Assembly (NCBI GenBank): GCA_018608245.1
Contig: JABAZY010000002.1
Coordinates: forward strand, 70,634-134,633
DNA from: Alphaproteobacteria bacterium
Lineage (GTDB): Bacteria; Pseudomonadota; Alphaproteobacteria; Micavibrionales; Micavibrionaceae
DNA length: 64,000 nucleotides
Direction of reading: 5' to 3'
A model generated the notes under the pieces. It searched no databases, was not told the origin of the DNA, and saw only the letters and a program-made list of their open reading frames with translations. The number at the start of each line of letters is the position of its first letter. The stretch's first letter is position 1. Below, piece after piece: positions 1 through 64,000 of the stretch. The translations under genes were made by a program, and so were the position numbers.

Positions 1-41
1 GAAAAGATAACAAGACAACTAAAAATAGAAAGAATATTCGC

Positions 42-1514
42 ATGACACATACAGCTTTCACAGATTGGGCGCGCAGTAGCAAGAAATTTTTTATGGGTGG
101 AGCAGTTTGTACCGCTCTTTTATTGAGCGCGTGTTCAATGAACCCTGCGACAGGTGATAGACAATTCACCGCTCTGATGTCTGCGGATAAAGAAGCATCT
201 GTGGGCGCAAGCGAACATAAAAATATCGAAGCACAATATGGTGGGTTTATGTCGGGCCCCGTTGCAAACTATGTGAACCAAGTGGGACAGCGTGTTGCGG
301 CAAACACAGAGCGTAAGGATGTTAAGTACACATTCTATGTTATTGATTCACCTATCGTGAATGCATTTGCACTTCCAGGTGGGTATATTTATGTATCACG
401 CGGTCTGTTGGCTTTGGCGAATAGTGAAGCAGAATTAGCGGGCGTATTAGGCCATGAAGTAGGACACGTTACAGGTCGTCATGCAGCGGCACGTGTTTCT
501 CAAGGTTTCGTGGTTGGTTTAGGGGCAGCTGTTTTAGGCGCTGCAACAGGAAGCTCAGAAGTTGCTCAAGCGGCGAATGTAGGCTCTAACCTCTATATCT
601 CATCCTATTCACGCGGTCAGGAAACGCAATCAGATGAACTTGGCGTGCGTTATATACACCGAGCAGGATATAACCCGTTCGGTATGGCGGACTTCTTAAG
701 CAGTTTGGATCGTCAATCCAAGCTGGCGCAAAAAGAAGCAGGGAGTTCTAATGCTGGCTTTAATTACTTTTCAACCCACCCAATCACAGCTAACCGTGTT
801 TCTGAGGCAACAACAGAAGCGTCTAAATATTCCAAAGGCCAAGACATTGTTAACCGTGCAAAATATTTAACGGCGATTAATGGTCTTGATTATGGCGATA
901 GTGCAGATCAAGGATTTGTCCGTGGTAATAAATTTTACCACACAAAACTTGGCTTTATGTTTGAAATGCCTAATGGATCAAAAATTACAAATGGTGCATC
1001 GCAAGTTGTGACAACCCATCCAAATGGTAGCGTTATTATATTTGACATGGCGAAGTCTAATAATAGCCCAGCTAGTTTTGTTGGCAATGAATGGCTAAAA
1101 GGCAAAGCAACGAATAACATCGAAAGCATTACTGTTAATGGTATGCCTGCCGCGACAACGTCCGTAACAGGAAACATCCAAGGTAAGGCGATGAATATCC
1201 GCTTGGTGGCTATTAAGTGGAAAGGCGATCAATATGTTCGTTTCCAAATGGCATCACCACAGAGCTTGGGTAATCGCTTTGATAATGAATTAAAGAGCGC
1301 AACCTATAGCTTCCGTAATTTAAACAGTAGTGAGATTGCAGGTATTCAGCCTAAGAAATTACGTGTGCTAGAAGCGCCCCGTGGATCAACGATCCAATCT
1401 ATGGCCGCCCGCATGAATGTAGATGGCGATAAGGTTGAGCATTTCTTAGTGCTTAATGCTCTGAACTCAAAGTCACAAATAGTCGCAGGCCAGCCATATA
1501 AAATTGTGATGTAA
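42..1514 (+). CDS. M48 family zinc metalloprotease, lipoprotein (BepA/YfgC-like)
   Basis: The 490-residue protein begins with a type II signal peptide whose lipobox LLSAC places the lipidated cysteine at residue 31, so it should sit in the periplasm on a membrane. The M48 catalytic motif HEVGH lies at residues 138-142 and the third zinc ligand is probably E199 in QSDELG. The C-terminal 50 residues (after VLEAPRGST) look like a LysM-type module that would bind glycan. Relatives such as BepA degrade or assist folding of outer-membrane proteins. The racemase gene follows after 5 bp, so the two are probably cotranscribed. Family is certain; exact substrate is not. Confidence 0.9.
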   Translation: MTHTAFTDWARSSKKFFMGGAVCTALLLSACSMNPATGDRQFTALMSADKEASVGASEHKNIEAQYGGFMSGPVANYVNQVGQRVAANTERKDVKYTFYVIDSPIVNAFALPGGYIYVSRGLLALANSEAELAGVLGHEVGHVTGRHAAARVSQGFVVGLGAAVLGAATGSSEVAQAANVGSNLYISSYSRGQETQSDELGVRYIHRAGYNPFGMADFLSSLDRQSKLAQKEAGSSNAGFNYFSTHPITANRVSEATTEASKYSKGQDIVNRAKYLTAINGLDYGDSADQGFVRGNKFYHTKLGFMFEMPNGSKITNGASQVVTTHPNGSVIIFDMAKSNNSPASFVGNEWLKGKATNNIESITVNGMPAATTSVTGNIQGKAMNIRLVAIKWKGDQYVRFQMASPQSLGNRFDNELKSATYSFRNLNSSEIAGIQPKKLRVLEAPRGSTIQSMAARMNVDGDKVEHFLVLNALNSKSQIVAGQPYKIVM

Positions 1515-1519
1515 TTATC

Positions 1520-2209
1520 ATGAAAAAAGTAGGAATTATTGGCGGTCTATCGCCCGAATCAACTGTGAAATATTATGAATGGCTTAATGCGGGCGTGCAG
1601 TCTGTTTTAGGCGGTCATCATAATGCAAAGATATTACTTTCATCTGTTGATTTTGGTGAATTTGTTGCGTTGAAGGAAAAAGGTGACTGGGATACGCAGG
1701 CTGAGTTGTTATCTGCTGAAGCGGCGGCATTGGAGCGAGCAGGCGCTGATTTTATTATTCTCGCCACTAATACAATGCACAAAATGGCTGATCAAATTGA
1801 AGCGGCGATTAATATCCCATTTCTACATCTCGCGGATGCAACGGCAGATTCAATTTTAAAAGATAAGATTAAAACGATTGGCCTTCTTGGTACACGCTAC
1901 ACAATGGAGCTGGATTTTTATAAACAACGTCTAGAAGATAAAGGCATAAAAGTTTTGGTTCCGGACGCAGAAGGGCGCAATGAGGTTAATCGTATCATTT
2001 ATAATGAACTTTGCCATGGCCACGTTAATGAGCCATCTCGTAAAATTTACAGAGATGTTATTGCAAAATTATGTGATAAGGGCGCTCAAGGTGTTATTAT
2101 GGGTTGTACAGAAATTACAATGCTCATAGGTCAAACGGACTCTTCTGTATCTTTATATGACACAACTAGAATTCATGTAGATCGCGCATTAGAAATTATA
2201 TTAAATTAA
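1520..2209 (+). CDS. Aspartate/glutamate racemase family protein
   Basis: 229 residues of the Asp/Glu/hydantoin racemase superfamily, which inverts the alpha carbon of acidic amino acids without cofactor. The N-terminal MKKVGIIGG and SPEST segments are typical. The second catalytic cysteine is present (C196 in MGCTEI), but the first position is threonine (T83 in LATNTMH). That Thr/Cys pair matches the YgeA-type subgroup, reported to be L-specific, rather than classical Cys/Cys racemases. It could provide D-amino acids or recycle them from peptidoglycan. Its TAA stop interlocks with the stop of the convergent downstream gene in a shared TTAA. Confidence 0.85.
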   Translation: MKKVGIIGGLSPESTVKYYEWLNAGVQSVLGGHHNAKILLSSVDFGEFVALKEKGDWDTQAELLSAEAAALERAGADFIILATNTMHKMADQIEAAINIPFLHLADATADSILKDKIKTIGLLGTRYTMELDFYKQRLEDKGIKVLVPDAEGRNEVNRIIYNELCHGHVNEPSRKIYRDVIAKLCDKGAQGVIMGCTEITMLIGQTDSSVSLYDTTRIHVDRALEIILN

Positions 2210-3024
2210 GCTTCCATCAGCTCAAATAGTTCGCCTTTTACGTCCATGCCGGCGCAGATGAGGGAGCCACCAAAGCCACAACCACCGTCAAGCGATGCGG
2301 TTACGTCTTTAAGCTTTAGGCCTTCATGGCGAGGATCGAAGCCTCTGACCACTTTATCAAAGGGGTCGTAGCTTTTTTGTAGATCGTTAAAATTCTTCTC
2401 TGACCACCAGAGTGCGTCTTTTTGGTGTTCTAGTTTTACGGAAGGGTCAATGCCTGCATTCACAAAAAGTGTAGGGAAGCGGTCATCGTGGCTCGTATAA
2501 GCCGCACGTTTACAATGCGTAAAGAAGCACTCATGTCCTGCGTGCTCGCGTAGTGTCTCACGTACTTTCTGTGTCCATCGTGTGAGCGGAATAACGCCCT
2601 GACGCGCGGCGATAATGCCGTCATGCGCACAGATGCCATAATTTTGTAAAGTTGCGCCCATACCGTTGCCTATCATCCATAAAAGCGTGTCAGCAGGGTT
2701 TGGATCAAATTGAAGTTGTGTGAGGCGATGCCACATTTCTTCCTGTCCACCACGTAAATATACGATGTCACTGGCCTTCATACCTTGTTGCGCAAGGATA
2801 AGGCGTCTGAATGTTAAAAGTTCATCAACAGTCTCAAAAGCGTAATCGCCGAAGCCTGTGTAATTTCCAAGATAGATAATACGGTCACCGGGGTTAATAC
2901 GCTCAAACAGTTCATCATGAATATCAACAAGGCGGTTAATGTTGGCGTGTATGGCGGAGACTGTCCAGATACGTTCTGGAGACCCAACAGATGAAAAGCG
3001 ATTATCTATATGTTGTTTGCACAA
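2206..3024 (-). CDS. Degenerate calcineurin-like metallophosphatase homologue
   Basis: 272 residues with the layout of a PPP/ApaH-type metallophosphoesterase, but most metal-binding motifs are altered. The first motif, normally GDIHG, reads SAIHA (residues 23-27). The second, normally GDYxDRG, reads GNYTGFG (53-59). The third, normally RGNHE, reads RGGQE (91-95). Later histidines in AHDG and THCK remain. The fold is probably kept while two-metal catalysis is lost or changed. The start is a TTG; no ATG is available before residue 82, well inside the domain. It converges on the racemase gene and has no obvious operon partner. Fold assignment is good; function unknown. Confidence 0.7.
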   Translation of the reverse strand: MCKQHIDNRFSSVGSPERIWTVSAIHANINRLVDIHDELFERINPGDRIIYLGNYTGFGDYAFETVDELLTFRRLILAQQGMKASDIVYLRGGQEEMWHRLTQLQFDPNPADTLLWMIGNGMGATLQNYGICAHDGIIAARQGVIPLTRWTQKVRETLREHAGHECFFTHCKRAAYTSHDDRFPTLFVNAGIDPSVKLEHQKDALWWSEKNFNDLQKSYDPFDKVVRGFDPRHEGLKLKDVTASLDGGCGFGGSLICAGMDVKGELFELMEA

Positions 3025-3198
3025 AGGTGAAATGATCCTGTGATGAAAATATTTTGATAAGAAGCGCCAGAATTGGCTGAGGAAATAGGTTTTTGATTAC
3101 CTATACATATAATTCTATCAGTAAAATTTTATTTACGGAATCAATTTTTTTATTTTTACCCACAACCATAGGTAAAAGTAATAATATTGTAATTCAAT

Positions 3199-3276
3199 CG
3201 TCATTGCGAGGAGGTAAAGCCGACGCGGTAATCTATATTCAAGGTGCTGGGTTGCTTCGCTACGCTTGCAATGACG
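3199..3276. repeat. Imperfect palindromic repeat of the CGTCATTGCGAG type
   Basis: The element starts with CGTCATTGCGAG (3199-3210) and ends with its near-complement CTTGCAATGACG (3265-3276). Between them are partly complementary arms, including GCCGACGCGG on the left and GGGTTGCTTCGCTACG on the right. Palindromes with these termini recur in many bacterial genomes as dispersed REP-like elements. Only one copy with these termini was seen here. It is most likely a non-autonomous repeat; transcribed, it would fold into a long hairpin. Confidence 0.7.
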
Positions 3277-3279
3277 TAA

Positions 3280-3313
3280 GAAAGCGTAGCGTGTTTGCAC
3301 GCCTGAGCTACTA
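3280..3313. repeat. Short palindromic repeat, family B copy 1
   Basis: Contains GAAAGCGTAGCG followed by the stem GCGTG (3289-3293), loop TTTG and CACGC (3298-3302), then CCTGAGC. A second copy lies on the opposite strand at 61214-61244 with the same flanks and a compensatory change in the stem (T-A here, C-G there). It abuts the larger palindrome at 3199-3276. Confidence 0.55.
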
Positions 3314-3326
3314 AAAACAAGACAAA

Positions 3327-3357
3327 AAAATAGGCGAGGGGTTAGCTCGCCTATTTT
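3327..3357 (-). terminator. Intrinsic terminator of carD
   Basis: A 12-bp perfect inverted repeat, AAAATAGGCGAG (3327-3338) and CTCGCCTATTTT (3346-3357), with a 7-nt loop. On the minus strand it is followed by a run of T (complement of 3324-3330). It lies 22 bp past the carD stop. Confidence 0.85.
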
Positions 3358-3379
3358 ATGAATTCTTTGAAAGTTTTAA

Positions 3380-3913
3380 TTAAGCAGCGTTTGCTACTTC
3401 AACTTCCATGTCGCCTTCCCAAGTACCCATTAGTTTTTCTAGGCACATTGTTGCGTCACCTTCTGATGTTTTCTCAACAGCAGCATATTCACGTGCCAAA
3501 CGCTCAAGCGCAGCTTGGTAGATTTGACGTTCTGAATAGGATTGTTCTGAATCTTCACTGTTACGTTTCAGGTCACGAAGAACTTCTGCAATTAGAACAG
3601 GGTCGCCAGAATTGATTTTCGCTTCATATTCTTGTGCGCGACGGCTCCACATTGTACGGCGGATGCGTGCGCGTCCTTCTAATGTTTTCATTGCGTCTTT
3701 CATGCGTGATGCTGTGCAAAGCTTACGTAGACCAGATTCTTTCGCTTTCATCATAGGGATTTTAAGGCGCATGCGGTCTTTTTCAAAACTAATCGCATAT
3801 AGCTTAATATCCATTCCAGCAATAGTCTGTGTTTCAACGCCGTCAATTTTACCAACGCCGTGAGCAGGATATACAACCATTTCTCCTTTTACGAAATTAT
3901 CATTATCAGCCAT
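3380..3913 (-). CDS. carD: CarD/CdnL family transcriptional regulator
   Basis: 177 residues. The N-terminal RNA-polymerase-interaction (RID) domain spans about residues 5-60 with the hallmark MVVYPAHGVGKI. It is followed by a helical DNA-binding domain containing the conserved tryptophan W89 in RRTMWSRR. CarD/CdnL binds the RNA polymerase beta subunit and stabilises open complexes at many promoters. An AAGG ribosome site precedes the ATG. Upstream lie a probable separately transcribed RNA and fdxA, and a strong terminator follows, so it may be monocistronic. Confidence 0.93.
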   Translation of the reverse strand: MADNDNFVKGEMVVYPAHGVGKIDGVETQTIAGMDIKLYAISFEKDRMRLKIPMMKAKESGLRKLCTASRMKDAMKTLEGRARIRRTMWSRRAQEYEAKINSGDPVLIAEVLRDLKRNSEDSEQSYSERQIYQAALERLAREYAAVEKTSEGDATMCLEKLMGTWEGDMEVEVANAA

Positions 3914-3970
3914 AAAATACGCCTTTCTTTATATGTGTTACAATTGTCAGTCTTTTAGTCTTTAGTACCT

Positions 3971-4135
3971 TCGCAAAAAAATGGGGCTACAAAATGTTCA
4001 TTTGTAGCCAACGCGGAGGCTATTTTTTGATGGGAACGAATGAAAGGGCGCTTTTAATTTTAAGGACAAGTAATTCTGACGCCCATCACTTTGTGTGGGG
4101 TACTTGTCGTTGAAGCCTCTTTACCGCTAAACCAT
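3971..4135 (-). ncRNA. Candidate structured small RNA (or carD leader) between fdxA and carD
   Basis: About 165 nt predicted from a promoter (TTGCTT, 17 bp, TATGGT) and an intrinsic terminator. Reading the minus strand, GCGGTAAAGAGGCT near the 5' end can pair with AGCCTCCGC near the 3' end as a closing stem. Inside, TACTTGTC/GACAAGTA form a second helix capped by a CCCCACAC...GTGATGGG hairpin. The segment TGATGGG could pair instead with CCCATCA further downstream, a possible switch or pseudoknot. It matches no RNA family I can name; it is not the 6S RNA, which lies at 61 kb. An attenuated carD leader is the main alternative. Confidence 0.5.
3975..4009 (-). terminator. Intrinsic terminator of the candidate RNA upstream of carD
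   Basis: A 9-bp perfect stem, GGCTACAAA (3985-3993) and TTTGTAGCC (4001-4009), loop of 7 nt. On the minus strand it is followed by seven T (complement of 3975-3981). Because it precedes carD it must either end an independent RNA or attenuate carD. Confidence 0.8.
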
Positions 4136-4141
4136 GTAGAG

Positions 4142-4170
4142 ACCATACATAAATTTTTGTGAAAAAGCAA
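4142..4170 (-). promoter_or_regulatory. Sigma70-type promoter for the candidate RNA
   Basis: On the minus strand, TTGCTT (complement of 4165-4170) is separated by 17 bp from TATGGT (complement of 4142-4147), predicting a start near 4135. It lies directly after the fdxA terminator. Confidence 0.55.
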
Positions 4171-4181
4171 GGAAAACTTTT

Positions 4182-4211
4182 AAAAACACTGTGGACGTGG
4201 CGCTCACAGTG
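4182..4211 (-). terminator. Intrinsic terminator of fdxA
   Basis: CACTGTG (complement of 4205-4211) and CACAGTG (complement of 4187-4193) form a 7-bp stem with an 11-nt GC-rich loop, followed on the minus strand by TTTTT. It begins 2 bp after the fdxA stop. Confidence 0.75.
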
Positions 4212-4213
4212 GG

Positions 4214-4552
4214 CTAGTCTCCCTCGCCAGGATTTTCGCTAAAGTGCGTTTCAAACTTGTTTTTGACGTCCTTGAAGGCATCAGATTCGGGCATTGGATC
4301 TTTTTGTTCGGTGATAACAGGCCACATTTCTGAATATTTTCTGTTCATTTCCAACCACTTATCAGCTTCTGGCTCTGTGTCTGGGATAATCGCTTCAATC
4401 GGGCATTCTGGTTCGCATACACCGCAATCGATACATTCATCAGGGTGAATTACTAATGTATTCTCACCTTCATAAAAGCAATCAACAGGGCACACCTCCA
4501 CACAGTCGGTGAGCTTACACATAATACATACATCTGTTACTACAAAAGTCAT
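4214..4552 (-). CDS. fdxA: Seven-iron ferredoxin FdxA (3Fe-4S/4Fe-4S)
   Basis: 112 residues, the usual length for FdxA with its C-terminal extension. By comparison with Azotobacter ferredoxin I, C9, C17 and C50 should hold the 3Fe-4S cluster and C21, C40, C43 and C46 the 4Fe-4S cluster; C12 and C25 are extra. The motif [13 protein letters not shown] is diagnostic. It carries electrons in the cytoplasm. The ATG overlaps the stop of the upstream LD-carboxypeptidase gene by 4 bp (ATGA), which suggests translational coupling. The fdxA-near-carD arrangement is common in alphaproteobacteria. Confidence 0.95.
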
Positions 4553-5448
4553 GAGAGGGGTTTAAAGGATAATGTTCCATTTTTCAAGACAGCATTTGCA
4601 CCAATGGGTAGGGTGATCAGGCGATCTTCGTGACCAAATGGAGCATCCATAATAATTGGAATATCTAACCCATCAGTGTGTTCTGAGATAATATCCTCAA
4701 GGGAGAAGCCAAAAGGGTTGTCTTCACTATCTTTCATATTTGAAAAACTACCAATAATAAGGGCGGATATTTGGTTTAAAATGCCTGCATTTTTAAGGTG
4801 GCAGAGCATGCGGTCATAACGACTAATATGGTCTGCAACATCTTCAAGCAGTAAAATAGCATTTTTAAAGTTGGGTTGGTATTGGCTACCGATCAATCCC
4901 TGTAAAACGCTTAAATTACCTCCTAGAATTGTGCCTTCTGCTACGCCGTCATTTAGTGATGTGCAATCAGATAAGTCTAGTGCGTAATTGTCACCGCTTA
5001 ATACTTGCATCATCTGCTTGTAATCTTTGTGTGTTTCTAATTCTCTGAACAAGGGGCCTTGAAATGAGATTAATCCAGTTTTTGCGTGAAGCGCATTTGT
5101 TAAGGCTGTGACGTCGCTGTAGCCAATTAAAATTTTAGGGTTGGCGCGAACAACATCATAGTCAATGCTATCAAGCATGGTTGATGCACGGTTGCCACCA
5201 CGACTGCTAAAAATTGCTTTAATATCAGTATTGGTAAAAAGTTCATTAAGCGCAGTTGCTTTTTCTTTTGCACTTCCTGCAGATTGATTGTGTTTTAAAA
5301 ATGTTTGTGGATGAATGTAGGTTTTATAGCCTTGAGATTCTATGAACTCTTTAGCGTTTAAAACATCTTGTTCGTTAACATGGCAAGATGTCGACATGAC
5401 ACCAATTGTATCGCCTTTTTTCAGTGCGGGAGGGTAGAGCATATTCAT
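4549..5448 (-). CDS. ldcA: Muramoyltetrapeptide LD-carboxypeptidase (S66 family)
   Basis: 299 residues of the S66 serine peptidase family, which removes the terminal D-Ala from murein tetrapeptides during peptidoglycan recycling. The nucleophile is S111 in IGYSDVTAL and the other catalytic residues should be E202 (LLEDV) and H273 (FGHED), giving the family's Ser-Glu-His triad. No signal peptide is present, consistent with cytoplasmic recycling. It is cotranscribed with fdxA through a 4-bp overlap. No strong ribosome site is visible; the second ATG six bases in is an alternative start. Confidence 0.9.
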
Positions 5449-5491
5449 GCTTGATAGTTTAGCCCAAGATGGAAGAGTTCGCTAAGTAAAA

Positions 5492-6454
5492 TTAGCTTGT
5501 CGCGTTAATTTTTGAAATTAATTCTTTCAAAATTTCATCGGCTTTAAGGTTATCAACCTGACAGGTGCCTGCCGCATCATGACCGCCACCGCCATTTTCA
5601 AGCATTAACTGACCAATTTTTGTTTTACTGGTTTTGTTCAAAATAGATTTACCAACGGCAAACACAGTATTTTGTTTATTCTTACCCCATAGAACGTGGA
5701 TGGAAACGGAACATTGTGGGAAGAGGGCGTAGATCATAAATCTATTGCCTGCCCAAATTGTTTCTTCCTTACGAAGATCAAGCACGATGACATTCTTATG
5801 AATAACAGAGCAACGTTCAATTTGTTCTTTGAACTTAGGTAGGCATTCATAGAATAGCTCAACACGCTCCTTAACATCTGGTAATTCTAGGATTTCATTA
5901 ATGTTTTGTTTTTCACGGCACGTATCAATCAATTTCATCATTAGTTGGTAATTTGAAATGCCAAAATTACGGAAGCGTCCAAGACCTGTGCGCGCATCCA
6001 TTAAAAAGCTTAATAATTCCCACCCTTGTGGGTTCATAATATCTTCGCGGGTGAAGGCCGCAGAGTCAGCCTTATCAACAGCACTCATCATTTCTTCACT
6101 AGCGCTCGGAAATTTTTCTGCGCCACCAAAGTAATCATAAGCAACACGCGCGGCAGAAGCTGCATCAGGGTCAATAACATGATTATCTTTTGGACCACCG
6201 CTACGTTCAACTTCACTAGAGTGATGGTCGAATGAAATATAGACACCCTCTACGTAAGGTAGGTTTGTTGTAATGTCATTTGGGCCAACTTCAATAATAC
6301 CATCTTGCATATCTTTTGGATGTGCAAATGTAATTTCATCGATAATTCCTAAATCTTTAAGAAGGACCGCACAAACGAGACCATCCATATCAGAGCGTGT
6401 GATAAGACGGTATTTTTGATTAGGTTGCGGTTGGATTTTAACGGCTGTAGACAT
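5492..6454 (-). CDS. DHH/DHHA1 phosphoesterase
   Basis: 320 residues. The DHH-domain metal motifs are visible: SDMDG (residues 21-25) and the signature DHH at 76-78. The DHHA1 domain has its glycine-rich substrate loop GGGGH at 288-292. The family includes exopolyphosphatases, oligoribonuclease NrnA and pyrophosphatases acting on phosphoester or phosphoanhydride bonds in the cytoplasm. I cannot choose among polyphosphate, nanoRNA or cyclic-dinucleotide products as substrate. A good AAGGAG ribosome site precedes the ATG. Spacing to ldcA is 43 bp, so an operon is possible. Confidence 0.85.
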   Translation of the reverse strand: MSTAVKIQPQPNQKYRLITRSDMDGLVCAVLLKDLGIIDEITFAHPKDMQDGIIEVGPNDITTNLPYVEGVYISFDHHSSEVERSGGPKDNHVIDPDAASAARVAYDYFGGAEKFPSASEEMMSAVDKADSAAFTREDIMNPQGWELLSFLMDARTGLGRFRNFGISNYQLMMKLIDTCREKQNINEILELPDVKERVELFYECLPKFKEQIERCSVIHKNVIVLDLRKEETIWAGNRFMIYALFPQCSVSIHVLWGKNKQNTVFAVGKSILNKTSKTKIGQLMLENGGGGHDAAGTCQVDNLKADEILKELISKINATS

Positions 6455-6564
6455 TAGATAAGCTCCTTAAAGTGTATGCTATAGAATAGGCCTAGAAAAA
6501 TAGACTAGTACGAAAAGGTTAACAAAATGTAACAAACATACTCCCAATATGAAATAAGCGTAGA

Positions 6565-7875
6565 TTACTTATCGGAAGCGGCTTCTTTTACTTTTTCTGA
6601 TTTTTTAGATGCTGTCTTCTTCTTCTTATCAGCGATAACAAAGATAGGGGCTTTATCGCCTCTTACAACATCACCATCAACAAGTACTTTTTCTACGCCT
6701 TCTTTGTCAGGCATTTCAAACATTGTATCTAGAAGTAGCCCTTCAAGAATGGAACGCAACCCGCGCGCACCAGTTTTACGGGCAATCGCAAGTTTAGCTA
6801 CTTCTTTAAGCGCATCATCAGTAAATTCTAATTTTACGCCTTCCATTTCGAATAGACGGGCATACTGTTTCATTAACGCATTTTTAGGCTCGGTTAGAAT
6901 GGTGATTAACGCATCTTCATCCAAGTTTTCTAACGTTGCGATTAACGGCAGACGACCGATGAACTCTGGAATTAAACCAAATTTCAATAGATCTTCTGGC
7001 TCAAGCTTACGCAATAATTCACCAGCGTTACCTTCGTTAGGTACTTTAACATCAGCACCAAAGCCCAATGTTTGACCACGGCCTTTTTGTTCTAGGATTT
7101 TTTCGATACCAGCAAACGCACCACCACAAATAAATAGAATGTTTGATGTATCAACTTGCAAGAATTCTTGTTGAGGATGCTTACGGCCACCTTGAGGAGG
7201 AACAGAAGCAACAGTACCTTCCATCAATTTCAACAATGCTTGTTGAACACCTTCACCAGATACATCACGTGTAATGGAAGGGTTGTCTGACTTACGGCTA
7301 ATTTTATCAATTTCATCAATATAAACGATACCACGTTGAGCGCGCTCAACATTGTAATCAGAAGCTTGAAGAAGTTTTAGAACAATGTTTTCAACATCCT
7401 CACCCACATAACCAGCTTCGGTTAAAGTGGTTGCATCTGCCATGGTGAAAGGAACGTCAATAATACGGGCTAAAGTTTGCGCTAGAAGTGTCTTACCACA
7501 ACCTGTTGGCCCAACAATTAGGATGTTTGATTTTGCTAGTTCAATATCACCAGTCGCAGCAGTGCTTACATGCTCAAGACGTTTATAGTGATTGTGAACG
7601 GCAACAGAAAGTACACGCTTAGCAGACGCTTGCCCAATAACATAGTCATCAAGGAAGGCGTTAATTTCGCTAGGGGATGGAATGCCATCGCCATCATGCA
7701 CAAGCTGTGATTTATCTTCTTCGCGAATAATATCCATACATAGCTCAACACATTCGTTACAAACGAATACATTTGGGCCCGCAATTAGCTTGCGCACTTC
7801 GTGTTGGCTTTTGCCACAAAAAGAACAATAGAGTGTATTCTTGCTGTCGCTGTCTTCGCCGTCTGATTTAGCCAT
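6565..7875 (-). CDS. clpX: ATP-dependent Clp protease ATP-binding subunit ClpX
   Basis: 436 residues. The N-terminal zinc-binding domain uses C17, C20, C39 and C42. Walker A is GPTGCGKT (122-129) and Walker B is IVYIDEID (about 183-190). The arginine-finger and sensor regions (EFIGRLP, GARGLRS) are intact. ClpX unfolds tagged substrates for ClpP and in alphaproteobacteria controls cell-cycle regulators. The last 20 residues form an unusually lysine-rich tail. The common clpP-clpX-lon cluster is not kept here; neither clpP nor lon is in the window. Confidence 0.97.
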
Positions 7876-7991
7876 GAATTGGATACCTTTGAATTATGAA
7901 TCAACTACTTACAAAATAGCCTAGGATTTAATGCGGTTGCAAGTGCGTAATTGTAAAATATGTTGAAAAATAACGATAAATCAACTAAATC

Positions 7992-8414
7992 ATGCTCATG
8001 AGTGATGATTTAGACCTACCAACCCTTGAAGAATTAACCGAAAACTTCCTGCTCTTTGATGATTGGGAGGAGCGTTACAAGTATTTAATTGATTTGGGTG
8101 CCACGCTTCCTGCTATGGAAGAGGGGCTAAAAAACGATCAAACTCTGGTGCGTGGATGCGTGTCACGTGTTTGGATTATGAGTAGTTTTGATGATGAAGG
8201 GAAATTACAGCTTATCGCCGATAGTGACGCGCATATTGTTAGAGGGCTGATTGCCATTGTCTTAATTGCCTATCAAGGCAAAAAGGCAAGCGAGATAGCA
8301 GATGTTGATATAAAAGGCATGTTCGAGCAAATAGGTCTTAACCAGCATCTGTCCCCCAACCGCCGAAACGGTTTCTTCGCGATGGTTGAGCGGGTTAGAG
8401 AACTTTCAAAATAA
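7992..8414 (+). CDS. sufE: SufE family cysteine desulfurase activator
   Basis: 140 residues with the SufE fold; the sulfur-accepting cysteine is C56 in LVRGCVSRVW. SufE takes persulfide sulfur from SufS and passes it to the SufBCD Fe-S scaffold in the cytoplasm. It stands alone here, divergent from clpX, without other suf genes. The start is uncertain: an in-frame ATG six bases later (MSDDLD) is equally good, and neither has a clear ribosome site. Confidence 0.9.
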   Translation: MLMSDDLDLPTLEELTENFLLFDDWEERYKYLIDLGATLPAMEEGLKNDQTLVRGCVSRVWIMSSFDDEGKLQLIADSDAHIVRGLIAIVLIAYQGKKASEIADVDIKGMFEQIGLNQHLSPNRRNGFFAMVERVRELSK

Positions 8415-8416
8415 TA

Positions 8417-8444
8417 TTGACATAATTTTATATTTATACATAAT
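8417..8444 (+). promoter_or_regulatory. TTGACATAAT-type promoter
   Basis: TTGACA at 8417-8422, 16-bp spacer, CATAAT at 8439-8444, predicting a start near 8451. It lies directly behind sufE and should drive the small gene at 8475. It shares the 10-mer TTGACATAAT with five other promoters in the window. Confidence 0.6.
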
Positions 8445-8474
8445 GCATTCTGTTTTGATATGTGAGGCGTGTAA

Positions 8475-8747
8475 ATGTTAACAGATTTATTTTTTGAAAA
8501 CCCTTTGGATGCGCTTGCGTTATCGATATCGGGCGATGATATGGAGGCGCTTGAAATATTGTTGGAGGTGGTGATGTCAAAACCACCATTAGAAACAATA
8601 GTGCTTTTTAATAGCTTAATGGCGCAAGATATTATTGGTGAAAGGGTTGTTGCTACTCATAATGATATTGGTATAACCAATGTGAAAATTATAGAGATAG
8701 ACCAACAATCTAATGTTGTTGAGCTTCCCGCTCAGAAGGTTGCTTAA
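8475..8747 (+). CDS. Hypothetical protein, 90 residues
   Basis: Small acidic soluble protein with no signal peptide or known motif. The first two thirds look alpha-helical (PLDALALSISGDDMEALEIL) and the end looks beta-rich. It has its own promoter (8417-8444) and a TGAGG ribosome site, which supports it as a real gene. Its stop interlocks with that of the convergent downstream gene in TTAA (8744-8747). Function unknown. Confidence 0.65.
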   Translation: MLTDLFFENPLDALALSISGDDMEALEILLEVVMSKPPLETIVLFNSLMAQDIIGERVVATHNDIGITNVKIIEIDQQSNVVELPAQKVA

Positions 8748-9421
8748 GGTTGTTTCTTGTCTTCATTAGGGGCGGGCACAACTTCTGTTTGTGTCTGAGC
8801 GTCGTTGAGGACTTTTTCGAGTGCAGTGTCTGCTTTTTTGCCCTCTTTTGTTCCTATGCTGTTTAAGATATCACCAAAAGCTACGTCTGCTTCTGGATGA
8901 GTATCTCCAACCAAATTAGCCTCTACGGTCATGATGGAGTTTTTGCCAACCCATAATTGCGCGTTGTAAAGCGTTCCTTGGCGACCACGCGTGCCTTCGC
9001 CGATCAACATGCCCTGACGAATGTCTCCACGATCGTCGACGTCTATGCGGTAATCGCTTAATTCAACACGGGACAGCATGCCTTTCAGGGCGGCACCGAT
9101 AACAGCTTCGTTATAGCGATCATATTGTTCAGGTGTGGATGGGGAGCATGCCACGCTGATATCTACTGTTGTCATATGGTCATAGACCATTGTGTAACTG
9201 TGGAGGTCATAACATTTTGTATCGCCGACTGGGCAACGTTTGGTTTTATAAGGTTCGCTAGGGAAGGTTATTTCAAAATCACAACCCTCTGGCGCGTAGC
9301 GACCAGCGATAGGTTTTTCAACTTCTTCCTCTTCTTTCTTGTCCTTTTTAGCAAAGACGGATGTACTGAATAATAAGATAATAAATGAGTTTAATAAAAA
9401 TATATAACTAAATGTTTTCAT
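8744..9421 (-). CDS. Exported hypothetical protein, 225 residues
   Basis: The preferred start (MKTFSY) gives a clean Sec signal peptide cleaved after SVFA, followed by a highly charged KKDKKEEEE stretch and a periplasmic domain with four cysteines that could pair. A start 15 bp upstream would overlap hisS and lengthen the signal region. The ATG at 9421 begins right after the hisS stop, so the two are probably translationally coupled. The C-terminal tail is low-complexity (QTQTEVVPAPNEDKKQP). Function unknown. Confidence 0.75.
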   Translation of the reverse strand: MKTFSYIFLLNSFIILLFSTSVFAKKDKKEEEEVEKPIAGRYAPEGCDFEITFPSEPYKTKRCPVGDTKCYDLHSYTMVYDHMTTVDISVACSPSTPEQYDRYNEAVIGAALKGMLSRVELSDYRIDVDDRGDIRQGMLIGEGTRGRQGTLYNAQLWVGKNSIMTVEANLVGDTHPEADVAFGDILNSIGTKEGKKADTALEKVLNDAQTQTEVVPAPNEDKKQP

Positions 9422-9423
9422 TG

Positions 9424-10728
9424 TTATTTTTTCCATTCTTTTATATCAACGGGCTCCTGTAATCCGTTTGACATGTCCTTACGCTCAAAACCACTTTCTT
9501 TAGGATAACATATAAAGGGTATTTGTTTCTTCTCTGTGTATTTTAAATGCTTCTCCCATTTTTTAACAGGGTGATAAACTTCCACGTTAAAGCCATTGGC
9601 GCGTAATGTACGAGCGCTCTCGTTTGCTTTAGGGCTATCATCAGAATTCTCAACATAAACCAAAATATCCGTAGGGGATTTAGGGCCAATGCCTAATTTA
9701 TCAGGATTGGTCTGGCGAAGTACATCAAACAAACGACTAAACCCGATAGAGATACCAACACCAGGTAAATGTTTATTGATAAATCCACCTGCCAAGTCAT
9801 CATAACGACCACCAGAGCAAACTGACCCTGTAAATTGTGGTACATCCAATAACTGCGTTTCATAAACCGTGCCTGTGTAGTAATCCAAACCGCGCACGAT
9901 GGATAAGTCACCAATAACGCCATGCTCTGGTAAGTGAGCAAGGCTATCTAACACTGAATACAACTCATCAATACCATCTGACATTAAGCCGTTTTCGGCT
10001 TCAATATTCCTGATTACATCGGCATTACCTTTAATTTTAGCTAATTTAAGTATCTTGCCGACTTGCTCGCCACTTAATCCTTCGTCTTTTAGTAACTGAT
10101 TAATTTGATCAGTTTCCAATTTTTCGATTTTATCAATGATGCGGGTGATGGAGACATGATCTTTGATGTCCATGCTTTCTAACAGCCCCATTAAAATCTT
10201 ACGATTACTAATACGTAACTGAACGCGACCAATATCTAGGCCATCTAACGCTTCGTAAATAATCGCTGGTAGTTCGGCGTCATAGGCGATGGAGAGGTTG
10301 TCGACATTGATAACATCGATATCACATTGATAAAACTCACGCTGGCGTCCCATTTGTGGGCGCTCACCACGCCAGACGCGTTGCATCTGATAGCGTTTAA
10401 ACGGAAAGACAAGCTCGTTAAAATGTTGCGCGGTATAACGCGCAAACGGCACGGTTTGGTCAAAGTGAAGGGCGAGGCGGGATTCTTTATCATCACCTTC
10501 TTCTTTGTGAATACGTTCAATAGCATAGATTTCTTTATCAACTTCACCTTTGGCTAGAAGCACGTCAACTTCTTCCACGCTCGGTGTTTCGATAGAGCAA
10601 AAGCCATAGGACTCAAATGTTTTACGAATATGGTCAAACCATCTTTGCTCAACAAGACGTTCTTCGGGGAGCCATTCAGGGAATCCGCTGATAGGCTTTG
10701 GCTTATATATTTTCTTTTTATCACTCAT
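9424..10728 (-). CDS. hisS: Histidyl-tRNA synthetase
   Basis: 434 residues, class II synthetase charging tRNA-His. Motif 1 lies near residues 46-58 (IETPSVEEV), motif 2 at about 112-137 (QRVWRGERP and FYQCDID), the histidine-binding LDYYTGTVYE near 290, and motif 3 as GVGISIGFSRL. The segment ALHFDQTVPFARY and the motif 2 loop read unlike the standard E. coli enzyme and resemble the variant group found in some alphaproteobacteria. An exported unknown follows immediately. Confidence 0.95.
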   Translation of the reverse strand: MSDKKKIYKPKPISGFPEWLPEERLVEQRWFDHIRKTFESYGFCSIETPSVEEVDVLLAKGEVDKEIYAIERIHKEEGDDKESRLALHFDQTVPFARYTAQHFNELVFPFKRYQMQRVWRGERPQMGRQREFYQCDIDVINVDNLSIAYDAELPAIIYEALDGLDIGRVQLRISNRKILMGLLESMDIKDHVSITRIIDKIEKLETDQINQLLKDEGLSGEQVGKILKLAKIKGNADVIRNIEAENGLMSDGIDELYSVLDSLAHLPEHGVIGDLSIVRGLDYYTGTVYETQLLDVPQFTGSVCSGGRYDDLAGGFINKHLPGVGISIGFSRLFDVLRQTNPDKLGIGPKSPTDILVYVENSDDSPKANESARTLRANGFNVEVYHPVKKWEKHLKYTEKKQIPFICYPKESGFERKDMSNGLQEPVDIKEWKK

Positions 10729-10785
10729 GGGTCATTTATCCCTCGGCGGGCACGTGATGACAAGAGTAAATTAGACTTTACGCAT

Positions 10786-10824
10786 AAAAATACCCGCACT
10801 CTGTTATTTCAAGGGGCGGGTATT
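10786..10824 (-). terminator. Intrinsic terminator after the 152-residue gene
   Basis: AATACCCGC (10789-10797) and GCGGGTATT (10816-10824) form a 9-bp stem with an 18-nt loop. On the minus strand it is followed by TTTTT. It lies 18 bp past the stop of the gene at 10843. Confidence 0.75.
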
Positions 10825-10842
10825 GAAATTTTTTGTTGTTAC

Positions 10843-11301
10843 CTAATCACATTGAAGTCCAGATTTTAAAGGGCCTGCGACGACCATCGCGTTACGCTTC
10901 ATTTGGTTTCCAAGTAAATCCGCTCGAAACGGTTTGTTGCCTTTGATCTCAGAGAAACATTTTCTAGCTAAAATTACCTCTTTTGGAAAAGGTTCGTGAA
11001 GATCAATTAGGGCAACTGGTTTTCTGTCTTTTGTGTGCTGTGTGATTTCTTGAGGGCTTCCATCTAAAGGTGTCCATGTGGGATTGTTATGATGACCGTG
11101 TAAAGTAACCATAAAGGCATCGTGGCCAGTGGCTTTAAATTCATTATAAGTGTCTTGCATATCATTGCAAAAATGTATGAGAGATGCTTCGCCTCTACTT
11201 TCCGAAATTGCTTCAAGAGCAGATACTGCGTCTCCTCTTGCGTCAAAATTATTCATTAGTCTCATATTTGATAACGGGGAATCGTTAATACTTGCGGCCA
11301 T
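10843..11301 (-). CDS. Hypothetical protein, 152 residues
   Basis: Soluble, no signal peptide, no recognised domain. A strong AGGAG ribosome site sits 7 bases before the ATG and an intrinsic terminator follows, so it is a credible single-gene unit. A TTGACA (complement of 11351-11356) lies upstream, although its -10 is poor. Histidine-rich patches (VTLHGHHNN, QHTKDRK, LIDLHEPF) are visible, but no catalytic motif can be claimed. Confidence 0.7.
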   Translation of the reverse strand: MAASINDSPLSNMRLMNNFDARGDAVSALEAISESRGEASLIHFCNDMQDTYNEFKATGHDAFMVTLHGHHNNPTWTPLDGSPQEITQHTKDRKPVALIDLHEPFPKEVILARKCFSEIKGNKPFRADLLGNQMKRNAMVVAGPLKSGLQCD

Positions 11302-11363
11302 AATTTTCTCCTGTTTATTTTTTATAGACGTTAAACAGTAGTCATAACGCTGTCAATATGTAA

Positions 11364-13223
11364 TTATTTTAGATCAAAAAGCTTCTCAAGGCGGCTGACA
11401 AGGGCGTTTGCTAGCTCATCTGCGTCTGCGATGGTCATGGCACGCTTGTAGTATCTTGTCACATCATGGCCAATACCAATGGCGGTTAATTCAACTTGTT
11501 TAAGGCTCTCAATCCAGCCAATAACTTGGTGTAGGTCGTTTTCAAGCATGTTTGAGGCATTCACAGACAGGGTGGAATCATCCACGGGCGCACCATCAGA
11601 AATGACCATCATGATTTTACGCTTTTCTGATCGACGGGAGAGGCGGTTATGCGCCCATACAAGGCCTTCACCGTCGATATTTTCCTTTAAGATGCCTTCT
11701 TTCAGCATTAATCCAAGGTTCTTACGGGCACGGCGGAGCGGGGCGTCAGCGCTTTTGTATATAATATGCCTTAGGTCATTTAATCTGCCAGGGTGCGAAG
11801 GGCGTTGATTATCAATCCAAAGCTCACGGGATTTACCGCCTTTCCATGCGCGGGTGGTGAATCCTAAAATCTCTACCTTGACGCCACAACGCTCTAGCGT
11901 TTTCGCGAGGATATCTGCGCAAATAGCGGCAATAGTGATCGGGCGACCACGCATGGAGCCTGAATTATCAATTAATAAAGTCACAACCGTATCGCGGAAA
12001 TTTGTTTCTTTTTCTTGCTTAAAGCTCATAGGCACAGTTGGGTTGGCGATGATACGGGAAAGCTTGGCGGAGTCGAGATAGCCTTCTTCCTCATCAAAGC
12101 TCCATGAGCGTTGTTGTTGCGCCATTAACTTACGTTGTAAACGGTTGGCGAGCTTATTGGTGATTCCTTGGATATGCTGTAGCTGTTTATCAAGCAATTC
12201 ACGTAAGCGCGTAAGTTCCTCAGAATCTGCTAACTCTTCAGCCGCGATAATTTCATCAAATTGGCGCGTGTAGACAATATATTGCCCTTGGTTGAGTAGG
12301 CTGTCGGGGCGGTGCATATCTGGGCTGCCTGATTGCTCGCTTTCTTCGCCTTCGCCCATTAAGTGATCGGCGCTCACGTCTCCCATATCAGCATCTTCAT
12401 CAACACTATCGCTGGTGGTGTCGTCATCTTCAGCGGCGTCCATGGCTTGCGCACCAGATTGCTCTTGTTCGCTTTGGTCTTCAGCGGTGTCGTCTGCATC
12501 ATTGGCGGAGGTGTCATCGCTATCGTCATTTTCTAGGTCTTTATTGTCGCCATCCTCTGGCGCTTCAATATCTCCAGTAATAATGCCGAGCTGATGCATA
12601 AGTTCCCGCGACTGGCGTGCAAATTCAGCTTGGTCATCTAGGTGCGGTATTAAGCTTTTGAATCCATCCTTGCCTAAATTTTCTTTCAACCAAGGTTGCC
12701 AAAGTTTATTTATTTTAGAATAGCTTGGCGGAATTTCTTCACCCGTTAGTGCAATACGTGCGAGCGCATGAAGGGCATCCGCTGTGTGTGTATCTGTGCG
12801 TGTTTGAAGTTTCGCGTAACCCAAGCGTTCGCCTTTTTCCTGTAGCAGGTCATTTAAGTTATCTTTGACCCCTGGCATTTGGTTCGCGCCGATGGCTTCG
12901 CATCTGGCTTGCTCCAATGCGTCATAAATTTGTTGCGCCGATAAATCCATCGGGGCGTTATGGCGGTGAATATTCTTTTTATGATGTTGAAGCTGAAGTG
13001 CCTTTGAATCGGCGGCGCCACGCGTGATTTGAATTTCTTCCTGATCCATCGTTTGGTTGGGAATGGGCAGGGAGGTTTGATCCTCTTGTGGTGTCGTCGG
13101 ACGGTCAGCACGCTCCACAGCAGAGTAATTCACCTGAAGCTGTTTTTTACCAGAAATAGCTCGCAACGTCGCCGCCGTCGCATCCTTAAAATTCTCAAAT
13201 TCTTTGTTTTTGTTAGGCGCCAT
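11364..13223 (-). CDS. cobT: Cobaltochelatase-type subunit CobT (VWA protein)
   Basis: 619 residues. There is an N-terminal helical domain (1-215), a strongly acidic linker (about 215-300) and a C-terminal von Willebrand A domain whose MIDAS motif D419-x-S421-x-S423 (DNSGSM) is intact. CobT and CobS form an AAA+/VWA pair that in aerobic B12 synthesis drives CobN to insert cobalt. The start overlaps the cobS end by 11 bp. No cobN or other cob gene is in the window, so the actual client may differ. Confidence 0.9.
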
Positions 13224-14247
13224 TGTTCGTTAATAACTCAATCCCAAAGCATCTCTGGTAATATTCATTCAACACAGGCCATTCTAGTTCGTCGCATTTG
13301 TTCATGAAGGCGTATTTGAAGGATAGCTCGCGATCACCAAAGATACGCATATTCTCTGCCCAGCTTAAAACGGTTCGTGGGCTCATTAATGTTGATAGGT
13401 CACCATTGATAAAGCCTTGGCGTGTTAGGCCAGCCATTCTGACCATTGCGTCAATTGTTTCCCTGCCGTCTTTTGTATCTAAATCTGGGCTTTTGGCAGC
13501 AATGATAGATGTCTCCATGTCATGCTCAAGATAATTTAGCTGCGCGACAATGTTCCATCTGTCCATTTGTGCTTGGTTAATTTGTTGCGTGCCGTGATAA
13601 AGCCCTGTTGTATCACCAAGCCCCACTGTGTTTGACGTTGCAAACAAACGGAACGCTGGGTGAGGGCGCAATACCACGTTTTGATCAAGCAAGGTTAGGC
13701 GACCTTCAGCCTCAAGCACACGCTGGATAACGAACATCACATCTGGGCGCCCTGCATCATATTCATCAAACACTAACGCCACTGGGTTTTGAATAGCCCA
13801 AGGAAGTAAGCCTTCTTGGTAACGCGTGATCTGTTTACCTTCTTGCAGGACAATCATATCCTTACCAAGCAAATCTATACGGCTGACATGGCTGTCCATA
13901 TTGATACGCACACACGGCCAGTTTAGGCGGGCGGCAACTTGTTCAATATGGGTGGATTTACCTGTTCCATGATACCCTTGAACCATCACACGACGATTGT
14001 CGGCAAAGCCTGCCAAAATGGCTAATGTCGTGTCATGGTCGAATTTATAATTTTTATCAATCTCTGGCACGTTGCTGTTAGGCTCTTTAAAGCCCGGCAC
14101 TTTCCAGTCAATATCTAGATCAAATGTTTCCCGTACGCTGTAATGTGTATCAGGAATGGATGTGTATTTACCTTCCTTCGTAACCACTTTCGTGATGTCG
14201 AAAGAGTTGGCGTTGATATCGTCTTGAACTTGTTTTTCTTTTGCCAT
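13213..14247 (-). CDS. cobS: Cobaltochelatase-type AAA+ ATPase CobS
   Basis: 344 residues of the MoxR-like AAA+ group. Walker A is GYHGTGKS (91-98) and Walker B is ALVFDEYD with D161 and E162. The sensor region FATSNTVG is present. It should form hexamers with CobT and supply ATP-driven remodelling to CobN. It lies between the dnaJ-like gene (9 bp upstream) and cobT (overlapping), a standard alphaproteobacterial operon. Confidence 0.93.
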
Positions 14248-14256
14248 GGCGGGTGC

Positions 14257-14877
14257 TTATTTTTCTTTTTCTAGAGTGTCGTAACGCTGAAATGCGAGCT
14301 TTAATACTGTATAGGATATATTTATCTTTTTGAGAAGCTCTTCCGATTCTGAAGATCCTTTATTTCTGTCTGGATGATGTTTCATCGCCAGCTCTTTATA
14401 ACGTTTTTTGATAACGGCTAAATCAAGCGGCGGCTCTAAATTAAATATGAGCATAGCTTCATATTCGGCGGAGTTGCGGTCAAACTCACGCCCATTCTTA
14501 TCGTATTCTTCATAGGCGCGTCCTGCGCGATCATCTGGGTTTTCACCTTTGCCGTAAAAGTCCCAAGCGCGTTGGCGTAAATCATCTTCTGTTGCATGTT
14601 CCCCGTGACGCCAAGTTGGGCGATCACCGAACATACTTTTTAAAATATGGTCTTCAACTTCCTTAGGGTTCATACCTTCAAAGAAATTCCATGCACGGTT
14701 ATATTCGCTAATATGTCCTTGGCAGAACCAATAATGGTCAGATAATGAGCGATCTTTGGGCGCACGAAAGGTACCCTCGCTAGGGCACCCTGGCATTTGG
14801 CAAGGTTTTGTTCTAGTTCGAGCTTGTCGAATGTCCTGAAATTCAGGTGACTTTTCTTTTAAATGTATTTTTGGCAT
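14257..14877 (-). CDS. J-domain (DnaJ-like) protein of the cobS-cobT operon
   Basis: 206 residues with the J domain at the C-terminus (about 145-203) and the HPD tripeptide at 168-170, so it can stimulate an Hsp70. The N-terminal part has a possible zinc site (C26, C31, C52, H55). It lacks the G/F and zinc-finger regions of true DnaJ. Position first in the operon suggests it helps load or assemble CobS/CobT. The bolA gene diverges from it 120 bp away. Confidence 0.88.
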   Translation of the reverse strand: MPKIHLKEKSPEFQDIRQARTRTKPCQMPGCPSEGTFRAPKDRSLSDHYWFCQGHISEYNRAWNFFEGMNPKEVEDHILKSMFGDRPTWRHGEHATEDDLRQRAWDFYGKGENPDDRAGRAYEEYDKNGREFDRNSAEYEAMLIFNLEPPLDLAVIKKRYKELAMKHHPDRNKGSSESEELLKKINISYTVLKLAFQRYDTLEKEK

Positions 14878-14997
14878 ATTCTTCTATTATGACGGGAAAT
14901 AGTTTGTTAGACAAGTTCTGTAAAGCCTTATCAGTAGCATTTCTGATAGGGACTTTGGTATAATAAAATTGGGTCATTCTAACTAGAAAAGAATCAA

Positions 14998-15258
14998 ATG
15001 AGTAATATGCAGGATAAAATTCAAAAAAAGCTTGAAATAGCTTTAAATCCGACACAACTAGAAGTTGTTAATGAAAGTTATAAGCATCAAGGGCATGCGG
15101 GAGATGACGGTACGGGTGAAAGTCATTTTCATATTATGATAGCATCTTCTTTATTTGAAAATAAAACTAGATTAGCCAAGGAACGTATGATTTACAAAGC
15201 CTTAGAGAATGAAATGCCCATTATTCACGCCCTATCTATCAACATTTTAACAGATTAA
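14998..15258 (+). CDS. bolA: BolA family protein
   Basis: 86 residues, typical BolA length. The segment GHAGDDGTGESHFHIMI and the conserved histidine in IIHALSI are diagnostic. BolA proteins bind monothiol glutaredoxins through a shared Fe-S cluster and are linked to iron signalling and envelope shape. A TATAAT hexamer is visible at about 14957-14962. It diverges from the dnaJ-like/cobS/cobT operon, the usual arrangement in this class. Confidence 0.92.
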   Translation: MSNMQDKIQKKLEIALNPTQLEVVNESYKHQGHAGDDGTGESHFHIMIASSLFENKTRLAKERMIYKALENEMPIIHALSINILTD

Positions 15259-15420
15259 ATTATATACTTTAGTATGCATTGTTAATAACTTTTACATCTT
15301 CTGGTTGTAGAATGGTTACGATGGTGTATGTTTTGTCTTGTGTTTGTTCTTTCTATGTTCGTTTTTAAAGCAGTGGGAAGAGCTATTTTGATAGAAATTT
15401 CTTTGTTAGGGAAAAATATT

Positions 15421-15909
15421 ATGTCTGATGTGAATGATAATAATGCGACGGGTGCCGCTGAAAATAGAGTAGAAAAAAAGTATATTGAGTCTAAGAGTTC
15501 ATTAGTTTCCAGAAATATTACCGTTATGGGGCGCAGAACATCTGTTCGTCTAGAGCCTGAAATGTGGTCAGCGATGAAGAATATCTCAAAGCGTGAAGAA
15601 TGTACTATTCATGATTTATGCTCGTTGATTGCTCTACGTAAAAAGTCAGAAACATCATTGACCGCGGCTATTCGTGTTTTCTTGATGCTTTACTATCGCG
15701 CCTCTAGTACCGAAAATGGTCACGACAAAGCGGGGCACGGTGATTTTCAAAACATGAAACGTCGGGCAGGGATGGATAAAGATTGGTCCGCCTCCAAAAT
15801 GAAGTCCAAGTCATTAGATGTTTCCGATTATTCAGTTGAAGAGCGTTTGTCTCCTCATCTAAAAGCGATGCAGAATGTTGATGTTGCTAATAGCGCTGCG
15901 CAGCAATAA
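15421..15909 (+). CDS. Ribbon-helix-helix domain protein
   Basis: With the ATG at 15421, preceded by an AGGGA ribosome site, the protein is 162 residues; the frame continues upstream but gives an implausible hydrophobic extension. The core (SRNITVMGRRTSVRLEPEMW ... SLTAAIRVFLMLYYRAS) matches the ribbon-helix-helix family widespread in alphaproteobacteria, with a beta strand followed by two helices. It probably binds DNA as a dimer. The charged tail of about 60 residues is low-complexity. Regulatory target unknown. Confidence 0.75.
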   Translation: MSDVNDNNATGAAENRVEKKYIESKSSLVSRNITVMGRRTSVRLEPEMWSAMKNISKREECTIHDLCSLIALRKKSETSLTAAIRVFLMLYYRASSTENGHDKAGHGDFQNMKRRAGMDKDWSASKMKSKSLDVSDYSVEERLSPHLKAMQNVDVANSAAQQ

Positions 15910-15916
15910 CTAAGTA

Positions 15917-16858
15917 TTAACGACCAAATTTTAGGAATTTTTTGCGGCGTTCGGCTTTCAGTTTATCTGCATCCCATGGCATTAATTGGTGAAGTGCTGT
16001 GTCGATTTGTTTGGCGACATTATTGATGGTTTCTTCCTTCATGCGGTGGGCTCCACCGATAGGTTCTTTGATGATTCCATCAATCAATTTCAGGTCTAGA
16101 ATATCTTGCGCCGTGATTTTTAGTGAGGTTGCTGCATCTGAGGCAAAGTCCGCACTGCGCCATAGGATAGAGGCACAACCTTCTGGTGAAATAACGGAAT
16201 AGATTGAATGTTCCAGCATGTAGATTTTGTCGGCTGTCGCAATTGCAATCGCACCACCTGAGCCACCTTCGCCAATCACGACGGAGATGATAGGTACGCT
16301 TACGTTTAGACAGGTCTCAATAGATTTTGCAATTGCTTCTGCTTGTCCGCGTTCCTCGGCACCAAGGCCAGGGTAGGCGCCGGCTGTATCCACGAGCGTA
16401 ATGATTGGAATTTGGAAATGATCCGCCATTTTCATTAGGCGTTGGGCTTTACGGTATCCTTCAGGACGCGCCATGCCGAAGTTGTGCTTAATGCGGCTTT
16501 CGGTATCACTACCGCGCTCTTGCCCCATGATAATACAAGATTGCCCTTGGAATCGGCCTAGACCACCCAATAACGCATAATCATCTGCGAAGTTACGGTC
16601 ACCGGCAAGTGGAGTGAAATTTTCGATCATGCCCGCAACATAGTCCGAAAAATGTGGACGGTTGCCGTGGCGCGCTACTTGGACTTTCTGAGCAGGGGTC
16701 AGCTTGCTGTAAGCTTGAGTGAGAAGCTTCTCAACTTTGTTCTTCATGCGCGTGATTTCACCATCGATATTGACGGATGGGTCATTTTCAACATTGCGCA
16801 ACTCTGCAATTTTGCCTTCTAACTCAAGGATAGGTTTTTCAAACTCTAGCTGACTCAT
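15917..16858 (-). CDS. accA: Acetyl-CoA carboxylase carboxyltransferase subunit alpha
   Basis: 313 residues, close to the usual 317. It pairs with AccD to transfer CO2 from carboxybiotin to acetyl-CoA, the first step of fatty acid synthesis. Visible signatures are MGQERG, RPEGYRKA, TLVDTAGAYPG, GEGGSGGAIA and ISPEGCASILW. The xerD gene is upstream on the same strand with a hairpin between, so it probably has its own promoter. Confidence 0.97.
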   Translation of the reverse strand: MSQLEFEKPILELEGKIAELRNVENDPSVNIDGEITRMKNKVEKLLTQAYSKLTPAQKVQVARHGNRPHFSDYVAGMIENFTPLAGDRNFADDYALLGGLGRFQGQSCIIMGQERGSDTESRIKHNFGMARPEGYRKAQRLMKMADHFQIPIITLVDTAGAYPGLGAEERGQAEAIAKSIETCLNVSVPIISVVIGEGGSGGAIAIATADKIYMLEHSIYSVISPEGCASILWRSADFASDAATSLKITAQDILDLKLIDGIIKEPIGGAHRMKEETINNVAKQIDTALHQLMPWDADKLKAERRKKFLKFGR

Positions 16859-16912
16859 TGGTATGACCCTTATTAATTCAAAATAGTTAATTACTGATAG
16901 CTTTTAATAGCA

Positions 16913-16957
16913 AATCAGGCGGAAAAGAGCAATGAGATTGTCTTTATCCGCCTGATT
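16913..16957 (-). terminator. Long hairpin, probable xerD terminator
   Basis: An 11-bp perfect stem, AATCAGGCGGA (16913-16923) and TCCGCCTGATT (16947-16957). The 23-nt loop can pair further. The T-tract on the minus strand is weak, so it may instead be an RNA-stabilising or processing hairpin. It lies 25 bp past the xerD stop. Confidence 0.6.
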
Positions 16958-16981
16958 AGAATTAGATATTAAGAAAAGCTA

Positions 16982-17971
16982 TTAACTAGCTGATTTCTTT
17001 GAAATAGGGTGGTTTTCTTCAACTGTTTCTTTCAACCCTTCACTCACAATATGTGTGTAAATTTGAGTTGTTGCGATATCAGCATGACCCAGCATTTTCT
17101 GAACTGAGCGAAGATCCGCGCCACGGCTTAGAAGATGTGTTGCAAAAGCGTGGCGAAGAATGTGCGGGCTTACGCGACCTTCATCAACTTCTGCATCTTT
17201 AGCCAATGTTTTAAGCAGTTGTGCAAAACGCTGACGTGTTAAGTGACCACTTTCTGACGTTCTTGATGGGAACACATATTTTTCTTGCGCGGCAAGATTT
17301 TCTGTTCCTATGAACTGTTTACGAACATTCAGGTAGTTAGCAATAGCTTTTTGAGCTGGCTCTGAAAGAGGAACCATACGCTCACGACCACCTTTACCTT
17401 CGATCATAAGGAACTCAGTTCCTTCACCGATCGCAGACATTGGAAGACCAACAAGCTCAGAAACACGAAGACCTGTTGCATAAAGCATTTCAAGCAAACA
17501 TACGAGACGAGTGCTTTCAGATGTTCCTGCATTACCAGCAGTTTTAATCAGCTGTGACACTTCTTCTTCGCTAAGTGTTTTAGGAAGAGTACGGCCTTGT
17601 TTAGGGCTCTTGATTGTTGATGTTGGATCATCACTACGTGCATCTTCTGAGATCAAGTAACGGTAATATTGACGCATCGCGGACAGGCGACGTGCAACAG
17701 TACGTACTGTGATTTGTGAGCTATTCTCACCTTTAACGTGAATTTTATGCGTTAAGAAATCTAGATAAGCTTTCAAATCATCTGTGCTAGCTTTGTCTAG
17801 ATCAACTTTGCGCTCTGCGCGTAAGTATAAAGTAACATCAGCAAGATCGCGTTTATATGCTTGGCGTGTATTCAACGCAGCACCACGTTCTGATGTTAAC
17901 ATGTCTAGAAAAGCACCAACACTTGCATGCAAATCTGGTTCTGGCATTTTTGGACGGCCTGGACGTGCCAT
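16982..17971 (-). CDS. xerD: Tyrosine recombinase XerD
   Basis: 329 residues. There is an N-terminal SAM-like core-binding domain (about 12-112) and a C-terminal catalytic domain. The active-site set is complete: R169, K193, H270, R273, H296 and the nucleophile Y305 (TTQIYTHI). XerD acts with XerC at dif to resolve chromosome dimers. The location downstream of the exported protein gene and divergent from aroK is a conserved alphaproteobacterial arrangement and argues against a phage integrase. A GGAG ribosome site lies between the two genes. Confidence 0.93.
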   Translation of the reverse strand: MARPGRPKMPEPDLHASVGAFLDMLTSERGAALNTRQAYKRDLADVTLYLRAERKVDLDKASTDDLKAYLDFLTHKIHVKGENSSQITVRTVARRLSAMRQYYRYLISEDARSDDPTSTIKSPKQGRTLPKTLSEEEVSQLIKTAGNAGTSESTRLVCLLEMLYATGLRVSELVGLPMSAIGEGTEFLMIEGKGGRERMVPLSEPAQKAIANYLNVRKQFIGTENLAAQEKYVFPSRTSESGHLTRQRFAQLLKTLAKDAEVDEGRVSPHILRHAFATHLLSRGADLRSVQKMLGHADIATTQIYTHIVSEGLKETVEENHPISKKSAS

Positions 17972-17974
17972 TTT

Positions 17975-19453
17975 TTAGTTCTCCTTATTATAACTCAATA
18001 AATCACCCAGAATATTCCGAGCAATTAACTGAGTTTGTTCAATTAACCCCACAGTGTGAAGACTATCAAGCACTTCGAGCGCTTTATCCTGGGTTTCCCC
18101 AGAGTTATTTGGTTTACTTAAAACTACTAAGAGCGTTAGGCCAATAAATCGGTTTTTTTCTACGGTAACCAACCACTGATCCCAATCGTACACATGTATC
18201 CCATAATCACCTGTCGATGTCAAGGATAATCGTTTTTCATAAACTTGGTGCCGATTATTGGAAAGTTTGACTGATTTGTCAAGGGATATTTTTAACTTAT
18301 TTAACATATTCGTTGTTTTTGGGGTAAACCCCTCTAAAGCAGACTCATAATCATCAGGGGCAGGTAGGTAGTCGGTGACGGCAGCGTTTATATCAATAAG
18401 TGATTGAATATAAACGATATTATCTATGCTTTCTGTTCTTAATTCATATAATCTATCAATAAATTTCTGCTCTATAATATGGGCCAGTGCCAGCTTTTTG
18501 AATAGAATTTTTTCCACATCTTCTTGTGGTAAAGTGTCTATACGCGTCTCTAAAGCTGCATCCTCTTCGGACAAATCAAAGCTATCTATGATTGCATGGT
18601 TTTTGGCAGTTTCCTCTATTTCTGAGCTAATAGAATCAGGGAATTTTTTATCTTTTAAAAATAATCCCGTTAATTGTGGGGATAACTCTTGTATAGCTTG
18701 GGGGTTATTAACAAGGGAAACAAAATCAATGCGGTCTTCCTTCATCAAAACAAGCTGTTCTAATAAGGAGAAGTTATTAAGCTGTTGAACAGCCGTGGCA
18801 GGAATTAAGAAGCTATTATCATTGTAGATAGCTTGTAATATGTGGCTATCTTCAAATTCAACGGTGGCATCATCTTCTGCATATAATAAATGATTACAAA
18901 TTTTATTAATTTGCGCCCAAAATGGCTTTTCGAGGCTTTGGTTCGCATAACGGTCTGAAAATACTTTGTTTTCTAAGCAGGCGGTGGCTAACCCTTTTTC
19001 ATTTAGGACTAGCAATAATCCTATTCGTCCAAGCTCCGCATTGTCTTTAGGGTCTTGGACTTTTTCTGTGTAGAGCTTGAACGCATCATCAAATAAGCCC
19101 ATTTCTACCAGCTTCTTAAGGCGTAGTGTTAGAATATCATCGCCATTTTCAATAGGGATGTCGTTATCAATAAGCGTTGTATCGGTCACAGAGAGTAATA
19201 ATCTCTTCTTTAGGCGTTGAATACCTGTATTGGGTGATGTGGCTGGTAAGCGCTTCAATAGGTAAGTGATTTCAGAACGTGGTTGTCCACGCCATAGGCT
19301 TTTAGGGAGGGCGCCTTGTAAGTCGCTATATAATAGCCCTGCAGATTCTTGGGCTGTAATAGATTCTGGAATCTCAATTTCGTCCGCTTGTACCAAACCC
19401 GGTGCTAAAGGAAGAGAGATAAGTGCAATGATTAGTACTTTGATTAAGGGCAT
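17975..19453 (-). CDS. Exported helical-repeat protein of unknown function
   Basis: The start at 19453 gives 492 residues with a good signal peptide (MPLIKVLIIALISLPLAPG, cleaved after VQA). A longer TTG start at 19510 would overlap the 44-codon gene just upstream and is rejected. The mature part is alpha-helical, with repeated helix pairs resembling TPR/Sel1-type solenoids but no clear consensus. Homologues sit between xerD and aroK in many alphaproteobacteria. Probably periplasmic. Role unknown; the link to xerD is positional only. Confidence 0.75.
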   Translation of the reverse strand: MPLIKVLIIALISLPLAPGLVQADEIEIPESITAQESAGLLYSDLQGALPKSLWRGQPRSEITYLLKRLPATSPNTGIQRLKKRLLLSVTDTTLIDNDIPIENGDDILTLRLKKLVEMGLFDDAFKLYTEKVQDPKDNAELGRIGLLLVLNEKGLATACLENKVFSDRYANQSLEKPFWAQINKICNHLLYAEDDATVEFEDSHILQAIYNDNSFLIPATAVQQLNNFSLLEQLVLMKEDRIDFVSLVNNPQAIQELSPQLTGLFLKDKKFPDSISSEIEETAKNHAIIDSFDLSEEDAALETRIDTLPQEDVEKILFKKLALAHIIEQKFIDRLYELRTESIDNIVYIQSLIDINAAVTDYLPAPDDYESALEGFTPKTTNMLNKLKISLDKSVKLSNNRHQVYEKRLSLTSTGDYGIHVYDWDQWLVTVEKNRFIGLTLLVVLSKPNNSGETQDKALEVLDSLHTVGLIEQTQLIARNILGDLLSYNKEN

Positions 19454-19457
19454 TGCT

Positions 19458-19592
19458 TTACTTCTGTATCTTTGAGAGAGGAATTGTCTCAACGTGGTTA
19501 GTTTGTGCAACCGTTACGTCTGTAACCGCAAAGAAACCAAACCCACCAACAATAAGCAATAGAACCGTTAGTAATATAAGTTTTAAAAACAT
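19458..19592 (-). CDS. Small single-span membrane protein, 44 residues
   Basis: ATG at 19592, TAA at 19460-19458, which is 4 bp before the next gene's ATG. The product is one transmembrane helix (FLKLILLTVLLLIVGGFGFF) followed by a short tail of about 22 residues ending VETIPLSKIQK. Small proteins with this shape precede the same exported protein in other alphaproteobacteria, as I recall the neighbourhood. The tight spacing suggests cotranslation with the 492-residue protein and xerD. Function unknown. Confidence 0.65.
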   Translation of the reverse strand: MFLKLILLTVLLLIVGGFGFFAVTDVTVAQTNHVETIPLSKIQK

Positions 19593-19730
19593 GATAATGA
19601 ATATGCCTTGTTATAGAATCGTATGCTGTGATTGTTTAAATCCTAATCAACGCCCTTATATATTGCAATAAGTAGAATGAATAACGTGAATCTTATTGAA
19701 TATTTTTGCAATCTCAGTCAATAAGTAAGA

Positions 19731-20315
19731 ATGGAAATTAAAGATCAGATAAATTATCTTCGTAAAGAATTAACACAACCAATTGTTTTGGTTGGTTTAA
19801 TGGGTGCTGGTAAAACGAATTTAGGGCAAATGCTGGCTGATAAAATGGCTGGTAACTTCATTGATGCTGACGATGTTATTGTTGAGCGTGAGGAGATGAG
19901 CATCCCTGAAATATTTGACCAAAAAGGTGAAGATCATTTTCGTAATGCGGAACGCGAGGTTCTGCGTGATTTAATGGTACTTCATGCTGTCGGGGGAATC
20001 GATAATAAGGCAGTGCAAGTGATTGCAACTGGTGGTGGTGCTTTTATTAACGATGAAACGCGCAATAAAATTAGACAGCTTGGCATTTCTGTTTTTCTGG
20101 AAGCCGATTTGTCCGTGCTACTATCCAGAATTGGTGATGGGGCAGAGCGTCCATTATTTGCAGGCAAGGACCCAGCCACTGTTTTGAAAGATTTGATGGA
20201 GACACGCTACCCAATTTATCAATCTGCGGATATGTCCGTGCCATCTCACGAAGAATCAATCGAAAAAACAACGGATAGAGTGGTTAATACTCTATACAGT
20301 TACTTTGCAGGATAG
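19731..20315 (+). CDS. aroK: Shikimate kinase
   Basis: 194 residues. P-loop GLMGAGKT at 22-29, shikimate-binding DADD near 45-48 and GGGAF near 102. It phosphorylates shikimate at the 3-hydroxyl in the cytoplasm, step five of the chorismate pathway. aroB follows after 15 bp and corC after that, the standard aroK-aroB-corC operon. Confidence 0.95.
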   Translation: MEIKDQINYLRKELTQPIVLVGLMGAGKTNLGQMLADKMAGNFIDADDVIVEREEMSIPEIFDQKGEDHFRNAEREVLRDLMVLHAVGGIDNKAVQVIATGGGAFINDETRNKIRQLGISVFLEADLSVLLSRIGDGAERPLFAGKDPATVLKDLMETRYPIYQSADMSVPSHEESIEKTTDRVVNTLYSYFAG

Positions 20316-20330
20316 TAGTATCTGAGCATC

Positions 20331-21461
20331 ATGCCAAAAATTACAGAAGTTAAGTTAGATCTCGCTGAGCGTTCATATTCCATTCACATTGGGAAATCAC
20401 TGCTTGAAAATGCACTTGATTATATTCCTGCAGATTTGCGGGATACACTGTCTGATCGCAAGGTGTTTATTCTTTACGATAAAAATGTCTACCCTTACGT
20501 GCAGGTCTTGGATGAAGCTCTGGCTGGTAAAGCTCAAGATATCAAAACTTATGCCGTTAAAGGTGGCGAGCCGAGCAAGTCTTATAATGTTTTCCAAGAA
20601 TGCCTAGATTGGTTGCTGGAGAATAAAGTTAATCGCCAGAGCATTTTAATTGCCGTCGGTGGTGGCGTTGTTGGTGATCTGGGTGGCTTTGTAGCCTCTG
20701 TTGCTATGCGTGGTATTCCGTATATTCAAGTGCCAACGACTTTATTGTCGCAAGTTGATAGCTCTGTTGGGGGCAAAACAGGAATCAACACAAACCAAGG
20801 TAAAAATCTGGTCGGTAGTTTCTATCAACCCAAAGCCGTTATCTGTGATATTGGCACGTTAGGGACTTTGCCAGAGCGTGAGTTAAAATCAGGCTATGCC
20901 GAAGTCGTAAAATACGGGCTTATTAACGACCTACCGTTTTTCGAATGGTTAGAAGAAAATGGTGAGAAAGTTCTAGCGTTAGAAGAAGAGGCACTAACTC
21001 ACGCTATCAAAACAAGTTGTGAAGCAAAAGCTTCAATTGTTGCTGAGGATGAATATGAAGGGGGTACGCGCGCCTTACTAAATTTAGGGCACACTTTCGG
21101 TCATGCCTTAGAAGCTGCGGCTGGCTATGATGGACGCTTACTTCACGGAGAAGGTGTTTCTATTGGAATGCTAATGGCGTTTGATCTGTCCATGAAAATG
21201 GGCTTATGCCCGCAGGAAGATATCTCGAGGCTGGAAGCGCATTTAACAAAGTGCAATATGCTCACTAAAGCGAATGAAATTAAACCTAATTTAAAACACT
21301 CCGCAGAAGATTTACTTGAATTGATGCAGGGGGATAAAAAAATGCTCGGCGCTAAAATCGGATTTATTCTAACGCATGGTATTGGGCAAGCATTTCAAAC
21401 AACAGACGTAAACGAAGAAGATGTCGTAAAAGTCGTTAAAAATTCCTTGGAAGGGTTTTAA
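20331..21461 (+). CDS. aroB: 3-dehydroquinate synthase
   Basis: 376 residues. The NAD-binding GGGVVGDLGGF and the zinc-ligand segments NLGHTFGHALE and LLHGEGVSIGM are present. It converts DAHP to 3-dehydroquinate, step two of the chorismate pathway. It lies between aroK and a CorC-type gene, 3 bp before the latter. Confidence 0.96.
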   Translation: MPKITEVKLDLAERSYSIHIGKSLLENALDYIPADLRDTLSDRKVFILYDKNVYPYVQVLDEALAGKAQDIKTYAVKGGEPSKSYNVFQECLDWLLENKVNRQSILIAVGGGVVGDLGGFVASVAMRGIPYIQVPTTLLSQVDSSVGGKTGINTNQGKNLVGSFYQPKAVICDIGTLGTLPERELKSGYAEVVKYGLINDLPFFEWLEENGEKVLALEEEALTHAIKTSCEAKASIVAEDEYEGGTRALLNLGHTFGHALEAAAGYDGRLLHGEGVSIGMLMAFDLSMKMGLCPQEDISRLEAHLTKCNMLTKANEIKPNLKHSAEDLLELMQGDKKMLGAKIGFILTHGIGQAFQTTDVNEEDVVKVVKNSLEGF

Positions 21462-21464
21462 TAA

Positions 21465-22736
21465 ATGAACATGGAATTATTAATGTCGGCAGGAATTGTT
21501 TTTGTCCTTCTTTTATTATCAGGATTTTTCTCAGGCTCTGAAACGGCATTAACCGCCGCGTCAAAATCTCGCCTTCATAATTGGGAGAAGGAGGGGAATA
21601 AACGTGCAGCCCTCGTGAATAAAATACGTGAGCGTAAAGACCGCATGATCGGCGCTTTGTTGTTAGGGAATAACCTCGTCAATATTTTAGCGTCTGCTTT
21701 TGCAACAAGCGTGCTGATCGGTATTTTTGGTGAGGCAGGGGTTGTTTATGCGACCCTGATCATGACATTGCTCGTGCTTATCTTCGCTGAAGTTCTTCCC
21801 AAAACCTACGCCATGAAAAACGCCGATAAGATGTCGATGGCGATTGCTCCGGTTATGAATGTCGTGATTATGGTGTTCTTCCCAATCGCGGCTGTCGTCA
21901 CCAAAATTGTAAACTTCACCCTGAAATTATTTGGTGCGGATATGAAGGCCGATACTGGTGGATCGCACATGGAGCTGTTGCGTGGTGTGATTGAATTACA
22001 TGAGGGGAGCGATTCTCAAACACAAGAACAACGCGCAATGCTTCGCTCTATTCTTGACTTATTCGACGTTGATATTGAAGAGGTGATGACCCACCGTAAA
22101 AATGTTCAAATGCTGGACGCGAACGAGCCAATTGAAAAAATTATTGAAGAAGCATTAGAAAGCCCTTACACGCGTATGCCTGTTTACAGCGATGACCCCG
22201 ATAACATCATCGGAGTGCTTCATGCTAAGGCGCTTATGCGTGAGTTAAAAGCACGTGAGCGTGCCAATGAAGATATTAGTGAAATCAATATCCGAGAATT
22301 ACTCGCCGATCCATGGTTCGTGCCAGAGGCAACGATGCTTTATGATCAGCTCCAAGCGTTCAAACTTCGTCGTGAGCATTTCGCCGTGGTGGTTGATGAG
22401 TATGGCAGTTTCATGGGTATCGTCACGTTAGAGGATATCCTAGAGGAAATCGTTGGCGAAATTGACGACGAACATGACGAAGCTGTCGCCGGTGTGCGTA
22501 AACAATCCAACGGAACTTACTTAATTGATGGGCAGGTGGCTATCCGTGACCTAAACCGTGAATTTGATTGGGACTTACCCGATGATGAAGATTACTCAAC
22601 GATAGCAGGTTTAATCATCCACGAATCCCAAACTGTCCCCAACGTCGGCCAAAGCTTCACCTTCTACGACCTAAATTTCGATATCGTGAAGAGACAGCGC
22701 AATCAGCTGACTTTGGTGCGCGTGACAGCGAAGTGA
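21465..22736 (+). CDS. HlyC/CorC (CNNM-like) transporter-associated protein
   Basis: 423 residues. An N-terminal DUF21 membrane domain (about 1-180, with several transmembrane helices and SGSETALTAASKSRL) is followed by a CBS pair (about 205-335) and a C-terminal CorC_HlyC domain (about 345-420). Relatives are linked to magnesium or cobalt efflux and resistance. It is the third gene of the aroK-aroB operon. Its stop is one base from the stop of the convergent gene. Confidence 0.9.
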   Translation: MNMELLMSAGIVFVLLLLSGFFSGSETALTAASKSRLHNWEKEGNKRAALVNKIRERKDRMIGALLLGNNLVNILASAFATSVLIGIFGEAGVVYATLIMTLLVLIFAEVLPKTYAMKNADKMSMAIAPVMNVVIMVFFPIAAVVTKIVNFTLKLFGADMKADTGGSHMELLRGVIELHEGSDSQTQEQRAMLRSILDLFDVDIEEVMTHRKNVQMLDANEPIEKIIEEALESPYTRMPVYSDDPDNIIGVLHAKALMRELKARERANEDISEINIRELLADPWFVPEATMLYDQLQAFKLRREHFAVVVDEYGSFMGIVTLEDILEEIVGEIDDEHDEAVAGVRKQSNGTYLIDGQVAIRDLNREFDWDLPDDEDYSTIAGLIIHESQTVPNVGQSFTFYDLNFDIVKRQRNQLTLVRVTAK

Positions 22737-22737
22737 G

Positions 22738-23235
22738 TTATAAAGGAGGTAATGTGGGCGGTCGAGGGGGAGTGTGGTTAACTCCAAATATTAATGCATG
22801 GGTAAAGTTTCCCATGTTTTTTAATGCTTTAGAAGTATTCGCATAGAATTTTGTTTCATTGGGATGTGATGTTTGAGAGAGAAAATAAATGGAAGCAGTT
22901 TTCTGTGAGCCAATACCTTTATATTGAATGAAGCTATGGATATGATCAATATGATCAAGTGATCCAGGACCCTTTTTTATTACCTTGGGTCTTAGCGTTC
23001 TTAAGAATATAGGATCACTAAAAAGAAGTCGATCTCTACCAAATATAACATAATCTTGTGTAGCGCAGAGGAAACCATCCACTAAAGTTCCTGTTCTTTC
23101 TGCTGGTGTACCAAATTCAATACGCTGATGGCGAAGTTGACTCTGAACGAAGGCAATGTGCTTGTCCATATCAGCGCCAATTTTAAACCCTGCTGCTTTC
23201 ATTTGCTGTCTTAAAATAGTTGCTTGTGATGCCAT
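22738..23235 (-). CDS. Hypothetical protein, 165 residues
   Basis: Soluble, no signal peptide, basic, with a proline-rich tail (HTPPRPPTLPPL). It starts with a predicted helix (MASQATILRQQMKAAGFKIG) and has no motif I recognise. A TTGACAT (complement of 23290-23296) lies upstream but without a clear -10. It is packed end to end against the corC-type gene with no terminator between. Likely a lineage-specific gene. Confidence 0.6.
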   Translation of the reverse strand: MASQATILRQQMKAAGFKIGADMDKHIAFVQSQLRHQRIEFGTPAERTGTLVDGFLCATQDYVIFGRDRLLFSDPIFLRTLRPKVIKKGPGSLDHIDHIHSFIQYKGIGSQKTASIYFLSQTSHPNETKFYANTSKALKNMGNFTHALIFGVNHTPPRPPTLPPL

Positions 23236-23326
23236 GTCGAATGTCTCTTAAATAAATTAAGAGGATACAAGTAACTAAGATTTATAAATATGTCAACAAA
23301 ATATGGTAAACGATTAGTGGTTGACC

Positions 23327-26080
23327 TTACCCAACCTTCCCATGACACTGCTTATACTTCTTCTCTGATCCGCAAGGGCAGGGGGCGTTACGTGGAGTTT
23401 TTACCCATGTTGCTGGATCATTATCGTCATGCACAATTTTGCGTTGTTGTGGCACGATGTTACCGGTTTCCATTGGCGATACTGTATTCTGTGTATGGCC
23501 AGATGCCATGGAGCCCATCAGGGCGGGGTCGTGACGACCTTCTTCCATCTCTTGTTTTTCGCGCGCCTGTAACTCTTGCATCACGCGTGGGTCAAATCCA
23601 ACTTCAACTAAGCTTAGCGTTTGTGTCACGTTTTCACGCATGTTGTTTAGCATTGCTTCAAACATGGCAAAGGCTTCGGCTTTATATTCATTCAATGGAT
23701 CACGTTGACCAAATGAACGTAGGTTAATTCCTTGACGTAAATGATCGAGCGCAAGCAAATGCTCTTTCCAACTTTGATCGAGGATTTGAAGCACGAAAGA
23801 TTTTTGCAATTGACGCATCGTATCCACGCCAGCAATTTTAACTTTCTCTTCCATCTGTTCGTCAGACTCTTTGGTTAAGCGTTCCAGAATTTCATCGTCC
23901 GCAATACCTTCTTCCTTTGCCCATTCTTGAATAGGGAGGTCGAGGTTTAGTACACGTTGTGCTTCGCTCTCTAATGTTTCTGTGTCCCATTGCTCTGCAT
24001 AGGCTTGTTCAGGGATACAGCGATAGACCATATCTTCAATCACATCGTCACGCATTTCATTAACTAGCTCATCAAGACCGTCATCTGCTTCCATGATTTC
24101 GCGACGTTGTTCGTAAATCACTTTACGTTGGTCATTCATGACGTTGTCAAACTTCAATAAGTTCTTACGCATTTCAAAATTTTGTTGTTCAACACGCGCC
24201 TGCGCACGCTCTAATGCTTTTGATAACCAAGGATGCGTCAGCGCTTCGCCTTCCTTCAAACCAATATGGCTTTTCAGAAGGTTTTCCATCTTATCAGCCG
24301 CAAAAATACGCATTAGATCATCATCAACGGAGAGGAAGAACACGGTTAACCCTGGGTCACCTTGGCGGCCTGAACGACCACGAAGCTGGTTATCAATACG
24401 GCGAGATTCATGTCGCTCTGTACCAATCACACAAAGGCCACCAGCCTCATGCACAATAACTTTATTCTCTTCAATTTCGGCTTTAATTTTATCAATCGCG
24501 GCTTTCTTACCTTCGTCTGACCAATCATCTTCGACTTCATTGGCGATGCGCATATCTAAATTACCACCAAGCTGAATATCGGTACCACGACCAGCCATGT
24601 TGGTTGCAATAGTCACAGCACCTGGTGCACCAGCTTGCGCAATGATAGAAGCCTCTTGCTCATGGTAACGTGCGTTCAAAACGCTATGTTTCACTTTTAA
24701 TTTCTTCAGAAGCTCGGAGAGTTTTTCAGATTTTTCAATCGATACGGTACCAACCAAAACAGGTTGATTACGTTCTTGACATTCATGAATTAAGCGCGCA
24801 ATCGCTTCGAATTTCTCATCAAAGGATTTATAGATTTTATCATCATGGTCAATACGGGCAATGTCCGTATTGGTTGGAATAGCCACAACGCCAAGACCAT
24901 AAATATCTGCAAACTCAGTAGCCTCTGTTAACGCTGTTCCTGTCATACCAGATAGTTTTGGGTAGAGACGGAAGTAATTCTGGAAGGTAATGGACGCTAA
25001 AGTTTGGTTTTCATTTTGAATTTCAACGCCTTCTTTGGCTTCTAATGCCTGATGAAGACCTTCTGAGAAACGGCGTCCTTCCATCATACGACCTGTAAAC
25101 TCGTCGATGATGATAACTTTGTCGTCCTTAACAATGTAATCTGTATCAAGCGCAAAAATCTTATGCGCTTTTAAGGCTTGGTTCACATGATGTACCAAGT
25201 GAATGTTATGCGGGTCATAAAGGTTACCATCGTCAATTAAGCCATGCTCTTCCAATAGACCTTCAATTTTGACATTTCCAGTTTCGTTCAACGTAACGCT
25301 ACGAGTTTTTTCATCCAGATCATATTCTGTTTCATCCAACTTAGGAATAATAGCATCCACCAAATTATATAACTCAGTTGATCCCTCAGATGGGCCAGAG
25401 ATGATTAGAGGCGTTCTCGCTTCATCAATCAAAATAGAGTCAACTTCATCGACAACTGCGAAATTGAATGGGCGCTGAACCATGTCATCCAGATGGAATT
25501 TCATGTTATCGCGCAAGTAATCAAAGCCGAACTCATTGTTCGTGCCGTATGTAATGTCACAGGCGTAAGCTTTTTTACGCTCAATATCTGGCATATTCGC
25601 CACGATGCAATCACAAGATAGACCAAGGAAGTTATAAACTTGTGCCATCCATTCGGAGTCACGGGCGGCGAGGTAATCATTGACGGTTACAATATGGACA
25701 CCTTTACCTTCAATGGCATTCAAATAAGCGGCGAGGGTGGAGACAAGCGTTTTACCTTCACCCGTTTTCATTTCGGCAATTAACCCGCGATGAAGACATA
25801 ATCCACCAACAAGCTGAACATCAAAATGACGTTGTCCTAAAGTACGTTTGGCTGCTTCACGGACAGTGGCAAATGCCTCTGGCATGATATCATCTAACGA
25901 CTCACCGTTATTTAGGCGAACACGATATTCAGTGGTTTTGGCTTGTAACTCAGCATCTGAAAGCTTCTCAAATTCAGGCTCTATGTCGTTAACAACGCTC
26001 GTGTCAGCGAATAAACGCTTAAGCTGTCTATCGTTGCTAGAACCGAATAATTTTTGGGCAAGGGCTAAAACCACTTTCAT
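23327..26080 (-). CDS. secA: Preprotein translocase ATPase SecA
   Basis: 917 residues, full length. Walker A region [23 protein letters not shown], the nucleotide-binding [31 protein letters not shown], and the C-terminal zinc site [14 protein letters not shown] are all intact. SecA pushes unfolded preproteins through SecYEG. It is monocistronic on the minus strand, divergent from a small unknown gene and the PPIase, as in other alphaproteobacteria. Confidence 0.98.
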
Positions 26081-26193
26081 CTCCTACATAATTTGCGAAA
26101 ACATATATATAGCGCCAATCACCGTAGGTCAATGCGTGATCAAGCCGTGCCATAATATAGTCACATGTAAGATTGTTTATTCTGATAAATTAC

Positions 26194-26222
26194 TTGACAT
26201 AATAATATTGTCGGTATATAAC
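26194..26222 (+). promoter_or_regulatory. TTGACATAAT-type promoter
   Basis: TTGACA at 26194-26199, 17-bp spacer, TATAAC at 26217-26222, predicting a start near 26229, in front of the small membrane protein gene at 26254. It shares the TTGACATAAT 10-mer with other promoters in the window. Confidence 0.65.
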
Positions 26223-26253
26223 TCTTAGATATTAAATTATGGAGCTTGAAATT

Positions 26254-26679
26254 ATGATTAGTAAATGGAATGGAAAAAATTTGATTGGTCCAGCAATAGC
26301 AGGAGTTGTTGCTCTTGGCATTTTAACGCCATTATCCATGGCTTTTTTAGAAGCTGATAAAAATAAGCCATCTCTACCAGACCCTATAACATTAGATACG
26401 CTTAAGGAAAGTACTTTGATTAGTAATGACAACGGTGTTAGCGTTGCTGTGCTATATAGTAAAAACAGTCCTGAAAACGGGCAAGCGCCTGTTCCTGTTA
26501 AAAATGAAGAAGAATGCGTGCGTTTGGGGCTTGTTCTATCTTACTCAAGTGGTGAAAGCTTTGGTTTAGCTTGCCAAAATGATATAGGGGAAGTTGTAAG
26601 CTCATATGCGATAAATGACATAGATATCCCTAAAGTTACACGAGCCGTTCAAACTTTCTCTAAAAACCTAACTATTTAA
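26254..26679 (+). CDS. Hypothetical membrane-anchored or exported protein, 141 residues
   Basis: The ATG at 26254 is preferred over one at 26239 because a GGAG ribosome site (26241-26244) lies 9 bases upstream of it. The N-terminus has one hydrophobic segment (LIGPAIAGVVALGILTPLSM) that is an uncleaved anchor or signal. The rest is a small domain with two cysteines (EECVRLG, LACQND) that could pair in the periplasm. It has its own promoter and sits between secA and the PPIase gene. Function unknown. Confidence 0.65.
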   Translation: MISKWNGKNLIGPAIAGVVALGILTPLSMAFLEADKNKPSLPDPITLDTLKESTLISNDNGVSVAVLYSKNSPENGQAPVPVKNEEECVRLGLVLSYSSGESFGLACQNDIGEVVSSYAINDIDIPKVTRAVQTFSKNLTI

Positions 26680-26811
26680 TAATTTAATTCAGAGAAAATA
26701 GGTTGCTCAAAAACTTATAGATAACCCTAGATTAACCCTTGCATTCTGTGCGTGAGGGGTGCAAATTCTGGTAATTACACAAAATTGATAATTACATGAG
26801 GTTTATCTAAT

Positions 26812-27858
26812 ATGTCAAAAAAATCTAATAAAGGTATTTTAGCTGTTGTCGCTATCGCAATTGTTGCGGCGGCAGGTGTTATGTACTTCCTATCTCAGAA
26901 TGTTGAAAATTTACCAGCATCTGGAGACCAGTATATTGAAGCATCCGCTGAACAACGTAATGCTGAAGGTACGACAGACGAAGCAACAAACGAAGATACA
27001 GATGTCGCAGAAGTTTCAACGGCTGCTGGCGGTGATCAGGCAACTGAAACAGCTTTGAACCCACAAGGTACAGAAGTTGAACCAGGTAACCCTGTTGTTG
27101 CCGTTGTTGATGGTAAAGAAATTACCCGTGTTGACGTTTATCGTTACATTAAATCAATGCCTCAAAATCTTCAGCAATTACCAGCTGCAACAATTTACCC
27201 ATTAGCTTTAGAGCAAGTGGTTAATATGCGCCTTGTTCAAAACAAAGCAGAAGCGGCTAAACTTGGTGAAAACGAAGAAGTTCTAAAAGAACTTGAAATG
27301 GCGAAGCAACAAATTATTCGTAACGTTTATTTGCAAGAGCAAGTTGATAAGAAAATCTCTGATGCTGATCTGAAAAAACTTTACAAAGAGTATATTGCTA
27401 AAGTGCCTGATGTTAAGCAACGTCGTGCTAGCCATATTCTTTTAGAGAACGAAGAAAAAGCGAAAGAAGTTATCGCAAAATTAGAAGACGGCGCGGACTT
27501 TGCAACGCTAGCTCAAGAAATGTCTACAGGTCCAACTGGCCCTAAAGGCGGCGATCTTGGCTTTTTTGCAAAAGAAGAAATGGTGCCAGAATTTGCAGAA
27601 GCTGCTTTTTCAATCAATAAGGGAGCATATTCTAACAAACCAGTGAAAACTGAATTTGGTTACCACGTGATCAAAGTGACTGATACACGCGATCTTCCTA
27701 AGCCGACTTTCGAAGAAATGAAGCCTAACTTGGAAGCTGAAAAGCGTCGTGAAGTTTTAGATGGTCTTGTTAAAAAATGGCGTGCTGATTCAAAAATTGA
27801 ACAGTTCGACATTAACGGCAAACCGCTTAAGCAAGCTGACGCTGCACCTAAAGAATAG
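26812..27858 (+). CDS. Parvulin-type peptidylprolyl isomerase (SurA/PpiC-like)
   Basis: 348 residues. An N-terminal membrane anchor (about 7-28) is followed by an acidic low-complexity linker (about 35-85), a SurA_N-like helical region and a rotamase domain at about 200-295 (RRASHILLENE, GGDLGFFAKEEMVPEF, TEFGYHVIKV). It should fold exported proteins on the periplasmic face of the inner membrane. In related genomes it is followed by argJ and mutT; here mutT follows directly. Confidence 0.9.
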   Translation: MSKKSNKGILAVVAIAIVAAAGVMYFLSQNVENLPASGDQYIEASAEQRNAEGTTDEATNEDTDVAEVSTAAGGDQATETALNPQGTEVEPGNPVVAVVDGKEITRVDVYRYIKSMPQNLQQLPAATIYPLALEQVVNMRLVQNKAEAAKLGENEEVLKELEMAKQQIIRNVYLQEQVDKKISDADLKKLYKEYIAKVPDVKQRRASHILLENEEKAKEVIAKLEDGADFATLAQEMSTGPTGPKGGDLGFFAKEEMVPEFAEAAFSINKGAYSNKPVKTEFGYHVIKVTDTRDLPKPTFEEMKPNLEAEKRREVLDGLVKKWRADSKIEQFDINGKPLKQADAAPKE

Positions 27859-27871
27859 AGTTCTCTGAAAA

Positions 27872-28321
27872 GTGAACTGTTTAGAAGCTTTAAAACAACC
27901 GCGTTCAACCACACCTTCGGGCTTGCCCATTGTTCTGGTTGCCGCGGTTGCTTTAGTTGATGCTGATGATAAAATTTTATTGGCACAACGCCCTGAGGGG
28001 AAATCTATGGCTGGGCTATGGGAATTTCCGGGCGGTAAGGTCGAAGAAGGCGAAAGCCCTGAATTCGCGCTTTGCCGAGAATTACACGAAGAACTTAGTA
28101 TTGATGTCCGTGAATGTTGTTTGGCACCCCTTGCATTTACCTCTCATGCCTATGAAGATTTTCATTTGATGATGCCTTTATATGTTTGCCGTATGTGGAA
28201 TGGGATACCTGAGCCGAAAGAGGGACAAACACTTGAATGGGTGCGTGCGTTAGACTTATCAAAATATGATATGCCTGCGGCGGATATTCCTCTGATTTAT
28301 CAGATATTAGATCGCCTATAA
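27872..28321 (+). CDS. mutT: MutT-type Nudix hydrolase
   Basis: 149 residues starting at GTG. The Nudix box runs from G55 through E61, R69-E70 and E73-E74, with serine at 76 in place of the usual glycine. MutT removes 8-oxo-dGTP from the nucleotide pool. It follows the PPIase gene by 13 bp, the slot where argJ would separate them in many alphaproteobacteria. Substrate is inferred from context and similarity. Confidence 0.87.
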   Translation: MNCLEALKQPRSTTPSGLPIVLVAAVALVDADDKILLAQRPEGKSMAGLWEFPGGKVEEGESPEFALCRELHEELSIDVRECCLAPLAFTSHAYEDFHLMMPLYVCRMWNGIPEPKEGQTLEWVRALDLSKYDMPAADIPLIYQILDRL

Positions 28322-28333
28322 TTGTGATATTAT

Positions 28334-29101
28334 ATGATCATGAATTCACCAGACGCCTATAGTTTTAAACGTTTTTACAATAGCTTTCACGGACGCGTCA
28401 TGCGCCGTATATTGCGCAATAGCTTAGTTGAGATGTGGCCAAACTGTAATAAGCTAACGGTTATGGGCTATGGCTATGCTATTCCCTATATGCGCCCATA
28501 TCTTGAAAAGGCAGAGCAATGCTATGTGATCTTTCCCAAGCAATTAGGCGCTCACCACTGGCCAGAACGTGAACCGAATTTGGTCGGTGTGTCGCTTGAA
28601 GATCAATTGCCGATAGAAACAAATTCCGTTGACCGTGTGATCATGTTTCATGCGTTAGAGTTTTTGGACTATCCTGATGAAGTGTTTACTGAACTTTGGC
28701 GCGTGTTAAAAAGTACAGGAAAGGTTATGATTGTTGTGCCTAATAGAATGGGTTTATGGTCACGTGCTGACTGGACGCCATTTGGACAGGGACGACCATA
28801 TTCCGCCCATCAGGTTGAAAACTTACTTCATGAAAATCGCTTTGTGCATGAACGTACAAAGCACGCTTTATTCTCACCAGCTTTTAAAAACCCGTTACTC
28901 TTCCGCTTGGCGAGTGTCTTTGAAACGATTGGCAAATATGTGTATCCAGCCCTTGGCGGTGTTCATATGATTGAGGCTTCAAAACAACTTTATGCGGGTA
29001 ACCGCGGAACACCAGCCAGAACAAAAGGCAGTCTCATTGCGGCAGGCAAAAAAGTTGTGACAGGTAAACAAACTGTACCAACACCGCGCGAAAAAATTTA
29101 A
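28334..29101 (+). CDS. Class I SAM-dependent methyltransferase
   Basis: 255 residues of the Methyltransf_11 type. The SAM-binding first motif is unusual (VMGYGYAIPYM), while the later motifs are clear: SVDRVIMFHALEFLDYP and ELWRVLKSTGKVMIVVPN. The C-terminus is basic. It follows mutT by 12 bp. Homologues are common in alphaproteobacteria next to gloB or mutT-type genes, substrate unknown. Its TAA interlocks with the metA stop in TTAA (29098-29101). Confidence 0.8.
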   Translation: MIMNSPDAYSFKRFYNSFHGRVMRRILRNSLVEMWPNCNKLTVMGYGYAIPYMRPYLEKAEQCYVIFPKQLGAHHWPEREPNLVGVSLEDQLPIETNSVDRVIMFHALEFLDYPDEVFTELWRVLKSTGKVMIVVPNRMGLWSRADWTPFGQGRPYSAHQVENLLHENRFVHERTKHALFSPAFKNPLLFRLASVFETIGKYVYPALGGVHMIEASKQLYAGNRGTPARTKGSLIAAGKKVVTGKQTVPTPREKI

Positions 29102-30138
29102 AGGCCTAACGGGTTCTCAGGATCAATACTGTCCATAAATTGACGTTTACGATCAACATGCGTGGTTTGATAAACAAGCCCAATCCATGTGGACATTAAG
29201 GAGCGCGCACTATCAACCCATGTATTCTCAAGTAAGGGCAGGATATCGGGCTCATCTATTTCTGCGTTCACACCAGCTTTAATTTCCGCTTCTAATGTAC
29301 GTAGTTTTTCTTTGGCGATAGGGCCAAAATAATTATCAGGGAAGGGGGGATAATCTTCTAGTTCACCGTCTTTATATCGTTGCACTTCACGCTTATATTC
29401 TTTGAGCAAACTAGTCATGTCATATTCTGGATGACCCTGAAGATACAATCTACTGAAACCGTCTTTACTGGTCGCAAGGTAAGCACCAACATCTTCGCTC
29501 TCAATCAATACGCGCATCCCAACTTTTTTATATTGCTCTGGCGTGATATCTCCATAGCGAGAATGGGGTGCATCTAATTTCGTGTTCATACCAGACACAA
29601 GCGGATGCGTCCGATCAACAACCTTATGAGGGTACACGCCCCATCTCTTGGTTTTGTGACGAACAGGCTCTTCGTTATGTTTGTAAACATAAGCCGCATG
29701 ACCTGACAGGCACGAACAAAGTGTTGATGTGACATTCTTATCTGCCCAATCTAAAAGCGCCTTCAATGGCTCACGTATATCAGGATGAGAGGCGGACATA
29801 TTTGCACCTGTAATAATAAGTGCATCCAATCCTTCCTCTTTCAATTTCTCAATCGGCTCATAAAACGCATCAATATGCGCTGTAGCTTTCTCACCACGTT
29901 GAAAAATAGGCATGGTGGAGGGATGAATATAAATTTGGGCTAAACGGTTACTTTCACCAACTAAACGATAAAATTGACGCTCTGTAGCTTCTAAGGCAGC
30001 ATCAGGCATTAAATTGATGAACCCAATATGAAGCTCACGAATATCTTGAATTTGCGCGCGGGTCGACTCCATAATCGGACGCCCCTCTTGTATAAGGCGG
30101 TCAAAGGTCGGTAGTTCTGAATTCTTAATAATAGGCAT
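29098..30138 (-). CDS. metA: Homoserine O-acyltransferase MetA (MetAS)
   Basis: 346 residues of the glutamine-amidotransferase-like MetA family, which acylates homoserine with succinyl- or acetyl-CoA at the start of methionine synthesis. The nucleophile should be C143 in TLCSCLSGHAAY; the classical motif there is ICWGAQ. The catalytic histidine/glutamate segment GHPEYD is present. The acyl donor cannot be judged from the sequence alone. It is convergent with the methyltransferase gene. Confidence 0.88.
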   Translation of the reverse strand: MPIIKNSELPTFDRLIQEGRPIMESTRAQIQDIRELHIGFINLMPDAALEATERQFYRLVGESNRLAQIYIHPSTMPIFQRGEKATAHIDAFYEPIEKLKEEGLDALIITGANMSASHPDIREPLKALLDWADKNVTSTLCSCLSGHAAYVYKHNEEPVRHKTKRWGVYPHKVVDRTHPLVSGMNTKLDAPHSRYGDITPEQYKKVGMRVLIESEDVGAYLATSKDGFSRLYLQGHPEYDMTSLLKEYKREVQRYKDGELEDYPPFPDNYFGPIAKEKLRTLEAEIKAGVNAEIDEPDILPLLENTWVDSARSLMSTWIGLVYQTTHVDRKRQFMDSIDPENPLGL

Positions 30139-30236
30139 ATTTATAACTTTTTCATTATAATTGGGGCATAGAAATTTACTTTATATATGACATACTTTAT
30201 ATCTGAATTGAACTTTAAAGAATTGATATAATAAAT

Positions 30237-31160
30237 ATGGCTCAAAAACCCTATCACTCTAAGAAATTAGACGCTATTCGTCAAAAAATAGACAAGCTGG
30301 ACACTAAAATTCACGATACCCTCGTGGAACGTGCAGAGCTTGTGCTTCAGGTGGGGGAAGAAAAGCGCGCTAATAACATCGAAGTGGTGCAACCAGCCCG
30401 CGAAGCCCGCATGATCAGACGTCTTCTAGCTAAACACAAAGGAAGCTTGCCAGAAATGGCCGTTGTGCGTATCTGGCGCGAGCTAGTTGGGGCTGTATCA
30501 TTGCTACAAACAGGCATTAAAGTCGTCGTGGTAGACACACCAGAGCGCCCAGAACATTGGGATTTAGCTAAAGATTACTTCGGTAGCTGTCTACCCATGA
30601 GCCGTGCCGCATCGAGCTTGGGTGCTATTGGCGCTGTTCGTGAAGGCAATGCCACTTTCGCCGTTGTACCATTCCCAGAAGATAATGAAGAAAAACCGTG
30701 GTGGGATCATTTGAGCGTTGGCACAGAAGAAGCGATGAGCATAAGCGTGCGTCTACCTCACGGGGATGACCCGCAAAATTTAAACCCTGATTACCGCTCG
30801 CTCGTGATTGGTAAAACAGGCTTCGACAGCTCTGATGAAGATCGTTCCTTTATTATGATTATTTGCGACCCAAGCGTAAGCCGCGCGAAAATCGTTTCAA
30901 GCGCAGAAGAAGTAGGTTTAAAACCTTTAAGCCTGTCCTCAAAGCGTGAAGCAGTGGATAGCGACAGCCCAATCCGTAAGCATTTATTGGAAGTTGATGA
31001 TTATGTGACTGATTCAGATGAACGTGCCGTTGGCTTGAAGTTAAAGTTCGAAGAGGGCACTGAAACCTATTGCGTTGGCGGATATCCTGTACCACCAACA
31101 TATTCCAAAACTATCCTACCAAAGCAGATGGCCGTGCCAACCGCACCAGTAGAGGGATAG
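30237..31160 (+). CDS. Chorismate mutase (AroQ) with prephenate-dehydratase-like C-terminus
   Basis: 307 residues. An AroQ-type helical chorismate mutase occupies residues 8-95 (LDAIRQKIDKLDTKIHDTL, ELVLQVGEEKR). The remaining 200 residues resemble the periplasmic-binding-like prephenate dehydratase fold and perhaps an ACT part, but the dehydratase TRF motif is not visible. Such proteins in alphaproteobacteria usually sit before hisC and tyrC; here tyrC follows without hisC. The mutase is secure; dehydratase activity is doubtful. Confidence 0.8.
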   Translation: MAQKPYHSKKLDAIRQKIDKLDTKIHDTLVERAELVLQVGEEKRANNIEVVQPAREARMIRRLLAKHKGSLPEMAVVRIWRELVGAVSLLQTGIKVVVVDTPERPEHWDLAKDYFGSCLPMSRAASSLGAIGAVREGNATFAVVPFPEDNEEKPWWDHLSVGTEEAMSISVRLPHGDDPQNLNPDYRSLVIGKTGFDSSDEDRSFIMIICDPSVSRAKIVSSAEEVGLKPLSLSSKREAVDSDSPIRKHLLEVDDYVTDSDERAVGLKLKFEEGTETYCVGGYPVPPTYSKTILPKQMAVPTAPVEG

Positions 31161-31272
31161 GTCAAATTAATATATTGTCTTTTCAATAATATGACGTTAT
31201 CTTTTTAATCATGCTTAATATGCCCTTTGAAATCACTGTTTCTTATGCCTTTTCTGGCACATATTCTCCTAA

Positions 31273-31294
31273 CTATCCCCGCTAGGTGGGATAG
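31273..31294 (+). terminator. Possible intrinsic terminator after chorismate mutase
   Basis: CTATCCC (31273-31279) and GGGATAG (31288-31294) form a 7-bp stem with an 8-nt loop, followed by ATATATTTTTGC. It is 113 bp past the stop, inside the 203-bp gap before tyrC. The gap holds no other recognisable feature. Confidence 0.5.
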
Positions 31295-31363
31295 ATATAT
31301 TTTTGCAATTTTCATTTTTATTAAAACTAATATATTTTCCTAAAGGGAAGAGAGAAATTTTCT

Positions 31364-32272
31364 ATGTTTAAACAAATTACAATTATTGGGTTCGGGCTAT
31401 TGGGGTCGTCTATCGCGCACAACGTGAACAATCACAAGCTAGCGGAAAAACTTATTTGTGTTGATGCGGATCAATTGGTCTGTGACAAAGTTCTATCATT
31501 GGGCCTAGCGGATGAAGCTACAACAAATGTTGCCGCAGGTGTTCAGGACAGTGACTTAATTATTATCTGTACACCTGTTGGGGCAATGGGGCGTATTGCG
31601 CGTGAAATGGCAGGGCATTTGAAAGAGGGGGCTATTGTGACAGATGTAGGCTCTGTAAAAAAAGCTGTCATCAAAGACATGCAACATCACTTGCCCGCCA
31701 ACATTCACTTTGTGCCAGGGCATCCAATCGCAGGGACAGCCGAGTCTGGGCCTGAATCTGGCTTTGCCAGTTTGTTTGATGGGCGTTGGTGTATCTTAAC
31801 ACCGCTTGAACATACGGAGCTTCGACCTATCGAGAAGCTAACACAATTTTGGGAATCCTGTGGCTGTAATATTGAGATCATGGATGCCGAGCGCCATGAT
31901 TTAATCTTGGGTATTACCTCACACTTACCGCATTTAATCGCCTACACCATTGTGGGAACGGCGACAGATTTGGAAGATGATATTAAATCGGATGTGATTA
32001 AATTTTCAGCCTCTGGTTTTCGTGACTTCACCCGTATTGCGGCCTCTGACCCAACTATGTGGCGGGATGTGTTTTTGAATAATAAAGATTCTGTCTTGGA
32101 AGTATTGGGGAGATTTACCGAAGATTTAACCGCGCTTCAAAAAGCGATCAGAAAGGCGGACGGAGATTATCTTTATCAAAGCTTCGATAAAACACGGAAC
32201 ATAAGACGCGCTATTATTGACGCAGGACAGGCTGAATATAATGAGCCTGAAAAAGAGAAGAAACTAGATTAA
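31364..32272 (+). CDS. tyrC: Prephenate/arogenate dehydrogenase
   Basis: 302 residues. NAD(P)-binding GFGLLGSS at the N-terminus, then CTPVGAM, VGSVK and the substrate-binding HFVPGHPIAGTAESGPESG. It makes the tyrosine precursor 4-hydroxyphenylpyruvate or tyrosine, following chorismate mutase in the pathway. The gene has an AAAGGGAAGAGAG ribosome site. Choice between prephenate and arogenate specificity is open. Confidence 0.92.
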   Translation: MFKQITIIGFGLLGSSIAHNVNNHKLAEKLICVDADQLVCDKVLSLGLADEATTNVAAGVQDSDLIIICTPVGAMGRIAREMAGHLKEGAIVTDVGSVKKAVIKDMQHHLPANIHFVPGHPIAGTAESGPESGFASLFDGRWCILTPLEHTELRPIEKLTQFWESCGCNIEIMDAERHDLILGITSHLPHLIAYTIVGTATDLEDDIKSDVIKFSASGFRDFTRIAASDPTMWRDVFLNNKDSVLEVLGRFTEDLTALQKAIRKADGDYLYQSFDKTRNIRRAIIDAGQAEYNEPEKEKKLD

Positions 32273-32281
32273 AAAATATCC

Positions 32282-33040
32282 TTAGCGATCCCAATATATG
32301 ATGGGCGTTTTACCTGCATATACTGGCCCAACGCGAATTTCTCTATCCTTGATGCTAATATCAAAATTGACGGTGCCATCATCTTTGTTGCTCATGGCAT
32401 CCATAACGGATAACGCCATAGAGCGGGCAAACCCTGACATGCCTTGTTCTTCCAGAATACGCCCTGCAAACTCTTGATAATTCTCAATTTTAGAATGAAG
32501 CAGAAGTTCTGGTTGAAGTTGACCGCTTAACCCTGCAACGCCATGACCTTTTAAATAAAATTCCTCATGGTTTAGCTCTGTATCAATAATTTTGACTTCG
32601 CCAACATCACGTTGCCATCTGACAATGTCATGATAATCAGTTGAGGTGATAATCTGCCAAGGTACTTGCATAATTAAGTGTGCCTTGGTCAGTTTCAAAC
32701 TTTTACGACCGCTGTTAGGGTATGAAATATTCAAGCCTTTAGGCGCTCTGATCTCCACGTGAGTGAAGGGAATAGGGTAGCCTGTAATTGTAATCTCAGG
32801 AAAAGTGACTTTCACACCATCAACCATAAAGCCTTTTGTGTAGGTAATGACAGGCGCTTTAGGGAAACCAGATATTTTAGGCGCTTCATCATATAGCTCA
32901 ACGCTAGGATCGTTCTTACTATTCGCAACCATGTTTTCAAGCGCATGGTTCATATTAAGGTAAAATAATAACCATCCTGCGCAATATAAAATGACAAGCA
33001 GGATAGGCAGGATAACAAAAAGTAAAAAAAGTTTTCTCAT
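32282..33040 (-). CDS. DUF2125 family membrane-anchored protein
   Basis: 252 residues. An N-terminal transmembrane helix (about 4-26) is followed by a beta-rich periplasmic domain typical of DUF2125 (VKVTFPEITITGYPIPF, VEIRAPKGLNI). Somewhat short for the family. Its start overlaps the plsC stop by 4 bp (ATGA), making it the last gene of ftsE-ftsX-ydcF-plsC-DUF2125. Function unknown; the domain resembles lipid-shuttling or AsmA-like folds only in general shape. Confidence 0.75.
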   Translation of the reverse strand: MRKLFLLFVILPILLVILYCAGWLLFYLNMNHALENMVANSKNDPSVELYDEAPKISGFPKAPVITYTKGFMVDGVKVTFPEITITGYPIPFTHVEIRAPKGLNISYPNSGRKSLKLTKAHLIMQVPWQIITSTDYHDIVRWQRDVGEVKIIDTELNHEEFYLKGHGVAGLSGQLQPELLLHSKIENYQEFAGRILEEQGMSGFARSMALSVMDAMSNKDDGTVNFDISIKDREIRVGPVYAGKTPIIYWDR

Positions 33041-33849
33041 GTTTCTTTTGGGGCTTCTTCGTCTACAGATTCGTAAGTTAATTGTAATTTGGGCAAATGC
33101 GGATATTTATTGATAGATTCTTGAGCCAATAAGTTTGATTTCTGCTCAAGACGATCTTCCAAAGCTTTCATGACTTTCTTATCTGGCAGGCCAGGCTCAA
33201 TGGGGGGTAAGAATTCAAAAATGACATGGCCTGGCTTTTTGATGAAGCCATTCCGACCCCAAAATAGCCCTGTGTTCAAGGCCATCGGAATAATGGGTAA
33301 CCCAGTCTGCGCGTACATTTTGACGATACCGCCTTTGTATGGTTTTTCCTTTATAGTGGCGTTCACTTTAACGCGTGTGCCTTGGGGGAATATAACAATA
33401 GGGCGGTCAGCCTTTGACATGCGCTGCGCCCCATCAACAATAGACTTAATAGCTTCTTCCTTGCTCCTTCGATTAATTGGAATGACATCCAACTTATTAA
33501 GGAACTGACCGAACAACGGAATTTTAATAAGCTCTTCTTTCAGGACAATGGTTGGATCACCAAAAAGAGCGTGAAGCTTTAACGTTTCATAGGCTGACTG
33601 ATGCTTTGCCGCCAGCAGAAACGAGCCTTTCTTTGGCAGATATTCTTTCCCTCTAATCTCATACGTAATACCCAATACATAGCGCATAAGAAACTGCGAA
33701 CAGGCTAGATACGTTTTGGTAATCCCTAAAATAATTCTCCGTGGCGCTAACAAAAACGGAATAAGCACAATACAGGCAATCGCCGTGGCACCATAGAACA
33801 GGATGTTAAATAAGATGGAGCGGATAAATATGACGGGTAATGAAAACAT
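33037..33849 (-). CDS. plsC: 1-acyl-sn-glycerol-3-phosphate acyltransferase
   Basis: 270 residues with an N-terminal membrane segment. The catalytic HX4D motif reads KHQSAYE (H83 with E88), as in other proteobacterial KHQSxWE forms. The second motif, normally FPEGTR, reads FPQGTR (154-159), a less usual change at the glycerol-phosphate-binding glutamate. It makes phosphatidic acid at the inner membrane. It lies 9 bp after the ydcF-like gene. Confidence 0.88.
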   Translation of the reverse strand: MFSLPVIFIRSILFNILFYGATAIACIVLIPFLLAPRRIILGITKTYLACSQFLMRYVLGITYEIRGKEYLPKKGSFLLAAKHQSAYETLKLHALFGDPTIVLKEELIKIPLFGQFLNKLDVIPINRRSKEEAIKSIVDGAQRMSKADRPIVIFPQGTRVKVNATIKEKPYKGGIVKMYAQTGLPIIPMALNTGLFWGRNGFIKKPGHVIFEFLPPIEPGLPDKKVMKALEDRLEQKSNLLAQESINKYPHLPKLQLTYESVDEEAPKET

Positions 33850-33858
33850 AGTAATACT

Positions 33859-34449
33859 CTATTCTTTATTGGTCTGATGATCTAAACGAGTCCAGATCAA
33901 AAGGGTTTTATTATATTCCTTGAACGTTAGCGTCCAAAAATGCCATCTGGAATTATATGACGCTTGGGATGTCACTGGATGCTGAATAATCTCAACACCT
34001 TCAAGTAAATCCTTGGTTTCCAAATAGGCACGCACGGAATGATAGTCCGATGTAATAAGGCGAATTGATTTTACTTTATTCTTCTCAATCCATTTTTGAA
34101 TTTCTTCAGCGTTTTCTTCTGTGTTGGTTGCTTCATAATCAAGCTCAATGCAGCAAAGGTTGTTTGGCTTATCTTTACGTGTCCATTGGTTGATTAAATC
34201 TTTTTGGCTGGTGGTCTTATTTACGCCTGTAATAAACAGCTTCGGCGCTTTGCCGTCAGCCAATAAATTCAAGCCCTCGTTAATACGGTTAGGGCCACCT
34301 GTCAGCACGACAATGGCGTCTGTCTTTTGCTCAATTAATTGCGGCTTGGCGCTTGCGACATTGAAGATAAAGAAAATATAGCCTAGTCCCCATAAGGAAA
34401 AGAGCACGGAAAAGGCAGCGATTAAAAAAGTAAGTATTTTCAATTTCAT
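33859..34449 (-). CDS. YdcF/ElyC family protein (DUF218)
   Basis: 196 residues. One N-terminal transmembrane helix (about 4-26) and a DUF218 domain with DAIVVLTGGPNRINEGLNL and RLITSDYHSVRAYLE. Members such as ElyC and SanA affect envelope biogenesis and barrier function at the inner membrane. Between ftsX (12 bp upstream) and plsC, a conserved position that supports an envelope role. Confidence 0.85.
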   Translation of the reverse strand: MKLKILTFLIAAFSVLFSLWGLGYIFFIFNVASAKPQLIEQKTDAIVVLTGGPNRINEGLNLLADGKAPKLFITGVNKTTSQKDLINQWTRKDKPNNLCCIELDYEATNTEENAEEIQKWIEKNKVKSIRLITSDYHSVRAYLETKDLLEGVEIIQHPVTSQASYNSRWHFWTLTFKEYNKTLLIWTRLDHQTNKE

Positions 34450-34461
34450 AGGAAGCCGATA

Positions 34462-35406
34462 TTACGGCATTTTCGCCAAATTGCGCAAGACAGTTTGACG
34501 TGCTGTTACCATGCTAATTCCTGCCACAATGGCGGGAATCAAGAAGATTACGGCTTTTTGGACGAAATTTAGGCTGAAATCGGGGATAAGTGTGATATCC
34601 ATCCGCCCAGCGCCCCAATTAATGATCAAAAGGATGATAATCCCAATGATTGTGCCAACCACAGCCCCTTGGAAGGATAATATCAACGTATGACGTTGTA
34701 ACTGCTTGGAGATGTATTGATCTTCCGCACCCATCAGATGGAGAAGCTCTAATTCCTCATTATATATAGCCATTCGGGACTTCACAGCACCCGCCACGGC
34801 AATAATGGTCGTAAAGCCAATAATCATGGTGATGAGTACGGCTGTATATTTTAGCGCTCCTGTAAAACGCAGGATATCTGCGAGCCATGATTCATGTGTA
34901 TCAATACGTGCTTGCGGGGCAATATTTTGAAGCTGTAACTTGAATTGCTCCATATCAACGTTACCCTTGGGCTTAAAGGACACAGAGATAATTTTAGGAA
35001 GGGGGATAGATTGCATCGTCGGTGAGTCACCCAACCAAGGTGCTACCAGCTCCATAATTTTTTCTTCTGACATAACATCATACTGCTCAACGGCGGGATG
35101 TTTGCTCAAAAATTCTTGTGTTGTGTCCGTGACGCGTTGCATCTGTTCGTTGCTTAAAATAACGCCTTGAGAATCCTCAACGGGGATTTCAATACTCGCT
35201 TTATTTTCTAAACCTGATGACCAACGGTTGGTCATTTCAGATAGCGCAAAAGATCCTGCAAGCGCCAAAATTGCTAGAAGACTCATCAGTGCCACAAGTG
35301 TTTTTAAAAACAGAACGCCTGAGTCTTTATTGAGCGGCAGATCATATTGCCTTTGATTTTTTTGAATACCTAATGAGCGGCCTTTATGTTTTGCGAAAGG
35401 TGACAT
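34462..35406 (-). CDS. ftsX: Cell division protein FtsX
   Basis: 314 residues with four transmembrane helices (about 33-55, 187-208, 243-264, 284-303) and a large periplasmic domain (56-186) after the first. This is the FtsX topology; the periplasmic domain activates murein hydrolases through adaptor proteins. The cytoplasmic N-terminus is basic. It follows ftsE by 3 bp. Confidence 0.93.
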   Translation of the reverse strand: MSPFAKHKGRSLGIQKNQRQYDLPLNKDSGVLFLKTLVALMSLLAILALAGSFALSEMTNRWSSGLENKASIEIPVEDSQGVILSNEQMQRVTDTTQEFLSKHPAVEQYDVMSEEKIMELVAPWLGDSPTMQSIPLPKIISVSFKPKGNVDMEQFKLQLQNIAPQARIDTHESWLADILRFTGALKYTAVLITMIIGFTTIIAVAGAVKSRMAIYNEELELLHLMGAEDQYISKQLQRHTLILSFQGAVVGTIIGIIILLIINWGAGRMDITLIPDFSLNFVQKAVIFLIPAIVAGISMVTARQTVLRNLAKMP

Positions 35407-35409
35407 GTC

Positions 35410-36114
35410 TTACAATCTCCCCATAATTTTTTCTCTTAGGCCTGTTTTGGGTGCGGGCTCTTCTAACAATACCTGACCTTTATCCAACAATAATTTCTTA
35501 TGCGGAAAACGTTCCATAAGCGCTGTGTTATGGGAGGCGATAACAACGGTCGTGCCCATACGGTTTAATTGGTCAAATAAGTTCATTAGACGCAACCCTG
35601 ATTCATCATCCAAGTTACCTGTCGGCTCATCGGCAAGGAGCAGGCGCGGGCGGGTAATAACCGCGCGGGCAATCGCCACACGCTGTTGCTGACCACCAGA
35701 AAGGGTGTTGGGCAACATCTGACGGTGATCGCCAAGGCCAACCCATTCCATCAATTCATTGACGTTCTCTTTAATCTCTTTTTCTGATTGACCAATAATA
35801 CGCAACGGTAACGCAATATTATCAAACGCGGACATATGATTTAACAATCTAAAATCCTGAAACACTACGCCAATGCTCTGACGAATTTTTGTCAGTTGCT
35901 CGCGGGATAATTGTCCCGTGTTTTGACCAAACATGCTGACCAACCCACGCGTTGGGTGACGCCCTAAATAGAGCAGGGACATCAATGACGTTTTACCGGC
36001 ACCACTAGGCCCAGATAAAAAATGGAATGATCCAGGCTCCAAAGTGAAATGTACATCACTCAAGATCTCTGGCCCAACGCCATACCGCAATCCAACATGT
36101 TCAAATTTAATCAA
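35410..36114 (-). CDS. ftsE: Cell division ATP-binding protein FtsE
   Basis: 234 residues. Walker A GPSGAGKT (35-42), ABC signature LSGGQ (138-142), Walker B LLLADEP (158-164). It forms the type VII ABC complex with FtsX at the septum. The gene leads an ftsE-ftsX-ydcF-plsC-DUF2125 operon. Confidence 0.96.
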   Translation of the reverse strand: MIKFEHVGLRYGVGPEILSDVHFTLEPGSFHFLSGPSGAGKTSLMSLLYLGRHPTRGLVSMFGQNTGQLSREQLTKIRQSIGVVFQDFRLLNHMSAFDNIALPLRIIGQSEKEIKENVNELMEWVGLGDHRQMLPNTLSGGQQQRVAIARAVITRPRLLLADEPTGNLDDESGLRLMNLFDQLNRMGTTVVIASHNTALMERFPHKKLLLDKGQVLLEEPAPKTGLREKIMGRL

Positions 36115-36135
36115 GTCACACCTTTTTAATTATTT

Positions 36136-36327
36136 CTATCTAGTAATAAGAGGGCCAGCATTTAAGTTTAGAGAATCATTAATACTGTAACAATGTTTGG
36201 CTTTATATATTTTACAAATATCCTCTTTGAAAAAGCTTGTTTGTATTAGAACTACAATAGACAAACAGATCACAAATATGATTGAAATAACAATTATCTG
36301 CTTCTTCGTTTTCTTACTTACTATCAT
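36136..36327 (-). CDS. Small membrane protein, 63 residues
   Basis: One transmembrane helix (about 10-31) after a lysine-rich start (KKTKKQ), then a short outer tail with two cysteines (DICKIYKAKHCYS). It overlaps the end of the upstream exported-protein gene by 14 bp and ends 21 bp before ftsE. Coding status rests on topology and packing only. Function unknown. Confidence 0.5.
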   Translation of the reverse strand: MIVSKKTKKQIIVISIIFVICLSIVVLIQTSFFKEDICKIYKAKHCYSINDSLNLNAGPLITR

Positions 36328-37030
36328 GATTTATGATGTCTTGTAAGGCTTCGGTTTTTTTATACGCATTTTCAATTTTCATGGCGCTTTGGTACGCCTC
36401 ATCCAATTGCCCTTGCTTGGTGAATATATGGGCAACCGTCGCATAGGCTTTATTCTTAAACGCCACGCTATCAATCGCTTCAATGCTTTTGAGGGCTTGG
36501 GTTAAATCTCCGCGCTCTGCTTGAATTTCTGCGGTCTCTGCCAAGGCTTTATGTTTCAACGCAGGGTTCTCCATGCCAAGGGCTGTCGCCATCGCGCCTT
36601 TATCATCCCCCGCAAAGGCTTGCGCCATCGCAATGTATGTATAGGCAATCGCATTTGACGGCGGATGCGTAATCTTCACCGCTTCACCCTTTAGGGTCGT
36701 AAACAGTGAATCATACTTGGTCTTATCCGCCCATTTTAAATCGGCTGCAGCCATACCAATGCCACGGATAGTCATGGCTTTGGTGTCTGGTGTTTCAATT
36801 TGGGCAATTAACGCAATCGCCTTGTCTGTCATGTTCTCTGATGCATAAGATTTTGCCAATTCGCGGTAAACTTTATCGCGCCAGCTTTTATCCTCAATTT
36901 GCTGAGCGGTCATTTCAATTTGTTTCATGACACAGGGCTTATCCGAAACGGTGCACGCTGACTCTGCCTTTGCTAGGGTTGGCAGGCTTAAACTAGTCAT
37001 AAGCAAGCAAGCTAAAAGGTGATTTTTCAT
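36314..37030 (-). CDS. Exported TPR-like protein, 238 residues
   Basis: Signal peptide cleaved after LAKA, then C26 and C33 (ACTVSDKPCV) near the mature start and repeated helical hairpins (YRELAKSYASENMTDKAIAL, AETAEIQAERGDLTQALKSI) with TPR spacing. Probably a periplasmic scaffold. It lies upstream of ftsE on the same strand and diverges from the zinc-ribbon gene. No specific family recognised. Confidence 0.7.
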   Translation of the reverse strand: MKNHLLACLLMTSLSLPTLAKAESACTVSDKPCVMKQIEMTAQQIEDKSWRDKVYRELAKSYASENMTDKAIALIAQIETPDTKAMTIRGIGMAAADLKWADKTKYDSLFTTLKGEAVKITHPPSNAIAYTYIAMAQAFAGDDKGAMATALGMENPALKHKALAETAEIQAERGDLTQALKSIEAIDSVAFKNKAYATVAHIFTKQGQLDEAYQSAMKIENAYKKTEALQDIINHDSK

Positions 37031-37130
37031 GGTATGTCCTTAAACGGGTTATTGCGCCGAAATCAGTTAAACCTTATATATATTAAGTAGCCACGTGAAT
37101 AACAAACTTAGAAAACAGAATATTATCCAT

Positions 37131-37985
37131 ATGATTTTAGAGTGTCCTAACTGTAAAGCCAAATATGATATACCAGATTCTACCCTGAGTAAGGGCGGGC
37201 GGAAAGTACGTTGTTCTGAGTGCCGTTTTAAATGGTACCAAGAAGCCATGTTCACAGGCAACTTCGATGATGACGACAATGATATTTTGGATGACGTCAT
37301 TGAAGAAGAGACAGCTCCACTAGAAACACCAGAAGATATTGATGTTCAGGCTAATCTCGATGCTATCCGTGATGAGATCGAAGCACCTGATGAGCCTGCT
37401 GTTGTAGAAGCCCCGGCTGAGCCAGAGCTGGAGCCTTCAATTCCTGAATCCGTTAAGCCAGATCATTCTAAAAATCCCGTGGTTGAGAAAAATGTTCCAA
37501 AATCTACGAAGGGACGATTGGTCAGCTATACAACAGCGATTGTTACGTTCTTATTATTAACATTCGCCAGTTTCATTATTTTCAGCGGGCCAATCTTAAA
37601 CATGTGGCCGGGCAGTTTACGCATTTACGAAATGATGGGCGCGCCGATTACGGTAGCAGGTGAGGGCTTGGTCATACAAGAGCTTACTGCAGAGAATCGT
37701 CAGAACAATGAAGGTGAACCAGTACTTGTGTTATCAGGGCGCATCGTCAACATGACGGAGCAAATGATTGGCGTGCCAAACATGATAGCGACCCTGCGTA
37801 GCGCTGATTTTACAGACGGCGAAAGCTGGATTATTCCTGCACCTGTTGATACTGTCGTGCCAAATGGCTCTTTCCGATTCAAATCAGACCATACAAACGT
37901 ACCAGAAGGAATCACATCCGTTTACTTCACCTTTGACCTTGGTTTAGGTCAACATAAAGGTAAAGCAGTTCAGGTTTCTGAATAG
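37131..37985 (+). CDS. MJ0042-type zinc-ribbon membrane protein (DUF3426-like)
   Basis: Started at the ATG at 37131 because the family begins MILECPNC; a GTG at 37095 would add 12 residues. 284 residues: zinc ribbon C5, C8, C28, C31 at the cytoplasmic N-terminus, an acidic linker, a transmembrane helix at about 136-160 and a C-terminal FxLD-like beta domain. It diverges from the ftsE operon, as in many alphaproteobacteria. Probably a membrane-bound sensor or regulator; target unknown. Confidence 0.82.
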   Translation: MILECPNCKAKYDIPDSTLSKGGRKVRCSECRFKWYQEAMFTGNFDDDDNDILDDVIEEETAPLETPEDIDVQANLDAIRDEIEAPDEPAVVEAPAEPELEPSIPESVKPDHSKNPVVEKNVPKSTKGRLVSYTTAIVTFLLLTFASFIIFSGPILNMWPGSLRIYEMMGAPITVAGEGLVIQELTAENRQNNEGEPVLVLSGRIVNMTEQMIGVPNMIATLRSADFTDGESWIIPAPVDTVVPNGSFRFKSDHTNVPEGITSVYFTFDLGLGQHKGKAVQVSE

Positions 37986-37995
37986 CTTATAGTTT

Positions 37996-38142
37996 TTATG
38001 GCTTAGATGGTTTTGGATACTGACGCGGAAACTCAGTGTTTTTTGCATCCGCAGGGGCATCTACAGATTTTGGTTTTATCCCGCAAGCTGTTATAATTGT
38101 GATTGAAAAACAAACTAATATGGTCGATATAATTTTTATCAT
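37996..38142 (-). CDS. LptM-like small lipoprotein, 48 residues
   Basis: Read on the minus strand from the ATG at 38142 to the TAA at 37996. A lipoprotein signal with lipobox IITAC puts the lipidated cysteine at residue 20. The mature 29 residues run CGIKPKSVDAPADAK and end with the FPRQYP motif typical of LptM/YifL-type lipoproteins, which assist assembly of the LptDE LPS translocon. In related genomes a similar lipoprotein lies between argH and lysA next to tlpA; here both are absent and the lipoprotein gene stands alone. Confidence 0.7.
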   Translation of the reverse strand: MIKIISTILVCFSITIITACGIKPKSVDAPADAKNTEFPRQYPKPSKP

Positions 38143-38201
38143 GATTATAAAAAACCATAGTAACGATTATCTTACAAGCCCTTTGGAGAATATTCTAAAT
38201 A

Positions 38202-38852
38202 ATGACTAAAAAGAAATTTGATAAACAGAAAATATTATCGATCTTAAGTTCATTAGGGTTGATCTATATTATTTTCATTGTCGTCAGCTTCTTCACGATG
38301 GATAAATCCAATGAAATTGTGGTGCTGGATCAACCTCAATCAACCATTACAGCGCCTAATAATCTAGCAGGCGCCTCGTCACCCTCACCGCAAGCGCGGA
38401 TGAAAAAAGGTGTGAAGCATAAAGAAATGCGCGACGCTAGATTCTTAGCACCAGATGGAACACGCACCAGATGGCGTGATTTTCAGGGGAATTACTTGCT
38501 GGTTAATATATGGGCGACATGGTGCCCACCGTGTGTTGTCGAATTGCCGTCATTAACGAAGTTACAAGAGCACTATAAAGGACGTGGGCTAGAGGTTATT
38601 GCCATCTCCGTTGATACCCAAGTGAGTCATGATCAGCTCAAAGCTTTCTTATATGATCGAAAAATAGGGCAATTTGCCGCCTATATGGATGATAATATGG
38701 AGATTCAGGCTAGAATTAAGACTAGAGGACTGCCGACAACTTACTTATTAGACCCTCAAGGGAAAGTAATACATATATTTGAAGGTGATGCAGATTGGTT
38801 TTCTCCCCATGCTACTGATTTCTTTACGAGTTTACTTAATAAAGAAAATTAG
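38202..38852 (+). CDS. tlpA: TlpA-type thiol-disulfide oxidoreductase
   Basis: 216 residues. N-terminal membrane anchor (about 14-32), a proline-rich linker and a thioredoxin fold with WATWCPPC (C108 and C111). The cis-proline loop TRGLPTTYL is present. It acts in the periplasm as a reductant, classically for cytochrome oxidase or c-type cytochrome maturation. Divergent from the small lipoprotein gene, as in other alphaproteobacteria where the argH operon occupies that place. Confidence 0.9.
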   Translation: MTKKKFDKQKILSILSSLGLIYIIFIVVSFFTMDKSNEIVVLDQPQSTITAPNNLAGASSPSPQARMKKGVKHKEMRDARFLAPDGTRTRWRDFQGNYLLVNIWATWCPPCVVELPSLTKLQEHYKGRGLEVIAISVDTQVSHDQLKAFLYDRKIGQFAAYMDDNMEIQARIKTRGLPTTYLLDPQGKVIHIFEGDADWFSPHATDFFTSLLNKEN

Positions 38853-38917
38853 AATAAAATATGGCATTTTATCAACAAGTGATGGTTTTTTAACTATTTC
38901 AAGGGCATAATATAAAG

Positions 38918-40222
38918 ATGTCGGACTCTCAAAGCGCCTCAGCTCCTTTAAAACCAAAATTAACCCAAGACCAAATTGATGCAATGGTTGATTTGCACGC
39001 GCGTTTTTTGTGCGGACGCTTGGGCGGACGTCGGGCGATACTACAAAATATGGATGTTTCTGGCTTGTCCTTTGCGGGCAAGGATATGCGTCAGGTAGAC
39101 TTCAGCGGAAACGACATGCGCGATATGAACTTATCTGAAGCTAATTTTCAGGAGGCTCGTGTCTACGCTTGTGACCTGTCTAACTCTGATTTATCAAATG
39201 CCAATTTCTTGCGCTCTGATTTGCGCGGCTCACGCATTGAGTTTGCGAATCTTAAAGACATTAATTTGAACAAAGCTGATTTGCGTGTTGGCGGTATTGC
39301 TAAAGATGGCGAAAGCTATGGCGTACTTGATGGTGTTAATTTTAGAGGCGCTAATCTGAGTGGTGCAAAATTAACAGGATCTCTTGCTGGTAGTGCTGAC
39401 TTTTCTGATGCCATCATGACGGGCGTTAATATCATGGGCGCTGATTTGCGTAATGCGAATTTAGCTGGTGCGGATATGTCAGGCTCAAAGATTGTCGGTG
39501 CTAATTTATTGGGCGCTGATATGAATGATGCCATTCTGGTTGATGTTGATTTAACAGGCATGACCGAAAATGATGCAGATTTTTCAAATGCTATTACAGA
39601 TTCTAATGTTGGTAGCTCAGTTGATGATCTAGAAATGCCGCTCGCACAAATGGTGGAGCGGCACCGTACATGGGTTGATACCGTTGGAAAAGAAGGTGAG
39701 CAACTGGACCTTAGTGGTTTTGACATGCGCTCTTTAACAACGTTGAAGCAAGAAAAAATGACGGCACTTAAGGCTAAAGACTCGCGTTTTTTAGGTATGA
39801 ATTTGTACAAAGTTGAAATGCAAAGCGCGATATTGGACGGTGCGGATTTTCGTCAGTGTGACATGGAAGAAGCTGACCTCCGTGGCTCTAGTTTTAAAGG
39901 TGCACGCTTTAATCATGCGAACGTTAAAGGCGCAAATTTTGAACCACTTATGTTCGGTGAAGGCGGTGCAGGATCTAGCCGTTTTAGCCCAACTGATTTT
40001 GAGGGGGCATCAATGTCCTACGCAGATTTTTCAAAGTGCAAATTAAAATCTGCAAATTTTAAGGGTGCAAATTTAACATACGCCAATTTTTCAGGAGCGG
40101 ATTTACGCGAAGCTGACTTCACAGGGGCTATTCTAGATAATGTTGTTCTTGAAGAGGCCGATACAACCGACGCTATCTTCGAACGCTCAGGCCCAGTATT
40201 TCAGTTTAAAGATAAAGACTAG
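38918..40222 (+). CDS. Large bipartite pentapeptide-repeat protein
   Basis: 434 residues. A short N-terminal helix region (1-40) with DLHARFLCGRLGGRR precedes two blocks of A(D/N)LxX pentapeptide repeats at about 45-230 and 270-425, separated by a non-repeat linker (QMVERHRTWVDTVGKEG). Pentapeptide repeats form a right-handed quadrilateral beta helix. No signal peptide, so cytoplasmic. Some members mimic DNA and protect gyrase, but nothing here proves that. It ends 2 bp from the convergent VOC gene. Confidence 0.85.
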   Translation: MSDSQSASAPLKPKLTQDQIDAMVDLHARFLCGRLGGRRAILQNMDVSGLSFAGKDMRQVDFSGNDMRDMNLSEANFQEARVYACDLSNSDLSNANFLRSDLRGSRIEFANLKDINLNKADLRVGGIAKDGESYGVLDGVNFRGANLSGAKLTGSLAGSADFSDAIMTGVNIMGADLRNANLAGADMSGSKIVGANLLGADMNDAILVDVDLTGMTENDADFSNAITDSNVGSSVDDLEMPLAQMVERHRTWVDTVGKEGEQLDLSGFDMRSLTTLKQEKMTALKAKDSRFLGMNLYKVEMQSAILDGADFRQCDMEEADLRGSSFKGARFNHANVKGANFEPLMFGEGGAGSSRFSPTDFEGASMSYADFSKCKLKSANFKGANLTYANFSGADLREADFTGAILDNVVLEEADTTDAIFERSGPVFQFKDKD

Positions 40223-40224
40223 CT

Positions 40225-40599
40225 TTAAGCTTTTTCTATAACCTCAAAGAATTTTAATTTTGTTCCTACTGGATCTTTAATCATAAAGTTACGATGATTC
40301 CATGTTTGATTTTCAATGGGGGTTATAATATCTTCTGATGTTTTAATTTTAGCGTAGAACGCATCAGCATTTTCAATTTGAATATAAAGATATGTATTTT
40401 CTGAATTGGGGTTTGTTTGACCTTGTAAAATCTCTAATTCGATATTACCAAGCGTATATACAACGCCTTTATCTTCTGCTGACCTGTTCCATTCTTGTGT
40501 TATTTCAAGATTGATAATTTCTTCATAGAAGCATCTGCACGCATCATAATCCTTAACAATGATAACAAATCGTGAGTTTCCCTTGAAGGTTAAAGGCAT
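40225..40599 (-). CDS. VOC (glyoxalase/bleomycin resistance) superfamily protein
   Basis: 124 residues with the paired beta-alpha-beta modules of the VOC fold (SRFVIIVKDYDACRCFYEEI, NRSAEDKGVVYTLGNIELEI, TYLYIQIENADAFYAKI). Possible metal or substrate residues are not obvious. It follows etfA by 9 bp on the same strand and is probably the last gene of that operon. Substrate unknown. Confidence 0.8.
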   Translation of the reverse strand: MPLTFKGNSRFVIIVKDYDACRCFYEEIINLEITQEWNRSAEDKGVVYTLGNIELEILQGQTNPNSENTYLYIQIENADAFYAKIKTSEDIITPIENQTWNHRNFMIKDPVGTKLKFFEVIEKA

Positions 40600-40608
40600 A
40601 GATAAATT

Positions 40609-41538
40609 TTATAATTTTTCGATCAACTCAGGCACTGCGTCGAATAAATCGGCAACTAGCCCGTAATCAGCAACGTTAAAGATCGGCGCTTCTTCATCCT
40701 TGTTGATGGCGACAATAATTTTAGAGCCTTTCATACCAGCCAAATGCTGGATTGCACCAGAAATACCGATAGCAATATACAAATCAGGTGCAACAACTTT
40801 ACCTGTTTGACCTACTTGGTAATCATTCGGCACATAGCCCGCATCAACAGCGGCACGAGATGCGCCAACAGCCGCGCCAAGTTTATCGGCCAGCTTTTCA
40901 ATTAACGCAAAATTCTCACCAGAGCCAACACCACGTCCACCAGAGATAACAATCTTAGCAGCGGTTAATTCTGGACGGTCTGATTCTGAAAGCTCTTGCC
41001 CTTTGAAACTCGATAGCCCTGCATCACCTTTGCTGGCTACATCTTCAATAGAAGCAGAACCGCCTTCGGCACCAACGGGGTCAAACGCCGTTCCGCGAAC
41101 GGTAATAATTTTTAGTGCGTCAGATGATTTTACGGTTGCAATCGCATTACCTGCATAGATAGGGCGATCAAACGTATCTGCATCATGTACCGCAGAAATA
41201 TCTGAAATTTGTTGCGTGTCCAACAACGCTGCAACGCGTGGAGACACGTTTTTACCAAAGGTTGTGGCTGGTGCTAGGATATGAGAATACCCACTAGCAA
41301 TATCAACAACAACTGGCGCTAAATTTTCAGCTAAGCGATGCGATAATTCTGGCGCATCTGCTTTCAAAACTTTTGTGACGTCATTAATTTTAGCGGCTTC
41401 TTCTGCGGCGTTCGCACAATCTGTTCCAGCTACTAATACATGCACATCAGCATCAATCGCTAGCGCGGCGGCTACAACATTCAGCGTGATAGGTTTAATT
41501 GATTTATGGTCATGTTCTGCAATTACTAAAATACTCAT
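40609..41538 (-). CDS. etfA: Electron transfer flavoprotein subunit alpha
   Basis: 309 residues. The C-terminal FAD-binding domain is clear: [59 protein letters not shown] in order, and [13 protein letters not shown]. With EtfB it carries electrons from acyl-CoA and related dehydrogenases to the quinone pool through ETF-QO. It follows etfB by 2 bp. Confidence 0.97.
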
Positions 41539-41540
41539 GA

Positions 41541-42305
41541 TTAAATCACCTTTGCTTCATTTTTTAATTTGTCGATTAATTCATCAACGCTTTCTACCTT
41601 ACCACCACCAACACGCGGGGCAGGCTCAACGACTTTCACAACAGAAAGACGCGGAGAGAAATCAACGCCATAATCTTCTGGCTTGGTTATTTCTAACGAC
41701 TTTTTCTTTGCCTTCATAATATTTGGTAGAGACGCATAACGTGGCTCATTCAACCGTAAGTCAGTCGTGATGATGGCTGGCATTTGAAGCGTTAGTGTTT
41801 CTAAACCACCATCAATCTCACGCGTCACATCAACCGTGCCATCGCCAAGCTCAACCTTGGACGCAAAAGTTCCTTGCGACCAACCGAGTAGGGCAGAGAG
41901 CATCTGACCGGTTTGGTTTGAATCGTCATCAATGGATTGCTTACCCATGATCACTAAATCAGGTTGTTCTTTATCTACAATCGCCTTCAATGTTTTGGCA
42001 ACCGCCAAAGGCTCAACGCCACCAATATCTGTTGGTAAATCTGTTTCGACCAGAATACCTCTGTCTGCCCCAATCGCCATCGCGTTACGGATAGTTTCTT
42101 GTGCTTGTGATGGGCCAATTGAAACCACAACAATTTCTGTGACCTTACCAGCTTCTTTCAGCTTGGTGGCTTCTTCAATCGCAATTTCATCGAATGGATT
42201 GATCGACATTTTAACATTGGCCGTTTCAACGCCTGTGTTATCCGCTTTCACACGAATTTTCACGTTATAATCAATGGCTCTTTTTACTGGGACAAGAACT
42301 TTCAT
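41541..42305 (-). CDS. etfB: Electron transfer flavoprotein subunit beta
   Basis: 254 residues. Starts [19 protein letters not shown], with [14 protein letters not shown] and the AMP-binding [15 protein letters not shown]. It is the AMP-binding partner of EtfA. Order HIG1-etfB-etfA is typical of alphaproteobacteria. Confidence 0.97.
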
Positions 42306-42337
42306 TCTATTGTAACTCCTTACAAATTATTTTTGAA

Positions 42338-42541
42338 TTATTCGCCGTTATTTCCGCTCCAGACCGCCAGCACAAAAAATGCCAAAGCCAGTCCTTGGAG
42401 GGTAACGCGTAACCGCATCAGACGGTTCCCGTGTTTTTTATTGAATTCACCGCCCTTGACCATTGCCACCAGCCCAACGACCAGTGAAGCAAGAACCAAA
42501 ACCATAGCGGCAACCATTAATATAGCGAAGAATCTAGACAT
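42338..42541 (-). CDS. HIG1-type twin-transmembrane small protein
   Basis: 67 residues with two transmembrane helices (about 4-28 and 44-63) separated by a basic loop (GGEFNKKHGNRLMRLRV) characteristic of the HIG1 domain. Mitochondrial HIG1 proteins associate with cytochrome oxidase; the bacterial members are thought to act similarly. It precedes etfB by 32 bp, a common alphaproteobacterial pairing. Confidence 0.85.
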   Translation of the reverse strand: MSRFFAILMVAAMVLVLASLVVGLVAMVKGGEFNKKHGNRLMRLRVTLQGLALAFFVLAVWSGNNGE

Positions 42542-42592
42542 GAGAGTAAAATAATACTTAAACGCCAGAAAGGCTAGGGTAATTCGTGGTTA

Positions 42593-43324
42593 TTAAGTCT
42601 TTTTCACAGCCATAAAGTAATTAACGTCCAAATCTTTTGGCGATAATTTAAATTCATTGTGGATGGGGTCAAAGACTAATCCCGTAATGCTGTCAGCTTT
42701 GCCTCTATTGTTACGTACCAGTTTAGCTAGCTCTGAGGGCTTAATGAATTTTTTCCAGCTATGCGTGCCCTTTGGCACCCAACCTAAAATATATTCTGCC
42801 GCAACAATACCAAGCGCAAAAGACTTCGGTGTGCGGTTAAGTGTTGAGAAGACAATAAGACCATCAGGCTTACATAGATCAATCACACTTTTCACAAAGG
42901 CATCGGGATTAGCGACATGCTCAATAATCTCTAACGCCAACACAACATCATAACGTTTCTTGTTTTTAACAAGCTCGTCGGAAGAGGTGGCTTTATAATC
43001 AATATTTAAATCAAATTGCTCCGCGTGGTCTTGCGCCACTTGAATCGCGTTTGCGTCTGCATCAATGCCTGTTGTCTTTGCACCAAGGCGTGCCATTGGC
43101 TCACAAACCAATCCACCACCACAGCCAATATCAATGATATCCAAGCCTTTATAGGGTTTAAGGTCATTCACTTCACGATCAAAATGCGCGCAAACTTGCT
43201 GTTTAATGTAGCTTAATCTCACAGGGTTTAAGCGGTGTAATGGCTTAAACGGCCCATTAATATCCCACCAATGTGAAGAATCTTTAGAAAAGTTTTGAAT
43301 TTCTTTTTGATCGACTGTATGCAT
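42593..43324 (-). CDS. ubiG: Ubiquinone biosynthesis O-methyltransferase UbiG
   Basis: 243 residues. SAM-binding motif DIGCGGGLVCEPMARLGA and downstream VVLALEIIEHV are those of UbiG, which performs both O-methylations in ubiquinone synthesis. N-terminal SSHWWDINGPFKPLHRLNPVR is family-typical. It diverges from lysC with 55 bp between starts, the usual alphaproteobacterial layout. Confidence 0.95.
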   Translation of the reverse strand: MHTVDQKEIQNFSKDSSHWWDINGPFKPLHRLNPVRLSYIKQQVCAHFDREVNDLKPYKGLDIIDIGCGGGLVCEPMARLGAKTTGIDADANAIQVAQDHAEQFDLNIDYKATSSDELVKNKKRYDVVLALEIIEHVANPDAFVKSVIDLCKPDGLIVFSTLNRTPKSFALGIVAAEYILGWVPKGTHSWKKFIKPSELAKLVRNNRGKADSITGLVFDPIHNEFKLSPKDLDVNYFMAVKKT

Positions 43325-43379
43325 AATGGCTGATTATCATTATTTATATCTAAGATACAAGTAGAAAGCGTTTTAATTA

Positions 43380-44621
43380 ATGGCAAGAATAGTTGCAAAA
43401 TTTGGGGGCACATCAGTGGCCGACATTGAGCGTATTGAACGCGCAGCGGATAAGATTGCGCGTGAAGTGGCTTTGGGTAATGAAGTGGCTGTCGTGGTGT
43501 CTGCTATGTCTGGCGTAACCAATCAATTGGTTGAGTATTGTAATGACATTTCAGAAGGTCATGACGTCCGTGAATATGACACCGTTGTTTCTAGCGGTGA
43601 GCAGGTCACAGCGGGCTTGATGGCGATGGCTTTACAAAAGCGCGGTATTAATGCGCGCTCATGGATGGGTTGGCAAGTGCCTATCCTCTGCAGTGAAGCG
43701 CATGGTAAAGCACGTATCGAGAGCATCGATAGCGCCAAAATGATTGAACGTTTCAAGGAAAAAGACGTGGCGGTGCTGGCTGGCTTCCAAGGGGTAACAG
43801 AGCGGGAGCGTATTGCAACACTTGGTCGTGGTGGTTCTGATACAACAGCGGTAGCTTTAGCGGCGGCGCTGAATGCAGATCGTTGCGATATCTACACGGA
43901 CGTTGATGGTGTCTACACAACCGATCCGCGTATTGTGAAGAAGGCTCAAAAAATCGAGAAAATATCTTATGAGGGCATGCTAGAACTGGCTTCATTAGGC
44001 GCAAAAGTTTTACAAACACGCTCGGTCGAGATGGCCTATAAGCGTGATATTCCCCTGCAAGTTCTATCTAGCTTCGATGACGCTATCGGTAGTGACTTAC
44101 CAGGGACATTAGTAACAAGAGAGGAAGATATAATGGAAAAGCATGTTGTTAACGGAATTGCCTATGATAAGAGCGAGGCAAAAATCACTTTATTTGATAT
44201 CCCAGATAGCCCGGGTATTGCGGCCAAAGTTTTGGGGCCAATGTCAGAAGCCAATATCAATGTTGATATGATTGTTCAAAATATATCCGCAGATGGCAAA
44301 GTGACCGATTTTACTTTCACAGTGCCGAAAGATGATTTGGATAAGGCAATTGAGAAACTAAAAGCGGATGAGGCTTTCAAAGATGCTCAGATTAAGGCGA
44401 ACAAGGATATCGTCAAAATCTCTGTCGTTGGTATTGGAATGGTATCTCACGCGGGTGTCGCACAAACGATGTTTGCAACTTTGGCGGAAAAAGGGATTAA
44501 CATTCAAGTGATCTCTACCTCTGAAATCAAGGTTAGTGTGATTATTGCCAAAGAATATCTAGAGTTAGCTGTACGCTCATTGCACACTGCTTATGGTCTG
44601 GATATGGAAGAAGTGGCTTAA
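43380..44621 (+). CDS. lysC: Aspartate kinase
   Basis: 413 residues. N-terminal amino-acid kinase domain (VAKFGGTSVAD at 4-14, GRGGSDTTAVALAAAL) followed by two C-terminal ACT domains (from about 265) for feedback control by lysine and/or threonine. It starts the aspartate-family pathway leading to lysine, threonine, methionine and diaminopimelate for the cell wall. A 14-bp inverted repeat follows before the rodZ-like gene. Confidence 0.96.
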   Translation: MARIVAKFGGTSVADIERIERAADKIAREVALGNEVAVVVSAMSGVTNQLVEYCNDISEGHDVREYDTVVSSGEQVTAGLMAMALQKRGINARSWMGWQVPILCSEAHGKARIESIDSAKMIERFKEKDVAVLAGFQGVTERERIATLGRGGSDTTAVALAAALNADRCDIYTDVDGVYTTDPRIVKKAQKIEKISYEGMLELASLGAKVLQTRSVEMAYKRDIPLQVLSSFDDAIGSDLPGTLVTREEDIMEKHVVNGIAYDKSEAKITLFDIPDSPGIAAKVLGPMSEANINVDMIVQNISADGKVTDFTFTVPKDDLDKAIEKLKADEAFKDAQIKANKDIVKISVVGIGMVSHAGVAQTMFATLAEKGINIQVISTSEIKVSVIIAKEYLELAVRSLHTAYGLDMEEVA

Positions 44622-44648
44622 GCTAGTCTCTTAATTGCCTGTTATTAA

Positions 44649-44692
44649 ACAATAAAACAAAACTATGAAATTTCTCATTTTTGTTTTATTGT
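44649..44692. repeat. 14-bp inverted repeat just before the rodZ-like start
   Basis: ACAATAAAACAAAA (44649-44662) and TTTTGTTTTATTGT (44679-44692) are perfectly complementary with a 16-nt loop. The right arm ends 6 bases before the ATG at 44699. It is pure A-T plus a few G-C pairs, too weak for a classical terminator. It would place the ribosome-binding region of the next gene inside or next to a helix. Confidence 0.6.
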
Positions 44693-44698
44693 TATGCC

Positions 44699-45490
44699 AT
44701 GAATACCGTAAAACAAATGCATCCAGAAGCCGTTGATCTTGACAGTTATAATGACTTAACTGTCGGACAAATTTTACAGCGCACGCGTGAGCATTATGGG
44801 CAAACGCTGGATGAGGTTGAACAAAATTTACGTATTCGTGCATCTCAATTAAAAGCTATTGAAGAGCTAGATTTAGAGTCTCTTCCAGGTCGTGTTTATG
44901 CCATTGGCTTTGTGCGTTCTTACGCCGAATACCTTGGGCTTGATGGTGATAAGATGGTGCATCTGTTCAAGGCGCAATCTGTAGGCCGTACCGCAAAGAC
45001 TGAACTTCACTTCCCAGTGTCCGCCGTTGAAAGCCAGGTGCCAAATGCTTATTTGGTTATTGGTGCTTTAACCGTGCTTATTTTACTTTTGGCTTATTGG
45101 ACAATTTTTCATACGCCAACGCAATATGTGGAAGAAATTCCACCCGTGCCAGAAGTGCTTCGTCAGGGTAATGCGGCACTATTAGAACCAACACCTGTCG
45201 CGATGGCAGAGCCTGCGGTTATTGTTGAGGCGATCAAGCAAAACCGTATGGAATTAGTGATTGTCGCCGATAGCTGGGTTGAAATCCGAAATGCCGAAGG
45301 CAAGCCAATCATTAGCCAAGTGCTAAAACCCAAAGACCGCTACATGGTACCAGAGGAAGAGGGGCTAACGCTCACGACAGGTAACGCAGGCGGTATCATG
45401 GTTTATATCAATGGCAAAGAGAAGCAATCGCTGGGCAAAGGCGCGGAAGTTAAACGCAATGTACCACTTGCAATCGCTGAGTTCCTTTAA
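44699..45490 (+). CDS. RodZ-like helix-turn-helix membrane protein
   Basis: The ATG at 44699 gives 263 residues. A cytoplasmic HTH domain of the RodZ type (about 20-88: TVGQILQRTREHYGQTLDEV, RVYAIGFVRSYAEYLGL), a transmembrane helix (about 115-137) and a C-terminal DUF4115 domain (SWVEIRNAEGKPI). RodZ links MreB filaments to the elongation machinery. Lies between lysC and ispG, a frequent alphaproteobacterial position. No ribosome site is evident; see the inverted repeat before it. Confidence 0.85.
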   Translation: MNTVKQMHPEAVDLDSYNDLTVGQILQRTREHYGQTLDEVEQNLRIRASQLKAIEELDLESLPGRVYAIGFVRSYAEYLGLDGDKMVHLFKAQSVGRTAKTELHFPVSAVESQVPNAYLVIGALTVLILLLAYWTIFHTPTQYVEEIPPVPEVLRQGNAALLEPTPVAMAEPAVIVEAIKQNRMELVIVADSWVEIRNAEGKPIISQVLKPKDRYMVPEEEGLTLTTGNAGGIMVYINGKEKQSLGKGAEVKRNVPLAIAEFL

Positions 45491-45543
45491 CAAAATCTTA
45501 TAAAAACGTTGAAATTCTGCTCTAAACAGGGCAAAACATCCGC

Positions 45544-46683
45544 ATGACACATGATGATCACATGATGGTGCGCCCCTGGCGACAGGTGGAACGACGCAAA
45601 ACCCGTAAAATCTGGGTTGGCGATGTGCCTGTTGGTGGTGATGCGCCGATCACGGTGCAGTCTATGACCAATACCCTGACGACTGACGTTCAGGCGACGA
45701 TTAACCAAATCCGTGAATTGGAAGTGGCGGGGGCAGATATTGTCCGTGTTTCTTGCCCTGATGAAGAGTCTAGTGCGGCGCTGAAGCTGATTGTCCCAGA
45801 AGTGACTGTGCCGATTGTCGCCGATATCCATTTTCATTATAAGCGCGGTATCGAAGCCGCCAAAAATGGAGCAGCGTGCCTGCGGATTAACCCCGGCAAT
45901 ATTGGCTCGGCGGATCGTGTGCGTGAGGTTATTAAGGCCGCGAAGGATAATAATTGCTCTATTCGTATTGGTGTTAATGCTGGCTCGCTCGAGAAAGATT
46001 TGCTCGAGAAATATGGTGAGCCTTGTCCTGAGGCGATGGTCGAAAGTGCGCAACGCCATATCCAAATTCTGGAAGATCATGACTTTTTTAATTTCAAAAT
46101 CTCCTGCAAAGGCTCCGACGTTTTCCTAGCTGTGGCGGCGTATCAACAACTAGCCGAAGTCTGTGACTATCCGCTTCATGTTGGTGTGACGGAAGCGGGG
46201 GGCTTGCGCTCGGGCACGATCAAATCCGCCATTGGCATGGGCAACCTGCTTTGGGCGGGGATTGGCGATACAATCCGTGTGTCCTTAAGCGCTGATCCTG
46301 TTGAGGAGATTAAGGCTGGGTTTGATATCCTAAAATCGCTGGGCTTACGCCATCGTGGGGTGAATATCATTTCTTGCCCATCTTGTGCGCGTCAGCAATT
46401 CCAAGTGATTGATACGGTGCAACGCTTGGAAGAGCGTATCGCGCATATTACAACGCCAATGACCGTCTCCATTATTGGCTGTGTCGTTAATGGCCCTGGT
46501 GAAGCGTTGATGACCGATATTGGCTTAACGGGTGGCGGTCAAGGCAATCACCAGATTTATGTCGGTGGCGACAAAGCACATCGCTTCCACCAAGGTGATC
46601 AAGATATCGTCGATCACATCGTCGAGATGGTTGAAGCCAAAGCTGAAGAAATCAACGCTCAGGAAGTGAAGTTAGCTGGCTAG
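45544..46683 (+). CDS. ispG: 4-hydroxy-3-methylbut-2-enyl diphosphate synthase (GcpE)
   Basis: 379 residues. It performs the penultimate MEP-pathway step with a 4Fe-4S cluster. Cluster cysteines lie in SCPSCARQ and in [12 protein letters not shown]; other motifs are [24 protein letters not shown] and LRINPGNIG. The rodZ-like gene is upstream by 53 bp and may be cotranscribed. Confidence 0.96.
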
Positions 46684-46692
46684 CGCTCAAAT

Positions 46693-46769
46693 CCATTAGT
46701 TCGTTCCGCGATTTAGCCTTTAGGCGTGGATGAATTGTTATATTTCAATGATATACCCATTAGTTCGTT
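46693..46769. repeat. Pair of 13-bp direct repeats CCATTAGTTCGTT
   Basis: Identical copies at 46693-46705 and 46757-46769, 64 bp apart, in the gap between ispG and the sulfotransferase-like gene. No open frame lies between them. They could be regulatory sites or the ends of a decayed element; nothing decides. Confidence 0.5.
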
Positions 46770-46787
46770 TTCTTGTTATATAAGACA

Positions 46788-46842
46788 CAAAAAAGCCTGC
46801 GAAAATGCAGGCGGAGTTGTTCCCTTGAACGAATTGAGTATA
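46788..46842 (-). ncRNA. Possible very short minus-strand RNA with terminator
   Basis: On the minus strand an extended -10 TGCTATACT (complement of 46837-46845) predicts a start near 46830. About 18 nt later begins a GC hairpin, GCCTGC/GCAGGC (46795-46812), followed by TTTTTT. That would give an RNA of roughly 43 nt. No matching -35 is seen, and there is no minus-strand gene for the terminator to serve. Tentative. Confidence 0.3.
46789..46812 (-). terminator. Orphan intrinsic terminator
   Basis: Stem GCCTGC (46795-46800) and GCAGGC (46807-46812) with loop GAAAAT, followed on the minus strand by six T (complement of 46789-46794). On the plus strand there is no T-tract. No annotated minus-strand gene lies upstream. 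Confidence 0.6.
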
Positions 46843-46876
46843 GCAAATTTCGATCAGATATTCCAGTTAATTGTTA

Positions 46877-46904
46877 TTGACATAATCTAAGCTTAAGGTA
46901 TAAT
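46877..46904 (+). promoter_or_regulatory. Consensus promoter of the sulfotransferase-like gene
   Basis: TTGACA at 46877-46882, 16-bp spacer, perfect TATAAT at 46899-46904, predicting a start near 46911. It includes the shared TTGACATAAT 10-mer. AAAGGA at 46917-46922 then serves the GTG start at 46929. Confidence 0.8.
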
Positions 46905-46928
46905 ATCTATATAAATAAAGGATATTAA

Positions 46929-47582
46929 GTGGCTGAAAATAATAGAATTTTTGTTCTATCCTTGCATCGCACGGGCACGCAAAGCACGCAACAATTTCTA
47001 TTGGATGCGGGAATCAATTCTCTTCATACCCCAACGGGAAGAAGTAATTTAAGTTATTATTTTAATGCTCGAAGAAATTGGTCAGGCCGTGAAACCGACC
47101 TTGGGTTTATTTTTGAGCACATGATGAAAAATATCGCTGAGGATTATGAGGCTGTCATTGATGATATTGGAGTTTTATATGAGGAAGCCTATAAACAATA
47201 TCCAGACGCCAAGTTTATTCTAGTTTTTCGTGAGCCTGAAGCATGGGCAAAGAGCGTTCGTAAGCATATTGATGAGCGTGAATTAGTGGCTTCAGAACGT
47301 GTGCAATACTGGAAATATTTAACAGAAAAACCAGAAACTATTACGGATGTCCCAAATGAGCGTTTAGCTGAAATGTGTTCTAATCATAAAACACAAGTGG
47401 AGGCATTTTTTGAGGCACGTCCAGAGGCTGATTTTGTAAGTGCTGATTTAAATGATTCAGCATTAGGACAGAAGCTATCCAGATTTTTAGGGATAGAAGA
47501 ACGACCAATGCCTTTTGCTGATAAGCGTAAAAACCCTCTTTTTGATCTAGCAGCAACAGTATTGGATAAGCTTAAGCTTTAA
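46929..47582 (+). CDS. Sulfotransferase-like protein
   Basis: 217 residues starting at GTG with AAAGGA six bases upstream. The 5'-phosphosulfate-binding loop is SLHRTGTQSTQQFL near the N-terminus and the 3'-phosphate-binding segment is VFREPEAWAKSVRKH near 108-122, the layout of PAPS-dependent sulfotransferases. Cytoplasmic, no signal. Acceptor unknown. Strong own promoter, flanked by direct repeats on one side and tRNA-Cys with palindromic repeats on the other, so it looks like an accessory insertion. Confidence 0.75.
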   Translation: MAENNRIFVLSLHRTGTQSTQQFLLDAGINSLHTPTGRSNLSYYFNARRNWSGRETDLGFIFEHMMKNIAEDYEAVIDDIGVLYEEAYKQYPDAKFILVFREPEAWAKSVRKHIDERELVASERVQYWKYLTEKPETITDVPNERLAEMCSNHKTQVEAFFEARPEADFVSADLNDSALGQKLSRFLGIEERPMPFADKRKNPLFDLAATVLDKLKL

Positions 47583-47663
47583 TCTATCGTAGAAACAACG
47601 CGGACTTTTTTGTTTTGTTGTTGGCTTTCTTGGGGCATGCGGGGATCGTCGCGGTAGAGAAAA

Positions 47664-47737
47664 TGGAGGCGCGGGTCGGAATCGAACCGGCGTACGGGGA
47701 GTTGCAGTCCCCTGCATGGCCACTCTGCCACCGCGCC
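47664..47737 (-). tRNA. tRNA-Cys (GCA)
   Basis: 74 nt on the minus strand with encoded CCA (complement of 47664-47666). The acceptor stem GGCGCGG pairs with CCGCGCC, the discriminator base is U as expected for cysteine, the anticodon loop CTGCAAC gives GCA, and the T-arm has GGTTCGATTCC. All arms fold. Confidence 0.95.
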
Positions 47738-47763
47738 TTGATTTTCTATATTTGCCTTTCTAT

Positions 47764-47825
47764 GTCGTTACTCGTCACTCGCTTAGGTTTCCTAAGCTTC
47801 GTTCCTCGTGCCTAATAGAAAAACA
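47764..47825. repeat. Palindromic repeat, family A copy 1
   Basis: Begins GTCGTTACTCGTCACT, has a central hairpin GCTTAGG (47781-47787), loop TTT, CCTAAGC (47791-47797), then TTCGTTCCTCGTGCCTAATA. Flanks are nearly identical to copy 2 at 47870 while the hairpin sequence differs in a pairing-preserving way. Confidence 0.65.
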
Positions 47826-47869
47826 AATCTATTCAATCAAATTCTAACCCCATTCATTTGCTTTTGTCT

Positions 47870-47931
47870 GTCGTTACTCGTCACTTGCGTAGTGAACTAC
47901 GCTTCGCTTCTCGTGCCTAATACAAAAACAA
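47870..47931. repeat. Palindromic repeat, family A copy 2
   Basis: Begins GTCGTTACTCGTCACTT, central hairpin GCGTAGT (47887-47893), loop GA, ACTACGC (47896-47902), then TTCGCTTCTCGTGCCTAATA. Start-to-start distance from copy 1 is 106 bp. Confidence 0.65.
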
Positions 47932-48119
47932 AGCAATGGGCTTATAAATATCTAAGAACCACTTAATTTAAGCTATTTCTTAAAGTAAGGGTTTTCTACA
48001 TGGTTTTATGACGAAAATCTAGTATTCATTGTAAAAATTCTGGTGTTTTGTTGGGTTTTGCTGTAATTATTATTAAGTAATATATTTAATTCTTCGTATC
48101 AGACAAATGAGATAACCCC

Positions 48120-48797
48120 ATGAGAAAACAAGAAAAAACCTTTTTACAGGCGCGAATTAACATGGTTGATAGCCAGATTCATCCTATGGGCGTAAATGAT
48201 GAGGTTATTCTAAAGAGCTTTGAAACTGTCCCGCGTGAGGCTTATGTGCCTGAATTTCAGCGTGGCATTGCGTATTGTGATGAAGACATCGAAGTGGCAC
48301 CTGGGCGTTATTTGATGGAAGCGTCGATTATTGCGCGTCTATATCAGGCGGCAGAAGTTCAGGAAGAAGATGTGGCATTGGTGATTGGGTCAACATTGGG
48401 CTACGCGGCGGCTGTGCTGTCTTATTTAGTGATGACTGTGGTAGCGTTGGAGCAAGATCTTGCGTTGACTAAGCAAGCGCAAAAAAGTTGGGATGAACAT
48501 TCTAATGCGAATATTGCAGGGATTACGGGCGTAATGGCGATGGGGCATGAAGAGTGCAAGCCTTATGATGTGATCTTTATTAATGGCGCGGTGGCTTATG
48601 TGCCAGACAACATTAGAGAACAGCTAGCTGTTGGGGGGCGTTTAATTACCCTGATTAAGGATGCTGGGCAAAGCGTTGCTAAAGCTGTTTTGATTACGCG
48701 TGTATCAGAGGATGATTATCACACAGAAGAATTATTCGAAGCGGGCACACCTTATTTGATGGGGTTTGAGCCAGTGCCAGAATTTAAATTTGCATGA
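48120..48797 (+). CDS. Protein-L-isoaspartate O-methyltransferase family protein
   Basis: 225 residues of the PCMT family (MVDSQIHPMGVNDEVIL, VPREAYVP, APGRYLMEASIIARLYQ). The SAM-binding motif is VALVIGSTLGYAAAVLS, where classical PCMTs have GxGxGY, so catalytic competence is uncertain. This variant is routinely found immediately before tolC in alphaproteobacteria. It overlaps tolC by 4 bp (ATGA). Confidence 0.85.
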   Translation: MRKQEKTFLQARINMVDSQIHPMGVNDEVILKSFETVPREAYVPEFQRGIAYCDEDIEVAPGRYLMEASIIARLYQAAEVQEEDVALVIGSTLGYAAAVLSYLVMTVVALEQDLALTKQAQKSWDEHSNANIAGITGVMAMGHEECKPYDVIFINGAVAYVPDNIREQLAVGGRLITLIKDAGQSVAKAVLITRVSEDDYHTEELFEAGTPYLMGFEPVPEFKFA

Positions 48798-50188
48798 GCA
48801 TAAAGCGCAACTTTTATTATCTATTATTAAGTGGGGCATTCATCGTGCCCCATATTTGTCATGCACAAGACAAAGTGATTATCGCTGAGCCAGAAATTCA
48901 AATATTAGCGAAAACGCAAGGTGCGGCGATTTTAGATCATTTAGATCATCAAAATGACACGCTGTATCTGGCGTTAAGGCAGGCGCATGTTAATAACCCG
49001 AGCCTGAAATCAGTTGAAGCGCAAACGGATGCGGTGAAGACGCAATTATCTCAGGCGCAGGCGGGCTATCTACCATCAATATCCGCGAATGCGGATGTAA
49101 CGCAGACGAATACGACGAATGAGGGCACGTCTTTTGGGATTTCGGAAGGTGGAAACTTATCCAAGGGTGTTAGTCTTAATCTGGATCAAAATATTTATAA
49201 GGGTGGCTCAACGATTGCGAATATTCGTTCTGCGAAAAATACGATCCTTGAACAGGAAATGCGCTTAAGCGCGGAAGAGCAAAAAGTTTTATATGACGCG
49301 ACGTCCGCTTATATGGAGTTGCTCAGAAATAAAGCGCTGGTGGAGTTGAATGAGAATAACCGTGATTTGGTTGCTATGCAGTTAGAGCAAACATCTGATC
49401 GTTTTCGTGTGGGTGAGCTAACCCGTACCGATGTTTCTCAGGCTGAGGCAAGGTTGGCCAATGCGGAGGCTAACGTGATTACGGCGAGTGGGGCGTTGAG
49501 AACTGCGCAGGCCGTTTACCGCGAAGTAATTGGCACAGCACCGCCAGAAGATATGGCGTATCCCGTTAATCGTTTGGTTTTACCAAGTACCATTGAAGAA
49601 GCTTTAGATTTAGCGGCTGTTAATAACCGTTCTATTTTAATGGCGAAATATAAAACCGCGGCATCGGAAGATAATGTGAAGTCTGTTTATGGTGAGTTAT
49701 ACCCGCAAGTGTCATTGGGTGCGTCTGCGAGCAAGTCATATGATTCGCAAGATATGTTGGATGAGCAAGATCAAACGCGTATTGGATTGACGGCTTCTAT
49801 CCCGTTATATCAATCAGGCAGTGTGCGGGCGCGGGCGAAGGAAGCCAAGGCTATTGCTAGGCAACGTCAATCAGAAGTAGTTGAAGCACAGAATCAGGCA
49901 TTGCAAGAAGTTGAGAGCAATTGGGAATCACTTAAGAGCGCCGAGGCCGAAATTATTGCCCGTCAGGCACAAGTTGATGCCGCCGCTATTGCACGTGAAG
50001 GCACGCATTACGAGGCTGAGCTTGGTGAACGGACGACCTTGGATGCGTTAGATGCCAACCAAGAATATCTTGATGCGCAAGTGAATCTTATCACGGCGAA
50101 GAAGAATGAAATTGTCGCACAATTTGCGTTGGCGCGCTCATTAGGGGTGCTAACACCCGCCGCTTTAGACATAAACACCGCTCAATAA
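48794..50188 (+). CDS. tolC: TolC family outer-membrane channel protein
   Basis: 464 residues. Signal peptide cleaved after HICHA. Two OEP repeats follow: LYLALRQAHVNNPSLKSVEA starts the first and TIEEALDLAAVNNRSILMAK the second. Long helical segments form the periplasmic barrel. It is the outer-membrane exit for type I secretion and RND or MFS efflux. Translationally coupled to the PCMT-family gene. Confidence 0.95.
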   Translation: MSIKRNFYYLLLSGAFIVPHICHAQDKVIIAEPEIQILAKTQGAAILDHLDHQNDTLYLALRQAHVNNPSLKSVEAQTDAVKTQLSQAQAGYLPSISANADVTQTNTTNEGTSFGISEGGNLSKGVSLNLDQNIYKGGSTIANIRSAKNTILEQEMRLSAEEQKVLYDATSAYMELLRNKALVELNENNRDLVAMQLEQTSDRFRVGELTRTDVSQAEARLANAEANVITASGALRTAQAVYREVIGTAPPEDMAYPVNRLVLPSTIEEALDLAAVNNRSILMAKYKTAASEDNVKSVYGELYPQVSLGASASKSYDSQDMLDEQDQTRIGLTASIPLYQSGSVRARAKEAKAIARQRQSEVVEAQNQALQEVESNWESLKSAEAEIIARQAQVDAAAIAREGTHYEAELGERTTLDALDANQEYLDAQVNLITAKKNEIVAQFALARSLGVLTPAALDINTAQ

Positions 50189-50313
50189 TCCAATAAGTTA
50201 AAAAAATCATATATTAATGAGGACAGAAAATAATTTGTCCTTGTTAGGCTTTGACAAGAGAATTCCAATATAACAAACTGATTTTATTGTAAGTAAAAGC
50301 GATTCTTAAATTT

Positions 50314-50844
50314 ATGCCTGAAAATACACCAGAACAAGAACCATCCATTGAGGAAATCCTCGCATCCATTCGTCAAATCATTTCAGATGATGACGAGGAA
50401 GGTGAAGCTGTTGCTGAACCTGAAGAAGTGGTTGAAGAGATCCAAGAACCAGAAGAGCCTGAAGAAAGAGAAGAGGAAATTCTGGAACTAACCAATGCGA
50501 TTGAAGAAGAGCCTGCGGAAGAGGAGGAAGAATTCTCCCCGCCTGTTGATACAATGCCACAAATTGATATGCGTGATCGTGAAGAGCCTGTTGTGAATGA
50601 TATGACCGATGAGATTTTATCTGATGCGACGAAGGCCGCAGCGCTTAGTAGTATTTCAAAACTTGCTGGCTCTATGCCTATTGGTCGTACGCCATCACAT
50701 AATGGCGTGACGTTGGAAGATATTGTCCGTGAATTATTAAACCCAATGCTCCGCGAGTGGATGGATGATAACCTAAACGACATCGTCGAACGCAAAGTTC
50801 AAAAAGAGCTTGAGAAGCTAGCGCGTAGAGCGATGGATAATTAA
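50314..50844 (+). CDS. popZ: DUF2497 protein, PopZ-like polar organiser
   Basis: 176 residues in three parts: N-terminal helix EPSIEEILASIRQIISDDDE, a long Glu/Pro-rich linker (about 27-88), and a C-terminal oligomerisation region (LEDIVRELLNPMLREWMDD ... VQKELEKLARRA). This is the architecture of PopZ, which forms polar condensates and anchors the chromosome origin via ParB. It follows tolC as usual; the valS that commonly comes next is not here. Confidence 0.88.
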   Translation: MPENTPEQEPSIEEILASIRQIISDDDEEGEAVAEPEEVVEEIQEPEEPEEREEEILELTNAIEEEPAEEEEEFSPPVDTMPQIDMRDREEPVVNDMTDEILSDATKAAALSSISKLAGSMPIGRTPSHNGVTLEDIVRELLNPMLREWMDDNLNDIVERKVQKELEKLARRAMDN

Positions 50845-50868
50845 AGCTAGTTACCTTTATATTTTTAA

Positions 50869-50897
50869 TTGACATATAAATTTGTTTTTCGTATTTT
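50869..50897 (+). promoter_or_regulatory. Promoter giving a leaderless message
   Basis: TTGACA at 50869-50874, 17-bp spacer, TATTTT at 50892-50897. The predicted start (about 50903-50905) coincides with the ATG at 50904. No ribosome site is present upstream of that ATG. Confidence 0.6.
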
Positions 50898-50903
50898 TAC
50901 ATT

Positions 50904-51347
50904 ATGTTTAGATTAGAAGACTTATTTAGTCATGCCGTTGTAAAAGAATGGATTGATCGGGGTGCTGAGGATGCATCTATAGTTACCTCTTATGCAAGTA
51001 TTCCAGGCAAGGGGTTTAGTATAATATGTACAGCTAATCTTTCTGATCTAAGTAATTTTTTTGAATTAGAAGAAGAGCATTTTCAAGCATTAGCACAGCA
51101 GATAGTAGATGGAGTCGTTGAAGAGGGATGGCATAAATATACATTTGAGGAGTTGGAACTCGTATTAAGAGAAGATTTTGATAGAGATATAGCTAACAAT
51201 AATTTACCAGCTAATGGATTTGATGCTATTTTGTCGCGACTTCAATCTCAAGATGCTGATATGTATTCAGAGGGCCAACATATGTTGATTACACCACAGC
51301 CTGAAAAAATGAGAAAACCAAGAGTGCGTGAGCGATCACCAGCATAA
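50904..51347 (+). CDS. Hypothetical protein, 147 residues
   Basis: Acidic soluble protein without signal peptide or recognised domain; the end is basic (KMRKPRVRERSPA). Helix-rich middle (FELEEEHFQALAQQIVDGVV). It has a predicted leaderless promoter and a bidirectional terminator shared with rpmE. More AT-rich than popZ before it. Function unknown. Confidence 0.65.
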   Translation: MFRLEDLFSHAVVKEWIDRGAEDASIVTSYASIPGKGFSIICTANLSDLSNFFELEEEHFQALAQQIVDGVVEEGWHKYTFEELELVLREDFDRDIANNNLPANGFDAILSRLQSQDADMYSEGQHMLITPQPEKMRKPRVRERSPA

Positions 51348-51361
51348 ATTAAACAATAAAA

Positions 51362-51383
51362 AAGGCCTCTTGTTTGAGGCCTT
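51362..51383. terminator. Bidirectional intrinsic terminator
   Basis: AAGGCCTC (51362-51369) and GAGGCCTT (51376-51383), 6-nt loop. T-tract on the plus strand (AATTTTTTGG) and on the minus strand (TTTTTTATTG). It serves the gene at 50904 and the convergent rpmE. Confidence 0.88.
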
Positions 51384-51411
51384 AATTTTTTGGGATAAGA
51401 GGGAAGTCTTA

Positions 51412-51687
51412 TTATTTTGCTTCTTCTTTTTTCTCTTCTTCTGGTTTTTCTTCTTTTTGACCAACGCCAGCAGATAGGAAAGAACCGTAACGGTTTTCGA
51501 ACTTGTCCAATTGACCTTTTTCGATAACTTGGCCTGTTCCACCTTGCCATGCAGGGTGCGTTAGAGGATCAACGTCCAATTTTATCACTTCACCTGGCTT
51601 ACCAAATGTTGAGTGTGTCGTATATTCTGTACCATCTGTCAAAACAACTTTGATTTCGTGGTATTCTGGGTGAATATCTGCTTTCAT
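51412..51687 (-). CDS. rpmE: 50S ribosomal protein L31
   Basis: 91 residues. Starts [19 protein letters not shown] and has HPAWQGG, typical of L31. The four zinc cysteines are absent, so this is the zinc-free (C-minus) form. A lysine/glutamate-rich tail ([13 protein letters not shown]) extends it beyond the usual length, as in several alphaproteobacteria. Confidence 0.95.
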
Positions 51688-51750
51688 AATCTTCGCTCCT
51701 AAAGTAAATTCTGAGTGTTTCTAACCCTTATAAAAAGAAAATGCAAGTAA

Positions 51751-52767
51751 ATGTGGTGGCATCCAGACAATTTTAAGCAAAAAAGCGCAAATTTAGTGAT
51801 CCGAGCGGGGATTATCCAAGAAATCAGGCGGTTTTTCGATGACCAGGGGTTCTTGGCGGTGGAGACCCCGATTCTGCAAGTCTGCCCAACGATGGACACG
51901 CATATTCATGGATTCGCGACGGAATTGAAGGGGGTTGATTTAAAGCATAAGGCGACGAAATACCTGCATACCAGCCCAGAATTTGAGATGAAGAAATTGT
52001 TGGTGGCGGGGGCAGAACGTATATATCAGATATGCCATGTGTTCCGTAATTCAGAGGATTCGAAGCGCCACTCATGTGAGTTCACGCTTGTGGAGTGGTA
52101 TCGCGCTAACGCGGATTATGAGGATATCATGAAGGATTGCGTGGCGTTGTTGCGAGACTGCGCCACAAAGGTTGGGATTAGCCATTACGGTTATAAAGAG
52201 CATAGATGCGACCCATTTGGTGCGTGGGAGCGGTTGAGCGTGGTTGAAGCGTTTGCCCGCTATGCGGATATGGATTTAGCTGAGTATCTGGATGATCGCG
52301 AGGCGTTTGCGGAGGCGGTGAAGTCTATGGGGCTTCATACGGCGGAGGATGATGGCTGGGATGACCTGTTCTTCCGTGTGATGGATGCGAGGATAGAGCC
52401 TCATTTGGGGATGTCTGTGCCAACATTCTTATGTGATTATCCTGTGTCTATGGCGAGTTTATCGCGGAAGAAAGAGAGCGATCCACGCTTTGCTGAGCGG
52501 TTCGAGCTTTATGTCTGCGGGGTTGAGGTCGCCAATGCGTTTTCAGAGCTTACTGATGCCACGGAACAACGGGCGCGGTTCAATGAGGCGATGGCGGAGA
52601 AGAAACGGCTCTATAATGAACCATACCCCGTTGATGAGGAATTTCTAGACGCGCTAGAACTGGGGATGCCAGAAAGCGGTGGGATAGCCTTAGGCATTGA
52701 TCGCTTGGTCATGTTGGCAACGGGCGTAGCGGATATTAATGACGTGCTGTGGTGCGAGAAGGTTTAG
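51751..52767 (+). CDS. epmA: Elongation factor P lysyl-ligase EpmA (PoxA/GenX)
   Basis: 338 residues, a class II lysyl-tRNA synthetase-like catalytic core without the anticodon-binding domain. Motif 2 is QICHVFRNSEDSKRHSCEFT and motif 3 is GGIALGIDRLVML. EpmA attaches beta-lysine to elongation factor P so that ribosomes pass polyproline stretches. Its partners efp and epmB are not in this window. It ends directly against the convergent gene with no gap. Confidence 0.9.
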   Translation: MWWHPDNFKQKSANLVIRAGIIQEIRRFFDDQGFLAVETPILQVCPTMDTHIHGFATELKGVDLKHKATKYLHTSPEFEMKKLLVAGAERIYQICHVFRNSEDSKRHSCEFTLVEWYRANADYEDIMKDCVALLRDCATKVGISHYGYKEHRCDPFGAWERLSVVEAFARYADMDLAEYLDDREAFAEAVKSMGLHTAEDDGWDDLFFRVMDARIEPHLGMSVPTFLCDYPVSMASLSRKKESDPRFAERFELYVCGVEVANAFSELTDATEQRARFNEAMAEKKRLYNEPYPVDEEFLDALELGMPESGGIALGIDRLVMLATGVADINDVLWCEKV

Positions 52768-53244
52768 TTACTGGATCGCAGGCGTGGCTGGGCTGATTCC
52801 AGCTTGTAAAATTTCTGGTTCTTCGTCTTGAGGGGGAACTTCTTTTGGGGGGTCTCTTTTTTGATCAAGGTGATCTGGGAGGGGGCCAAAGCCACTGCGG
52901 TAGCGGGAGTTAAAATTAACCGTAACTAACATATTTTTCTTAGGGTCATCGCATAGGCAATCAACCTCGTAACGTGTTCTTATGATTTTATCGCCGTATA
53001 TAAAGGAATGTGAGGTGTAAGTTGTTTCAGGATATTCTTCAAAGCTCATGGTCATGGATAGTATATTTGAAGAAACAGAAAAATCTTCAACATTTGCTTG
53101 TGCGTTGAAGGGTAGTTCAAAACCACCTTTGAGGTTTGTAATTATTCTTTCTTTTAGGGAGGTGTAGTCCGGTGGCTCAGGCGGGCAATCACCTGCTAGA
53201 CAAAAGGTTGTTGAGAGAACGGCAATGATGGACTTATTAAACAA
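52768..53244 (-). CDS. Exported hypothetical protein, 158 residues
   Basis: Short signal peptide (MFNKSIIAVLSTTFCLAG) followed by a cysteine/proline start (DCPPEPP), a beta-rich middle and a proline-rich acidic tail (DPPKEVPPQDEEPEIL). Two further cysteines (CLCDD) sit in the middle, so disulfides are likely. No family recognised. Confidence 0.6.
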   Translation of the reverse strand: MFNKSIIAVLSTTFCLAGDCPPEPPDYTSLKERIITNLKGGFELPFNAQANVEDFSVSSNILSMTMSFEEYPETTYTSHSFIYGDKIIRTRYEVDCLCDDPKKNMLVTVNFNSRYRSGFGPLPDHLDQKRDPPKEVPPQDEEPEILQAGISPATPAIQ

Positions 53245-53315
53245 ATAGTTACCTATATAAAGTAATACACATTATCTTTCTTATGTATAAACATCAGGGG
53301 CTTTTAAGTCAATAT

Positions 53316-53978
53316 TTAAACCTCAGTCAGGATTTCGGAGTAGGGTAGACGGGACTTAGGTAGCTTTGCATTATAGTCATTTTCTGGGTCGCTGTAGCCA
53401 ATAGGCACAACCACAAGGCTGGAATATCCTTTTTCACGCAGACCAAATTCGTCGTCTAAGGCTTTAATCTCAATGCCTTCCATGGGCGTTGCATCAATCC
53501 CCAACGTTGAAACACCTAATAAAAATGCGCCAAGGTTAAGATAGACTTGTTTATCCATCCAATGTTGAACGTCTTTGTAATCTTGTTTATGAAGATTAAT
53601 GAACATATTACGGCCAGTATTTACCCTATCTTTAAAGGCAGCGTCTACGGCAAAGCGTCCGTCTTTATCTTCTTGTTCTAAAACGCGTTGAAGGAAGGGC
53701 TGTTCGATATCAAGTTTGCTACAAAAAACAATAACGTGTGACGCGTTTAAAATTGCGTCTCTATTAAAGGGATATTTCTCTGTCGCTTTTGCAATGCGCT
53801 CTTTGCCTTTTTGGGTAGAGGCTAAAATAAAATGCCAAGGTTGAGAGTTCGTGCTTGAAGGGCTAAATCTTAAAAGTTCTTTGATTTTTTTAATGTCGTC
53901 GTCAGATATTTTTTTCGTTGAGTTATACGCCTTAGTTGTGTGGCGTGTTTTTGCATGTTGTGCAATATCTTTGGTCAT
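53316..53978 (-). CDS. NfsB-type nitroreductase
   Basis: 220 residues of the FMN-dependent nitroreductase/dihydropteridine reductase family. N-terminal TRHTTKAYNSTKKI and SPSSTNSQPWHFILA bind FMN, and VVVPIGYSDPENDYNAKLPKSR closes the protein. It reduces nitro compounds or quinones with NAD(P)H in the cytoplasm. It follows the EndoU-type gene by 11 bp on the same strand. Confidence 0.9.
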   Translation of the reverse strand: MTKDIAQHAKTRHTTKAYNSTKKISDDDIKKIKELLRFSPSSTNSQPWHFILASTQKGKERIAKATEKYPFNRDAILNASHVIVFCSKLDIEQPFLQRVLEQEDKDGRFAVDAAFKDRVNTGRNMFINLHKQDYKDVQHWMDKQVYLNLGAFLLGVSTLGIDATPMEGIEIKALDDEFGLREKGYSSLVVVPIGYSDPENDYNAKLPKSRLPYSEILTEV

Positions 53979-53989
53979 TATGTTCCTTT

Positions 53990-54646
53990 TTAATTATCAT
54001 TCGCAGGGCAGGGGTTGCGGCCTGTGTTTAGGGGGTAGGCGGTGATAACTGACTCGTTTTGACGACCTTTGACCACGCGGACCTTGACGCCTTCAACCAT
54101 TTGCTCGCTGACGTGATAGCCGTTGCGTTGCTTTTCCCAACTTGCATTATCATTAGCGGCGATGAGATCGATTGTCTCGATAATTTTATCCTCGTCCCAG
54201 TCGGAGGGGAATTCGGACTTGCAAGGTTTGCCAGCACCAAACATATGACCGCCACCTGTTCTGTCACCCATTAAAATATGAACGCGACGTTGGTCGGAAA
54301 TGGCGGAAGCTTTGTTAAATTGTTGTGTTGTTGTTTCTTGATCAAACGTACCTTGTTTTTGTTGATGTTCTAATTCGTCTTCTTGTGAGTATTGCCCTTC
54401 ATGTTCAGGTGGAGCAGAGGGCGTATATTCAACCGCAGGCTTTCCTTCTTGAGGTATGTCGATGCGATGCGTTGGTTGTTCTTTGTCTTGTCTGGGCGCT
54501 TGAGGCGTTTGTGCTACTTCTGCTTTTTCTTCCAGAAGAGGGGCGACATAGCTTTCGACTTCACTTTGGGATACTTTGAAACCAACAGCACCTAGTAATG
54601 CAGTAATAATAAGAACGATAATTTTTTTGTTTTTTAAAAATTTCAT
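53990..54646 (-). CDS. Exported protein with C-terminal EndoU-type nuclease domain
   Basis: 218 residues. N-terminal hydrophobic segment (about 8-23) acting as signal or anchor, a low-complexity Glu/Gln/Pro linker (about 30-110), and a C-terminal domain of about 100 residues matching the bacterial EndoU fold: VHILMGD (H123), GGGHMFG (H134), EFPSDWDEDKI and the closing VITAYP (T202, Y204). EndoU enzymes cut RNA and serve as polymorphic-toxin warheads. No repeat or T6SS/CDI module is attached. Downstream of a small exported-protein gene by 13 bp. Confidence 0.72.
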   Translation of the reverse strand: MKFLKNKKIIVLIITALLGAVGFKVSQSEVESYVAPLLEEKAEVAQTPQAPRQDKEQPTHRIDIPQEGKPAVEYTPSAPPEHEGQYSQEDELEHQQKQGTFDQETTTQQFNKASAISDQRRVHILMGDRTGGGHMFGAGKPCKSEFPSDWDEDKIIETIDLIAANDNASWEKQRNGYHVSEQMVEGVKVRVVKGRQNESVITAYPLNTGRNPCPANDN

Positions 54647-54659
54647 GGTGGTGCCAATC

Positions 54660-55121
54660 TTATTTAATCTTACCGTTCATTTTATTGATGGAGGTCATGG
54701 TTTGTTCGGGATGGGTTTTGGCCATGGTTTCAAAATAACCTTTTGCAGCTAAAGCTTGTTCGGTTTTACATCCGTTTGTTTTATACAATTTATCCAGTTT
54801 GGCCACGAGTGGTTTACGCAAATCCATTAGTCTTTGTTGAGCCATTTCTGTGGTGGCACCTTCAGGACCTTGCTCTGCCATCATTTCTGTGAGCGTCACA
54901 AAAATAATTTGAGCGTTCGCCATGTAAAATGGATTTTCGGTTATTTGCTTTTTATAATCATCACAATGTTTCAAGTAGGCAACACCAGCTTCGTTCAACT
55001 CAAAAAGTTTGATAAGCTGTTGCATACTTTTCGACATTTCTTTTGCATGCACAACACCAGAAAGCGCAATGAAAGCGACGATGATAAGGCAAAAAGTCTT
55101 AATGGCTTGTCTAAGAGGCAT
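54660..55121 (-). CDS. Exported helical protein, 153 residues
   Basis: Signal peptide cleaved after VVHA, then an all-helical mature protein with two cysteines (KHCDDY, TNGCKTE). Its ATG shares one base with the fba stop (TAATG), so it is probably coupled to fba. The EndoU-type gene follows. It could be a partner or immunity-like protein for that nuclease, but only position supports this. Confidence 0.65.
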   Translation of the reverse strand: MPLRQAIKTFCLIIVAFIALSGVVHAKEMSKSMQQLIKLFELNEAGVAYLKHCDDYKKQITENPFYMANAQIIFVTLTEMMAEQGPEGATTEMAQQRLMDLRKPLVAKLDKLYKTNGCKTEQALAAKGYFETMAKTHPEQTMTSINKMNGKIK

Positions 55122-56206
55122 TAAGCGGCTTCTGACTGTTTGTTACTTTGTGCCAAAGATTTTCCTGCGGATTTAAGGTCAACGAAAGCTTCGTTTAAGC
55201 GCTCGATAACGCCTTCTTCACCTTTGCGCAACCATGCGCGTGGGTCATACTGTTTTTTGTATGGCGTGCCGTCATCAGGATCAATTTGATGTTGGAATGC
55301 TTTTGGTTGAGCTTGGACGTACTCACCAATTTTTTCAGCGAAGGCGAACTGCGTATCGGTGTCGATGTTCATTTTGAATGTACCGTAACCAAGTGCTTCT
55401 TCGATTTTTGCTTTTTCTGAGCCTGAACCGCCGTGGAAAACTAGATCCAGTGGATTGGCGTCTGTGCCGTGTGTTTCTTGTACTAACTCTTGTGAGTGCT
55501 TCAAGATTATAGGGCGTAGTTCAACGTTACCTGGTTTGTAAACGCCGTGAACGTTACCGAAAGAAGCCGCAAGTGAGAAGTGACCGATAGGAGCCAAAAT
55601 ATCATAAGCTTGTAGGCATTCAGATGGTTGCGTGTAGAGTTTATCGTTGTCGATATCATCTGAACCAACGCCGTCTTCTTCACCACCAGTGACGCCTAAT
55701 TCAATCTCGATACTCATGCCTAGCGGCACCATGCGTTTTAAGATACGGGCAGACTCTGCCAAGTTTTCTTCGATAGGTTCTTCGGATAGGTCAACCATGT
55801 GTGACGTGAATAATGGCTTACCGTTTTCTTTGAAGAATTTCTCGCCGTGATCGATCATGGCATCAACCCAAGGAACAAGTTTTTTGTTCGCGTGGTCAGT
55901 GTGAAGAACAACACAAACGCCGTAATGCTCAGCAAGTAAGTGTACATGTTGAGCGGCAGAAACGGCACCAAGAACTTTTGCTTGGAAACCATCTTCCATG
56001 CCTTTGCCTGCGTAAAACTGCGCGCCACCGTTTGATAGTTGAACGATAACGTCAGATTTATTTTTTGCGGCGGCTTCCAAAACAGCATTAACTGTGTTCG
56101 TACCGATGATGTTTACAGCAGGAAGCGCGTAGCCACCTTTTTTACATTCAGCGATAAGGGTTTGATAATCATCACCCCAAACAACACCCGGTTTTAATTT
56201 AGACAT
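55121..56206 (-). CDS. fba: Class II fructose-bisphosphate aldolase
   Basis: 361 residues of the class IIA, zinc-dependent FbaA type (VVLHTDHANKKLVPWVDAMI, HGGSGSEK, MNIDTDTQFAF). It cleaves fructose 1,6-bisphosphate in glycolysis and runs in reverse in gluconeogenesis. It follows gap by 18 bp; the pgk that often separates them is absent. Confidence 0.96.
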   Translation of the reverse strand: MSKLKPGVVWGDDYQTLIAECKKGGYALPAVNIIGTNTVNAVLEAAAKNKSDVIVQLSNGGAQFYAGKGMEDGFQAKVLGAVSAAQHVHLLAEHYGVCVVLHTDHANKKLVPWVDAMIDHGEKFFKENGKPLFTSHMVDLSEEPIEENLAESARILKRMVPLGMSIEIELGVTGGEEDGVGSDDIDNDKLYTQPSECLQAYDILAPIGHFSLAASFGNVHGVYKPGNVELRPIILKHSQELVQETHGTDANPLDLVFHGGSGSEKAKIEEALGYGTFKMNIDTDTQFAFAEKIGEYVQAQPKAFQHQIDPDDGTPYKKQYDPRAWLRKGEEGVIERLNEAFVDLKSAGKSLAQSNKQSEAA

Positions 56207-56224
56207 GATTTTCTCTTTCTCTTA

Positions 56225-57259
56225 TTAAGCCGCTTCTGATTTTTTGGCGTAGCCGACAGCATGCATTTTAGTGGCTGTGTCTAACATACGGTTAGAGAAG
56301 CCCCATTCATTGTCATACCAGCTCATGACACGAACCAAGTTACCGCCAATGACTTTTGTTTCATTTACGGCAAAGATTGAAGATAGTGGGTTGTGGTTGA
56401 AGTCGCCAGATACTAAAGGCTCATCATATGTTCCTAGCACACCGTCTAAATCACCGCCTGCGGCTGTTACAATTGCTTTGTTTACTTCTTCAACTGTTGT
56501 TGGTTTCGAGGTTGTGAATTTGAAATCAACAACAGAAACATTTGGTGTTGGTACGCGCATTGAAACGCCGTCTAGTTTGCCGTCTAATTCAGGTAGTACT
56601 TTACCAACGGCTTTCGCTGCACCAGTAGAAGTAGGGATCATGTTCACGGCACCTGCACGGGCACGGTGTAGGTCACCATGGGCTGTATCAACGATGCGTT
56701 GATCGCCAGTGTAGGAGTGGATGGTTGTCATGAAACCGCTTTCGATACCGATAGCATCGTTCAGTGCTTTCGCCATTGGGGCAAGGCAGTTTGTTGTACA
56801 TGATGCGTTTGAAACAACTTCATGCTCCGCTGTGATTTTATCAGAGTTCACGCCGTAAACTGTCATGATGTCGGCATCGCCACTAGGTGCGGAGATAAGC
56901 ACTTTTTTCGCGCCTGCTGTGATGTGCATCGCGGCTTTTTCGCGGGCTGTGAAAATACCTGTACATTCAAACACGATATCAATGTTCATTTTACCCCAAG
57001 GTAGATTTGTTGGGTCACGTTCTTGGACAACTTCTACGTTTTTACCGTCGATGATGATTGTGTCTTCGTCGACAGTCTCAACGGAGAAACCAAATGTGCC
57101 GTGAACGGAGTCATATTTAAGTAGGTGTTTGTTCGTGGCAAGTGGAGCGAGGTCATTGATCGCAACCAATTCAATATCAGTGCGCCCCGATTCAAATATA
57201 GCGCGCGCTACATTACGGCCGATACGTCCAAATCCATTAATTGCTATTCTTACAGTCAT
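56225..57259 (-). CDS. gap: Glyceraldehyde-3-phosphate dehydrogenase
   Basis: 344 residues. NAD-binding INGFGRIGR at the N-terminus, catalytic C154 in NASCTTNCLAP and the histidine in TTIHSYTGDQ. It oxidises GAP to 1,3-bisphosphoglycerate. First gene of a gap-fba unit here, separated from tkt by an oppositely oriented small gene. Confidence 0.97.
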   Translation of the reverse strand: MTVRIAINGFGRIGRNVARAIFESGRTDIELVAINDLAPLATNKHLLKYDSVHGTFGFSVETVDEDTIIIDGKNVEVVQERDPTNLPWGKMNIDIVFECTGIFTAREKAAMHITAGAKKVLISAPSGDADIMTVYGVNSDKITAEHEVVSNASCTTNCLAPMAKALNDAIGIESGFMTTIHSYTGDQRIVDTAHGDLHRARAGAVNMIPTSTGAAKAVGKVLPELDGKLDGVSMRVPTPNVSVVDFKFTTSKPTTVEEVNKAIVTAAGGDLDGVLGTYDEPLVSGDFNHNPLSSIFAVNETKVIGGNLVRVMSWYDNEWGFSNRMLDTATKMHAVGYAKKSEAA

Positions 57260-57366
57260 TTTTTTACATCCTACTTTTGGTTATGAAATCTGGGCATATA
57301 AAAGCATTTTAAGAGTTTGAAGACAATGATAATCAAACTTAAATCCCCAAAGATCACAATTTATTA

Positions 57367-57394
57367 TTGACATAATAAAAAAATAGGCTATAAC
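57367..57394 (+). promoter_or_regulatory. TTGACATAAT-type promoter
   Basis: TTGACA at 57367-57372, 16-bp spacer, TATAAC at 57389-57394, predicting a start near 57401 for the small secreted protein gene at 57436. The -35 is embedded in the palindrome ATTAT-TGAC-ATAAT. Confidence 0.65.
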
Positions 57395-57435
57395 ATTTTA
57401 ATTTTACGGCGCATTTTAAATTAAGAGGGTGGAAT

Positions 57436-57759
57436 ATGCAGATTAAAAATAGTGTAATAGCAACCTTTTTGGTGAGTGCCTCTGCAGGCTTAATGTCTCC
57501 AAGCGCTTTAGCGGAAGATAATGTTTTGGCGGGATTAAGAAGATTGGAATGCTATGAACCTGAAAGGCAAACGCCGAAACGCGTCGAAGAAGCTAAAAAA
57601 AGAGGCGCGTCGATATGTGCTGTAAAGTGTTATGATGAAGCTCTGCACTCCCCACGCTTGGTGAAGTCTCGTAAAGCTAGGGGCGCTGAAGAGTGCAAAT
57701 ATAAGATTACAGACAGCACGGGCAGCTCTGTTGAGTTTACTTGGCGACAACCCACATAA
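57436..57759 (+). CDS. Small secreted protein, 107 residues
   Basis: Signal peptide cleaved after SALA, then a short basic domain with four cysteines (LECYEPE, SICAVKCYDE, EECKYK) that probably form two disulfides. A related short segment seems to occur twice (QTPKRVEEAKKRGASIC and HSPRLVKSRKARGAEEC), so an internal duplication is likely. GAGG ribosome site and own promoter. It interrupts the usual tkt-gap cluster. Function unknown. Confidence 0.7.
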   Translation: MQIKNSVIATFLVSASAGLMSPSALAEDNVLAGLRRLECYEPERQTPKRVEEAKKRGASICAVKCYDEALHSPRLVKSRKARGAEECKYKITDSTGSSVEFTWRQPT

Positions 57760-57792
57760 TTCTTAGATTGTCGGTAAATTATAGGTTTTGAT

Positions 57793-59751
57793 TTATTTCT
57801 GTCTTGCTTCTACAGCTTTTACAATCGCGTCGGTCGTGATGCCGAATTTTTCGAATAGTTGTTCGGCAGGGGCTGAGGCGCCGAAGCTGTCCATGCCGAT
57901 AAATCTTCCGTGACCACCGATTAAACGATCCCAGCTTTGGCGGATACCTGCCTCAACACCGACCTTGATTGAGTCGTTGCAAATTAAGCTTTGGATATAC
58001 TCGCCATCTTGTTCCCAGAATAGTTCCATACAAGGTACTGACACAACGCGAACGCCCGTATTTCCTTTGGCACCTAAACGCTCAGCGGCTTCCATCGCTA
58101 ATTGTACTTCTGAGCCTGAGGCAAAGATTGTGACTTCTGGTTCATCGCCTGCACAGTCTTGTAAAATGTAAGCACCGAGTGATGATTTATTCACGTCGTC
58201 TGCATCGCATAACGTTGGCACGCCTTGACGGGTTAGCGCCATAACTGATGGAGACGTTTCATTTTTTAGGGCAAGTTCCCAACATTCTGCAGTCTCAATA
58301 CCATCGCAAGGACGGTAAACATATAGGTTTGGAATAGCACGTAGAGCAGAAAGATGTTCAACAGGTTGATGTGTTGGACCATCTTCACCAAGACCGATTG
58401 AGTCATGGGTTAGAACATGGATAACACGTTGTTCCATCAGCGCCGCTAAACGAATGGCTGGGCGAGAGTAATCAGCGAATTGCATGAAGGTTCCTGCATA
58501 AGGAATGATACCGCCGTGAAGCGCCATACCGTTCATGATTGCTGCCATACCATGTTCGCGCACACCGTAATTCACGTAGTTGCCGTCATAGTTATTTGCA
58601 TCGAAGACAGTTGAGGCGGCTACTTTTGTGTTGTTTGAACCGGTTAAATCTGCAGAACCGCCGACCATGTAATTCAGGGCAGGGACGATCTTTTCTAAAC
58701 ATGCGCCAGAAGTTTGGCGGGTTGCTCTTGAAGGTTTTTCTGATGCGAAGTCAGCTTTTAATTCAGCTGTAATTTTTTCTAATTTGGAGAGATCAATATC
58801 TAATGATGGTGCATTGCTTGGTGCGTCTGTTCCTAATGAACGCCACATGGATAGAATTTCGTCTGGAATTTCGAAGGGGGCGTGTGGCCAATCTAGGTTT
58901 TTACGCACGCCTGCAATTTCATCATCGCCTGTGATCGCGCCATGTGCTTTTGGTTGGCTTTCTAATGTTGGGCAACCAAAACCGATTTTTGTTTTACACG
59001 CAATGAAGTTAGGCTTGTCAGATTTTTGCGCTTTTGCAATCGCGTCTTCGATGGCTTTATGGTCATGCCCATCAATCTCTTGAACGTTCCAGCCATATGC
59101 TTCGTAGCGTTTTTTAACGTCTTCTGTGAAGGCAAGTTCAATCGTGCCGTCAATCGTTACGTTATTATCGTCATAAAATGCGATTAGTTTATTAAGCTTT
59201 AAGTGACCTGCTAGGGATGATGCTTCGTGAGAAACACCCTCCATCAAGCAACCATCGCCTAAGAAACAATAAGTGTAGTGATCAATAGCGTCAGCATTTT
59301 TAGCATTTAGGAAACGCTCAGCAATGGCGAAGCCAACAGAGTTTGAGATACCTTGGCCTAGAGGGCCTGTTGTTGTTTCGATGGCAGCGTCAAAGTCTAC
59401 TTCTGGGTGACCAGGTGTATGTGAGTCTAATTGACGGAAGTTCTTAATTTCATCAAGTGTGATCTTCGCGTTGCCTGTTAGGTAAGAAAGAGAATAGGGA
59501 AGCATTGAGCCGTGACCGTTAGAGATAATCACACGATCGCGGTTTGACCAACGTGGCGTCTTAGGATCAAATTTTAGGAATTTGGAATAAAGGACGGTGG
59601 CAATATCTGCCATGCCCATTGGCATTCCTGTGTGGCCAGAGTTGGCAGCCTTTACAGCATCAAGGGCGAGGATACGAATAGTGTCCGCCATTTTCTTTAG
59701 ATCTAAGTTTGGGGCTTGTTGTGGCGCACTCGCTAAAGCTGTCTCTGACAT
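57793..59751 (-). CDS. tkt: Transketolase
   Basis: 652 residues. Thiamine-diphosphate motif GDGCLMEGVSHEA, N-terminal SGHTGMPMGMADIA and the second-domain HDSIGLGEDGPTHQPVEHL are intact. It moves two-carbon units in the pentose phosphate pathway. It diverges from the DUF4164-zapA genes, as in other alphaproteobacteria. Confidence 0.97.
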   Translation of the reverse strand: MSETALASAPQQAPNLDLKKMADTIRILALDAVKAANSGHTGMPMGMADIATVLYSKFLKFDPKTPRWSNRDRVIISNGHGSMLPYSLSYLTGNAKITLDEIKNFRQLDSHTPGHPEVDFDAAIETTTGPLGQGISNSVGFAIAERFLNAKNADAIDHYTYCFLGDGCLMEGVSHEASSLAGHLKLNKLIAFYDDNNVTIDGTIELAFTEDVKKRYEAYGWNVQEIDGHDHKAIEDAIAKAQKSDKPNFIACKTKIGFGCPTLESQPKAHGAITGDDEIAGVRKNLDWPHAPFEIPDEILSMWRSLGTDAPSNAPSLDIDLSKLEKITAELKADFASEKPSRATRQTSGACLEKIVPALNYMVGGSADLTGSNNTKVAASTVFDANNYDGNYVNYGVREHGMAAIMNGMALHGGIIPYAGTFMQFADYSRPAIRLAALMEQRVIHVLTHDSIGLGEDGPTHQPVEHLSALRAIPNLYVYRPCDGIETAECWELALKNETSPSVMALTRQGVPTLCDADDVNKSSLGAYILQDCAGDEPEVTIFASGSEVQLAMEAAERLGAKGNTGVRVVSVPCMELFWEQDGEYIQSLICNDSIKVGVEAGIRQSWDRLIGGHGRFIGMDSFGASAPAEQLFEKFGITTDAIVKAVEARQK

Positions 59752-59839
59752 ATAAGATAAATCCTAATAATTGTTAATCATGTTTATTTGCCCGTACAAT
59801 GCAACTTACGCCGTGATACGTCAATATGTAGCGATAAAT

Positions 59840-59855
59840 TAATCCCGAGGGATTA
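59840..59855. promoter_or_regulatory. Operator-like palindrome between tkt and the DUF4164 gene
   Basis: TAATCCC, GA, GGGATTA is a perfect 7-bp inverted repeat with a 2-nt centre in the 247-bp divergent region. Dimensions fit a dimeric regulator site. No regulator can be named. Confidence 0.4.
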
Positions 59856-59998
59856 CATGACGTTGAGGTAAAATTAATCACAGAAAAGCAGGGAAAACTA
59901 TTTAGCTTGGCTTGACCATTTAGAGCCATCCCGCATAATGAGTTCAATTCTAATTAACACTAAATTGTCTAAATAACTGAAAAGCGAGGAAAATTCAC

Positions 59999-60241
59999 GT
60001 GAGTGCTGCCATTCAAACTTCTTTGTCCCAATTGGGACGTGCCGTCGAAAATCTAGAAACATCTGCGTCTATTGCGCAAGTGTCCGTAGATACAGCGCTG
60101 AAATCCGCGAATTCTTCTCAAAATGATTTATTTGGATCATCTAAAAAAGCGCCTGCTGCGAATGACGTTGATACGAAAGCCATAGCGAATCGCCTAGATA
60201 ATGCTATCGCCAAAGTTGAACAGATTTTGAAGGAAGGCTAG
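59999..60241 (+). CDS. DUF4164-like small coiled-coil protein
   Basis: 80 residues starting at GTG. Helical throughout with heptad-like spacing in SQLGRAVENLETSASIAQ and AIANRLDNAIAKVEQIL, typical of the small protein that precedes zapA in alphaproteobacteria. Probably assists or modulates Z-ring assembly; not proven. zapA follows by 36 bp. Confidence 0.75.
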   Translation: MSAAIQTSLSQLGRAVENLETSASIAQVSVDTALKSANSSQNDLFGSSKKAPAANDVDTKAIANRLDNAIAKVEQILKEG

Positions 60242-60277
60242 ACGGTTTATAAAAATCGCTAACTAGGGAGAGTAATA

Positions 60278-60616
60278 ATGGCTGAAGTAACAATTAACAT
60301 TAATAACCGTCAATACGGTATTGCGTGTGATGATGGGCAGGAACAGCGTGTGCTGGACTTGGCGAATTACATTGACAAGAGCTATCGCGAAATTGCTTCG
60401 TCAGGAGCGGGTGGTAACGAAAACCACAACATGGTGCTGACCTTATTGGTGATGGCGGATAAGCTTTTCGATTTCGAAAACGGTGCGTCAAACAACAATA
60501 CTGGTGCTTTAGACGGTATCCGTATGAGCGAAGATGACGAAGCAGCGGTCATTGATTCCATCGAGCAAATGGCTTCCCGCATTGATAATATCGCTGGGCG
60601 CTTGCAGAAGATTTAA
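60278..60616 (+). CDS. zapA: Cell division protein ZapA
   Basis: 112 residues. N-terminal beta-strand region (EVTININNRQYGIACDDGQE) then the coiled coil with LANYIDKSYREIA and MVLTLLVMADKLFD. ZapA crosslinks FtsZ filaments. The zapA-6S RNA-fau order downstream matches the classic arrangement. Confidence 0.9.
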   Translation: MAEVTININNRQYGIACDDGQEQRVLDLANYIDKSYREIASSGAGGNENHNMVLTLLVMADKLFDFENGASNNNTGALDGIRMSEDDEAAVIDSIEQMASRIDNIAGRLQKI

Positions 60617-60957
60617 ATGTTTGAAGGGTGATGGTCTAATATTCCACCACAGTCTTGGCGCATTCTACCATTTGTCTTAGCACCTAATAGCCAGTAATGC
60701 GAAGTTAGCAGTTCAATTGAGCATGAAGCGTTTTTGCCTATAGGATTGAATGTTTTTGTCATACTAACGTTAAATAACCCTATATCGGTTTCTTTAGCTG
60801 TTTCTTTTAATAGTGCAGTAGCCATTCTCATATCTTGATCGTTAAATTTATCAGCTAATCCGTTTGCAACAATATGGGATGCGCCGTATTGCGCCGCTGT
60901 TAAAGCCGCCGCCAAGCTAATGCCCGTTAATCCAACGCTTTTTAAAGTAATGTTCAT
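60613..60957 (-). CDS. Hypothetical protein, 114 residues, leaderless message
   Basis: The frame is open for 61 codons further upstream, but that part runs back through the 6S RNA; the ATG at 60957 coincides with the start predicted from the promoter at 60964-60992. A hydrophobic N-terminus (SVGLTGISLAAALTAAQYGA) may be a membrane segment or poor signal. Two cysteines follow (ASCSIELL, RQDCGG). It converges on zapA with a 4-bp overlap. Function unknown. Confidence 0.55.
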   Translation of the reverse strand: MNITLKSVGLTGISLAAALTAAQYGASHIVANGLADKFNDQDMRMATALLKETAKETDIGLFNVSMTKTFNPIGKNASCSIELLTSHYWLLGAKTNGRMRQDCGGILDHHPSNI

Positions 60958-60963
60958 GCGGTA

Positions 60964-60992
60964 TATATATAATAGATTTATTATTATGTCAA
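60964..60992 (-). promoter_or_regulatory. TTGACATAAT-type promoter giving a leaderless message
   Basis: On the minus strand TTGACA (complement of 60987-60992), 17-bp spacer, TATATA (complement of 60964-60969). The predicted start at about 60957 is the first base of the ATG. Confidence 0.6.
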
Positions 60993-61028
60993 TATAATTG
61001 ATTTGTTGTGATTTATGCGTGTTATAGG

Positions 61029-61151
61029 CTATAAGGTAGGTGCTGCGGGGCAGGTGACCCTTCAATATTCTTGAGACCGATGTTTTTTCATCCGGGATCC
61101 GCCTCTGTCCAGACCGTGGTTTGGTTATTGTAGAGCCCACCTTATTTATAG
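61029..61151 (+). ncRNA. ssrS: 6S RNA
   Basis: Located between zapA and fau, the conserved 6S position. The closing stem pairs CTATAAGGTAGGTGCT (from 61029) with AGCCCACCTTATTTATAG (to 61151). Inside are the 6S-like CTTGAGACCGATG and CGGGATCCGCC segments flanking the central bubble. 6S RNA binds sigma70 RNA polymerase by mimicking an open promoter. Possible promoter TTGATT (60998) and TTATAG (61022). At about 123 nt it is short for the family, so the ends may lie further out. Confidence 0.75.
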
Positions 61152-61213
61152 GGTTTCACGATGAATAATGAACAAAAGGCACGGCTTCCGCGGCACTTTA
61201 TTAAATAAGCAAG

Positions 61214-61244
61214 AGGTTCAGGCGCGTGAACGCGCTACGCTTTC
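61214..61244. repeat. Short palindromic repeat, family B copy 2
   Basis: On the minus strand GAAAGCGTAGCG then the stem GCGCG with partner CGCGC and CCTGAAC. It aligns without gaps to the copy at 3280; a T-A pair there is a C-G pair here. The inner GCGCGT-GA-ACGCGC (61222-61235) lies just upstream of the -35 at 61250, so it might also act as an operator. Confidence 0.55.
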
Positions 61245-61249
61245 GTTTG

Positions 61250-61278
61250 TTGACATAATTAAAAGTTTTCGCTATTTT
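61250..61278 (+). promoter_or_regulatory. TTGACATAAT-type promoter giving a leaderless message
   Basis: TTGACA at 61250-61255, 17-bp spacer, TATTTT at 61273-61278. The predicted start (about 61285) is adjacent to the ATG at 61286. No ribosome site precedes the ATG. Confidence 0.6.
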
Positions 61279-61285
61279 CCAAAAA

Positions 61286-61996
61286 ATGTCAAAAGCGCGT
61301 CCTTTTTCTGATTTGAATATTGATTACAATGATCGATCTTTGACGCTTGGTCGTAAAGGTTCGGCTTCCTTTCGGGAAGTGAAGTTTTTCCCTGTAGAAT
61401 TTAATATTTTATTAGAGTTACTTCGTTATCAAGGGGAGCTGTGCTCACCTGATGAACTAAACGCCTATATTCCGCGCCCAAAAGAAAAAGTACAAAAAGG
61501 TAAGCCGTTGCCCGTTTTGAGAAGGCATATCTCACGTATACGTCAGAAATTGGATCAGTTATTTGAGGGAGAAGAATTAGCGCTATATATGCATGCTCAC
61601 TATGGCGGTCAATTTTCATTAGATGCGGTGCATACGCAGGACCCCAAAAATTGTCAGCGATTTAAGCTTGATCAAGAAATAGTGTTATTAAAATCTGCAC
61701 CCCATGCGGTGTTAAGGTATCTTTGTGATTACTTTCAAGAAGCTTGTGCCGCAGAAGATTTAAATGATGCTGGTATTTGTAGTACCAAAGCATATCCTAC
61801 ACATATTGTCACTATTGGACAGGCGTTTGAGGTAGCAAATATTGAACGGGTAGATCTATATAAGGTCACTAATCAGGGGTATCTATTAGATTTTTCAAAT
61901 AACAGATTAAAGAGATTTAATTATGATCCTAATCCCAACATTATTTATTTACAAAAATTTGTAGAAGCCCAACCAGGGCTTTCACGTGAACCATAA
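61286..61996 (+). CDS. Winged-helix protein with OmpR/PhoB-type domain, possibly tandem
   Basis: 236 residues without a receiver domain. Residues 12-113 follow the OmpR/PhoB DNA-binding pattern: FPVEFNILLELLRYQGELCS, then VLRRHISRIRQKL as recognition helix and the wing HAHYGGQFSL. Residues 123-203 repeat the layout in a weaker form (PHAVLRYLCDYFQEACAAED, HIVTIGQAFEVANI, YKVTNQGYLLD), suggesting a second, diverged winged helix. Predicted leaderless transcript. fau follows after 18 bp. Target unknown. Confidence 0.65.
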   Translation: MSKARPFSDLNIDYNDRSLTLGRKGSASFREVKFFPVEFNILLELLRYQGELCSPDELNAYIPRPKEKVQKGKPLPVLRRHISRIRQKLDQLFEGEELALYMHAHYGGQFSLDAVHTQDPKNCQRFKLDQEIVLLKSAPHAVLRYLCDYFQEACAAEDLNDAGICSTKAYPTHIVTIGQAFEVANIERVDLYKVTNQGYLLDFSNNRLKRFNYDPNPNIIYLQKFVEAQPGLSREP

Positions 61997-62014
61997 GTTG
62001 CTTATAGTGGCACC

Positions 62015-62578
62015 ATGAGTGATAAACAAATTTATAGAGAGCAAGCAAGGCTTCACCGTGAGCGTTTAGAATTAAACGGCGCAGATTTTGAAGAGGTGAT
62101 TGTCACATTTCTTAATTATTTCAAACCAGTAGAGGGCGATGTTATTACGGCTTATTGGCCAGTAAATAAGGAATTTGACGTTCGTTTCTTGCTAGATGAA
62201 CTGGTTCAAACAGGTTTTACGGTTGCATTACCTGTTATTGAGAAAGATAGCTTAATCCTGAAATTCCATGAGTGGACCCCGAAGGTTAAAATGGAAGCGG
62301 GGGCTTATGATGTTATGGTGCCTGTTGGGACGAGGGAGCTTGAGCCTAATTTAATCATAGCGCCTTTGCTGGCGTTTGACCAAAAAGGTAATCGTTTGGG
62401 GCAAGGCGGTGGCTATTACGATGCAACGCTGGCACATTACCGAGCGCAGAAGGCGCCTGTAAAATATATAGGGGTTGGCTATCCCGAGCAGGCTGTGTTA
62501 TTTGGTTTGCCAACTGAGGCGCATGATCAGAAGCTAGATTATTTGTTGCTGCCACAAGAAGTGAAAGAGTTTATTTAA
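62015..62578 (+). CDS. fau: 5-formyltetrahydrofolate cyclo-ligase
   Basis: 187 residues. N-terminal YREQARLHR, the folate-binding AYWPVNKEFDVRFLL and the ATP-binding GNRLGQGGGYYDATL are family-typical. It converts 5-formyl-THF to 5,10-methenyl-THF. Part of the zapA-6S-fau neighbourhood. Its stop overlaps the ymdB start by one base (TAATG). Confidence 0.9.
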   Translation: MSDKQIYREQARLHRERLELNGADFEEVIVTFLNYFKPVEGDVITAYWPVNKEFDVRFLLDELVQTGFTVALPVIEKDSLILKFHEWTPKVKMEAGAYDVMVPVGTRELEPNLIIAPLLAFDQKGNRLGQGGGYYDATLAHYRAQKAPVKYIGVGYPEQAVLFGLPTEAHDQKLDYLLLPQEVKEFI

Positions 62579-63393
62579 TGAAGATTTTATTCATTGGCGA
62601 TATCATTGGGCGTACTGGACGTGATGCGCTGGAGAAGCATTTACCAGTCTTACGTGAAAAGTTGGATACAGATTTTGTGATCGTAAATGCCGATAACGCC
62701 GCACATGGGCGCGGTGTGACGATTAAGATGTTCAAAGACTTCCTTGATCTTGGTGTTGATTGTGTGACTGGTGGTGACCATATTTGGAACCAAAAAGAGA
62801 TTGTGACCTCGATTAGCCGTTACCCAAACTTGCTACGCCCACATAATTACATTGAAGAAACACCAGGGAGTGGTGTGTTTGAAGGTGATACGCTGGGTGG
62901 TAAGAAGGTTGTGGTGATTCATCTTCAGGGGCGTGTCTTTATGGACCCGATTGAATGTCCGTTTAAGACAGCGGATAAAGTTTTGGAGCGTAAGCGCTTA
63001 GGGCATAATGCCGATGCTATCTTCGTTGATTTCCATGCCGAGGCAACATCTGAGAAAATGGCCATGGCGCAATATCTTGATGGGCGTGTATCGGCCGTGA
63101 TTGGTACGCATACCCATATCCCAACAGCGGATTGTCAAATATTCCCAGAAGGTACAGCCTTTCAAGGGGATGCGGGCATGACTGGGGATTATAATAGCGT
63201 CATCGGCGTGAAGAAAGAGGCGGCTATTCGTAACTTAATAGGCATTGTCCCACGCATACCCTTTGTCCCCGCTGAAGAAGAGGCAACTTTGTGTGGCACG
63301 CTTGTGAAGGTAGATACAGGAACAGGCAAGGCCATCCATATTGAGCCAGTGCGCGTCGGCGGGCGATTGGGTGAGCATATCCCAGCTTTTTAG
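62578..63393 (+). CDS. ymdB: YmdB family metallophosphoesterase
   Basis: 271 residues of the TIGR00282 family. Metal motifs FIGDIIGRTGRDAL, VNADNAAHGRG, GGDHIWNQ, VDFHAEATSEKMA and GTHTHIPTADCQIF are all intact. Members hydrolyse 2',3'-cyclic nucleotides and affect RNA turnover and biofilm behaviour. Coupled to fau; yebC follows. Confidence 0.9.
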   Translation: MKILFIGDIIGRTGRDALEKHLPVLREKLDTDFVIVNADNAAHGRGVTIKMFKDFLDLGVDCVTGGDHIWNQKEIVTSISRYPNLLRPHNYIEETPGSGVFEGDTLGGKKVVVIHLQGRVFMDPIECPFKTADKVLERKRLGHNADAIFVDFHAEATSEKMAMAQYLDGRVSAVIGTHTHIPTADCQIFPEGTAFQGDAGMTGDYNSVIGVKKEAAIRNLIGIVPRIPFVPAEEEATLCGTLVKVDTGTGKAIHIEPVRVGGRLGEHIPAF

Positions 63394-63466
63394 CTTTTCC
63401 TTAGCTTGCCGAGTGTTTATGCTAAATCTAAATTGATTCATTAATAAAGATTGAGAAAGTTCTATC

Positions 63467-64000
63467 ATGGCAGGTCATTCCAAATGGGCAAATATTCAGC
63501 ACAGAAAAGGCAAGCAGGATAAAATCCGCTCTAAGGCGTTTACCAAAGTTGGGCGTGAAATTATTGTGGCGGCGAAGCTTGGTGGTGGTGATCCAGAAAT
63601 GAACCCGCGTCTGCGTTTGGCTATATCGAAGGCCAAGGCAGTTAATATGCCGAATGATCGTATTAAACGAGCGATTGAAACGGGTGCTGGTGGCGCAGAT
63701 CAAACTAATTATGAAGAGGTGCGTTATGAGGGCTATGGCCCAGCAGGGGTGGCGATTATTGTTGATGCGCTGACCGATAACCGCGCCAGAACTTTCGCGG
63801 AAGTGCGCACAGCATTTGGGAAGTTTAACGGTACGCTGGGGGAGACAGGCTCTGTTGGGTTTATGTTTGATCGCGTGGGGCAGATTCTCTACCCATTAGA
63901 TAAGGGCGATGCAGATGCTATGTTCGAAGCAGCCGTAGAAGGTGGCGCTGAAAACTGTGAAAGTGATGAAGAATACCACGCTATTACAACCTCTATGGAG
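63467..64000 (+). CDS. yebC: YebC/PmpR family protein (partial, runs off the window)
   Basis: 178 codons before the window ends. Begins [18 protein letters not shown], the family hallmark, with [19 protein letters not shown] and [18 protein letters not shown] following. YebC proteins are now viewed as ribosome-associated factors that relieve stalling, and some act as DNA-binding regulators. In many alphaproteobacteria ruvC-ruvA-ruvB come next. Confidence 0.93.

Follow-up and report, generated by a model that had tools for sequence, protein, structure and literature searches.

What is transcribed from the gap between an fdxA-like ferredoxin gene and carD in this alphaproteobacterium, and which gene does it serve? 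CarD/CdnL acts at very many promoters, those of the rRNA genes included, and a CarD/CdnL leader that carries a terminator would offer a defined, testable handle on how the level of a polymerase regulator is set. The window, i.e., the whole stretch of 64,000 nucleotides analyzed here, lies in a 2.0-Mb alphaproteobacterial genome whose closest named relatives, judged by CarD, are Micavibrio MAGs. Minus-strand genes at the locus encode an LD-carboxypeptidase, the fdxA-like ferredoxin and CarD; a hairpin terminator belonging to fdxA follows the end of that gene at 4214, and the remaining gap is taken up by a promoter, a structured stretch and a second terminator. An earlier note had read this arrangement as an independently transcribed RNA gene, and its underlying observation of a promoter, a structured RNA and a terminator 5′ of carD was confirmed. 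The sole tRNA gene of the window (tRNA-Cys) is found at 47664-47737 on the minus strand. The features of the locus are as follows.

4214-4552, minus strand: fdxA-like ferredoxin gene (Pfam Fer4 and DUF3470)
4182-4211, minus strand: fdxA terminator, CACTGTG...CACAGTG plus five T (sequence; hairpin -11.4 kcal/mol)
4142-4170, minus strand: predicted carD promoter, TTGCTT-17-TATGGT (sequence; position kept across the order; DNA match in the relative G006)
3914-4135, minus strand: carD 5′ leader, predicted +1 to last base before the start codon
4132-4135, minus strand: P1a 5′ strand, AUGG (covariation AUGG/CCAU, AUAG/CUAU, UGC/GCA)
4124-4128, minus strand: P1b 5′ strand, AGCGG (covariation AACGA/UCGUU, AGCGA/UCGCU, AACGGCG/CGCCGUU)
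4115-4122, minus strand: P1 inner extension, 5′ strand, AAAG-A-GGC (window-specific; fold)
4065-4108, minus strand: inner hairpin domain closed by GACAAGUA/UACUUGUC (fold; not conserved in relatives)
4043-4049, minus strand: P1 inner extension, 3′ strand, GCC-CUUU (window-specific; fold)
4035-4039, minus strand: P1b 3′ strand, UCGUU (covariation, fold)
4030-4033, minus strand: P1a 3′ strand, CCAU (covariation, fold)
3975-4009, minus strand: intrinsic-terminator-like hairpin GGCUACAAA/UUUGUAGCC, CCA and U7 (scan; a different hairpin there in G006)
3922-3928, minus strand: likely Shine-Dalgarno sequence, AGAAAGG (sequence)
3380-3913, minus strand: carD (CdnL-type), 177 aa (Pfam CarD_C 8.6e-22, CarD_TRCF_RID 4e-12)

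The promoter described earlier was present on the minus strand, with its -35 element (TTGCTT) at 4170-4165, a 17-nt spacer, its -10 element (TATGGT) at 4147-4142 and a predicted +1 near 4135. Taken alone it is weak, matching 7 of 12 consensus positions and escaping a consensus scan, and as a prediction it is credible only through its conserved position and the near-consensus forms in relatives. These were examined in the carD upstream regions of ~105 genomes of the order (Micavibrionales), most of which have a TTGAAA-N17-TATANT promoter 120-215 nt 5′ of the carD start codon; 48 of 105 regions reached a score of at least 10/12 with a 17-nt spacer, against 1.1 ± 1.3 in shuffles. The predicted promoter of the window is carD's own and of sigma-70 type. 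Since it is conserved before carD across the order, the RNA is taken to be the carD 5′ leader and no free-standing gene; the independently transcribed gene did not survive comparison, its promoter being the conserved carD promoter and no credible promoter lying 3′ of the terminator. A DNA similarity search (E < 1e-3) returned, besides the window itself, only G006, with an 80% DNA match across the promoter and 5′ end, and a 21-nt match in G003. Because the DNA 5′ of the leader is unlike fdxA in several relatives, the leader appears to travel with carD. In several relatives (L158, L177, L178, L180, L181, L185) CarD itself has a long in-frame N-terminal extension, Lys/Ala/Pro-rich by eye.

The window leader folded moderately better than shuffled sequence (z of -2.5 and -2.3). 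All of the nested complementary segments named previously were found on the minus strand, including the GACAAGTA/TACTTGTC helix at 4108-4101/4072-4065. Two outer stems are nearly equal in energy, the one drawn in the earlier note (4118-4114/4021-4017 with GCGG/CCGC) at -37.8 kcal/mol and P1 at -37.6 kcal/mol, and of these the relatives back P1. Conservation of the paired segments was thereby borne out for the outer stem, as P1 and not exactly as drawn, but not for the inner helix and hairpin, whose sequence is not kept in relatives. P1 (4135-4132/4033-4030 and 4128-4124/4039-4035) is the outer stem and starts at the predicted +1. Its layout is common to the window leader and those of relatives: four nucleotides from the start site pair ~100 nt downstream, and a short, mostly pyrimidine internal loop is followed by 5-7 more pairs.

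Unconstrained folding gave P1 in most of 18 leaders despite differing sequences, with outer pairs of AUGG/CCAU, AUAG/CUAU or UGC/GCA and inner pairs of AACGAU/AUCGUU, AGCGG/UCGUU (the window), UAGCGA/UCGCUA or AACGGCG/CGCCGUU. In a two-strand alignment of the 18 leaders, 82% of cells paired and double changes occurred in 10 of 11 pairs; covariation was 0.349, whereas shuffles gave 0.162 ± 0.023 (0/500) and slid controls no more than 0.182. These values are to be read with the registers having been placed by hand with N padding, which biases toward structure, and with shuffle controls that, here as in the other comparisons, ignore shared ancestry. RNAalifold returned no structure from the raw MAFFT alignment of leaders, the interiors of which were unalignable. 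Because the registers were hand-set, alignment-free checks of topology, long-range pairing and half-swapping were added. The P1 topology appeared in single-sequence folds of 7 of 9 congeners (1.1 ± 0.8 in shuffles), pairing of the 5′ end far downstream exceeded that of shuffles (87 leaders; paired t 8.4), and pairing was better between matched 5′ and 3′ leader halves than after mismatching (permutation p ≤ 0.0005), all in line with the covariation of P1. Leaders not of P1 type generally close over a long range too, though with no common sequence; leader sequences diverge fast among relatives, and no universal motif emerged beyond a weak enrichment of AACGG/CGGTT. A leader peptide starting from the AUG at the predicted +1 was considered and rejected: the window reads AUG-GUU-UAG, and several congeners have AUA there with P1 still kept. 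That the structure arose by chance in AT-rich intergenic DNA would suit the window's own z of just about -2.4, yet it is contradicted by the comparative tests (promoter, P1 covariation, topology, long-range pairing, matched halves) and is very improbable. From these predictions, the carD leader RNA is truly structured, with P1 kept by compensatory changes, and the comparison shows P1 and the predicted promoter to be shared and the leader to lie in cis with carD.

The second terminator consists of a 9-bp hairpin (4009-3985), CCA and seven T (3981-3975), with the carD start (3913) following ~60 nt on. It had been called strong; it is present, but that adjective is somewhat generous given the 3-nt gap ahead of the T run. 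In G006 a terminator-like hairpin that differs from the window's occupies the corresponding place. Under a stringent threshold, intrinsic terminators were found between promoter and start codon in 22 of 91 leaders (2.2 ± 1.3 in shuffles), varying in sequence and position among genera. Among ten congeners, only two (the window and G006) follow the downstream hairpin with a T run of terminator grade; in the others this position holds a hairpin or weaker pairing but no proper T run. The terminator is a prediction, yet a significant one across the order. Beyond the order its excess was only two-fold, part of which upstream genes may account for; Azospirillum (L049-L053) has a terminator-like hairpin ~62 nt 5′ of carD, and with such hairpins attenuation in the carD leader may reach beyond the order. 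In 20 leaders with a terminator, no credible sigma-70 promoter was found in the stretch from terminator to start codon, and the window's own 9/12 match 3′ of the terminator abuts the carD start codon. Polymerase must therefore pass the terminator to make CarD, and we infer that termination is partial and regulated.

Sequence prediction thus places a promoter and a terminator 5′ of carD on the same strand, with no promoter between, and we consider it moderately probable that the leader is a cis-acting attenuator that limits or tunes CarD through a P1-closed domain and a partial terminator. Transcription would start near 4135, at the sigma-70-type promoter that belongs to carD, the first ~12 nt would pair with a segment ~95-105 nt downstream to close the P1 domain, and the interior of the domain would be free to vary. 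The terminator hairpin would then halt a fraction of polymerases before carD, likewise in many relatives, and carD would be made solely by polymerases that read through. Alternatively, P1 could shield carD mRNA from 5′-end-dependent decay, the hairpin being a mere barrier and termination incidental or absent. Most P1-type leaders do have P1 starting at their predicted +1, and in 8 of 10 congeners the downstream hairpin has no terminator-grade T run, but T-run terminators at about ten-fold over shuffles across the order speak against such a stability leader, which we regard as unlikely though worth weighing.

The earlier note had offered either an attenuator or a trans-acting RNA; attenuation of carD stands as the most plausible role, and the trans-acting part fell for want of a strongly conserved unpaired segment. 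A small RNA of ~160 nt that shares carD's promoter, is released by termination and targets other mRNAs would account for the discrete predicted start and terminator and for the stable fold. Neither a conserved unpaired seed nor a neighbour-independent locus was found, however: no unpaired segment is strongly conserved across genera, the element was collected and found before carD only, and carD has no second promoter in terminator-bearing leaders. Such a small RNA appears decidedly unlikely.

How read-through might be controlled under the attenuator reading was approached through the known classes of leader. Antiterminator pairing able to disarm the terminator showed no excess in 22 leaders (mean z +0.38), and the window's candidate (UAGCC/GGCUA) is ~5.7 kcal/mol less stable; with no mutually exclusive antiterminator found, a switch-type attenuator was rejected. 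The two-partner switch once proposed for TGATGGG was also set aside. Its second partner (CCCATCA, 4034-4028) exists as a perfect 7-nt match, but by estimate this is about the chance level in 160 nt, it occurs in a single genome and is not conserved, and forcing the pairing costs ~3.6 kcal/mol. Masking of the Shine-Dalgarno sequence by leader segments did not exceed chance in 82 leaders (mean z 0.03 ± 0.10); the window leader gave -12.0 against its own Shine-Dalgarno sequence versus -8.2 ± 2.0 in shuffles, with no family-wide signal. A riboswitch was rejected in that no conserved ligand-binding core was seen, the interior being unconserved across genera; a search of the window and 20 related loci with 4227 Rfam families yielded no match at gathering score, consistent with the earlier impression of no recognisable RNA family. 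As an RNA antiterminator is not favoured, read-through more probably depends on a protein factor, on polymerase pausing or on a fixed ratio, and partial constitutive read-through is compatible with attenuation.

Other carD leaders of the order carry sigma-54-like sites (TGGCAY-N5-TTGCW), which were counted in 16 of 89 leaders, including L116, L117, L119, L124, L174 and L217, versus 1.7 in shuffles and one on the other strand, by a scoring set up after the first examples had been seen and with the site overlapping RNA pairing in one genus. None of these 16 leaders has a strong terminator (p ~0.006-0.016), no leader outside the order reaches a sigma-54-like score of 19, and the window carD leader has no such site; RpoN is encoded in 56 of 58 genomes, this one included. 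Such promoters require upstream enhancer sites, and the covarying segments could on that account be DNA half-sites of a regulator instead of RNA. The segments, however, lie ~85-110 nt apart at variable spacing, beyond any normal palindrome, and pair inside each leader's predicted RNA fold, leaving this explanation extremely improbable. A broader and rather doubtful generalization is that the Micavibrionales carD leader may be a dedicated module with a conserved sigma-70 promoter and a 5′-closing stem, to which a terminator or a sigma-54 promoter is added by lineage, never both, such that carD would be either attenuated or RpoN-controlled.

Among known controls of this gene, CarD of Rhodobacter sphaeroides reportedly represses its own promoter, which likewise acts at the carD promoter, but at initiation and not via leader RNA. 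No paper on a carD leader RNA was found among the open-access papers searched, and RNA-level control of carD in alphaproteobacteria seems undescribed; the only RNA control of carD found in those papers is the mycobacterial antisense RNA AscarD (PMC8820732). AscarD also controls carD at the RNA level, but it is SigF-dependent and antisense to the carD coding region, whereas the present leader is sense and in cis. In Caulobacter, also an alphaproteobacterium, the cdnL transcript drops on starvation, and control of CdnL in starvation centres on ClpXP proteolysis; the words 'UTR' and 'terminator' are absent from that report and no leader is mentioned (PMC11034885). 6S RNA (RF00013) is likewise a structured RNA tied to global control of RNA polymerase, but the carD leader does not match its model; a separate 6S RNA gene lies at 61037-61200 on the plus strand of the window (52.6 bits), and 6S RNA was detected in 18 of 19 genomes, this one among them. 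The best reading of the leader is an undescribed cis-acting element of attenuator type. Compared with the Bacillus subtilis rplJL leader, which is controlled by L10(L12)4 (PMC4538822), and with trp/TRAP, it serves another gene, is unrelated in sequence and has no antiterminator found or known effector, but it shares with them a promoter, a long structured leader and an intrinsic terminator ahead of a growth-related gene.
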